Source: Patescibacteria group bacterium
GTDB lineage: Bacteria; Patescibacteriota; Microgenomatia; Woykebacterales; 2-01-FULL-43-14
Length of the DNA stretch: 35,788 nt
Reading direction: 5' to 3'
NCBI GenBank assembly: GCA_023485445.1
Contig: JAMCZT010000010.1
Span: forward strand, 1-35,788
The notes beneath the pieces are model-generated. The model searched no databases. It saw only the letters and a program-made list of their open reading frames with translations, and was not told the origin of the DNA. Below, piece after piece: positions 1 through 35,788 of this stretch. The translations under genes were made by a program, and so were the position numbers. How positions within the stretch are numbered: the first letter of the stretch is position 1; every line of letters begins with the position of its first letter.

Positions 1-81
1 ATTCTTTCCGAAGACAATCCTTCGAAGATACTTTTTAATTTGGGCTTCTGAGGGAATTTGATTAAATTTATACATAACCAT
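1..81 (-). CDS. N-terminal fragment of a transposase-like protein
   Basis: The reverse strand is open from an ATG at 81 to the window edge, giving 27 residues that begin MVMYKFNQIPSEAQIKKYL. An AGGAG Shine-Dalgarno site lies at 90-94, eight bases before the ATG, so this is a real start. A short helical N-terminus just before where a zinc ribbon would begin is typical of IS1595-like transposases in these bacteria, but the part that would prove it lies outside the window. A second in-frame ATG is two codons further in. Identity is a guess from resemblance; the gene start itself is better supported. Confidence 0.4.
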   Translation of the reverse strand, partial: MVMYKFNQIPSEAQIKKYLRRIVFGKN

Positions 82-105
82 ATTATCTACTCCTAATGGT
101 TATGT
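72..105. repeat. 10-bp inverted repeat around the edge gene's start
   Basis: ACATAACCAT at 72-81 is matched by its exact reverse complement ATGGTTATGT at 96-105, with 14 bases between. The repeat covers the start codon and SD of the leftward gene, so in its mRNA the SD would sit in the loop. It may be an operator, a translation-control hairpin or an element end. Confidence 0.5.
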
Positions 106-138
106 GCCAACTTCTTTTGATTACCCCAATCATCGTCC

Positions 139-168
139 TTGACAGCCTAAACTCTATTGTACTAACAT
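139..168 (+). promoter_or_regulatory. Promoter for the gene at 178
   Basis: TTGACA at 139-144 is followed after 18 bases by TAACAT at 163-168. The start codon comes nine bases later and has no SD, so the transcript would have a leader of at most a few bases. Confidence 0.5.
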
Positions 169-177
169 ACAAAATAT

Positions 178-546
178 ATGGTCCTGTCCCCTGAGAAAGT
201 TGATAACAATTTAAGTCCTTCAAATGACCCACATCGACCAGAAAGTAAGCTTCCTCTAGCCATTTCCTTTATCATCATTGTTGTAATTCTTGGCATACTG
301 TTCATTTACCAAGTGCTAAAGCCAAGCAGCCCTAAATCCATTCAAAATGCTATCACAAGCAACTCTAACCAAGCAACCCAATCAAACTCTTCCGGTAGGG
401 CAACTACCGCTACTGGAAGTGTTGCTTCTGATCAGCAAATCGATCAAGATCTTCAAAGCGTCGAGAAAGACTTAAATAGCTTAGGCAATGAGGCAGCAGC
501 TGTAGACCAAGGTTTTAACGATCAGCAAGGAGACCTCTCGGAGTAG
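178..546 (+). CDS. Small membrane-anchored protein, paired with the secreted protein downstream
   Basis: A 122-residue protein with a short charged N-terminus, one membrane helix at about residues 25-46, then a Ser/Thr/Asn-rich linker and a helical tail (IDQDLQSVEKDLNSL). The tail resembles the end of the anti-sigma-like protein at 12156-12791 (IAEELNQMDQDLKDLD), and both are followed directly by related secreted coiled-coil proteins. It lacks the N-terminal cytoplasmic domain of that relative and has no adjacent sigma factor, so it looks like the shortened partner of a duplicated module. There is no SD; a promoter nine bases upstream suggests near-leaderless translation. Molecular function is unknown; the extracytoplasmic tail may contact the product of the next gene, four bases away. 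Confidence 0.8.
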   Translation: MVLSPEKVDNNLSPSNDPHRPESKLPLAISFIIIVVILGILFIYQVLKPSSPKSIQNAITSNSNQATQSNSSGRATTATGSVASDQQIDQDLQSVEKDLNSLGNEAAAVDQGFNDQQGDLSE

Positions 547-550
547 CTTT

Positions 551-1354
551 ATGGGAAAGACTTTCTTACTAGCTATTACTATTCTAGCCACGATAATTGT
601 TACCCCCTCGCTGGCTTTAGCGCAGACGACTGAAAGTGCAAAAACTAACCAAAAGGCAAATCAGCAAAATCAGAAAGTGGCAACTCTGAAAACAAAGGCC
701 GAGAACGAAATTAACCGTCGGTTGGTCTCCTTGAATAAGCTAACCCAAAAAATTATTTCTATCAAAAAGCTCTCTGCTGCCCAAAAAGCTTCCCTAAACA
801 GCCAAATCCAGTCAGAAATAACTGCCCTTACATCCCTTAAAACAAAAATCAACGGCGACGTAGATGTTGCCACGCTTAAGGAAGATGTAAAAGCCATCGT
901 CACTTCCTATCGGATTTATCTTTTATATATTCCTAAAATCCACCTTTTGGCGGCTGCAGACATTATGAGCGAAACGGCTGAAAAGCTTGCGTCACTTTCT
1001 GCTAAACTCGAAATAAGAATCCAACAAGCCCAAGCAATAGGAAAGGAAATCGTTTCTACTCAAGCTACTTTGTCAGATATGCAAAATAAGATAACCGAAG
1101 CAGGCCAACAGTACCAAAAAATCGAAAGCGCCGTTCTGCCTCTTGCCCCCGCTGGTTACCCAGGAAATAAAACCATTCTTCAAAGCGCCCGAGTACTTCT
1201 TCAGATCGGGCATCAAGACCTTCAAGCAGCATGGAAAGACGCCCAAAAAATTTCCCAAGACTTAAAATTGCTTAAAAATAAAGCTTCTTCTACCCTTCCC
1301 ATCTTGCCTGCTACTCCAACCGCAGGTTCTACTGCGTCTAGCACTACCCAATAA
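551..1354 (+). CDS. Secreted coiled-coil protein (relative of the 11341-12159 protein)
   Basis: A 267-residue protein with a signal peptide ending near A24 (SLALAQ), a long helical, coiled-coil-rich body and a Thr/Ser/Pro-rich tail. The central motif DVKAIVTSYRIYLLYIPK (about residues 113-130) is shared with DMKQIVSSYRVYEVLTPK in the protein at 11341-12159, and order, signal peptide length and total length also match, so the two are paralogues. GGAG about eight bases before the ATG serves as SD. It follows the small membrane protein by four bases and is probably co-expressed. It should act on the outer surface, as a structural or sensing partner; no enzyme motif is visible. Family function is unknown to me. 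Confidence 0.85.
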   Translation: MGKTFLLAITILATIIVTPSLALAQTTESAKTNQKANQQNQKVATLKTKAENEINRRLVSLNKLTQKIISIKKLSAAQKASLNSQIQSEITALTSLKTKINGDVDVATLKEDVKAIVTSYRIYLLYIPKIHLLAAADIMSETAEKLASLSAKLEIRIQQAQAIGKEIVSTQATLSDMQNKITEAGQQYQKIESAVLPLAPAGYPGNKTILQSARVLLQIGHQDLQAAWKDAQKISQDLKLLKNKASSTLPILPATPTAGSTASSTTQ

Positions 1355-1369
1355 ACTCCAAATACCTAC

Positions 1370-1398
1370 TTGACGGTTTTTGCTAACTTAGTTAATCT
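1370..1398 (+). promoter_or_regulatory. Promoter for the Nramp gene
   Basis: TTGACG at 1370-1375, a 17-base spacer and TAATCT at 1393-1398. Transcription would begin near 1405, right at the SD AAGGGGG (1405-1411) of the transporter, so the leader would be very short. Confidence 0.45.
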
Positions 1399-1417
1399 TA
1401 TTTCAAGGGGGCGTCTA

Positions 1418-2794
1418 ATGGCGGAAGAACTTTTTGAAAAAGTAGTCGAGACACCGGCGATAGCCATTGAAAAAACTCTTGAAACTTCGCAACAAATCAG
1501 CGAAACATTCGCGATTAATCAACCTATTGAAAAGGCAAAAGAGTATTGGCGTATCCTCGGCCCAGGTTTAACTACCGGAGCAGCTGACGATGACCCTTCC
1601 GGAATCGCTACTTATTCCCAAACCGGTTCTCAATACAACTTTCAACTTCTTTGGCTGGCCGGTTTTACCTTTCCCTTGATGGCAGCCGTCCAAGAGATGT
1701 GCGCCCGAATTGGCTTAGTTACCGGTCGAGGACTAGCTGCGAACATTAGGCTGCATTATCCAAAGTGGGTTCTTTACATCTGTGCTTCATTATTATTCGT
1801 CGCCAACACCCTAAACATTGGGGCAGACCTTGGCGCAATGGCAAAAGCGACCCAACTGTTAGTTCCGAATTTAAATTTTGGCCTTCTGGTTATTGGGTTT
1901 ACAACCCTTAGTCTTACCCTTCAAATATTCACTAGTTATGAAAAATACGCTAGATATCTTAAATGGTTGGCGCTAGTTCTGCTATCTTATGTTTTTACCG
2001 CTTTTTTGATAAAAGGACTTGATTGGAGTCAACTATTAAAAAGTGCCGTCATGCCTTCGTTATCATTTTCTAAAGAGCAGATTTTTCTTATTACCGGTAT
2101 TTTAGGAACTACAATTTCTCCTTACCTTTTCTTTTGGCAAACATCTCAGGAGGTCGAAGAGCAAATTTTAGAGGGTAAGACCAGTATAGCCGCGAGGCAA
2201 GAAGAAACCACAAATAAAGAAATTAAAAATATGCGGATCGACATCTGGTCAGGAATGTTTCTTTCAAATCTGGTAATGTTTTTCATAATCGCCGTCTGTG
2301 CCGCCACTCTTTATGCCAACGGGGTCACAAACATCAGCACTGCCGCGGATGCCGCTGCAGCCTTGCGTCCTTTAGCGGGAGAAGGAGCTTACCTTTTATT
2401 TGCAATCGGAATTATCGGAACAGGATTATTAGCTATCCCAGTTTTAGCTGGCTCAGCCTCCTACGCCATTTCTGAAAGTCTAAGATGGAAATACGGACTA
2501 TATCGAGAATTAGGAGAAGCTCGTTCCTTCTACGGGGTGATTATTATCTCCACTTTAATTGGCCTTTTAATTAATTTCTTTAACATTGATCCCATCAAGG
2601 CCCTGATCTATTCGGCAGTCGTTAATGGGCTAGTTGCTCCAATTGTCCTAATCCTTATTGTCCTAATCAGTAGTAATAAAAAAGTTATGGGGGAGAGAGT
2701 TAATCATCCTGGCATCACTACTCTTGGCTGGATTATTACCGGAATAATGTTCTTAGCTGGCGGAGCAACAATTTTATCCCTGTTATTAGGTTAG
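1418..2794 (+). CDS. Nramp-family divalent metal transporter, divergent type
   Basis: 458 residues with about eleven hydrophobic helices and a 45-residue amphipathic N-terminal extension. The opening GPGLTTGAADDDPSG is the Nramp helix 1 region, but the canonical metal-binding DPGN reads DPSG. The helix 6 region reads GTTISPYLFFWQ where classical Mn/Fe transporters have a Met-Pro-His motif, so the soft-metal-selecting methionine is missing. Loss of that methionine is known in Nramp-related magnesium transporters, so the substrate may be Mg2+ or another hard cation rather than Mn2+ or Fe2+. The ATG at 1418 is chosen over an upstream TTG because AAGGGGG lies six bases before it. It ends four bases inside the convergent DUF192 gene. 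The family call is firm; the substrate is inferred. Confidence 0.9.
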   Translation: MAEELFEKVVETPAIAIEKTLETSQQISETFAINQPIEKAKEYWRILGPGLTTGAADDDPSGIATYSQTGSQYNFQLLWLAGFTFPLMAAVQEMCARIGLVTGRGLAANIRLHYPKWVLYICASLLFVANTLNIGADLGAMAKATQLLVPNLNFGLLVIGFTTLSLTLQIFTSYEKYARYLKWLALVLLSYVFTAFLIKGLDWSQLLKSAVMPSLSFSKEQIFLITGILGTTISPYLFFWQTSQEVEEQILEGKTSIAARQEETTNKEIKNMRIDIWSGMFLSNLVMFFIIAVCAATLYANGVTNISTAADAAAALRPLAGEGAYLLFAIGIIGTGLLAIPVLAGSASYAISESLRWKYGLYRELGEARSFYGVIIISTLIGLLINFFNIDPIKALIYSAVVNGLVAPIVLILIVLISSNKKVMGERVNHPGITTLGWIITGIMFLAGGATILSLLLG

Positions 2795-3114
2795 GAAAAG
2801 TTAATTGAAGAAAACTGGAGATGGACTTGGTCACTAGTTTTTATCTTCTTTCCCTTAATTGTTCCTGAAGGTAATTCAACCACCAGATTGTAACACGGAT
2901 TCCACAAAAAGATTCTGTTAGGAGAAAGATTTTCTTTCAGAGAAGCAACTCTGTTGCTTTGATCCAAAATTAAGATATCGATCGAAAACTTCATTCCGAA
3001 GGTATGAATCCCAAAACGGGTTTTGATCAGTAGGGGAGTGGGAACAGTTTCTCTCAGAAGGCCAATCACTTTTTCCTTAAAACTTTTTGCCTCCCAAACG
3101 GTTAAAGTAATCAT
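2791..3114 (-). CDS. DUF192 family protein
   Basis: 107 residues matching the DUF192 pattern: a GLL motif near residue 18, then FGMKFSIDILILDQSN at about 39-54 (the usual F-W-M-K-N-T..IDI..ID core), and a late VVELPSGTI where family members have VLE.P.G. The common Trp and Asn of the core are replaced by Gly and by Phe/Ser here, and there is no signal peptide although many relatives are exported. Family function is unknown. Its ATG overlaps the TGA of the upstream Nudix gene (ATGA at 3111-3114), so the two are translationally coupled. Confidence 0.8.
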   Translation of the reverse strand: MITLTVWEAKSFKEKVIGLLRETVPTPLLIKTRFGIHTFGMKFSIDILILDQSNRVASLKENLSPNRIFLWNPCYNLVVELPSGTIKGKKIKTSDQVHLQFSSINFS

Positions 3115-3611
3115 TTACTTTTCTTTATTCCGTAGTGTTTTTCTAAAAGAAACAATAATTCAGGATGAAATTTTTCTTTATTATCAATTAGTTCTTGGAT
3201 TTTACTAAGGTTAAAAAATTCTATCTTTTCCAATTCCTCGGGATTAACTTTAAACGGACCGTTAAAAATCGCTGTAAAAGTGACGATAAATTTTGGCAAC
3301 CCCCAGATATTCTCAAAATAATCTTTTTGGAAAAATTGAAATTCCATTTTTACCCCTAATTCTTCTTCCAATTCCCTTAAGGCTGCCTGCTCATAATTTT
3401 CGCCTGATTTCACATGTCCACCCACAGCCGTCCCCCAGTGTCCTGGGCAAAAGGCCTTATTCTGGCTACTTAATTGAAGGGCCATCTCTTCTTGTTCATT
3501 GAAAATAAGGATATGGACTATTCGATGGCACAAAAGTCTTTCCTTGATTTCTTCCCTTGGTGCACATCCAATCACGCAATCTTTATTATCGACGATATCC
3601 AAAATTTCCAT
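3111..3611 (-). CDS. Nudix hydrolase
   Basis: 166 residues with a clear Nudix box at about residues 64-87: GGHVKSGENYEQAALRELEE followed by ELGV, carrying the metal-binding REUXEE glutamates. The layout (N-terminal strand ILDIVDNKDCVIG, HRIVHILIFN, then the box) is that of the IPP-isomerase/YfcD-like branch of Nudix enzymes, so a nucleoside-diphosphate-linked or prenyl-diphosphate substrate are both possible; I cannot choose. No SD precedes the ATG; AT-rich -10-like hexamers lie 5-8 bases upstream (TATATT at 3617-3622 or TAATAT at 3620-3625). It heads a two-gene unit with DUF192 and is divergent from the gene at 3659. Confidence 0.9.
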   Translation of the reverse strand: MEILDIVDNKDCVIGCAPREEIKERLLCHRIVHILIFNEQEEMALQLSSQNKAFCPGHWGTAVGGHVKSGENYEQAALRELEEELGVKMEFQFFQKDYFENIWGLPKFIVTFTAIFNGPFKVNPEELEKIEFFNLSKIQELIDNKEKFHPELLFLLEKHYGIKKSK

Positions 3612-3643
3612 ATAAGAATATATTACATCTTTAACAAACAGTT

Positions 3644-3652
3644 TGCTATAAT
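3644..3652 (+). promoter_or_regulatory. Extended -10 promoter for the gene at 3659
   Basis: TGCTATAAT is a consensus extended -10 element. The ATG follows six bases after the hexamer, where transcription should begin, so the mRNA is predicted to be leaderless. Confidence 0.65.
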
Positions 3653-3658
3653 AAGCAT

Positions 3659-3898
3659 ATGGAAAATCCTCAAAAACAAACTAATGAAGAAATCATTAAC
3701 ATGCTACTAAATAATGAGGATCGAAAGTATACTGAAGCCGCTCATGCTGAAATTTTCGTCCGCCTAATGGAGTCAATAAGAAAGTTTGACCAATCCTCAA
3801 GAGCTGGGGGACAAAGAATGTTTTTGTTAACGATAGTTATCGTTTCTCTGACAATCTTAAACGTGACATTAGCCGTCTTTAATTTCCTAACACGTTAG
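3659..3898 (+). CDS. Small single-helix membrane protein
   Basis: 79 residues: a charged helical N-terminal half (MENPQKQTNEEIINMLL) and a hydrophobic segment at about residues 54-77 ending FNFLTR, so a C-tail-anchored or bitopic protein. There is no SD; a TGCTATAAT box ends six bases before the ATG. It stands alone, divergent from the Nudix gene and convergent with the RRM gene. No family recognised. Confidence 0.75.
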   Translation: MENPQKQTNEEIINMLLNNEDRKYTEAAHAEIFVRLMESIRKFDQSSRAGGQRMFLLTIVIVSLTILNVTLAVFNFLTR

Positions 3899-3903
3899 TC
3901 TAT

Positions 3904-4152
3904 TTATCTTTTCGGCCTAGCAACCGACACCGTAACATTTCTTCCATCCATTTGAACCCCGTTAAGTTCTTTAATAGCCTTTTGGGCCGATTCATCGTTT
4001 TCCAACTCTACGAAACCAAATCCCTTACTCTTCCCAGAAAATTTGTCCATAATCACCGCCGCCGAATCAACTTTGCCAAATTTAGAAAACATCTCCATCA
4101 ACTGCTGATCAGTAATACCAAAAGGCAAATTTCCCACGTACAACTTTGTCAT
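3904..4152 (-). CDS. RRM-domain RNA-binding protein
   Basis: 82 residues forming one RNA recognition motif: RNP2 LYVGNL near residues 4-9, RNP1 KGFGFVEL near 43-50, and ending in basic ARPKR. This is the small stand-alone RRM protein found in cyanobacteria and many CPR genomes, which binds single-stranded RNA and is often linked to cold or mRNA handling. The ATG at 4152 is chosen because AAGGAGGT at 4161-4168 lies eight bases before it; the reading frame stays open nine codons further without another good start. Confidence 0.95.
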   Translation of the reverse strand: MTKLYVGNLPFGITDQQLMEMFSKFGKVDSAAVIMDKFSGKSKGFGFVELENDESAQKAIKELNGVQMDGRNVTVSVARPKR

Positions 4153-4230
4153 TCTAAAACACCTCCTTGTAACTCTCATCTTAAGATTAACCTAAGTTAT
4201 GTAGCAACAGCTAAGCTAATACAAGAAAGG

Positions 4231-4259
4231 TTGCAGTGAGACGCATAATCCTTTATAAT
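4231..4259 (+). promoter_or_regulatory. Promoter for the gene at 4339
   Basis: TTGCAG at 4231-4236, 17 bases, then TATAAT at 4254-4259. Transcription from about 4266 gives a leader of about 70 bases in which GAGAGAT and ATCTCTC can form a seven-pair stem upstream of the GGAGGAGAG SD. Confidence 0.6.
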
Positions 4260-4338
4260 TTCTAACTATAGAAAGTGGAGAGATTAGATATTAAATTTCA
4301 TCCTTGCATCTCTCTAAGAACCCTAATGGAGGAGAGAA

Positions 4339-4833
4339 ATGGATTATTGGTTTCCTCAGCCAGTCTGCAAGAGAAAGGGGGGAAAGATAATTGCTCTAGG
4401 TAATTTCGTCGTCCATTTTCCAATCGAAGGATGGACGCCGGAAGAGATCCGAAGAAATCACGAGGAATGGTTTCCCGAATATCAGGACTGGAGATTAGTT
4501 GGTTATGAGATAGGGCTAAAGGGAAAGGTTTGTCTCGGCTTTTACCTTCGAGAAAAATCTTTCACGCCAATATCTCTAAAAGAAATCATTGAAAGCACAA
4601 ATCCTGGAAAACCTTTTCCAATCGGTTTCGTGATAGCCAACGAAAGACAACTCACAATTATCGCTTGGGGAAGCTCGAGTTGGCTCAAAGAAAAAGAAAT
4701 CTGGAGGGAACGATTAGGGCAATGTCTTAAAGAAGGCAGGATAAAGATAGTCGATCTTTACGAGGATGTCTTTCTTGCCCTCTTTAAAAGGCTCGCTTCC
4801 TTAATTTCCTTCGGACGGGTTTACCAAACCTAA
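4339..4833 (+). CDS. Hypothetical protein, 164 residues
   Basis: No family recognised. A soluble mixed alpha/beta protein rich in Trp (EGWTPEEIRRNHEEWFPEYQ and QDWRLVGYEIGLKG regions), with a strand-like FPIGFVIANERQLTIIAWG in the second half and an amphipathic C-terminal helix. GGAGGAGAG just before the ATG is the SD. The small membrane protein at 4845 follows after 11 bases with its own SD, and a terminator closes the pair, so these form a two-gene operon with a dedicated promoter. Confidence 0.75.
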   Translation: MDYWFPQPVCKRKGGKIIALGNFVVHFPIEGWTPEEIRRNHEEWFPEYQDWRLVGYEIGLKGKVCLGFYLREKSFTPISLKEIIESTNPGKPFPIGFVIANERQLTIIAWGSSSWLKEKEIWRERLGQCLKEGRIKIVDLYEDVFLALFKRLASLISFGRVYQT

Positions 4834-4844
4834 AAGGAGAAAGA

Positions 4845-5024
4845 GTGGAGACAGTCATTTCTATCCTCGCGGAACTTACCTCTTGGTTCATGGTAGGAGT
4901 CGGAATAATCTGGGTAGTCATCAAGCTGACTTCGTGGGAGGAAGATAAAAGAAAAGGAGGAGTAGCCGAAAACGAAATGAGTTTTCCTCTCCGAGTTGCT
5001 CCCGTCTTCATCAAAATCGATTAG
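4845..5024 (+). CDS. Small single-helix membrane protein, GTG start
   Basis: A 59-residue frame starting at GTG with AAAGGAGA immediately upstream. It has a hydrophobic helix at about residues 14-28 (WFMVGVGIIWVVIKL) and a charged tail (WEEDKRKGG). It sits between the 164-residue gene and an intrinsic terminator, which is where a last operon gene should be. Short and easily missed. Function unknown; it may anchor the upstream protein. Confidence 0.6.
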   Translation: METVISILAELTSWFMVGVGIIWVVIKLTSWEEDKRKGGVAENEMSFPLRVAPVFIKID

Positions 5025-5034
5025 TGGAGAAAAA

Positions 5035-5066
5035 TGGGTGTCTAGATTTCTAGCACCCACTTTTTT
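5035..5066 (+). terminator. Intrinsic terminator
   Basis: TGGGTG at 5035-5040 pairs with CACCCA at 5054-5059; an inner CTAG/CTAG stem continues it across a one-base bulge. Six T follow. It closes the 4339-5024 operon. Confidence 0.8.
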
Positions 5067-5072
5067 AACCAG

Positions 5073-5101
5073 TTTACGAAGCCAGAGGTTCGTGGTATGC
5101 T
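5073..5101 (+). promoter_or_regulatory. Promoter for the gene at 5120
   Basis: TTTACG at 5073-5078, a 17-base spacer, TATGCT at 5096-5101. The same TATGCT -10 sequence is seen upstream of the MgtA-type ATPase. Confidence 0.5.
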
Positions 5102-5119
5102 TTTTTAAAGGGACTTCAG

Positions 5120-5515
5120 ATGAAGGATATCTTCCTAACCTCAACGCTCCATCACCCTTGGAACGTTGATTTCAATCCAAAACTTTGCCAAGCCCTTGAG
5201 TCAAAAGGTTTCTCTTGCTACTTTCCAGAAAGAGACACCAATCAAAAAGGAAAGGCCGAAGAGATATTCAATCAAAACACTAACGGAATAAAAAATGCCA
5301 AAAAAATATTAGTTGTGGCGATGAACGAATCGCCTAATTGGGGAGCGGAAGTCGGTTTTGCCTTCAGTTTAAGAAAGGAAGTTATTGGTCTAACATCCAA
5401 AGAACACGAAATCCCTATCATGGCTTCTGGATTAATAAGCAAAACCCTTCGAGTTGAAAGCCTAGATAACTTCGAAAATTACCTTGAAGATCTGATCAGC
5501 GTACTAAAGGAATAA
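5120..5515 (+). CDS. Nucleoside 2-deoxyribosyltransferase-like protein
   Basis: 131 residues with the compact Rossmann-like fold of the nucleoside 2-deoxyribosyltransferase superfamily: an opening strand IFLTST, GFSCYFPERDTN at about 30-41 for base and sugar contacts, AKKILVVAMNES, then WGAEVGFAFSL at about 74-84 whose glutamate corresponds to the family's nucleophile. Enzymes of this family exchange or hydrolyse the base of deoxynucleosides or nucleotides in salvage or clean-up. The length is right for the family. It has its own promoter and is convergent with the DUF1003 gene, with two bases between them. The superfamily is fairly sure; the substrate is not. Confidence 0.75.
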   Translation: MKDIFLTSTLHHPWNVDFNPKLCQALESKGFSCYFPERDTNQKGKAEEIFNQNTNGIKNAKKILVVAMNESPNWGAEVGFAFSLRKEVIGLTSKEHEIPIMASGLISKTLRVESLDNFENYLEDLISVLKE

Positions 5516-5517
5516 TT

Positions 5518-5958
5518 TTAATTCTTTGTTAGCTTTTCAATCAGTTCTGATTGACACTGAATTTTCTTTTCTTGCTCTTCTAAACGAGATAATATTTGCT
5601 CTATTCCTTGGTAAATAGATTCCGTCGTTTTAAATTCTTCCTCCGCCCGAAGCTCCGCGTGCCGTCCCTGAATATTTTGCCCCACCATGATCAAAGGCAT
5701 CAAGAGCAACTGGATAATGTTCCCAAGAAACAGTAAAAAGGCAAAGGGATAGGGGTCAAAGGGTTTGCTTAAGGTTGACTGCCAGATCATCCAACCTGTC
5801 ATGAAAACACCGAAGAAATAAACAGCATACATCGTTCCAATTCCCGTAGTGATTACCAAAGCTACCCGATCTTGAAATCCCAACATTTTTTCATGGACAA
5901 CATTAACGTTCTTGGGGCGGTGCTTTAAATACAAGTCCTCACGCAAGTCTTCTGCCAT
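5518..5958 (-). CDS. DUF1003 membrane protein
   Basis: 146 residues from the ATG at 5958, chosen because AGGAGG lies four bases upstream (5963-5968); the frame is open to an ATG at 6018 with a poorer site. Two membrane helices at about residues 32-59 and 69-96 carry the DUF1003 signature FDPYPFAFLLFLGN and LIMVGQNIQGRHAELRAEEE, followed by a coiled-coil tail. The family is of unknown function, common in bacteria. It lies divergently next to the ATPase genes. Confidence 0.85.
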   Translation of the reverse strand: MAEDLREDLYLKHRPKNVNVVHEKMLGFQDRVALVITTGIGTMYAVYFFGVFMTGWMIWQSTLSKPFDPYPFAFLLFLGNIIQLLLMPLIMVGQNIQGRHAELRAEEEFKTTESIYQGIEQILSRLEEQEKKIQCQSELIEKLTKN

Positions 5959-6030
5959 AAACCCTCCTACGAGACGATTATAAAAAAACTCCTTCTGAAA
6001 GTAAAGATCTTCATCCAAGCATCTTCTCCC

Positions 6031-6060
6031 TTGACGGCCAGCCCAGCTTTAAAGTATGCT
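6031..6060 (+). promoter_or_regulatory. Promoter for the ATPase pair
   Basis: TTGACG at 6031-6036, 18 bases, TATGCT at 6055-6060. The leader to the ATG at 6087 would be about 20 bases, too short for a Mg2+-sensing leader like that of enteric mgtA. Confidence 0.55.
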
Positions 6061-6086
6061 CAAAGAGATGGGAGTCTTTTTTTAAA

Positions 6087-8639
6087 ATGGAAAGCCTGAC
6101 CAATAATTTTCCCTTGTGGACCAAAGAAAAAAGCGAAATATTTAAGCTTCTCCAAACTTCCGAAGAAGGCTTATCTGAAAAAGAAGCCAAACGAAGGCTA
6201 AAAGTTTACGGCCTAAATGAATTAGCAGTAAGAAGAAGATTCGACCTCTTTTTTGAGTTCATCTCCACTTTTTTGAACCCTTTGATCCTTCTACTAATCT
6301 TTGCTGGTTTAGTCTCCGCCTTTTTGGGAGAAGCCACTAATTTTGTTATTATCTTGGCCATTATTTTTATCAGTGGTGTCTTAAACTTTTATCAGCATTA
6401 TCAAGCCCAAAACGAGGCAGATAAACTAAAACAAAAAGTCCTTTTGACAACCGCCGTGCTTCGAGGGAACAATCAAAAAGAGGTTCCTTTTTCCCATATC
6501 GCCATTGGGGATATCGTCCTGCTCTCCGTTGGAGACATCGTCCCAGCAGATTGCCGAATTATTCACGCCAAAGATTTTTCTATTGACGAATCCACCCTCA
6601 CCGGAGAGTCGTACCCTGAGGAAAAATCAGCCGAAAGGATCGGTGAAGAACATCTCGAACTGACCAAAAGAAAGAACATCGCCTTCATGGGCACCCATGT
6701 CATTTCTGGAGAGGGAAGGGCAGTGGTTTTTGCCACGGGAAAACAAGCCGAATTTGGCCAACTTTCCAAAGAGATCCAAACTGCAAAACCGGAAACTTCC
6801 TTCGATAAAGGCCTAAACGAATTTGGTTTCCTTTTGATGCGTGGCGTTTTGCTCCTAACCCTTTTCGTTTTCTTAGCCAACGCAGCCTTAAAGCACGACA
6901 TCCTAAATTCGTTTCTTTTTGCCTTAGCCCTCGCCGTCGGCTTGACCCCCGAGCTTTTACCGGTCATCTTAACCATAAATTTAGCCAAAGGAGCGGCGAA
7001 GATGGCCAAAAAAGAAGTCATCGTCAAATACCTTCCGGCAATCCAAAATCTAGGAGGAATGGATATCTTATGCACAGACAAAACCGGAACATTAACCGAA
7101 GACAAAATAACAGTCCGTAGTTTTGAGGACATTAACGGGAGGGAAAACCAAGAAGTCCTCCAATATGGTTTACTAAACAGCCATTTCCAAGCGGGATTCA
7201 GGAATCCTCTCGACCATGCCTTACTTAAAAATAGGGGAAAAACCGTTTTTGGAGACTTTGAAAAGGTGGACGAAATTCCCTTTGATTTTGAAAGAAAAAG
7301 ACTTTCCGTAGTCTTAAAAAACAAGCAAAACGGCAGGCTTTTCCTGGTCACTAAAGGCTCTCTTCCCCGAACTATTCCGACCATGGACCGGTACCGAGAA
7401 GGGGAGAGGGTCGAGAAAATCTCGAAAGACTTCTTGGAAAAAGTTCAGAAAAAATATGAGCAATTTAGCTTAAGCGGCTTTCGGGTCGTGATCGTCGGGA
7501 TTAAAGAAATCGAAAAAAAGGACTCCTACGAAGTAGAAGACGAAAAAGATTTGGTTTTCCTAGGTTTCTTAACCTTTTTTGATCCGCCCCAAAAAGGAGT
7601 TTTAAAGACCGTTAATCAACTCAACCATTTGGGAATCAGCTTAAAGATCTTAACCGGAGACAACGAGCTGGTGACAAAAAGGCTCTGCGAAGAAATCAAA
7701 CTAGAGGTTAAAGGAATCATGACGGGAACAGAAGTCGACTCGCTCCATCCAACAGACCTAAAAGAAAGGGCGCTGGAAACTACTATTTTCGCCCGGCTAA
7801 CTCCCGAACAAAAGTCAAAGATCATCCAAGCGCTTAAAGAAACTGGTCATACAGTCGGTTATCTGGGAGACGGGATCAACGATGCTCCTCCGCTTAAAAG
7901 TTCCGATGTCGGAATTTCTGTTCATAACGGAAGCGACGTCGCCCGAGATGTCTCAGATATTATTTTGATGAAAAAAAGTTTGTCGGTTTTGCAAGAAGGA
8001 GTAATTGAAGGGAGAAAAACTTATGCTAACATTCTCAAGTATCTCATGATGGTCACTAGCTCCAATTTTGGCAATATGCTGACTGTCGCCGCAGCTTCTT
8101 TATTCTTGCCATTCTTGCCGATGCTACCAATCCAAATCCTTCTGGCCAACCTACTTTATGACATTTCCCAACTTGCCATTCCTACCGATAACGTCGACTT
8201 GGAAGCGGTGCAAACCCCCAGAAAGTGGGATAAATCTTTTATCAAGAAATTTATTCTCATTTTCGGTCCGATTAATTCATTAATGGATTTTTCGACATTT
8301 TTTATTCTCCTATACCTTTTGCACGCTTCGGTAAATTTATTCCAAACCGGCCTATTCCTCGAAAACCTAGCTACCCAAATTTTGATCATCTTTTCAATCC
8401 GAACGCATTTTGTGCCATTCTATAAAAGCCGGCCAAGTAAAATATTTTCATTAAGTATCTTCTCAATTGTCGCCATAGGCATGATTTTACCAAATTTAAG
8501 CTTTTTTTCATCCTATTTTTCCTTTGCCAAATTACCAAGCTCTTTCTTTCTTTTCCTTATCTTGATTATTCTTCTTTACTTTTTGGTAGTAGAAAAAACA
8601 AAATCCTGGTTTTATGGGCGGAATAAGTTACTTTCTTAA
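6087..8639 (+). CDS. mgtA: Magnesium-type P-type ATPase (MgtA-like)
   Basis: 850 residues, the normal size of P3B ATPases. The N-terminal cation ATPase domain is followed by LTGES at about 171-175 (A-domain), the MgtA-type helix 4 GLTPELLPVILTINLAKGA, the phosphorylation site DKTGTLTED near 331, and the hinge GDGINDAP near 594. NSHFQAGFRNPLDHALL in the nucleotide domain is also typical of the MgtA/MgtB group. The enzyme should import Mg2+ using ATP. The ATG follows a weak GGGAG 12 bases upstream. The second ATPase follows after 11 bases, so the two are probably one transcript. Confidence 0.92.
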   Translation: MESLTNNFPLWTKEKSEIFKLLQTSEEGLSEKEAKRRLKVYGLNELAVRRRFDLFFEFISTFLNPLILLLIFAGLVSAFLGEATNFVIILAIIFISGVLNFYQHYQAQNEADKLKQKVLLTTAVLRGNNQKEVPFSHIAIGDIVLLSVGDIVPADCRIIHAKDFSIDESTLTGESYPEEKSAERIGEEHLELTKRKNIAFMGTHVISGEGRAVVFATGKQAEFGQLSKEIQTAKPETSFDKGLNEFGFLLMRGVLLLTLFVFLANAALKHDILNSFLFALALAVGLTPELLPVILTINLAKGAAKMAKKEVIVKYLPAIQNLGGMDILCTDKTGTLTEDKITVRSFEDINGRENQEVLQYGLLNSHFQAGFRNPLDHALLKNRGKTVFGDFEKVDEIPFDFERKRLSVVLKNKQNGRLFLVTKGSLPRTIPTMDRYREGERVEKISKDFLEKVQKKYEQFSLSGFRVVIVGIKEIEKKDSYEVEDEKDLVFLGFLTFFDPPQKGVLKTVNQLNHLGISLKILTGDNELVTKRLCEEIKLEVKGIMTGTEVDSLHPTDLKERALETTIFARLTPEQKSKIIQALKETGHTVGYLGDGINDAPPLKSSDVGISVHNGSDVARDVSDIILMKKSLSVLQEGVIEGRKTYANILKYLMMVTSSNFGNMLTVAAASLFLPFLPMLPIQILLANLLYDISQLAIPTDNVDLEAVQTPRKWDKSFIKKFILIFGPINSLMDFSTFFILLYLLHASVNLFQTGLFLENLATQILIIFSIRTHFVPFYKSRPSKIFSLSIFSIVAIGMILPNLSFFSSYFSFAKLPSSFFLFLILIILLYFLVVEKTKSWFYGRNKLLS

Positions 8640-8650
8640 AAAGGAAACAA

Positions 8651-11260
8651 ATGGTTGATAAACTTAACTTAGACCTGCTTACTGGCTTATCTGAGGAAGA
8701 AGCGGCTAGAAGGTTCTCCGAAGAGGGGGCCAATGAAATCCCAGCTAACAGGGGAAGGGGTGTTTTTACAATCCTTGTTGACGTGGTCAAAGAACCCATG
8801 CTACTGCTTCTTCTTTCGGCAGGCCTGATTTATCTTTTACTAGGCGAAGCTAAAGATGCCTTAATGCTCTTTAGTTTCGTTTTTGTCGTTATCGGCATTA
8901 TTTTCTACCAAGAACGGAAGACTGAGCACGCTCTTGAAGCCCTACGTGAACTCTCCAGCCCGCGGGCCTTAGTCATCCGAAATGGCCAGCAAAAAAGAAT
9001 CGCCGGGCGCGAGGTGGTCCGAGAGGATATTTTAGTTCTCGCGGAGGGAGATCGAGTTCCAGCAGATGGGTTGATCCTAACCTGCGCAAATTTAACCATC
9101 GATGAGTCGCTTTTGACGGGAGAATCGGTTCCAGTCAGAAAGGCCATCTGGGATGGATCGGTAGAAACGAAAGCTCCTGGTGGAGACGATCTTCCTTTTG
9201 TCTATTCTGGAACCTTAGTTACCAGCGGACACGGAATTATCCAAATCAAAGCAATCGGAGGTAAAACGGAAATGGGCAAGATTGGCAAAGCCCTTCAGTC
9301 AGTTGAAGAAAAGGGAACTCTTTTGCAAAAAGAAACCTCCATCTTGATAAAAAATTTCGCCTTGGTCGGTCTATTCCTTTGCCTCCTAATCGTCATCGTC
9401 TACGGCCTCACTAGAGGAAATTGGCTGAATGGCTTGTTAGCGGGACTCACTTTGAGTATGGCCATGTTACCGGAGGAATTCTCCGTCGTCTTAGTCGTTT
9501 TCCTAACTCTAGGAGCTTGGCGAATTGCAAAAATGAATGTCCTGACCAGACGGTCTCCCGCCATCGAAACTCTTGGCGCTACCACGGTGCTTTGCGTCGA
9601 CAAAACCGGAACGCTTACCTTTAATCAAATGAGCTTGGAAAAAATGTTTTGCGAGGAAGATTTTTTTGATATAAGTAAAGAAACCAAGAAACTACCAGAA
9701 AAATTTCACACTCTTCTTGAATTTGGCTTGCTCGCCAGCCAAAAAGAACCTTACGACCCGATCGAAAAAGCTATCAAGTCGTCTCTCGATAAGCATCTAT
9801 CCGACACCGAACATGTTCACCATAATTGGAATCTTGTTTTGGAATACCCTCTTTCGAAAGAACTACTGGCTCTTTCCCACGTTTGGTCTTCTTCTAGTGA
9901 AAAAAGGTATGTTATCGCCGCCAAAGGAGCACCAGAAGCCATCGTTGACCTGTGCCATCTTCCTGAAAAGGAAAAAGAAGAAATTTTAAAACAGGTTCAT
10001 ACAATGGCGAAAGACGGGTTAAGGATTTTAGGCGTTTCACGCGCTTATTTTCTGGACGCTCAGCTCCCTAAAGGGCAACACGACTTTAAGTTTGAATTTT
10101 GCGGCTTGATCGGTTTTGCCGATCCAATCCGTCCAACAATTATGGCCTCCGTCAAAGAATGCCAAGAAGCGGGGATCAGGACGATCATGATTACAGGAGA
10201 TTACCGAGAAACCGCTTGCAGTGTCGCCAGGCAAATTGGCCTAAGAGAACCAAACCAATGCATCACTGGGCCGGAGCTTTCGGAAATGAGTGACTTGGAA
10301 TTGCGGGAGAGAATAAAACTGGTTAATGTTTTTGCCCGCGTCATCCCGGAGCAAAAACTCCGCCTAGTCAATGCCTTGAAGGAAAATGGTGAAATCGTTG
10401 CCATGACAGGTGACGGGGTAAACGACGCACCAGCCCTAAAATCTGCTCATATCGGAATTGCTATGGGTAAACGGGGGACGGACGTCGCTCGGGAAGCTTC
10501 TTCTCTTGTTATCTTGGATGATGACTTTTCTTCCATCGTGGCTGCAGTTAAACTCGGTCGAAGAATTTTTGATAACTTAAAAAAAGCCGTTTCCTATATT
10601 TTTGCGGTTCATATTCCCATCGCCGGGATGACCCTTATTCCCGTTTTATTTGACCTGCCGCTAGTCCTTTTGCCCGCGCACATTGCCTTCTTAGAGTTAA
10701 TCATCGACCCAGCCTGTTCAACTGTCTTTGAAGCCGAGCCGGAAGAGAGTAATGTTATGAAACGACCCCCACGAAATTTTGATGAACACCTACTGGCCAG
10801 AAAAACTTTGTTCGCAAGCCTTTTTCAAGGCTTGAGTGTCCTAGTTTTCTCGCTGGCTGTTTTCTTTATTATGCTAGGGGCAGGAAAGGTTGGAGAAGAA
10901 GCTCGCACAGCCACTTTTATCACCTTAGTTCTGGGCAACTTAGGATTAATCCTTACCAATCGCTCTTGGACCTTGCCGATTTATAAAACGTTTGCTTCTA
11001 AAAATACGGCACTGGCTTGGGTTCTAGGCGGAACCGCCCTTTTGTTAGCCTTCGTTCTCTATATCCCAGCCTTGCATAATCTTTTTCACTTTGGTGCGCT
11101 TTCCTCAGATGGAGTAATCCTTGGCCTAGTTGGAGGATTAGCCAGCCTATTCTGGCTTGATTTATTTAAAATTATTTCTACCTCACTGCCTTTCTCTCTC
11201 TCAAAAGCTTCTCCGTCATCTTCAAAAAGAGAGCCAATGGAGTGTGAAGGAGTTAATTAG
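8651..11260 (+). CDS. Cation-transporting P-type ATPase, P2-like
   Basis: 869 residues with LTGES near 155, DKTGTLTFNQ with the phosphorylated Asp near 317 and GDGVNDAP near 587. It belongs to the P2 (Ca2+/Na+ pump-like) group, but helix 4 reads MLPEEFSVVLVVFLTLG where Ca2+ pumps have a PEGL motif, and the helix 6 region reads FLELIIDPACS in place of the usual N..TD pattern. The transported ion is therefore uncertain. AAAGGAAAC before the ATG is the SD. It is the last gene before a strong bidirectional terminator. The pairing with an MgtA-type pump suggests ion homeostasis under limiting Mg2+ or ionic stress. Confidence 0.9.
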   Translation: MVDKLNLDLLTGLSEEEAARRFSEEGANEIPANRGRGVFTILVDVVKEPMLLLLLSAGLIYLLLGEAKDALMLFSFVFVVIGIIFYQERKTEHALEALRELSSPRALVIRNGQQKRIAGREVVREDILVLAEGDRVPADGLILTCANLTIDESLLTGESVPVRKAIWDGSVETKAPGGDDLPFVYSGTLVTSGHGIIQIKAIGGKTEMGKIGKALQSVEEKGTLLQKETSILIKNFALVGLFLCLLIVIVYGLTRGNWLNGLLAGLTLSMAMLPEEFSVVLVVFLTLGAWRIAKMNVLTRRSPAIETLGATTVLCVDKTGTLTFNQMSLEKMFCEEDFFDISKETKKLPEKFHTLLEFGLLASQKEPYDPIEKAIKSSLDKHLSDTEHVHHNWNLVLEYPLSKELLALSHVWSSSSEKRYVIAAKGAPEAIVDLCHLPEKEKEEILKQVHTMAKDGLRILGVSRAYFLDAQLPKGQHDFKFEFCGLIGFADPIRPTIMASVKECQEAGIRTIMITGDYRETACSVARQIGLREPNQCITGPELSEMSDLELRERIKLVNVFARVIPEQKLRLVNALKENGEIVAMTGDGVNDAPALKSAHIGIAMGKRGTDVAREASSLVILDDDFSSIVAAVKLGRRIFDNLKKAVSYIFAVHIPIAGMTLIPVLFDLPLVLLPAHIAFLELIIDPACSTVFEAEPEESNVMKRPPRNFDEHLLARKTLFASLFQGLSVLVFSLAVFFIMLGAGKVGEEARTATFITLVLGNLGLILTNRSWTLPIYKTFASKNTALAWVLGGTALLLAFVLYIPALHNLFHFGALSSDGVILGLVGGLASLFWLDLFKIISTSLPFSLSKASPSSSKREPMECEGVN

Positions 11261-11287
11261 ATAGTACTTGGACGATTTTGATTATTT

Positions 11288-11314
11288 AAAAAATACCGCT
11301 TCACGGTATTTTTT
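11288..11314. terminator. Bidirectional intrinsic terminator
   Basis: An 11-pair stem, A6TACCG at 11288-11298 with CGGTAT6 at 11304-11314, around a CTTCA loop. Both strands end in T-runs, so it serves the ATPase operon and the convergent sigma operon. Confidence 0.9.
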
Positions 11315-11340
11315 GCTAACCACCATTTTAACATTTTTTA

Positions 11341-12159
11341 TTAGTCTTCATGGGCTGAAGGGCTAGCGGATGGGGTAGAGGAAGGATTGTTATTTAGGAC
11401 AATCCTAAAGCCCTTCCTCATCTGGGCTACGTCTGAACGAATCTTGGTGAAGCCATTGCGAACATGGGCCAGGTCATTTTGCACCTGATCAAAAACCTCC
11501 TTAGGACTACTAGTCGAAACACTTACCCCTAAAACATTGGATTTATCTGTAGAAAGTTGGACGTTAATCGTCGAGAGTTGATTATTGATGTCATTAAGTA
11601 AAGCCTGAAGAGCAGTCACGTCCTTACCTTGAAATTTCAAGGAGTCGATCAAATCCTGTAACTTCGGAGTCAGTCCTTGTAATCTAGATAATAGGGCTTG
11701 AAGTCGATCAATAGTAATGATTAATCGTGTCTTAGGGGTCAAGACTTCATACACTCGATAGCTGCTAACTATTTGCTTCATGTCATTTCTCACGCCCTCA
11801 ATATTAGTCTCTTCGTCAATCTTGGATTTTAATCCATTTAAAGCGTTAATTACATTTTGGATGTCATTTTTCAAGGAAGACTTATCCGTTTCAGAAAGTT
11901 GCTTGTCTTCGTTGACTCGATCTATAAGCTTATTTAATTCTTCATTCCTCTTGCTGATCATTTTTTCGGCGACTTTCTTGAGACTCTCTAGATTATCGCC
12001 CTCTTTCTCAGCCGTGCGGCTTGCCTTGTTTTCCATTCCTTTGACATCTTGGATCAGACGTCCTAACCCCAAGTCATCCTTATTCTGGGCTAAGGTTAAA
12101 CTGGTACTTTGGAAAGTTAAGATCATCGCCAAAAGTGCTATTAGAAAATACTTTTTCAT
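11341..12159 (-). CDS. Secreted coiled-coil protein of the sigma operon
   Basis: 272 residues: a signal peptide ending near A24 (TLAQ), long amphipathic coiled-coil helices, the shared motif DMKQIVSSYRVYEVLTPK at about 129-146, and a Ser/Pro tail. It is a paralogue of the protein at 551-1354. AAGGAGGTG lies five bases before the ATG, inside the end of the upstream gene, and ATG and TGA overlap (ATGA), so it is coupled to the anti-sigma-like gene. As the last gene of an ECF sigma operon it is a likely extracytoplasmic partner or target of that pathway. No catalytic motif is seen. Confidence 0.85.
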   Translation of the reverse strand: MKKYFLIALLAMILTFQSTSLTLAQNKDDLGLGRLIQDVKGMENKASRTAEKEGDNLESLKKVAEKMISKRNEELNKLIDRVNEDKQLSETDKSSLKNDIQNVINALNGLKSKIDEETNIEGVRNDMKQIVSSYRVYEVLTPKTRLIITIDRLQALLSRLQGLTPKLQDLIDSLKFQGKDVTALQALLNDINNQLSTINVQLSTDKSNVLGVSVSTSSPKEVFDQVQNDLAHVRNGFTKIRSDVAQMRKGFRIVLNNNPSSTPSASPSAHED

Positions 12160-12791
12160 TTTTCACCTCCTTCATTTTCAGAAATAATTTTCATTTGATC
12201 TAGATCCTTCAAATCCTGATCCATTTGATTAAGTTCTTCAGCAATGCTATTGTCCGCTTTTTCTAAAACTTGGTTGGCATTTCCAGCGGTAATAGACTGG
12301 TTTGTTGGTTCCTTTTCGTTGCTAGGTTTAGCCAAAGCCGCCTGATCTTGGCTAGATTTTTCTCCAGAATTATCCTTTCCATGACTAAGGGCATTTGTCT
12401 GGTTTAGATCAGGAGTTTTTGAGCGAGTATTATAATAAATTGCCCCAGCGACAGTGCTCAAGGCCAAAACCATGGCCAAGCCAACCGGCAAAGCCATTTT
12501 TAAGGGCAAGTTTTTTAACATGCTGGCATTCCTCCATAAATTGATCGGATAAAAGGAAAAAATAGAATTCCTCTCTGAAGATAACTCGGTCATCCTCGTC
12601 AACGTCTTGTCAAAAGACATGGCCGAAGGAGAAAGTTTTTTTCCTTGGGTCGAAAGAATTTCGACCAAGGGAAGTAGTTCTAAAAGTTCTTCTTTATATT
12701 GCGGATAAAATTGCGCTATTCTTTCAGAAGAATTCCCCTGTTTTTTCAATTCAATTGATTTTTCAAAAACTGTTTCAAAATCTTCTTTCAT
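12156..12791 (-). CDS. Anti-sigma-like membrane protein (DUF5667-type)
   Basis: 211 residues from the ATG at 12791. A cytoplasmic domain of about 95 residues contains SSERIAQFYPQYKEELLELL, the pattern of the N-terminal domain in DUF5667-type proteins encoded beside ECF sigma factors. One membrane helix follows at about 99-120, then a polar outside region ending in IAEELNQMDQDLKDLD. This topology suits an anti-sigma factor that holds sigma at the membrane and senses outside through its tail. A TTG at 12818 overlapping the sigma stop (TTGA) is an alternative start with tighter coupling; neither start has a good SD. The anti-sigma role is inferred from context and topology. Confidence 0.8.
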   Translation of the reverse strand: MKEDFETVFEKSIELKKQGNSSERIAQFYPQYKEELLELLPLVEILSTQGKKLSPSAMSFDKTLTRMTELSSERNSIFSFYPINLWRNASMLKNLPLKMALPVGLAMVLALSTVAGAIYYNTRSKTPDLNQTNALSHGKDNSGEKSSQDQAALAKPSNEKEPTNQSITAGNANQVLEKADNSIAEELNQMDQDLKDLDQMKIISENEGGEK

Positions 12792-12814
12792 AACTTTTTT
12801 TAATTCTGGTATCC

Positions 12815-13390
12815 TCAAACTTTAGTGTCAAAAGACTCCACAGAATCAATTTCCTTTAAACGCTCCCTTAGCGCTTTCAAAGCTCGACATTGGATTTGTC
12901 TAATCGCTTCTTCACTTCTTCCGAGCATTTTTGCGATTTCGTTATTTGGCAATTCCTCGATAAATTTTAATATAACCACTTCCTGCTGCATGGTATTTAG
13001 TCCTTGAATCGCCTGGTGGATTATCCTACTTTTCTCATCCCTCTCTAATTCATCCTCTGGGTAATCTTCTTTACTCAGTATTTGGTCATCTAATGGCAAT
13101 TCCTTTTTCCGGCGCCAAAAATCAATTACCAAATTTCTAGCGACAATGAAAAGATAAGCTAAGAATTCTTGGCCGATATAATTAAATTTTTCGATTGATT
13201 GGTACGTTCTTAAAAAAACCGTCTCCGTCAAATCTTCCGCGTCTTCTTTTCTTCTTATTCGAAAGTAAACATAACGAAACACCGGCGCGTAATACCTTTG
13301 ATAAAGATATCCAAAAGCCTCCCTATCGCCCGCCCTCGCTTTTTGGATTAAAAGCCTCGGATCAATCTGATCAAATTGATTACCCATCAT
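12815..13390 (-). CDS. ECF-type RNA polymerase sigma factor
   Basis: About 191 residues with sigma region 2 (FGYLYQRYYAPVFRYVYFRI, DAEDLTETVFLRTY, then FLAYLFIVARNLVIDFWRR) and region 4 HTH (LNTMQQEVVILKFIEELPNN, EIAKMLGRSEEAIRQI). Region 3 is absent, as expected for ECF (group 4) factors. The start is uncertain between ATGs at 13390 and 13387; the frame is open to a TTG at 13414. A GGGAGG site lies 16 bases from the first ATG, too far for a normal SD. It heads an overlapping three-gene operon with a membrane protein and a secreted protein, the usual context for envelope-stress signalling. Confidence 0.92.
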   Translation of the reverse strand: MMGNQFDQIDPRLLIQKARAGDREAFGYLYQRYYAPVFRYVYFRIRRKEDAEDLTETVFLRTYQSIEKFNYIGQEFLAYLFIVARNLVIDFWRRKKELPLDDQILSKEDYPEDELERDEKSRIIHQAIQGLNTMQQEVVILKFIEELPNNEIAKMLGRSEEAIRQIQCRALKALRERLKEIDSVESFDTKV

Positions 13391-13415
13391 AAGGAATAAC
13401 GAAGTTCCTCCCAAT

Positions 13416-13445
13416 TTGTGACAATGAAATAAGTATTAGTATAAT
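13416..13445 (+). promoter_or_regulatory. Orphan rightward promoter-like sequence
   Basis: TTGTGA at 13416-13421, 18 bases, consensus TATAAT at 13440-13445. No rightward gene follows; a transcript would run antisense into the end of the MBL gene. A 12-codon frame starts at ATG 13458. Confidence 0.35.
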
Positions 13446-13492
13446 ACAAAAATCAAGATGAATGAGAGGTTGATTGGTGGTACCTTTAAAAG

Positions 13493-14125
13493 TTAACGGA
13501 AGGATCGATGGGCAAGAGTTTCTTTGGCAATAGTGCTAGAAATTCCATGGCCAGGATAAATCGTCGTTTCTGAAGGTAATTTAAGTAGTTTGAAAATTGA
13601 TTTAACCATTTCAGCTGGCTCGCTTCCAGGCAAATCTGTCCGGCCAACACTGCCCTCAGCAAAAAGAGTATCGCCGGAAAAAAGGCACTTATTTTCTGAT
13701 TCGTAGTAACATACACTGCCCGGAGAATGGCCTGGAGTATAAATTACCTCCAACTTAATTGTTCCAAATTCAATTTTGCCACTCTCTTTAACAAAAAAAT
13801 CTGGCTGGCCGATACTTATCTCCAGCTCAGGAAAATTACCTGCCCATTTCGACCAGTCCAGATTTAACTGAACTAAATCATCTTGACAAATCCCGATCTT
13901 TGCTCCAGTTGCTTTCTTAAGGGAACCTGTTGCTAAAATATGGTCTGGATGTCCGTGGGTCAAAAGAATATATTTCAACCTCGCTTGGTGTTTTTCCAGT
14001 TCTTCTAGGATAGATTCAACCCCACCTCCAGGATCGATCACTGCTGCATCACTTGAACTAATCAATAAGTATGGATGTTCCCTAATAGGACCAACCGTAA
14101 ATCGTTTTAAAATCAATTTCATCAT
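13493..14125 (-). CDS. Metallo-beta-lactamase-fold hydrolase (glyoxalase II-like)
   Basis: 210 residues. AAVIDPGGG is followed by the metal motif LLTHGHPDHI near 54-63, further ligands at YTPGHSPGSV and LFSGDTLF, and YPGHG near the end. The arrangement and SVGRTDLPG fit the glyoxalase II-like MBL-fold hydrolases that cut thioesters. Its ATG overlaps the TGA of the upstream Nudix gene, so the two are co-translated. The exact substrate cannot be read from sequence. Confidence 0.9.
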   Translation of the reverse strand: MMKLILKRFTVGPIREHPYLLISSSDAAVIDPGGGVESILEELEKHQARLKYILLTHGHPDHILATGSLKKATGAKIGICQDDLVQLNLDWSKWAGNFPELEISIGQPDFFVKESGKIEFGTIKLEVIYTPGHSPGSVCYYESENKCLFSGDTLFAEGSVGRTDLPGSEPAEMVKSIFKLLKLPSETTIYPGHGISSTIAKETLAHRSFR

Positions 14126-14637
14126 GATAACCCTAAACCCTCAAGAAACTCAAACTCCAGAAGTTTCTGATCTCGGTCAAACATAAAAGCAGCTTCGATG
14201 AAAGTACCACCTAATACCTTCGGCAACCAATGGATATCGTCAGACCACATCGATTCGAACGGAATCTCGGCAATATTGAACCATTTTGGGGCCATTTCCT
14301 CCGATTCAATCGGTTGACCCTCCCAACGATCCACTAGGTACACCATAACCTCTTGATTCCAATCGTTCTCGGGAGGAACTTCGGGAAACAAAAAGTGAAG
14401 GGTAGCGACTTTTTTAAGAGAGAGGGGAGTAATACCTATTTCTTCCTGGGCTTCCCGAATGGCCGCCTCTTTGATACTTTCATCACGTTTTAGCTTGCCA
14501 CCAACCCCATTCCATCGGCCTTGCCCGAAGCCTCTTTTTTTCATTGCTAAAAGAATTTGACCCTCGCGAACAATCAAGCAGAGGGTAGATTGCCGTAATG
14601 GTTTGGTTAAGCTTTTTCGGTATTCACAGAGTTTCAC
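14122..14637 (-). CDS. MTH1-like Nudix hydrolase (8-oxo-dGTPase type)
   Basis: 171 residues with KKRGFGQGRWNGVGGKLK leading into the Nudix box (DESIKEAAIREAQEEIGI). After the box, WFNIAEIPFESMWSDDIHWL closely follows the region of human MTH1 that lines the purine pocket, so the likely role is destruction of oxidised purine nucleoside triphosphates. The start is GTG at 14637; no SD precedes it, and TGGTAAAAT ends six bases upstream, giving a leaderless mRNA. It is coupled to the MBL hydrolase. Confidence 0.9.
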   Translation of the reverse strand: MKLCEYRKSLTKPLRQSTLCLIVREGQILLAMKKRGFGQGRWNGVGGKLKRDESIKEAAIREAQEEIGITPLSLKKVATLHFLFPEVPPENDWNQEVMVYLVDRWEGQPIESEEMAPKWFNIAEIPFESMWSDDIHWLPKVLGGTFIEAAFMFDRDQKLLEFEFLEGLGLS

Positions 14638-14643
14638 ACATTC

Positions 14644-14652
14644 ATTTTACCA
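14644..14652 (-). promoter_or_regulatory. Extended -10 promoter for the MTH1-like gene
   Basis: On the reverse strand TGGTAAAAT is an extended -10. The GTG start comes six bases after the hexamer, so the transcript should begin at or next to it. Confidence 0.55.
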
Positions 14653-14745
14653 AAGGCTGGAGAAAAAACGTAGAGTTAGCTTGCCTCTGTCATTTATCCT
14701 TTAGGTAACAGTCCCAACAAAACTTCATTGGTTAAAAATCCTTAA

Positions 14746-14979
14746 TTAAACAGATCGCATCGATTCATAAAGAGCGTGACTGTCGTTATAAGGAAAGGGC
14801 TCTCCCGAGGCGTAAAGTTTGCCCACATCGGTTGCCATTTCTTCAATTTCTTCATCGGTCGTTCGAAAGCCCACTCTAGCTCGGTTATTAAGATATTCCA
14901 GTAGTTCCCGCCAATTATTCGCGCCAGAGTTTTTTAAGGCCAGATCAACATCCATTTCGTCATATCTTCTAAAAGCCAT
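14746..14979 (-). CDS. Small hypothetical protein, 77 residues
   Basis: A soluble acidic protein (MAFRRYDEMDVDLALKNSGA at the start; TDEEIEEMATDVGKLYASGE in the middle). AAAGGAGG five bases before the ATG is a strong SD. It is downstream of the DUF2795 gene on the same strand and may be the last gene of that unit. No family recognised. Confidence 0.7.
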   Translation of the reverse strand: MAFRRYDEMDVDLALKNSGANNWRELLEYLNNRARVGFRTTDEEIEEMATDVGKLYASGEPFPYNDSHALYESMRSV

Positions 14980-15055
14980 CAGTACCTCCTTTATTTTTCA
15001 ATTTCAGACACTGACACTTTCCAGCGTTATCCATGTTGTAAGCGACTTTTGGCAT
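14969..15055 (-). CDS. Possible tiny protein with a CxC motif
   Basis: A 28-codon frame MPKVAYNMDNAGKCQC... preceded by GAAGGAGGT. The SD abuts the ATG, so starting at the second Met (MDNAGKCQC) is as likely. The N..KC.C opening resembles the start of small DUF2769-type Cys proteins, but the expected second Cys pair is missing, so this may be a degraded copy. It overlaps the start of the next gene by 11 bases. Confidence 0.25.
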   Translation of the reverse strand: MPKVAYNMDNAGKCQCLKLKNKGGTDGF

Positions 15056-15088
15056 ACCTCCTTCAAAACCAACTAAGCTTATCAAAAA

Positions 15089-15286
15089 TTATTCAAACTT
15101 GCCAATTTCTTCCGTTACCGCATTTGGTCCATTGTAAATTCTCTCTGGAAGTCGCTCTAAGGTTTTGAGAACTTCCTCATCCGCCCCTTCTCTTCTCGCT
15201 GTTTCTAACAAATCACCCTTTGAGACCGGGTAGTCTACCCCCTTTAGGTACTTTTGGACTTGGATTGGATTAACAAATTCTCCCAT
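15089..15286 (-). CDS. DUF2795 family protein
   Basis: 65 residues matching DUF2795: NPIQVQKYLKGVDYPVSKGD, DEEVLKTLERLP and RIYNGPNAVTEEI. These small helical proteins are widespread in Actinobacteria, Chloroflexi and CPR; their role is unknown, though the fold is like small nucleic acid- or protein-binding modules. AAGGAGG lies before the ATG at 15286. The gene follows the 171-residue gene by 11 bases. Confidence 0.85.
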   Translation of the reverse strand: MGEFVNPIQVQKYLKGVDYPVSKGDLLETARREGADEEVLKTLERLPERIYNGPNAVTEEIGKFE

Positions 15287-15297
15287 TCTAAACCTCC

Positions 15298-15813
15298 TTA
15301 GACTTTATCTTCTAAAAATTTATGTTGTCCCATCTCTAGCGAAGTTTTCTCTAAAAAAGCTTCCCTGCTGACTAATCTAATAACCCGTTCTAGTTCTTCC
15401 AGTTGGTTTTCCGATAGGGCAATTGCACCGCGCGCTAACTTGGCCAATTGGTAATCCCCAGCCTTCTGGGCAACTTCTTTTATCTGCCACCAACCAACTT
15501 TAGTCCCGTAAGCCCCCGAAACAATTTTCTGTAAGTCCTCGAAATCTCGTAGGTCAGAATTCGCGCCCATTAAACCCACTTTCACTCCAAACTTTCCAAA
15601 AAATCCCAATGTTTCTTTCAACCAATCCGTACCGCTTCCCCAAACCTTACGGTAGTTTCTAATCTCATTCTTAAGGTCTTTCAAGTCTTGGTTAATTTCC
15701 TCTAGGTTTGTAAGGTTGCCACTAAAATTTTCAACCACTCCCTGGTAAATCTCTAAGGCCGCCATTTCGTCGGCAAGAAAAGTTTTTAAATTTTCCTTAT
15801 TAATCTTTGACAT
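15298..15813 (-). CDS. Helical hypothetical protein, 171 residues
   Basis: An all-helical soluble protein. FLADEMAALEIYQGVVENF near residues 12-30 and a late helix ALSENQLEELERVIRLV give a ferritin-like flavour (Glu spaced on helices), but no complete EXXH metal pair is visible, so I do not assign the family. There is no SD. The reverse strand shows TTGCCC, 17 bases, TAAGAT and then six bases to the ATG, so this is a leaderless first gene of an operon with DUF2795 and the 77-residue protein. Confidence 0.75.
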   Translation of the reverse strand: MSKINKENLKTFLADEMAALEIYQGVVENFSGNLTNLEEINQDLKDLKNEIRNYRKVWGSGTDWLKETLGFFGKFGVKVGLMGANSDLRDFEDLQKIVSGAYGTKVGWWQIKEVAQKAGDYQLAKLARGAIALSENQLEELERVIRLVSREAFLEKTSLEMGQHKFLEDKV

Positions 15814-15819
15814 GTTTTT

Positions 15820-15848
15820 ATCTTAAAGTTGGGAGTGGGGAAGGGCAA
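15820..15848 (-). promoter_or_regulatory. Leaderless promoter for the 15298-15813 gene
   Basis: Reverse strand TTGCCC (15843-15848), a 17-base spacer, TAAGAT (15820-15825), then six bases to the ATG. Confidence 0.55.
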
Positions 15849-15967
15849 GAATTAACAAAGGGAACGGTTGAAGTTTAAAAAGCAACTGTAAAAACCTATA
15901 ATAAATATGCGCTGTAACCTATAACTCTAATGGTCAAAAAATGTTGACAAATCAATCTATTTTTCTC

Positions 15968-15996
15968 TTGACAACTAAGGGAATTTCTGCTAGGAT
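15968..15996 (+). promoter_or_regulatory. Promoter for the first wall hydrolase
   Basis: Consensus TTGACA at 15968-15973, 17 bases, extended TGCTAGGAT with the hexamer at 15991-15996. The ATG is nine bases further and lacks an SD. Confidence 0.7.
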
Positions 15997-16005
15997 GCTA
16001 ATAAC

Positions 16006-16614
16006 ATGAAACGTCTACTGCTCACCTTTTCCATCATTTTTAGCTGGTTTTTAATAAGCTTCTCAACTCTAAGCGTTTCTTATTACTTTTACCAAAAAGC
16101 ATCGGAAACTAAGGAATTAAACTCTTTAGTAAAATCATTTATTTCTGGCACGCACAATACGTACAGGATTTACTCCGCTGCACCCCCCAGTATTGGCGAC
16201 ATCGTCACGGCGATTAACTCTGGGGACGCCCGACCAGTGTTAGTGGACAGATTTTTAAAGGCCTACGGTTCGCCGATGCAAGGATTAGGAAAAACCTTCG
16301 TCGAAGTTGCGGACAAAAATGGCTTAGATTATCGTCTAATACCCGCAATTGCCTTCCAAGAATCAAATTTAGGGAAAAAGATTCCTAAGGGATCTTACAA
16401 TGCCTGGGGTTGGGCGATTTACACCGGGAAAAACAGCGGCGCCAATTTCGGTAGCTGGGAAGAAGCCATCGAGAAAATTGGCCAAGGAATAAAGAAAGAC
16501 TATATTGACAAAGGCCTTAAAACCTCCAAACAAATCATGAGCAAATATACTCCGAATAGCAGTGGTTCATGGGCTGAAGGAGTGGAGTTTGCCATGGCTG
16601 AAATAGAGGACTGA
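16006..16614 (+). CDS. Membrane-anchored lysozyme-like peptidoglycan hydrolase
   Basis: 202 residues: an N-terminal signal anchor at about 7-28, a linker, and a C-terminal domain from about residue 97 reading FVEVADKNGLDYRLIPAIAF and then QESNLGKKIP, whose Glu is placed like the catalytic Glu of lysozyme/transglycosylase and glucosaminidase folds. AWGWAIY and a YIDKGL helix follow. It is a paralogue of the protein at 17427-18011 (FVEIADKYNLDWKLLPAIAG, VESGYG). It should cut glycan strands at the cell surface during growth or division. There is no SD; a consensus promoter ends nine bases upstream. Confidence 0.8.
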   Translation: MKRLLLTFSIIFSWFLISFSTLSVSYYFYQKASETKELNSLVKSFISGTHNTYRIYSAAPPSIGDIVTAINSGDARPVLVDRFLKAYGSPMQGLGKTFVEVADKNGLDYRLIPAIAFQESNLGKKIPKGSYNAWGWAIYTGKNSGANFGSWEEAIEKIGQGIKKDYIDKGLKTSKQIMSKYTPNSSGSWAEGVEFAMAEIED

Positions 16615-16616
16615 CA

Positions 16617-17273
16617 TTGTACGTAGCAAACGCTTCGTCAAAGGAAAGCATCCTCCGAGAGCAGACAACTCCGGGGGCTTCTGATGTTTCTGCAAATTCA
16701 ACCCTTGTAGAAAAGAATCTAATGGGGGCATCTTTGGAGAAAAGCTCTCCGTTAGCATCTCCTCAAAAGCAGGAATTTATCCAGCCAAATAGAAGCACCA
16801 GTAGGTTTTTTTCTCAGGCCTCATCGGGAAGTACTCACGTAACCAATTCAGTCTCTGCACCACCTAAACCTCCAACTGGTTTTTTCAACCAGGAACTTAC
16901 CCCGGTAAACCATAATTTCTTTAGTTCTTCTACCTCAGGAAAATCTTCCGCAATCCAACAAAACACTGCTAACTCTTACCTCAAGCCTTCTCCCGTGGAC
17001 AATATCCAAAGTCCCCGAATTTTAACCTCATCGCAGGAAAATTCAAAAGCAGCCTATGCGGAACACCATAGCTTTTCTAAAAGTACCGATACTCTTCCCC
17101 AACGAAAGAACAGAGCAACAACCCAAGATTACCTTCATCAAGCAAGCAATTTCGCCACTATTGGCCTTCTTATTTTATTAGGAGGTTTGATAATTTACCT
17201 TAACGCGGCCCCAGCAGATCAAGTCAGCAAAATCCTTCAACCATTTGATTTCATCTTACATGTTCTATTTTGA
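16617..17273 (+). CDS. Ser/Asn-rich tail-anchored protein
   Basis: 218 residues from a TTG start two bases after the hydrolase stop; GAGG seven bases upstream supports that start. An ATG at 16722 is the main alternative. About 170 residues are low-complexity, rich in Ser, Asn, Gln and Pro, followed by a hydrophobic helix at about 182-198 (TIGLLILLGGLIIYLNA) and a short tail. It has no homologue I recognise. Its place between two paralogous wall hydrolases suggests a scaffold or regulator of wall turnover. Confidence 0.6.
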   Translation: MYVANASSKESILREQTTPGASDVSANSTLVEKNLMGASLEKSSPLASPQKQEFIQPNRSTSRFFSQASSGSTHVTNSVSAPPKPPTGFFNQELTPVNHNFFSSSTSGKSSAIQQNTANSYLKPSPVDNIQSPRILTSSQENSKAAYAEHHSFSKSTDTLPQRKNRATTQDYLHQASNFATIGLLILLGGLIIYLNAAPADQVSKILQPFDFILHVLF

Positions 17274-17363
17274 TTTACTATCTTTTTCCTATCATTTTTG
17301 ATCTGTCAAGAGCAAAAATTTATTGAAATATCGGCATATTTACCCTCCTAGCAACCCGTGATA

Positions 17364-17372
17364 TGTTATAAT
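17364..17372 (+). promoter_or_regulatory. Extended -10 promoter for the second wall hydrolase
   Basis: TGTTATAAT is a full-consensus extended -10 with the hexamer at 17367-17372. Transcription should start near 17379, immediately before the hairpin at 17381. Confidence 0.65.
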
Positions 17373-17380
17373 GTTTTTCG

Positions 17381-17408
17381 TCTTCTGCTCAAGGCAGAAG
17401 ATTTTTTT
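17381..17408 (+). terminator. Terminator-like hairpin in the 5' leader of the 17427 gene
   Basis: TCTTCTGC at 17381-17388 pairs with GCAGAAGA at 17394-17401 around a TCAAG loop, followed by seven T. It begins about two bases after the expected transcription start, so it would act as an attenuator in the leader rather than end an upstream gene. Confidence 0.7.
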
Positions 17409-17424
17409 GGTCTAAATAGACCAA
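17407..17424 (+). repeat. Palindrome just before the start codon at 17427
   Basis: TTGGTCTAAATAGACCAA: eight-base arms around AA, ending two bases before the ATG and occupying the place of an SD. It may be a hairpin controlling initiation or a protein site. Confidence 0.55.
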
Positions 17425-17426
17425 TT

Positions 17427-18011
17427 ATGAGTAAAATTACCATCTGGGCAGCAACGGTTTTGGTTTTAGCGATTGTTATTTCTATCGCCAAACCGGTCTT
17501 CGCCAAAACATCGCAAGGTATTTTGGCGGGATTAAACTACAATCGAACGATTCCAAAAGATTACTCTACCAAGGCTAAGGAAGAGTCTCCGGTTAACGCA
17601 ATCTCTTTTAGTATTGGTTACAAAGAGGTTGAAAACCGAGTTCTTAAACTTGAAAAATACTTAAATAGCCGCAACTCTCCTATGGCTAATTCCGCCGCTG
17701 ATTTTGTCGAAATTGCCGATAAATACAACCTTGACTGGAAACTTCTCCCCGCTATCGCAGGAGTAGAATCCGGTTACGGAGTAGCTACACCTGGAAACTT
17801 CAACCCTTTTGGCTGGAACAACGCCTTGACTGGGTTCGCTAATTGGCGAGAATCGATCGAAACAGTTGCTTCAGGCTTAAGAACTAATTATATCCGAGAG
17901 GGAGAAATTACTCCTTCCAAAATCGGACCGAAATACGCCCCTCCCAGCCCTTTTTGGGCTTCCCGTGTGGAGCGTTTTATGGCAGAGATCGACAAGACTG
18001 TGCTAGAATAA
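17427..18011 (+). CDS. Secreted lysozyme-like peptidoglycan hydrolase
   Basis: 194 residues. The ATG at 17427 gives a clean signal peptide (MSKITIWAATVLVLAIVISI, cleavage near FAK). An in-frame GTG at 17358 is rejected because that stretch is promoter and hairpin. The C-terminal domain FVEIADKYNLDWKLLPAIAG with VESGYG, FNPFGWNN and FANWRESIE matches the paralogue at 16006-16614, and the Glu of VESGYG is the likely catalytic acid. No SD precedes the ATG. The next gene (MurT) starts five bases after the stop, so wall cutting and wall amidation are co-expressed. Confidence 0.85.
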   Translation: MSKITIWAATVLVLAIVISIAKPVFAKTSQGILAGLNYNRTIPKDYSTKAKEESPVNAISFSIGYKEVENRVLKLEKYLNSRNSPMANSAADFVEIADKYNLDWKLLPAIAGVESGYGVATPGNFNPFGWNNALTGFANWRESIETVASGLRTNYIREGEITPSKIGPKYAPPSPFWASRVERFMAEIDKTVLE

Positions 18012-18016
18012 AGGAT

Positions 18017-19402
18017 ATGGATTTTCGCTCAAAACTAGCGCTAGCCTTTGGAAAACTGACTCTCAAAATTAATCGTCTCACGGGCAGTGGAGGAACTGCC
18101 GCCCCAGGACTAATAGCTCAAAAGATTGATCCTCAAATTTTGTCTAAACTTGCTAATCATCTTTCCTTTGGCGCGATTATCGTCACCGGAACCAATGGAA
18201 AAACAACTACTAGCCGAATTCTTAGCGGTATTCTCAAAGAAGCCGGTTTTTCTCTCATCCATAATCGCACTGGTTCCAATCTCATTCGAGGCATCGTCTC
18301 AACCTTAATCCAAGCTTCTGATTCTGTTGGTAACCTCCCAGCGGACCTCGGACTTTTCGAGGTTGACGAGTTCACTTTACCCTTAGCCTTAACCCAGATT
18401 CAACCAAAAGTAGTTGTCATCACAAACCTCTTCCGTGATCAACTCGACCGTTACGGGGAAATCGACACGATCAAAAAACACTGGAAAGAAGCTCTTCAGC
18501 AGCTCCCTGCCGAATCGATCGTAATATTAAATGGCGATGATCCTTCCGTAGCCCACCTTGGTCAGAACTTAAAGTGTAAGGTCCTGTACTTCGGCTTGGA
18601 GGATAAAACAACTGCTTTAACTGTTAAATACCACGCTACCGATTCCACCCGTTGCCAAGATTGTGGCAACGATTTGGACTATGAAGTTTATTTCATTTCC
18701 CACCTAGGCAAATATCACTGCCCTAAGTGCAATTTGTCCCGGCCTAATCCGCAAATCTTTGCCAGGGAAATAAAACTTGAATCAACTATTGGTTCTGACT
18801 TTTTAGTTAATCAGCCTGAAACCGCTTTTAATATTCATCTAAATGTCCCAGGACTTTATAACGTCTATAACGCTCTGGCTGCGATCTCCGTTGCTTATTC
18901 GTTAAAAATTAGGCAAAATAAAATCGAAGAGGGCTTAAAAAATTTTAAGTCGGCTTTTGGCCGCATCGAACAAATTCAAATAGGGGAGAAGAGTATCCTC
19001 CTAACGTTAGTTAAAAACCCAGTTGGTTTTAATGAAATACTACGAATGATTTTTTCTGAAGGTACCAAAAGGAACGTCATGATTTGTATAAACGACTTGT
19101 TCGCTGATGGAAGAGATGTTTCCTGGCTTTGGGATGTTGATTTTGAATTAATGAAAAACAAGACCGACCATTTAACTATTTCAGGATTGCGGGCCGAGGA
19201 TATGGCAGTAAGGATAAAGTATGCTGAGATCGGAGAAGAAAACTTAAAGGTGGTTAAAAACTTACCTGAAGCAATCAAAACCGCCCTAGACTCAACACCA
19301 AAGGATAAAACTCTTTACGTCCTTCCGACCTATACCGCAATGCTAGAAATTCGAAAAACATTAAATAAATTCGGCTACGTGGGACAGTTTTGGGAGGAAT
19401 AA
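18017..19402 (+). CDS. murT: Lipid II isoglutaminyl synthase, MurT subunit
   Basis: 461 residues. A Mur-ligase central domain with P-loop TGTNGKTT at 57-64 and EVDEFTLP, an inserted zinc ribbon (CQDCGND then CPKCNLS, about residues 213-238), and a C-terminal DUF1727 domain. MurT uses ATP to activate the D-glutamate carboxyl of lipid II for amidation by GatD. The length and zinc ribbon are as in Staphylococcus MurT. The ATG at 18017 is taken, with AAAGGA directly before it; the frame is open further upstream into the hydrolase gene. GatD follows with its start 14 bases after the stop. Confidence 0.93.
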   Translation: MDFRSKLALAFGKLTLKINRLTGSGGTAAPGLIAQKIDPQILSKLANHLSFGAIIVTGTNGKTTTSRILSGILKEAGFSLIHNRTGSNLIRGIVSTLIQASDSVGNLPADLGLFEVDEFTLPLALTQIQPKVVVITNLFRDQLDRYGEIDTIKKHWKEALQQLPAESIVILNGDDPSVAHLGQNLKCKVLYFGLEDKTTALTVKYHATDSTRCQDCGNDLDYEVYFISHLGKYHCPKCNLSRPNPQIFAREIKLESTIGSDFLVNQPETAFNIHLNVPGLYNVYNALAAISVAYSLKIRQNKIEEGLKNFKSAFGRIEQIQIGEKSILLTLVKNPVGFNEILRMIFSEGTKRNVMICINDLFADGRDVSWLWDVDFELMKNKTDHLTISGLRAEDMAVRIKYAEIGEENLKVVKNLPEAIKTALDSTPKDKTLYVLPTYTAMLEIRKTLNKFGYVGQFWEE

Positions 19403-19416
19403 GGGCAATCAAATTT

Positions 19417-20178
19417 ATGAAACTTACTATCGGCCATCTCTACCCAAAATTAATGAATATTTACGGCGACCGGGGAAATATTATTACCCTGGCTAACCGC
19501 TCCCGTTGGCGAGAAATTAGTGTGGAAGTAAAAGATATCTCTCTGGGGGAACCAATCGATCCTGAAATCGATTTATTTTTCTTCGGCGGGGGACAAGATA
19601 AAGAACAAATTCTTGTAGCCTCCGATTTACAAGAAGAAAAAGGACGGGCTTTGATTGAAGCGGTTGAAAACGGTGCGGTTCTTTTAAGCATCTGTGGTGG
19701 CTATCAACTCCTCGGCCAGTACTATCGACCGCACCTTGGAGAAGACCTTCCTGGCATTGGCCTTTTTGACTCCTACACTGTAGCAGGAGAAAAACGCATG
19801 ATCGGCAACGTGGTAATCGAAATATCCGATAGCCTTCAATCTGATTACAGTCGTCATGCTGAACATCCCAAAACTCTCGTCGGTTTCGAGAACCATAGTG
19901 GAAAAACATATCTTGGAAAAAACTGCCAACCCTTAGGCAGAGTCGTTATCGGCTTTGGCAACAACGGCGAAGATAGACAAGAAGGCGCCGTTTATAAAAA
20001 TGCCTTTGGCTGTTATCTGCACGGCCCAGTCCTTCCAAAGAACCCTCATTTCGCTGATTACCTGATTCAGCAAGCCCTCCGAAGAAAAAATCCCGATTTC
20101 CAACTTTCCCCTCTTAATGATTCCCTCGAAACCCTCGCGCACCAAGCCGCCATCTCCCGAGCCAAATCTACTCGCTAA
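19417..20178 (+). CDS. gatD: Lipid II isoglutaminyl synthase, GatD glutaminase subunit
   Basis: 253 residues of the cobyric-acid-synthase-like class I glutamine amidotransferase type. LTIGHLYPKLMNIYGDRGN opens the protein, FFGGGQDKEQ is next, and the nucleophile is Cys93 in SICGGYQLLG; the catalytic His is in YLHGPVLPKNP. It releases ammonia from glutamine for MurT, giving D-isoglutamine in peptidoglycan stems. The ATG at 19417 starts the conserved sequence; an in-frame TTG at 19390 would overlap murT. Amidated stems affect cross-linking and hydrolase sensitivity, which fits the two hydrolases upstream. Confidence 0.93.
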   Translation: MKLTIGHLYPKLMNIYGDRGNIITLANRSRWREISVEVKDISLGEPIDPEIDLFFFGGGQDKEQILVASDLQEEKGRALIEAVENGAVLLSICGGYQLLGQYYRPHLGEDLPGIGLFDSYTVAGEKRMIGNVVIEISDSLQSDYSRHAEHPKTLVGFENHSGKTYLGKNCQPLGRVVIGFGNNGEDRQEGAVYKNAFGCYLHGPVLPKNPHFADYLIQQALRRKNPDFQLSPLNDSLETLAHQAAISRAKSTR

Positions 20179-20180
20179 TC

Positions 20181-20189
20181 TGTTATAAT
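20181..20189 (+). promoter_or_regulatory. Extended -10 promoter for the PfkB gene
   Basis: TGTTATAAT with the hexamer at 20184-20189, then six bases to the ATG at 20196. Predicted leaderless transcript. Confidence 0.65.
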
Positions 20190-20195
20190 TAATTT

Positions 20196-21053
20196 ATGAA
20201 CATCCTGATCTTTGGGCATGTCTGTCTTGATCGAAACATCGTTGAAACAGGGGAATCTAACACTTGGGGCAGTCCGGTGATGTTTATTTCAACTGTACTT
20301 CAACAACTCCCTGATGCTTCCGTCACGATTGTTTCCAACTACGGATCTAACTACTTACCATATTTAAAAGACCGCAATATTTACCCGGAAAAACCTAGCA
20401 CTGAAAGTACTTTGACCTACCGAAATTTTAGTCAAGGAAGAGAAAGAGGCCAGAAAGCGCTAAATAGGGGATATTCTGAGCCAGTCGAAATTGACGAAAA
20501 CCTCAAGGGAAAAATTGAAAACGCAGACATTATTTTCTTCGCCCCGATTTTGCCCAACTTTTCTCCTGATTACGTCAAAAAGGCCCTTAGTTTAGCCAAA
20601 AAAGACGTCTTAAAAATTCTTCTTCCCCAGGGATATTTTCGTGATTTTGATCAAGAAAATAATGTTATTTTTCGGGCCTTCCCAGAAGCCTTAGAAGTTT
20701 TGCCATTAATGAATTTTGTCATTCTTTCTGATCAAGATTTTCCAAACATTGAAGAAGTGGTTCAAGGCTGGATCGAGAAAACAAACGTCAAAGTAATTCT
20801 TACCCGAGGAGAAGATGGAGCCAGTGTAATTTCCCAAGAAGGAAAGAGGGAAATCCCAACCACTCCAGTACCTTTGAAGGAAATTGTCGACTCGACTGGC
20901 TCCGGCGACACTTTCAGCGCTGGATTTGCTTACCAGTACTTTCTAACCAAAGACGAGGTCAAAAGCGTTCAGTTCGCTCACAAGCTTGCTACCGCAAAGC
21001 TTTATTTCACGCCAGAAAATATTAAGTTTGATTACCCGAAGCTACTTAAGTAA
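20196..21053 (+). CDS. PfkB-family carbohydrate kinase
   Basis: 285 residues of the ribokinase/PfkB fold. FGHVCLDRN near 6-14 is the N-terminal substrate side, [12 protein letters not shown] leads to the ATP site, and [18 protein letters not shown] near 231-248 contains the catalytic Asp and anion hole (G-x-G-D). Members phosphorylate sugars, nucleosides or sugar phosphates; ADP-heptose, ribose and nucleoside kinases are all possible here. There is no SD and the start is leaderless by position. The 3' end overlaps the convergent SOD gene by 12 bases. Confidence 0.88.
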
Positions 21054-21662
21054 CTCTTCAATCCTCTTGTTTACTTCGCCCCAGTTAACAAGACTCCAAA
21101 AAGCCTCAACAAACTTGGCTCTTTCGTTTTTGTAGTCAAGGTAATAAGCATGCTCCCAAACATCCAGAACCATGATAATTCGAAAATCAGGAAAAACGTT
21201 TACATTGTGCTTTTCGATTTGCATGATTATCGGCCGCCGAGTCAACCGACAAAAACTAAGGGCTGCCCAACCCGACCCTTCTGCGCTCACGGCAACTTTA
21301 GTAAACTCATTTTTAAATCTTTCAAAGCTACCAAATTCATCTTTAAGCAAGTCTCCCAAAGTACCACTTGGCTCGCCACCCCCACCTTGGTTAGCGGAAG
21401 CAAGATTAGACCAGAAGAGAGAGTGCAGTACGTGACCGCCAATGTTAAAGGAAAATTCTTTTGCTAGCGCGCTAAGGTTTAGCTCAGCCCCTTCTTTTCG
21501 GGCTTTGTCTAGAATTTCTAATACCGTATTAGCTTTAGTCACATAAGACTGATGATGTTTGTCATGATGAAGCCCTAACTGTTCTTCAGAGATGTAAGGC
21601 TCTAAGGCATCGTAAGAGTAGGGGAGTGGTGGTAGAGAGTAAAACTTCATCTTTTCTTCCAT
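21042..21662 (-). CDS. sod: Iron/manganese superoxide dismutase, archaeal-like
   Basis: 206 residues. Metal ligands are His32 (LHHDKHHQ), the second His of [10 protein letters not shown], and the Asp and His of [11 protein letters not shown]. The outer-sphere position filled by Gln in E. coli enzymes appears to be His here (QIEKHNVN), as in archaeal and some CPR SodFM enzymes, so metal preference cannot be assumed. It has no signal peptide. The ATG at 21662 is chosen for AAGGAGG eight bases upstream; an ATG four codons later is also possible. It is the last gene of an oxidative-stress group with the FMN reductase and ferritin-like protein. Confidence 0.95.
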
Positions 21663-21666
21663 ATTA

Positions 21667-21682
21667 GCCGCCTCCTTGCGGC
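21667..21682 (-). promoter_or_regulatory. Hairpin displaying the sod SD in its loop
   Basis: On the mRNA GCCGC and GCGGC (five G/C-rich pairs) flank the loop AAGGAG, which is the core of the sod SD. It could tune sod translation. There is no T-run, so it is not a terminator. Confidence 0.45.
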
Positions 21683-21755
21683 AAGAAAACCTTTCAGCTT
21701 GTCTTCATTATCCGCACCTCTCAATCCCAAGAACAACAGACAACCGCCATTAGAA

Positions 21756-22310
21756 TTACTCTTTTCGATACTCTTTTTCTCTTTCTGTCTTTAAAGCCTT
21801 CGCGTACCAGATTAGCTCGTCTAATAATTTTTTAACCCGGTTAGAGTAAGCTGCATCCTTAATTTCTCCGTTTTCCTCAAACAACTCGTTAATCTCTGAA
21901 AAATAAACAGCTTCCCTGATCGGGACTAAATGAAATTCTACACTTACCAAACGAAGTTGCTCCACTGCACGAGCCCCACCTAATGGTCCAGCCGAAACTC
22001 CGCAGATTCCGATTGGCTTATTCATGTACTCCTGATAAAGCGCGTCCAACATTAGCTTTAATTCTCCGGGAAAACTATGATTATATTCTGGAGAAACGAT
22101 GATCAGGCCATCCGCACGCTTCATCTTTTCTGCCCACTTTCGCGCTAGCTCTGTGGTTCCTGTGTTATCCGTATGCCCAATCAAAAAGTCTCGTACATCG
22201 ACCAATTCCGTTTCCAACCCAGCCTTCTCTAACTCCACCAGCACAAACTTTGCCGCTTTTTCTGACTGTCGACCTTCTCGAGCGGTACCTAAAATAACAG
22301 GCATATACAT
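21756..22310 (-). CDS. NAD(P)H-dependent FMN reductase
   Basis: 184 residues of the flavodoxin-like FMN reductase family. GTAREGRQSEKAA near 8-20 binds the FMN phosphate and SPEYNHSFPGELK near 73-85 is the family signature, followed by ICGVSAGPLGGARA. It reduces flavin or quinones with NAD(P)H and may supply electrons for iron mobilisation or detoxification. Its ATG directly follows the TAA of the ferritin-like gene, with GGGGGA as SD, so the two are tightly coupled. Confidence 0.92.
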   Translation of the reverse strand: MYMPVILGTAREGRQSEKAAKFVLVELEKAGLETELVDVRDFLIGHTDNTGTTELARKWAEKMKRADGLIIVSPEYNHSFPGELKLMLDALYQEYMNKPIGICGVSAGPLGGARAVEQLRLVSVEFHLVPIREAVYFSEINELFEENGEIKDAAYSNRVKKLLDELIWYAKALKTEREKEYRKE

Positions 22311-22598
22311 TTACTTTCCCCCTGTTAACTCTTCAACCTCTTTTCGACCGTTTTCTAACTCCTGAACCTGTTCTTGATCTAGATTCAAAAGTAAGGCCTG
22401 AAATTCTCCCACGTGAGTTTTTTCTTCTTTTGTTACGTCCATCAAAACTTTTTTAAGATTAGGATCTTCAGTTAAATTAGCCATTTGTTCGTAAAGATCA
22501 ATTGCGTCAAGCTCAGCGATGATACTAGCCCGAAGAATCTCTTTATCCACGTCTTCTTTTTTCACTTTGGTCAAATCTAAGGGAATCAATGATAGCAT
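22311..22598 (-). CDS. Ferritin-like protein
   Basis: 95 residues: LRASIIAELDAIDLYEQMA (about 23-41) and VTKEEKTHVGEFQALLL (about 54-70) form the two metal-binding helices, with Glu and EKTH as likely di-iron ligands. This short form, with one E and one ExxH motif per chain, assembles a four-helix site from two subunits, as in encapsulated ferritin-like proteins and rubrerythrin relatives. It probably handles iron or peroxide. AAAGGAGG precedes the ATG. The FMN reductase follows without a gap. Confidence 0.9.
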   Translation of the reverse strand: MLSLIPLDLTKVKKEDVDKEILRASIIAELDAIDLYEQMANLTEDPNLKKVLMDVTKEEKTHVGEFQALLLNLDQEQVQELENGRKEVEELTGGK

Positions 22599-22664
22599 AT
22601 TTACCTCCTTTGAAATTTTTTATCAAAATCCTTAGTAAATAACAAGAGGCAAGTTCCTAGGAAG

Positions 22665-22754
22665 TCACTCCTTCTTTTGTTTTGAAATGTAATTAATTAC
22701 CAAAGCTACACCGCCAAAAGCGATAAAGGCGAGAATAAATAAAATGTCTATCAC
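22665..22754 (-). CDS. Tiny membrane protein, 29 residues
   Basis: A GTG start four bases after AAAGGAGG (a near-perfect SD), then a hydrophobic helix at about residues 3-22 (DILFILAFIAFGGVALVINY) and a basic end. It stands between a promoter at 22795-22823 and the ferritin-like gene, so it would be the first gene of the oxidative-stress operon. Too short for homology; the SD and composition are the evidence. It may be a small membrane regulator. Confidence 0.5.
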   Translation of the reverse strand: MIDILFILAFIAFGGVALVINYISKQKKE

Positions 22755-22794
22755 GTTACCTCCTTTAGATCAAACCTTTTAACTTCTTCATTTA

Positions 22795-22823
22795 ACTATA
22801 CTGCAACCATATAGGAGAAACAA
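22795..22823 (-). promoter_or_regulatory. Promoter of the oxidative-stress operon
   Basis: Reverse strand TTGTTT (22818-22823), 17 bases, TATAGT (22795-22800). The leader of about 35 bases ends in the SD of the tiny membrane protein. Confidence 0.55.
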
Positions 22824-22828
22824 TAAAA

Positions 22829-22859
22829 GGGCACCTTACTTCTTATCAGCAAAGTGCCC
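22829..22859 (-). terminator. Terminator after purC
   Basis: On the reverse strand GGGCAC and GTGCCC pair, extended by two A-T pairs past a bulge, followed by TTTTATTG. Confidence 0.7.
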
Positions 22860-22879
22860 AACAATACAATCTCTAAATG

Positions 22880-23722
22880 CTAGACCATGTCCACGAATTT
22901 TTTTGTCATCTCCGCAACCAAAGCATAGTTTGCTTTGAGACCCTCCATTGTCAAGCTCCCATCCCGAAAGGTCTGTTTATCAAGTAGTTGCGAGGAATCT
23001 CCGGCAATTACCAACTGAAATTTATCCACCAAACAAATCCGCCAGGAATCGCTGTCGAGAATATCCCCTACAACCAGACGACCATCTCCGGTTTGACCAA
23101 CTTCAATTTTGAGGTCAAGAATTACAAGATCCAGTTTGGCCAGAGCCCGCTCAAGCGTAAGGAAGGTCTCTTCAAGAAGGCCTTGCAGCTCTTGATAGCT
23201 AAAGGGCACCGCAAGAGTCTCGACGGAAAGACTTCCCAAGTAGCTATCTTTTCCAAACAAGGGCTGGTGGGCACGGTAGAGGTAGAAACAGCGTTCAAGA
23301 GTATCCCACAGCATTAGAGGATCATGCCTAGCGTCATCCTTGTAAAAGAACTCCGTTCTCAGCTGCTCGAACTGTTGGCCCCTCTTAACCATAGGGCATC
23401 TCTCTAGGAACGAGCCAAAGGCAATTCGCCTGGCCACCAGCTCGATCGGAATCATCCGGAGACGAAGCGCCCGGAACGTTACATCGTCGACCTGATCAAC
23501 AAAATGTGTTGGTATCCCAGCTGATTCGAGTAGTCGGAAACAGTTGCGGGCCGTTTGAGTAGAGTAGCGTGCTTTATCAGTCATTTCGTCCCGCTTTGCG
23601 CCGTCCCCGGCAGTGATCGCATCTTTACTCCGAATCAATACCATCTTCTCATTTTTTGGATCTGCATAGATCTTCTTGGTTTTGCCTTCTGCCACAAGGT
23701 GTCCTACAGGCACTAGATTCAT
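22880..23722 (-). CDS. purC: SAICAR synthetase
   Basis: 280 residues. The N-terminal VAEGKTKKIYADPKNE strand-loop and RSKDAITAGDGAKRDE form the ATP site, then PIELVARRIAFGSFL is the family signature, and LDLVILDLKIEVG with VGDILDSDSWRI carries the metal- and substrate-binding acids. It joins CAIR and aspartate to give SAICAR. The length is slightly above the 230-260 of many bacterial forms. Its ATG overlaps the purE stop (ATGA). GC by eye is about 53%, above the 38-42% of genes outside the purine block, suggesting import. Confidence 0.95.
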   Translation of the reverse strand: MNLVPVGHLVAEGKTKKIYADPKNEKMVLIRSKDAITAGDGAKRDEMTDKARYSTQTARNCFRLLESAGIPTHFVDQVDDVTFRALRLRMIPIELVARRIAFGSFLERCPMVKRGQQFEQLRTEFFYKDDARHDPLMLWDTLERCFYLYRAHQPLFGKDSYLGSLSVETLAVPFSYQELQGLLEETFLTLERALAKLDLVILDLKIEVGQTGDGRLVVGDILDSDSWRICLVDKFQLVIAGDSSQLLDKQTFRDGSLTMEGLKANYALVAEMTKKFVDMV

Positions 23723-24234
23723 TCCTCTTCTCCTTCAAACGAGAATATTCCGATTTCTGCAGGCGTCTCTTCTAGGCTTTCTCTCAAATAGCGTTTGTAA
23801 GCCAGTCGAACCTCAGGATCAACCTTCGCCACAATTTGAATAGCCAGAAGAGCAGCATTGGCTAATCCCGCCTTACCCATGCCCGCATACGCCACGGGAA
23901 CACCTTTCGGGTTACGGGTAATCGTAAGTAGCGCATCAAGACCATCGAGCTCTCCCGCAACTAAAGCCACCCCGATAACTGTAAGGCCACGAACCTTAGA
24001 GGCTACCGCCCCCGGTAAAAGTGCGCTCATTGACGCCATGCAGATAAAGGCCTCTGCCCCTTCGGCCTCTTTCCTCACACAATACTCAGCCAACCTTGCC
24101 GCATGGCGATGGGCGGAAATAACGGAGACCTCGTAAGTTACCTTACACTTTTGCAAGATCTCCAACATCCCAGATTCTTTCATTACCTTCTCATCACTTC
24201 TGCTGCCCATAATTATGGGGACTTGATGTGCCAT
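23719..24234 (-). CDS. purE: N5-CAIR mutase or AIR carboxylase (PurE)
   Basis: 171 residues. IIMGSRSDEKVM opens the fold, VSVISAHRHA carries the conserved catalytic His, and LPGAVASKVRGLTVIGVAL with NPKGVPVAYAG completes the active site. No purK lies beside it, so it could be a class II PurE that carboxylates AIR directly with CO2, but class needs a tree. The ATG at 24234 has AAGGAG seven bases upstream; the frame is open six codons further without a good site. Its leader carries the hairpin shared with purH, so it should be regulated with purH. Confidence 0.95.
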   Translation of the reverse strand: MAHQVPIIMGSRSDEKVMKESGMLEILQKCKVTYEVSVISAHRHAARLAEYCVRKEAEGAEAFICMASMSALLPGAVASKVRGLTVIGVALVAGELDGLDALLTITRNPKGVPVAYAGMGKAGLANAALLAIQIVAKVDPEVRLAYKRYLRESLEETPAEIGIFSFEGEEE

Positions 24235-24241
24235 TTTCTCA

Positions 24242-24285
24242 CTCCTTCTCAAAAAAATATCAAGCCAATCGAGAGCAGGCTTGAT
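24242..24285 (-). promoter_or_regulatory. Putative RNA switch in the purE leader
   Basis: On the mRNA ATCAAGCC (24278-24285) pairs with GGCTTGAT (24259-24266) around the 11-base loop TGCTCTCGATT. Seven U then lead to UUUGAGA (24247-24253), which overlaps the SD AAGGAG. Loop bases 24269-24274 can pair with 24247-24252 (six pairs, one G-U), giving an H-type pseudoknot. The hairpin with its U-run can also read as an intrinsic terminator. Near-identical parts occur before purH. Confidence 0.6.
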
Positions 24286-24296
24286 TAATTAAATTA

Positions 24297-24325
24297 ATAT
24301 TAAGCCAAAATCAAGCAAAAGTAAA
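24297..24325 (-). promoter_or_regulatory. Promoter for purE-purC
   Basis: Reverse strand TTTACT (24320-24325), 17 bases, TAATAT (24297-24302). Transcription from about 24290 places the shared hairpin about five bases from the RNA 5' end. Confidence 0.55.
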
Positions 24326-24340
24326 TCCCTTCAAAGCATG

Positions 24341-24367
24341 AAAAAGCTCTGATCTTTCGACCAGAGC
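24341..24367 (-). terminator. Terminator after purH
   Basis: A nine-pair stem GCTCTGGTC/GATCAGAGC with a GAAA tetraloop, followed by five T on the reverse strand. It separates purH from purE-purC. Confidence 0.85.
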
Positions 24368-24393
24368 CTTGTGTAATCTCGCAAAAAACAATA

Positions 24394-26019
24394 TCAGTGT
24401 CTGAAGCCTCGCGCTTTTTTATCAGAAAGTGAATACCTAGTGACACCTCGCTCCTTAAAGATCTCAAAAACTTCAGAATCTCTGACAGAACCGCTGGTAA
24501 TGAAAACGATCGCCGCTTTAGCGTTCACGATAATCATCGCCCCGTCAATTTCTGGCAGAAAGCTATCGCTTGCCACGGCGGCCCCGGCAGTATTGTGGCC
24601 ATTTTTTGTCGCGTTCCAAACCGCCACTTCGCAGCAATCAACACGAGCCTTCTGACCAACTCCGTTCCCGATCAGCTGGCCATTCAACACGAAGGTCACT
24701 GTGTTACTCGTACTTGTCCAGCAAATCGCCGTCGCCTGAATCAGGTCTTCGAGCTGTTGCGGAGTCGCCGCCCCGCACTGGTCCAGTTCGGAATCCCGCA
24801 GATTAAGGATATTCGTGTTACTTGGTTGAAGAAGAACGCCCCCGCGAACCCGACGGAAATGAATGGCCGTATCCAGACAATTTTCGTCGAGATTTTCCAA
24901 GGCCTTGTTTCGAACGAGTCGACATTTACTGCGAGTGCCTAGGACTTCAATCGCCTTAGGTGTAAAACCAGGCGCCACAACAGTGTCGAGACGACGCTTT
25001 TTCTCGGATTCATAGCAAAGCAGGGTTTCCGCATCCTCTCCATCGAGCTCAAAATTGCTCATAACCACCCCACCGAGAAGGGCAATACGATCCCCAGTCA
25101 CCATCTTCTGGAGTGCTTCTTTTGAACTTTTCCAGCTCACTCCCATTCCGCAGGCGTTTCCATGTTTGACCCCAACGACAATAAACGGCGTCGCACTAAA
25201 GTTCTTGTAAAACATGGCGGCGGTCAGAGTAACGGTAGACAAGGCCCGATCAGTATCGAGAATGTTGTTGTAGCTTCTGGGCTGACCGGAGACGACCTGG
25301 AACTTATCCATCGCCAGAGGATCATCGTTTGGCTGGTCTATTCGGTGAAACTCCGCCGGCACCTGGTGCTTGTTTTCCCCGTAGAGCAATCCTTCCAACA
25401 GCTCGGTGAAAAGCGACCAATACCTGCCCCGACTTAAGTATCTCGCTGAGGTATCGACGTACTTAGCCACGTAGCGCTCAGCTTTGGCTGCCAAAGCCCT
25501 CAAGAATTCTTCTGCGTCAGGTCGACCCTCCCTCAACCAGGCGATAACCCTGTCCCAATCATCTGGGTCGCAAACCACGATCCGCCACCCTTTGGCCCCC
25601 GCAGGAGGGTAACCCTTGGCCCCCATTCGCGCCATCAGCGGTCCACCAATGTCGATCTTTTCGATAACTGAAGCGAGGGTGCTGCCAATTTTTTCGATTT
25701 CTCCTTTCAAGTCGTAGAAATTGACGTAGATGAAATCGAAGTAAGGAACACCTTCTTCCTCGAGAATCGCTAGATCTTCTGGAATGTTCCTTGCCAAGCA
25801 ACCCTCTGCGAACGGCCGGGAAATAGAAGCCACTCGGTGATTAAATACCGGAGGTCCTCCCACTAAAGGGCTTATATCCCTGGCTGGAACACCGTTTTCG
25901 TTAAGCTTCCGAGCCGACCCTTCCGTTCCCCAGAATTCACAGTCTTCGATCGCCATCAGCTCTCTAGCTTGTTCCGGCAACCTGGTCTTGTCCGCAATCG
26001 AGACAAAAACCCTCATCAT
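24394..26019 (-). CDS. purH: Divergent PurH: AICAR transformylase / IMP cyclohydrolase
   Basis: 541 residues in the two-domain PurH order. The N-terminal MGS-like cyclohydrolase domain has GTEGSARKL, VNFYDLKG and IDIGGPLMARMGAKG. The C-terminal transformylase has LLYGENKHQ, VKHGNACGMG (Lys285, His286) and GNGVGQKARVD. The transformylase Lys-His pair is intact. In the cyclohydrolase the canonical RVKTLHP reads RVASISR, so the lysine equivalent to human ATIC Lys66 is Ala64; Tyr, Asp and the second Lys seem kept. Transformylase activity is likely; cyclohydrolase activity is open. GC is about 55-57% in sampled lines, far above the flanks. ATGs at 26019 and 26016 are both possible. Confidence 0.92.
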   Translation of the reverse strand: MMRVFVSIADKTRLPEQARELMAIEDCEFWGTEGSARKLNENGVPARDISPLVGGPPVFNHRVASISRPFAEGCLARNIPEDLAILEEEGVPYFDFIYVNFYDLKGEIEKIGSTLASVIEKIDIGGPLMARMGAKGYPPAGAKGWRIVVCDPDDWDRVIAWLREGRPDAEEFLRALAAKAERYVAKYVDTSARYLSRGRYWSLFTELLEGLLYGENKHQVPAEFHRIDQPNDDPLAMDKFQVVSGQPRSYNNILDTDRALSTVTLTAAMFYKNFSATPFIVVGVKHGNACGMGVSWKSSKEALQKMVTGDRIALLGGVVMSNFELDGEDAETLLCYESEKKRRLDTVVAPGFTPKAIEVLGTRSKCRLVRNKALENLDENCLDTAIHFRRVRGGVLLQPSNTNILNLRDSELDQCGAATPQQLEDLIQATAICWTSTSNTVTFVLNGQLIGNGVGQKARVDCCEVAVWNATKNGHNTAGAAVASDSFLPEIDGAMIIVNAKAAIVFITSGSVRDSEVFEIFKERGVTRYSLSDKKARGFRH

Positions 26020-26029
26020 TGACCTACAT

Positions 26030-26077
26030 CTCCTTTCTCAAATAAAAATATCAAGCCAATTTAAGAGCAGGCTTGAC
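26030..26077 (-). promoter_or_regulatory. Putative RNA switch in the purH leader
   Basis: On the mRNA TCAAGCC (26070-26076) pairs with GGCTTGA (26051-26057), with a G-U pair outside, around the 12-base loop TGCTCTTAAATT. A U-rich tract leads to UUUGAGA (26036-26042), whose last A begins the SD AAAGGAG (26030-26036). Loop bases 26060-26066 can pair with all seven tail bases (one G-U). The order and most bases match the purE leader. Confidence 0.6.
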
Positions 26078-26080
26078 TTC

Positions 26081-26096
26081 TTAACACTAATGTTAA
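26081..26096 (-). promoter_or_regulatory. Operator-like inverted repeat on the purH -10 box
   Basis: TTAACA and TGTTAA arms, four bases apart, cover the -10 hexamer and the expected transcription start. It could bind a repressor. The purE promoter has no equivalent repeat. Confidence 0.35.
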
Positions 26097-26118
26097 ATTA
26101 AAAGGGGAGAAATGTCAA
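26090..26118 (-). promoter_or_regulatory. Promoter for purH
   Basis: Reverse strand consensus TTGACA (26113-26118), 17 bases, TAACAT (26090-26095). Transcription from about 26083 gives a leader of about 64 bases holding the shared hairpin. Confidence 0.7.
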
Positions 26119-26135
26119 AAAGAAATTGAAGGTTT

Positions 26136-26152
26136 GTTCAAAAATTTTGAAC
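26136..26152. repeat. AT-rich inverted repeat after the tRNA
   Basis: GTTCAAAA and TTTTGAAC around a single A. It lies just past the tRNA 3' end and may be a processing or weak termination hairpin. Confidence 0.4.
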
Positions 26153-26179
26153 TTGGCACTTTGAATTTTTAATTATTTA

Positions 26180-26266
26180 TGGTGCCGAGGAGAGGACTCG
26201 AACCTCCAAGCCCTTACGGGCACTTGGTCCTAAACCAAGCGCGTCTGCCAATTCCGCCACCCCGGC
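26180..26266 (-). tRNA. tRNA-Leu (UAG anticodon)
   Basis: An 87-base cloverleaf on the reverse strand: acceptor arms GCCGGGG and CCTCGGC, anticodon stem CTTGG/CCAAG with loop TTTAGGA (anticodon TAG), a class II variable arm (TGCCCGTAAGGGC region), T-loop GGTTCGAGTCC, discriminator A and an encoded CCA at 26180-26182. The long variable arm and A discriminator fit leucine. Confidence 0.96.
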
Positions 26267-26439
26267 AAGAATTATTGTCTATTTTATCACGTCCAGCCTT
26301 GGGACTCAAGAAAGATTTATCTCCAGCAGATCCAGCCATTGACAAAAGCGCCTTATCCGCTTAATATTCTTTTAATGAGGGTAACAACAATCTTTCTCAC
26401 ATTCTATCATTTGCCCAAAATAAATTTAGTGCAACACTA

Positions 26440-26467
26440 AACAGCTTCTTCCGTGGAGCTGTTTTTT
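26440..26467 (+). terminator. Terminator-like hairpin upstream of the GH57 gene
   Basis: AACAGCT and AGCTGTT pair around a 10-base loop, followed by a T-run to 26467; GCAACA (26431-26436) and TGTTGC (26467-26472) can enclose it. No rightward gene precedes it in 26267-26439, so it would act in the leader of the GH57 gene or end a short RNA. I found no convincing promoter before it and nothing else in this gap. Confidence 0.5.
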
Positions 26468-26513
26468 GTTGCGGCATTTTTAACAATCGGGTCAAGGAAA
26501 GGAGTCTAGAGAA

Positions 26514-27953
26514 ATGTCGAGCGATTTGAAAAAGTATTTAGCAGTGGTGGGTCATTTCTATCAACCGCCCCGCCATCACCCGTTCACGGGAAAAATCCCT
26601 CGAGAAATCTTGAACGGGCAGTACCGAAATTACAATGAGTTAATCACTGCTCAATGCTATCGTCCTCTGGCAGAAGGAGGTATTTTCGGCCTTATCAGCT
26701 TTGATCTCGGGCCAACTTTAGCCAGTTGGATCGAAGCAAACGCCCCAGATGTAGATTACCAAGTCAAGAAATCCGTTTACGAGCATCACGGTGCTTACGG
26801 ATGTAGTCCTGCTCTTGCCCAACCGTATAACCATTCAATTTTGCCTCTTCTCTCAAACAGGGATAAACGAATCCAAGTGGCTTGGGGGCTTAGCGACTAC
26901 AAACACCGCTTCGGATTAAAGGCAAAAGGGATGTGGCTTCCCGAAACAGCAGTCGATTTAACCACTTTGGAAATCATGTCCGATTTTGGGATCCAGTTTA
27001 CTGTTCTCGCCCCATGGCAGGCGATAGGAGTAATCGACCACCAGGAACCAGCCTATCGGATAGACCTCCCGAATGGAAAGCACATCGTAGCTTTTTTCTT
27101 CGATGAGGGCCTAAATCGGGCTGTTTCTTGCAACGAAAGTGAGTACCTCACTGTCAATGCCGACACTTTTTCGCAGGAAGTCCTTTGCCGCCAATTTACG
27201 GAGAAAACAGGACTAGCCATTATCGCTAGCGACGGGGAAACTTACGGCCACCACCATCAGTTCCGAGATATGTTCCTTCATTGTTTACTCACCGTTAGTG
27301 CACGAAACCACGGCTTTGAACCTATCACCCTAGCCCGTTACTATCATGAAAAATTCCAGATTGAACCGCCAGGTAAAACAATCAGGATCATTGACGGATC
27401 ATCCTGGAGTTGCTGGAAAGGAGTAAAACGCTGGTCCATCGGCGGAGATTCAGAATGTGGGCTGATTGGCTGCGGAGATTGTCACGGGCCATCTTACCGC
27501 CTTGCTCTCCAGGAAACCTTTAGGCCGCTTGCCGATAAAATCGACAAGATCTTTGAAGAATGGACGACTGGGATCCTAAAAGATCCGTGGAAGGCAGCGG
27601 AGAAATACATCGAAGTAGTTTCGGGAGGTCAAAGTCTTGAGAATTTCTTGTCAAACCAAGGGCTTTCCCATCGAACAGAATTAGAAAAGAGAATAACAAA
27701 ACTATTGCTCGAGGCTTTCTATCTCCGCCAAGAAATGTTTACCAGTTGCGTTTTCTTCTGGGGCAATCAACCGCGAATTGAAACGGCTAGGGGAGTGGTA
27801 GTCGCCAAAGCGGCGATTCAAAAAGTACGGGAGGCCACCCTCATCGATCTCACCCCCACTCTCGAAGAGGGACTAAGCAAGTGCCAGATTAACGGGAGGA
27901 ATCTTTACGACCTATCTCAAGAGTGCTGGCGAGAGCTTTCCCGAGCAGCTTAG
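26514..27953 (+). CDS. GH57-family glycoside hydrolase with DUF3536-like part
   Basis: 479 residues. VVGHFYQPPRHHPF near the start is the His-containing strand of GH57 enzymes. GMWLPETAVDLTTLEIM at about 142-158 carries the Glu in the nucleophile position, and IASDGETYGHHHQFRDM (about 237-253) the acidic and His residues of the second motif. SSWSCWKGVKRW and the Cys-rich CGLIGCGDC resemble the DUF3536 region of longer GH57 relatives, but the protein is much shorter than those. It should act on alpha-glucans in the cytoplasm (no signal peptide). AAAGGAG nine bases upstream is the SD. Substrate is not known. Confidence 0.88.
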   Translation: MSSDLKKYLAVVGHFYQPPRHHPFTGKIPREILNGQYRNYNELITAQCYRPLAEGGIFGLISFDLGPTLASWIEANAPDVDYQVKKSVYEHHGAYGCSPALAQPYNHSILPLLSNRDKRIQVAWGLSDYKHRFGLKAKGMWLPETAVDLTTLEIMSDFGIQFTVLAPWQAIGVIDHQEPAYRIDLPNGKHIVAFFFDEGLNRAVSCNESEYLTVNADTFSQEVLCRQFTEKTGLAIIASDGETYGHHHQFRDMFLHCLLTVSARNHGFEPITLARYYHEKFQIEPPGKTIRIIDGSSWSCWKGVKRWSIGGDSECGLIGCGDCHGPSYRLALQETFRPLADKIDKIFEEWTTGILKDPWKAAEKYIEVVSGGQSLENFLSNQGLSHRTELEKRITKLLLEAFYLRQEMFTSCVFFWGNQPRIETARGVVVAKAAIQKVREATLIDLTPTLEEGLSKCQINGRNLYDLSQECWRELSRAA

Positions 27954-27958
27954 CTACT

Positions 27959-28004
27959 AGGACAGAAGTTTGGAAAAGTAATTCCTGCTTCTGTCCTTTC
28001 TTTT
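27959..28004 (+). terminator. Terminator after the GH57 gene
   Basis: A 10-pair stem AGGACAGAAG (27959-27968) with CTTCTGTCCT (27988-27997), followed by TTC and a T-run. Confidence 0.85.
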
Positions 28005-28009
28005 TTTAA

Positions 28010-28047
28010 AAAGAAAAGGTCCGCGATTTCCTTAAAATCAACGGACC
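28010..28047 (-). terminator. Terminator after the 703-residue gene
   Basis: On the reverse strand GGTCCG and CGGACC pair, with an inner GATTT/AAATC stem, followed by TTTTCTTT. Confidence 0.75.
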
Positions 28048-28092
28048 AAAATGTCAATTCTCAACCCCACCACACTTCTCTCAATTCCTATC

Positions 28093-30204
28093 CTACACCG
28101 ATCTTCGACCTGTTAATCTTCCCATCTTTTCTGCCACCCCACGGATTCGAGCTTCGATTGCTTGAACCTCCTCGAAAACCCCTGCCAGCTCGTCACCCTC
28201 TGCGATATCTTGCTCTAAACCTATCCTTTCTGCCATCAACTGCAATTCAAGAGTCTCGATACGAAGCCGACGGGCTGATTTTCGAATCTCGTTTCCATGA
28301 ATCACGCTCACTACCTCTGCCAAAGCCCCTCGCCATTGAAGAGGCAAATCGAGCGTTGCAGGAGATGAATCAGTCTCCGAGGGACTTCGAAAATCTTCTG
28401 GAACAAGAGCTTGAGTTTCTATCTCCTCCGGAGGGAGCGCTCTTTCCACCGAATCATTGATCCCATCAACTTGATCCCGATCAGTCCGAATTCCCATCGA
28501 GGGAACTTCTTCCTCCTCAAGCTCAGGAAGTACTTTCTGATCTTGAAGCGAAGGAATACCATCACGATCAGCGCTCATTAGCTGATTATAAGAAAAACCT
28601 GTCTTCTGGCTAACGCTCTCTATAGCCTTATCCAAGCTTTTACCTTTCGAAAGTTCTCGAACTCTCCGAACTGCCTGGAGTAGTCTCGTCTGATGAAGAT
28701 CCTCCAAGTAGGCCAGCTCAAGGAGATTTTTCTTGGCAACTTCTTCGATTGCCACCTTCAGGCTCTTTCCCCGCAACAAAGCCTGTTGGATTTGTAGGCA
28801 GAGGTTTTTAGCCTCTTCCTCTTCTGGCACTACTCCCTGATTCGTCAAAAGTTCAGAAGTGACTACTTCCTCCTTGATTTGGGTCGTCACTCCTTTTTTC
28901 TTCAGCCACTGATAATACTTCGTCGTTAGAGAATTGGTCTTAAGGGGGTATCTCCGAGCAACCTCCCTTATGGCCGCAGCCACCGATAACTTTTGCGAAC
29001 TCGTTACCAAAGCATGTACTTCTTCGCAATCAAGGTATCTGTTAACTTTCGAAACCGTATCAGTCGCGGTACCTGGTGCATCAGAAGTCTCGGCAGTCTC
29101 TTCGCTCACCACCACGGTTTCTTTCAGGGCTTCTGAAGTAGAAAGCCAGATGGATTCCTGCTGATGAAACTTCATATAAAGAGTGTGTTTATTGAGGCCA
29201 TGCTTCTTGGCAACCAGTCCCACCGCCATCATCTTCCCTACGACTTTTTTACCCTCGAAGTATCCAGTAGAAATCACTTTCGCCAGTTCTCGGCAAACCT
29301 CGTCAGGCACTTCTTTCCGTTTTCGTGGCTTAGAACTCTCTGCTTTAGTTGAACTCCCGTTTCTGGAGATAAGAGTTGCCAGCTCTGGAACAGGAGGTTT
29401 TTGGGAAGACTCACTGTTTTTGCTCATTCTAGAGTTTTCCTCTGCAAAGCTAGCCGCAGCTTCTGCAGCCAGGTATTCATCAAAAGTGGCGTCCTCTTTT
29501 TCTCCTTCTTCCGCCCACTTCGTCTCTAGCTCCTTAAGCTGCAGGCGAGTTACCCGCGTCCAACCATTTTCTAGGTAAGCGTCGTATACTTGCCTGAAAT
29601 TCTTGCCGTAACGTGCAGCTACCTTTAAAACTGCGTCTCTTGGCCCAGTAACCGTCTCTCTGTTGTAGACTCCCTTCTGTACAGCCGTACACGCAACCAG
29701 GCATTCCTCAAAAAAGAGTTGATCAACTCTGGGAGAAACTTTCTCCCCTTTTCCTTTCTTTGACACTTGGATTTCACCCTCCGAATCTTTTTTTGGTATT
29801 ACTTCTGCAGAAGGAAAACTCATCTCCCCGTGAGACTCTGGCACTCCTGATGGGCCATCTTCTTTCGACTGTTGCGTTTCCAAAACCTCTCCTAACCTAA
29901 CGAATTCATACCAGAGACCGTTCAAAACAATGGTGTTCTCAACACTTTTTGGAACTTTTCCCCGAAAAGCAGCCACCACTTCGATTGCCTCTCTTAGGCC
30001 AGAAACCTTCTTTCCATTAGAGATCCCTGCTGTTAAGGCGCTCCTGACTTCTTCGCATACCCCATCAAACTCCGTGCGTCTTGGCCCAGTCTCTTCAACA
30101 TCAGATCCCTTTCGAATGGCAGTCCTCTTGTCTTCCTTCCTTTTTCTCTTTTTCCCTTTAACCACTGTTATCTCACCATCCTTTCGATAAAAAGAATTAA
30201 GCAT
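28093..30204 (-). CDS. Large protein with six HTH-like repeats, unknown family
   Basis: 703 residues with no membrane segment and no enzyme motif I recognise. A very basic N-terminus (GKKRKRKEDKR) is followed by six degenerate modules at about residues 50-102, 166-216, 303-354, 393-437, 467-505 and 508-545. Each has a leading helix, a GK-like turn, an A..EVA or A..VA helix and a last helix; examples are KLSVAAAIREVARRYP, KSLKVAIEEVAKKN and KSLDKAIESVSQKTG. This is the rhythm of Myb/RsfA-like helix-turn-helix units. Acidic Ser/Glu-rich linkers join them, and a helical C-terminus (about 640-703) may dimerise. I infer a DNA-binding or chromatin-like protein. A consensus promoter with an internal palindrome precedes it. 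Confidence 0.75.
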   Translation of the reverse strand: MLNSFYRKDGEITVVKGKKRKRKEDKRTAIRKGSDVEETGPRRTEFDGVCEEVRSALTAGISNGKKVSGLREAIEVVAAFRGKVPKSVENTIVLNGLWYEFVRLGEVLETQQSKEDGPSGVPESHGEMSFPSAEVIPKKDSEGEIQVSKKGKGEKVSPRVDQLFFEECLVACTAVQKGVYNRETVTGPRDAVLKVAARYGKNFRQVYDAYLENGWTRVTRLQLKELETKWAEEGEKEDATFDEYLAAEAAASFAEENSRMSKNSESSQKPPVPELATLISRNGSSTKAESSKPRKRKEVPDEVCRELAKVISTGYFEGKKVVGKMMAVGLVAKKHGLNKHTLYMKFHQQESIWLSTSEALKETVVVSEETAETSDAPGTATDTVSKVNRYLDCEEVHALVTSSQKLSVAAAIREVARRYPLKTNSLTTKYYQWLKKKGVTTQIKEEVVTSELLTNQGVVPEEEEAKNLCLQIQQALLRGKSLKVAIEEVAKKNLLELAYLEDLHQTRLLQAVRRVRELSKGKSLDKAIESVSQKTGFSYNQLMSADRDGIPSLQDQKVLPELEEEEVPSMGIRTDRDQVDGINDSVERALPPEEIETQALVPEDFRSPSETDSSPATLDLPLQWRGALAEVVSVIHGNEIRKSARRLRIETLELQLMAERIGLEQDIAEGDELAGVFEEVQAIEARIRGVAEKMGRLTGRRSV

Positions 30205-30215
30205 TAATGGGTAAA

Positions 30216-30245
30216 ATTATAGGATCTGATTAATCAGAGTGTCAA
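30216..30245 (-). promoter_or_regulatory. Consensus promoter with operator palindrome
   Basis: Reverse strand TTGACA (30240-30245), 18 bases, TATAAT (30216-30221). The spacer holds TCTGATTAATCAGA (30225-30238), a perfect 14-bp palindrome where a repressor would block polymerase. The ATG is 11 bases after the -10, with no SD. Confidence 0.75.
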
Positions 30246-30291
30246 TAGGCCGCTTACAAGCAAGACTTGCAAACCTAGCAAATGTTGATCC

Positions 30292-30320
30292 TTGATTCTT
30301 CTCATAAAAAGGGCTAGTAT
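30292..30320 (+). promoter_or_regulatory. Leaderless promoter for the PhnP-like gene
   Basis: TTGATT at 30292-30297, 17 bases, TAGTAT at 30315-30320, then seven bases to the ATG. Confidence 0.6.
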
Positions 30321-30327
30321 CAATTTT

Positions 30328-31101
30328 ATGCAGATTAAATTTTTAGGCACTTCTTCTGGTTGGCCTCTGCCTCGGCTCGGCCATCACTGCGACATTTGCG
30401 ATTCGACTAATCCAGAGGATAAAAGGAATCGCTCTCAAGTTTTAGTTAACGAAAATATCCTTCTTGATGCAGGATTAGACACTTATGAGAATCTCATTAA
30501 GGAACTAGAACCTCAAAAAATCTCAGCTATTTTGATCACTCATGGGCACCCAGACCACATCTTCGGTCTCTGGGACTTGGGCCACCTTTATGATAAAAAG
30601 GAAAAAGCAAAACTTTTCGCCACGAAAGAAACGCTGAAGAAAATCCGCCAACAAGGACTTGGTTTTGAAGCACCGAGTGAACAAATAGTAGAAACTTTCA
30701 AAGAATATGAAATTGCCGGATTAAAGGTTCTTTTCTTTCCGGTTAATCACTCAAAAACCACTCCTGCCTGCGGAATTCGTCTAACTGACCTTAAAAAATC
30801 CTTCGTTTACATCCCCGACATGAGTAATCTACCTGAAGAATCTATTATTTACGCCAAAAGCTCACAGGTTTTAATCATAGATGGCTCATCTTTAGAACCA
30901 ACTGGATTAAAAAGTTGGGGACACGAAACCATCCCGGAAGGAATTAAGCTTTCGAAGAAACTTAAGGCTAAGGTCATTTATTTCACCCACATTGGCCACG
31001 GTAAAATTTCCCGCCCCCATAAACAGCTTGAGCAGTATGTTCAAGAAAAAGGAGGAGCGAACTTCCATGTCGCTTATGATGGTTTGAGGCTAAATCTTTA
31101 A
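30328..31101 (+). CDS. PhnP-like metallo-beta-lactamase-fold phosphodiesterase
   Basis: 257 residues. The opening KFLGTSSGWPLPRLGHHCDI with a following C and RNRSQVLV is the PhnP-type start with its extra zinc-binding cysteines. ILITHGHPDHIFG near 81-93 is the metal motif; FPVNHSKTTPACGIRL, YIPDMSN and FTHIGHG supply the other ligands. PhnP hydrolyses cyclic ribose phosphates; related enzymes act on other cyclic phosphodiesters, and no phn genes are nearby, so the substrate is open. The ATG at 30328 starts the conserved sequence; it has no SD and lies seven bases after a -10 box. Confidence 0.88.
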   Translation: MQIKFLGTSSGWPLPRLGHHCDICDSTNPEDKRNRSQVLVNENILLDAGLDTYENLIKELEPQKISAILITHGHPDHIFGLWDLGHLYDKKEKAKLFATKETLKKIRQQGLGFEAPSEQIVETFKEYEIAGLKVLFFPVNHSKTTPACGIRLTDLKKSFVYIPDMSNLPEESIIYAKSSQVLIIDGSSLEPTGLKSWGHETIPEGIKLSKKLKAKVIYFTHIGHGKISRPHKQLEQYVQEKGGANFHVAYDGLRLNL

Positions 31102-31105
31102 GCCC

Positions 31106-31135
31106 TTGACGCTTTTGGTTAATTTTTGGTAAAGT
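31106..31135 (+). promoter_or_regulatory. Leaderless promoter for rarA
   Basis: TTGACG at 31106-31111, 18 bases, extended TGGTAAAGT with the hexamer at 31130-31135, then six bases to the GTG. Confidence 0.65.
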
Positions 31136-31141
31136 TATTTT

Positions 31142-32404
31142 GTGGACTTTCCTACTTTTTTCCCTGAAAAATCAACCGGAGGCGAACCAGAAAAAGAGGC
31201 TGGGGGAGGATTGGCAAGTCAAATGCGCCCCCAAACGCTTGATGATTTTGTTGGTCAAGAGCATCTCTTGGGCTCCGGAAAGCTTTTGCGCCAAGCGATT
31301 GACTCCGACCAACTTTTCTCGATGATTTTTTGGGGACCACCGGGAGTAGGGAAGACAACTTTAGCACGGATTATCGCCAAAAAAACCCGCGCCCATTTTG
31401 TTCATTTCTCAGCCGTTACCTCAGGCGTTAATGAAGTCAGAAAAATAGTTGAGGAAGCTAGGATTCGTCTCAAAACCTACCAGCAAAAGACCATCCTTTT
31501 TGTCGACGAACTGCATCGGTTTAGTAAGTCCCAACAAGATGCCTTTTTGCCGCACGTTGAAGATGGAATCATTACCCTAATCGGGGCCACCACTGAAAAC
31601 CCTAGCTTTGAAGTCACCACCCCACTTCTCTCTAGGTCAAAAGTCTTAGTATTCAATTCCTTAACGGAAGAAAACATTAAGCAAATTATCCAAAATGCCT
31701 TGAAAAAAACGTCAGTCAAGATCGAACAAAAAGCCTTGAATTTCCTCGTTGAAGCCGCCCGGGGAGATGCCAGAGTTGCCCTTAACGCTTTGGAATTAGC
31801 CCTTAATCTAACCAGACAAGAAGAGGAAATTAATTTGACCAGTGCAGAAGAAGCTACCCAACATAAACACCTCCAATACGATCGGGCTGGGGAGGAACAC
31901 TACAACCTCATTAGCGCCGTCCATAAGTCCATGCGGGGGAGTGACCCAGATGCCGCAATTTACTATGTGATGCGGATGCTGGAGGCTGGAGAAGACCCAA
32001 TCTTTATCGCCAGGCGTCTAGTTAGATTTGCTTCCGAAGACATCGGCAATGCAGATCCGCAAGCTTTAACCTTGGCCGTTTCAGCTTTTCAAGCCTGCCA
32101 GATGATCGGCCTGCCGGAATGTAAAGTTATCTTAGTTCAGTTGTCAGCTTACTTAGCTCTTGCCAACAAAGATAACAGCGCTTATATCGCCGAAAAAAAG
32201 GTTTTGGAAGATGTCCAAAAATATGGGCCGCTTCCTGTACCTATAAAACTGCGAAATGCTTCGACTAAATTAATGAAAGAACTTAACTACGGAAAAGGCT
32301 ATAAATACGCGCATGATTTTTCAGAAGAAGAATTAAAGGGGGAAGTTTATTTACCGGAGAAATTAAAAGGAAAAAAGTATTACTTTAAGAAAGCGCAAAA
32401 CTAA
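31142..32404 (+). CDS. rarA: Replication-associated recombination AAA+ ATPase RarA/MgsA
   Basis: 420 residues, the usual family size. [18 protein letters not shown] leads into Walker [10 protein letters not shown] near 64-72, Walker [16 protein letters not shown] near 119-133, sensor [12 protein letters not shown], and the C-terminal DUF of the family ([39 protein letters not shown]). RarA acts at stalled replication forks and gaps. The start is GTG at 31142; it has no SD and sits six bases after a -10 box, while no later ATG precedes the conserved region. Confidence 0.97.
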
Positions 32405-32439
32405 AGGGGCGAATAGTTCATGTTTTTGATTCGCCCCTT
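32404..32439. terminator. Bidirectional hairpin between rarA and the receiver gene
   Basis: An 11-pair stem AAGGGGCGAAT (32404-32414) with ATTCGCCCCTT (32429-32439) between convergent genes. T-runs are weak on both sides. Confidence 0.65.
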
Positions 32440-32447
32440 AACCTTCC

Positions 32448-32867
32448 TTACTTTGATGAAACCACCTTCCTTACCTTCGCTAAAAATTTATTCATATCTA
32501 GTGGCTTCACTACTACTTCCCGAATATCTTCATCTAGGACTCTCTCTAAATCTTTAGCAAATCTTTCCAGCGTCAAGACGACGATCAACGGGATTCTTGT
32601 TGTTTCCTTGCAGCTTCTCAATTGCTGAAGTAGCTGGTATTCCGAACTGCGATAAAATGAAAGGTCTAAGTCACTGTAGAGATAAAGATCAAGGATGACC
32701 AAGTCAGGGCAAAAGTCTGAAACGTGCGCAGAATCGGCCTGCCCAACTACTAGGGACAGAACTTCGTAACCATCTCCTTCCAAAAAAACTTTAAAGAACT
32801 CCACCGTGTCTGAGTCGTGACCAATAAAGCAAATTCTATCTTTTTTTGTTGACTTTTCTTTTCCCAT
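32448..32867 (-). CDS. Single-domain response-regulator-like protein
   Basis: 139 residues forming one receiver domain: an acidic pair after the first strand (FIGHDSD), the phospho-acceptor Asp in DLVILDLYLY, a Thr in VVLTLE, and the conserved Lys in VVVKPLDMNKF. There is no output domain and no histidine kinase in the window, so it probably acts by protein contact or in a phosphorelay. AAAGGAG five bases before the ATG is the SD. The loop after the Asp is longer than usual (LYSDLDLSFYRSSEYQ). Confidence 0.88.
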   Translation of the reverse strand: MGKEKSTKKDRICFIGHDSDTVEFFKVFLEGDGYEVLSLVVGQADSAHVSDFCPDLVILDLYLYSDLDLSFYRSSEYQLLQQLRSCKETTRIPLIVVLTLERFAKDLERVLDEDIREVVVKPLDMNKFLAKVRKVVSSK

Positions 32868-32952
32868 CTCATCTCCTTTCAGTTTTTCCCTTATTTTATC
32901 AATGGCGGAGAGAAAGTAAAGCTAGAGCCGAGAGCCTGGAGGATAAAAAATA

Positions 32953-32981
32953 TTGCTTACTTTCTTCAAAGCTGATAAACT
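32953..32981 (+). promoter_or_regulatory. Leaderless promoter for the cyclophilin gene
   Basis: TTGCTT at 32953-32958, 17 bases, TAAACT at 32976-32981, then seven bases to the ATG. Confidence 0.5.
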
Positions 32982-32988
32982 ACTTCTT

Positions 32989-33603
32989 ATGCGCAAGATT
33001 TTCTTATTTCTTTCTTTAGTCATTTCTACTTTCATTCTTGTTGGCTGTAACACTCTCGAAGAAAACGTCAATCAGAGTAATAATAATCAAGGAGCAACAA
33101 AGGAGGCTAAACCTGTGAATAAGTCAAAATTAGAAACTTTAAATCAGGAAATTGAAAATTTTAAAAAGGAAAACCCCTCCCCAGCAAAGGTTGCCACCGT
33201 CGAGATGGAAAAAGGCGGAACTTTCAAACTGGCACTATTATCTGACGTCGCCCCAAAAACCGTCGCTAATTTCGAAAAGAAAGCTAACGGGAAGTTTTAT
33301 GACGGACTGACCTTTCATCGGGTGGAAGACTGGGTCGTTCAAGGCGGAGATCCCTTGGGTAACGGGACAGGTGGGGGAAACATGGAAACTGAAATAAACA
33401 AACGTTCCTTCATCCCCGGATCGCTCGGGGTGGCTAGAGGAGGAGACATTAAAATCAGTAACGATAGCCAGTTTTTCATTAATACTACAGATGCCAGTTT
33501 CTTAAATGAACAATACACTAATTTTGGACAGCTAATCGAGGGAGCGGACGTAGTTTTGGGTATTCAAATCGGAGATAAAATTAAAAGTATTCATGTCCAA
33601 TAG
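32989..33603 (+). CDS. Cyclophilin-type peptidyl-prolyl isomerase, lipoprotein
   Basis: 204 residues. A lipoprotein signal ends in LVGC (Cys20), so the protein is lipid-anchored outside the membrane. After a coiled linker the cyclophilin domain starts near residue 63: LALLSDVAPKTVANFEKKA, FYDGLTFHRVEDWVVQGGD, GTGGGNMETEI, SLGVARGGD, SQFFINTTDASFLN and YTNFGQLIEGADVV. Cyclophilins speed proline isomerisation; here it likely helps fold exported proteins. The ATG at 32989 gives the signal peptide; it has no SD and a -10 box ends seven bases before it. Confidence 0.93.
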   Translation: MRKIFLFLSLVISTFILVGCNTLEENVNQSNNNQGATKEAKPVNKSKLETLNQEIENFKKENPSPAKVATVEMEKGGTFKLALLSDVAPKTVANFEKKANGKFYDGLTFHRVEDWVVQGGDPLGNGTGGGNMETEINKRSFIPGSLGVARGGDIKISNDSQFFINTTDASFLNEQYTNFGQLIEGADVVLGIQIGDKIKSIHVQ

Positions 33604-33610
33604 AGTATCT

Positions 33611-33639
33611 TTGACTTTAGCCCCTTTTTTTGATAAAAC
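33611..33639 (+). promoter_or_regulatory. Leaderless promoter for the membrane protein at 33646
   Basis: TTGACT at 33611-33616, 17 bases, TAAAAC at 33634-33639, then six bases to the GTG. Confidence 0.6.
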
Positions 33640-33645
33640 AAAATT

Positions 33646-34176
33646 GTGAAACCTTGGGTTAAAAAGTTTGCTATCGCTGTTATCTACCTTATAATCATTA
33701 CCTTCCTGAAAGGCCATACCGATTGGTTTTTTGTGACCGGAGGGCTAACAAGCATTTTTCTAATCGATTTGTTAGATCGTTTTTCTTTTATCTTCGTTAC
33801 CGAACCAAGCCTAGACTCTTCTCACCTCATCAGACAAAATTTAAAGAAACTAGACTTCAAGCCGCTCATTGATGGGTGGCCCGATTATCAACAAGCTAAA
33901 GAAAGAACCCTCCACAGCGTCCTTTTTCAAACCGCTTTAGTTATTTTCACTTTCTACGCCGTTTCAACAGCCGCCGACACCTTGATCGTCGGCTTTCTTT
34001 TTGGCGCCTTAATTCATCTTTGGCTAGAGCAATACCTCGACTTTAAAAAATTCGGCACGATAGAACATTGGTTCTTCTTGACTGGTATCATTCCTAGTCC
34101 AACGCAAGCCACTGTCTATTTAATCGCTGCCGGAATAGTTTTTGTCCTCCTTAGCTGGCAATTTGGGGTGCGCTAA
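33646..34176 (+). CDS. Membrane protein of unknown function, 176 residues
   Basis: GTG start, leaderless by position. Hydrophobic helices at about residues 7-22, 24-45, 93-113, 114-125 and 154-172 flank a polar cytoplasmic or outside loop (residues 55-85). No family recognised. Its TAA is followed directly by the ATG of the CapA-like gene, so the two are one operon; a role at the membrane alongside the CapA-like protein is the natural guess. Confidence 0.75.
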   Translation: MKPWVKKFAIAVIYLIIITFLKGHTDWFFVTGGLTSIFLIDLLDRFSFIFVTEPSLDSSHLIRQNLKKLDFKPLIDGWPDYQQAKERTLHSVLFQTALVIFTFYAVSTAADTLIVGFLFGALIHLWLEQYLDFKKFGTIEHWFFLTGIIPSPTQATVYLIAAGIVFVLLSWQFGVR

Positions 34177-35370
34177 ATGCGGTCAAAAAATCATAAAAAA
34201 AAATCAAAAATCATTGCAATTTTTTTTCTTTTTTCTTTCTTTTTTACGATTTTATTTTTATTGGTTCCAGGAGAAAAAATACGACAATTGAACATCTTTA
34301 ATGCTCTTGTCTATAATCCTCAAAATTTCCGTTCGGATCCCCTAAAAACCGCTCCGTCATCAACCAACCCGAACTATCTCCTCCCAAATGAGGCTCCAAA
34401 CCTTACCCTCGGAAGCATTTTTGAAAACGCTACTGCCAGCTCAACCCTCGATTTAGCAAAATTTGACCCTAAGAAATTGACCACTATAATCGTCACAGGG
34501 GATATTATTCCCGCCAGATCAGTTAATTATAAAATGACTACTTATAACAACTTTAGGTATCCCTTTGAAAAAACCGTCGATTTCCTAAAAAGCGGCGATT
34601 TAACTTTTTCCAACCTTGAGTCTCCTTTAACTAACGACTGTCAGGATACCACCGAAGGAATGACTTTTTGCGGCAATCAAAGGTTCATCGAGGGGTTGAC
34701 TTACGCCGGTATCGATATCGTAAGTTTAGCCAACAACCATAGCGGCAACTATGGGTCCGAGGGGATTAAACAGACAGAAGACCTTTTGTCGGAAAACAAA
34801 ATTGACTACGTCGGGGCAGGAAATACTATAATTAAAGAAATTCATGGGGTTAAATTTGCTTTCTTGGCCTTCAACGGAGTAGGGAACTACTTTGACCAGG
34901 AAGAGATTAAAGGAAAAATCCATGCCGCCCGGAAAGCATCCGACGTGGTCATTGTCGCCCCTCACTGGGGAAAGGAATATGTTTCGATTCCGGAATCTTC
35001 TCCTGGAGTTGCCCCTGACGATCCCAAAGAAATTGCCCATTTAATAGTCGATGCTGGAGCGGATTTGGTCATCGGAAATCACCCCCATTGGGCCCAGGGA
35101 GTAGAGATCTACAAAGATAAGTTTATCGCTTACGCCCACGGTAATTTCATTTTTGACCAAATGTGGTCACAAGAAACGCGAGAGGGAGTCGTCGGAAAGT
35201 ATACTTTTTATGACAAAAAATTAATCAACGTTAAATTTTACCCGGTTCTCATTGAGGATTATTCTCAACCTCATTTTCTTTCAGACCAAGAAGGGGACCT
35301 TATCTTAGAAAGAATGCGCCAAGCCAGTGAAAAAATCCAGGTTCAAACAATTAAACTCCCCAAGGGTTGA
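34177..35370 (+). CDS. CapA-like metallophosphatase-fold protein
   Basis: 397 residues. One N-terminal membrane helix at about 12-31, a linker, then the PGA_cap domain: VTGDIIPARS near 108-117, FSNLESPLT, SLANNHSGNYG, VAPHWGKEY, VIGNHPHWAQG and YAHGNFIFDQ. These Asp, Asn and His motifs are the calcineurin-like metal site of the CapA family. CapA takes part in poly-gamma-glutamate export in Bacillus, but no capB/capC genes are near, so the role is probably another cell-surface activity. It starts at the ATG abutting the upstream stop. Confidence 0.92.
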   Translation: MRSKNHKKKSKIIAIFFLFSFFFTILFLLVPGEKIRQLNIFNALVYNPQNFRSDPLKTAPSSTNPNYLLPNEAPNLTLGSIFENATASSTLDLAKFDPKKLTTIIVTGDIIPARSVNYKMTTYNNFRYPFEKTVDFLKSGDLTFSNLESPLTNDCQDTTEGMTFCGNQRFIEGLTYAGIDIVSLANNHSGNYGSEGIKQTEDLLSENKIDYVGAGNTIIKEIHGVKFAFLAFNGVGNYFDQEEIKGKIHAARKASDVVIVAPHWGKEYVSIPESSPGVAPDDPKEIAHLIVDAGADLVIGNHPHWAQGVEIYKDKFIAYAHGNFIFDQMWSQETREGVVGKYTFYDKKLINVKFYPVLIEDYSQPHFLSDQEGDLILERMRQASEKIQVQTIKLPKG

Positions 35371-35395
35371 TTAGCTGCTCTGAAAAAGTTAAAAT
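35367..35395 (+). promoter_or_regulatory. Promoter for the ABC ATPase gene
   Basis: TTGATT at 35367-35372 (overlapping the CapA-like stop), 17 bases, TAAAAT at 35390-35395. The leader would be only about six bases long and lacks an SD. Confidence 0.6.
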
Positions 35396-35408
35396 ATATT
35401 AGCTGCCT

Positions 35409-35788
35409 ATGATTGAGCTTAAAGACGTTTCAAAATTTTATCCCATGGGGCACGATCAAGTTCGCGCTCTAGACGAAATCAATCTGAAGATAAAAGACGG
35501 CGAATTTATCGCTGTTACTGGTCCCTCTGGTAGTGGTAAATCCACGCTCATGCATATTATCGCTGGATTAGAAAAGCCGACCGTAGGCGAAGTGAATATC
35601 GACGATTACGATATTACTAAAGGAAACGACCGCTTCCTTTCCAAGTTCCGCAACCAGAAAATTGGCTATATTTTTCAAAACTTTCATCTTCAACCAACCT
35701 ACAATTGCATCCAAAACGTGGCCTTGCCCTTGGTTTTTAGTAAAATTGACCGAAAATCTAGAGAGCAAAAAGCCAAAGACTTACTTGC
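35409..35788 (+). CDS. ABC transporter ATP-binding protein, LolD/MacB type (5' part)
   Basis: 126 codons to the window edge. ELKDVSKFYPMGHDQVRALD is the typical start of MacB/LolD-like ATPases, Walker A is GPSGSGKST near 39-47, and the Q-loop is IGYIFQNFHLQPT near 93-105. Signature and Walker B lie outside the window. Such ATPases usually work with an FtsX-like permease encoded next door. The ATG at 35409 has no SD. Confidence 0.93.
   Translation, partial: MIELKDVSKFYPMGHDQVRALDEINLKIKDGEFIAVTGPSGSGKSTLMHIIAGLEKPTVGEVNIDDYDITKGNDRFLSKFRNQKIGYIFQNFHLQPTYNCIQNVALPLVFSKIDRKSREQKAKDLL

Follow-up and report, generated by a model that had tools for sequence, protein, structure and literature searches.

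Organization of the two purine units

A Pfam domain search of the window (the whole stretch of 35,788 nucleotides that was analysed) identified two separate minus-strand units, purH and purE-purC, whose products carry out the finishing part of purine synthesis (the late IMP steps). Each unit is preceded by a compact leader of ~45 nt, spanning 26077-26030 at purH and 24285-24242 at purE-purC on the minus strand. The initial annotation had described these leaders as nearly identical, and we confirmed this and their coordinates base by base (Table 1). The annotation had also put a promoter before each leader. Both could be placed, the purE promoter being the weaker and found by eye, and the promoter positions predict transcription to start ~6–7 nt before the stem at both leaders. 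A perfect 6-4-6 palindrome, TTAACA-TTAG-TGTTAA (26084-26099, minus strand), contains the purH -10 box; no clear counterpart was found at purE.

Table 1 Features of the purH and purE-purC units and of their leaders
Feature	Position	Strand	Basis or remark
purH promoter TTGACA-17-TAACAT	26118-26090, within 26084..26118	-	Consensus scan, 10/12
purH S1 5′ arm TCAAGCC	26070..26076	-	Lengthened by G26077-U26050
purH loop TGCTCTTAAATT	26058..26069	-	26066-26060 (TCTTAAA) complementary to tail
purH S1 3′ arm GGCTTGA	26051..26057	-	Base-by-base check
purH U-rich tract TATTTTTA, putative L3	26043..26050	-	Base-by-base check
purH tail TTTGAGA, putative S2 3′ strand of pseudoknot	26036..26042	-	Base-by-base check
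purH Shine-Dalgarno (SD) AGGAG	26030..26034	-	Base-by-base check
purH (AICARFT/IMPCHase, 541 aa)	24394..26019	-	PF01808, E 4e-52; ATG 26019
purH intrinsic terminator GCTCTGGTC-GAAA-GATCAGAGC-TTTTT	24341..24367	-	Read by eye; divides purH from purE-purC
Probable purE promoter TTTACT-17-TAATAT	24297..24325	-	Weak, 8/12; by eye, absent from promoter-scan list
purE S1 5′ arm TCAAGCC	24278..24284	-	Lengthened by A24285-U24259
purE loop TGCTCTCGATT	24267..24277	-	24274-24269 (TCTCGA) complementary to tail
purE S1 3′ arm GGCTTGA	24260..24266	-	Base-by-base check
purE U-rich tract TATTTTT, putative L3	24253..24259	-	Base-by-base check
purE tail TTGAGA, putative S2 3′ strand of pseudoknot	24247..24252	-	Base-by-base check
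purE SD AGGAG	24242..24246	-	Base-by-base check
purE (AIR carboxylase)	23719..24234	-	PF00731, E 1.4e-36; ATG 24234
purC (SAICAR synthetase)	22880..23722	-	PF01259; overlaps purE stop
Terminator after purC	22859-22829	-	Terminator scan

The control sample of the same genome covered ~140 kb, made up of the loci of purB and purD together with a number of sampled stretches. Both purB (L097) and purD (L108) have SDs, and the leader hairpin was looked for at these two loci and not found, leaving the leader confined in this genome to the steps AIR to SAICAR (purE, purC) and AICAR to IMP (purH). PurB is needed also for the conversion of IMP to AMP, and this role in AMP synthesis may explain why purB has no leader. 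The AIRS_C domain of PurM and PurL was searched for in the assembly, which is 88.6% complete, and not found; with purD, purE, purC, purB and purH present, this reflects either a gapped pathway or a gap in the assembly.

Composition and boundaries of the leader

The element common to both leaders reads TCAAGCC-TGCTCT-(loop)-ATT-GGCTTGA-TATTTTT-(n)-TTGAGA and adjoins AGGAG. Its stem, UGC, UCU and UUGAGA are free of differences between the copies, and the loop-tail pairing is retained. A strict core pattern matched twice in the window and in none of 100 shuffles, and among the 253 leader pairs of the window the purH/purE pair scored 37, the next best 15. Similarity between the flanks did not exceed shuffle level (p = 0.12 for the promoter region, p = 0.58 further upstream and p = 0.73 post-SD). 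With such flanks and a shared segment that stands out from all other leader pairs and runs from just after the predicted start to the SD, the common unit is real, sharply bounded and coincident with the 5′ UTR. We also considered whether the purH copy is a mere terminator of tRNA-Leu and rejected this: each copy abuts an SD, and the one at purE is located beyond a terminator that belongs to purH.

Hairpin and possible loop-tail pairing

Sequence identity, boundaries, position, hairpin and complementarity are directly seen in the two leaders. The hairpin of 7–8 bp has folding z-scores of -2.94 and -2.76 against shuffles. Loop bases can pair with the tail, as first annotated, over 7 bp in purH (26066-26060 with 26042-26036, UCUUAAA/UUUGAGA) and 6 bp in purE (24274-24269 with 24252-24247, UCUCGA/UUGAGA), each with one G-U pair, and a check of the coordinates confirmed both complementary stretches. 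The putative S2 helix abuts the SD; the overlap between UUUGAGA and the SD that had been noted amounts to at most one A of an extended SD.

We scored the pseudoknot with a simple custom measure, in which the nearest-neighbour stacking energies of both helices are summed with no loop penalties. Each leader reached ~-23.4, a value that no other gene leader in the window attained (next, -20.6), and in a sample of the same genome this value was reached or exceeded by 2 of 147 other leaders. When the tail was shuffled with the hairpin given, an equal loop-tail helix arose with p = 0.09 for purH and p = 0.24 for purE; when the loop was shuffled, an equally strong helix arose with p = 0.02–0.07. By itself, then, the loop-tail pairing is weakly significant. 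Two paired positions differ between the copies with pairing kept, as had been pointed out, but the changes are one-sided (C-G to U-G and G-U to A-U) and not compensatory, and the two copies are not independent of each other. An H-type pseudoknot beside the SD is thus plausible from the complementarity of loop and tail, though the pairing is weakly significant, stems from two non-independent copies and is without comparative support. When longer segments were folded, structures that take in the coding region competed with the hairpin, and at purH the U-tract has a possible partner in the 5′ end AAGAA. No single conserved alternative structure emerged from local folding of leader and coding region together.

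Search for further copies

A covariance model was built from the purH and purE copies. In the 899-kb assembly of the same genome it found these two copies only, at 53 and 73 bits, with the next match at 16 bits. The search of pur leaders across the phylum that the initial annotation had called for was run on two overlapping sets, of 374 class and 380 phylum genomes (more than 700 in all), and returned no homologue: outside the own genome, matches stayed at chance level (≤34 bits), and those inspected were a terminator behind a tRNA or sites inside coding DNA. The model likewise had no match in the 49 genomes of the class of G567, a set without a positive control. No match elsewhere was found with the exact leader pattern in 94 relatives, nor any with two leader patterns in viral contigs. 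The leader was absent, by eye and by covariance model, upstream of ~60 PurH homologues, and by eye upstream of several purE and purC homologues. No set searched contained a homologue from which covariation in the leader fold could be read. A literature search found no description of the element.

PurH itself is ~25–32% identical to homologues of its own class and at best 46% identical to homologues within the phylum. The nearest homologues (up to 46% identity) have different leaders; they include that of G419, a genome in which purE, purC and purH form one contiguous operon. A PurH search of the genome contigs gave one distant relative of 29% identity, and PurH was absent from two other genomes of the same family. 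That PurH is this far from its own class (25–32%), with closer homologues (up to 46%) in other classes of the phylum, suggests transfer.

Comparison with known RNA families

Neither leader matched a relevant Rfam family, at gathering thresholds or at E-values up to 10. The ZTP class senses ZMP/AICAR, the latter being the PurH substrate. The ZTP (pfl), PRPP and purine riboswitches share with the leaders the control of purine genes and differ in having larger aptamers; the Rfam models for ZTP, PRPP and guanine-adenine riboswitches gave no match to the leaders in cmscan at E up to 10.

The closest resemblance is to preQ1-I, whose curated model (RF00522) also had no match in the leaders, at gathering or at E up to 10. 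Among types I–III the likeness is chiefly to type III, with a short H-type pseudoknot, here putative, at or over the SD; the pyrimidine-rich stem-loop, and in preQ1-I the control of translation by SD occlusion, are further points of likeness (PMC11625349). The corresponding feature in our leaders is the possible 6–7 bp loop-tail helix next to the SD (shuffle p = 0.02–0.24). In preQ1-I an AC or UC stands before the P1 3′ strand and supplies the specificity cytosine, and L3 is A-rich (PMC11625349). The leaders, in contrast, have ATT before GGC, so that this strand is preceded by UU with no AC/UC; their L3 is U-rich, UAUUUUU(A), and their genes belong to purine rather than queuosine synthesis. 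The view that the leader is not a known purine, PRPP, ZTP or preQ1 class is therefore upheld by the lack of an Rfam match and by the failure of preQ1-I on the features compared. The purS motif (WRC-75-1), a weak riboswitch candidate from Corynebacterium with few representatives, is likewise found in the leader of a purine-synthesis operon and has a loop that is possibly anti-SD, but its structure is complex and it belongs to another phylum and lies upstream of FGAM synthase, a distinction that we draw by description only (PMC11109978).

Regulatory interpretation

A regulatory element common to both units is likely. It is supported by the precisely bounded leader, its occurrence at exactly two units of IMP synthesis and its absence from Rfam. 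The most likely reading, in which our confidence is about evenly balanced, is a lineage-specific cis-acting RNA leader that co-ordinates the translation of purH and purEC. An RNA element acting after initiation beside the SD fits best because conservation extends over loop, U-tract and tail as far as the SD. We infer the transcription start, pseudoknot formation, translational control and the nature of the signal as follows. The ~45-nt leader, at the 5′ end of the mRNA and present once per late-IMP unit, would act on translation initiation, its hairpin of 7–8 bp presenting the pyrimidine-rich sequence UGCUCU in its loop. The RNA would alternate between two states. With the loop paired to the UU(U)GAGA tail, a compact H-type pseudoknot would lie directly against the SD and impede 30S binding; without this pairing, tail and SD would be free. 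Which state prevails might depend on a signal shared by the two units, a metabolite of the purine pathway or a loop-reading RNA-binding protein, and the levels of PurE, PurC and PurH would thereby be matched. Against an RNA leader count the lack of homologues found, the weak loop-tail pairing, the competing folds and the absence of the leader from purB and purD; nor is it easy to see where, in so short an element, an aptamer pocket would lie.

The genome employs at least one other RNA leader, which is a point in favour of the RNA reading: a T-box leader at L103:11125-10862 (minus strand, contig C8; 79.5 bits with E 1e-17, against a gathering score of 93), which precedes an unknown ORF of 140 aa. 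The window also encodes a small RRM-domain RNA-binding protein (3904-4179, minus strand), a conceivable trans-acting factor for pyrimidine-rich loops, though nothing seen here ties it to the leaders.

The initial annotation went further and proposed a candidate new purine RNA switch, with a metabolite or protein sensed there coupling the two operons. Its common regulatory element is supported, whereas the riboswitch has neither comparative support nor a homologue. We regard a ligand-binding riboswitch as improbable, and just as improbable its specific form, a new ~45-nt H-type pseudoknot that would respond to a late purine intermediate (AIR, SAICAR, ZMP or IMP) by closing both SDs. As it stands, the leader is a new candidate of a known kind of element, the cis-acting mRNA leader, and is not established as a new class. 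Regulation in small-genome, mostly uncultured bacteria is little explored; if the co-ordination of two late purine units by a 45-nt leader is true, it would be among the smallest cis-regulatory RNAs, and if the leader binds a late purine intermediate, it would represent a new riboswitch class.

Alternatively, the repeat TCAAGCC-N11/12-GGCTTGA, at about +7 to +32 of both promoters, might be a DNA operator for a dimeric purine-gene repressor, with an RNA fold that is incidental. PurR-type DNA operators are inverted repeats at pur promoters, and this likeness extends to the leader repeat; its sequence is, to our knowledge, unlike theirs. The operator is still a serious competitor, as a repressor site too would take the form of a perfect inverted repeat equidistant from two promoters: the 7-bp arms are perfect and lie equally far (13–14 bp) from both -10 boxes, differences between the copies within the repeat are confined to the spacer, and the number and location of the copies also fit a two-site regulon. 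We nevertheless consider it rather unlikely. The spacer differs by 1 bp between the copies, and conservation covers most of it (TGCTCT..ATT) and continues beyond the repeat to the SD, with a U-tract and tail for which an operator has no need. PurR-type operators differ in this reach of conservation, and no repressor was identified in the analysis; no obvious candidate for a purine repressor gene adjoins either unit.

Unlikely, and less probable than the operator, is a passive leader spread by a short duplication, in which a 5′-terminal hairpin would protect the mRNA or insulate it from upstream read-through and a U-rich tract would enhance ribosome binding, with no sensing. The combination of hairpin, U-run and SD does occur elsewhere in the genome, at nusA in L100 and, by a loose rule, at 11 of 69 SD-preceded genes, and 24% of tail shuffles do as well as the real purE tail in pairing with the loop. 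Such similar layouts caution against inferring function from layout alone. Yet the loop UGCUCU and the tail are kept though the flanks are unrelated, which a passive leader would not require unless the duplication were very recent.

The weakest reading, which we think very unlikely, makes the hairpin and U-run an intrinsic terminator set by a ligand or protein: an 8-bp stem is indeed followed directly by AUUUUUUU (purE) or AUUUUUAUUU (purH), but the loop of 11–12 nt and the A/U-rich stem base are poorly suited, the 6–7 nt before the stem are too short for an antiterminator and none is visible, and the loop-pairing tail is made only after the U-run. A terminator scan allowing loops of 3–8 nt did not report the leader hairpins, whose loops are of 11–12 nt. 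Attenuation through the U-run had been suggested earlier; the loop-tail helix is unlikely to serve it, as transcription would end before reaching the tail, which follows the U-run, and the suggestion found no comparative support. For the cis-acting RNA leader we accordingly favour control of translation over attenuation, because the tail that would pair with the loop emerges only once the U-run has been made, and the hairpin is poorly suited as a terminator.

The nusA-like gene itself (L100:165-295, contig C4 of the same genome) is served by a promoter of its own and carries a strong hairpin, TTGAGGTGGGA-AGTAAG-TCCCACCTTAA, then TTTTT and, directly ahead of the start codon, AAGGAGG; this arrangement might be a nusA attenuator.
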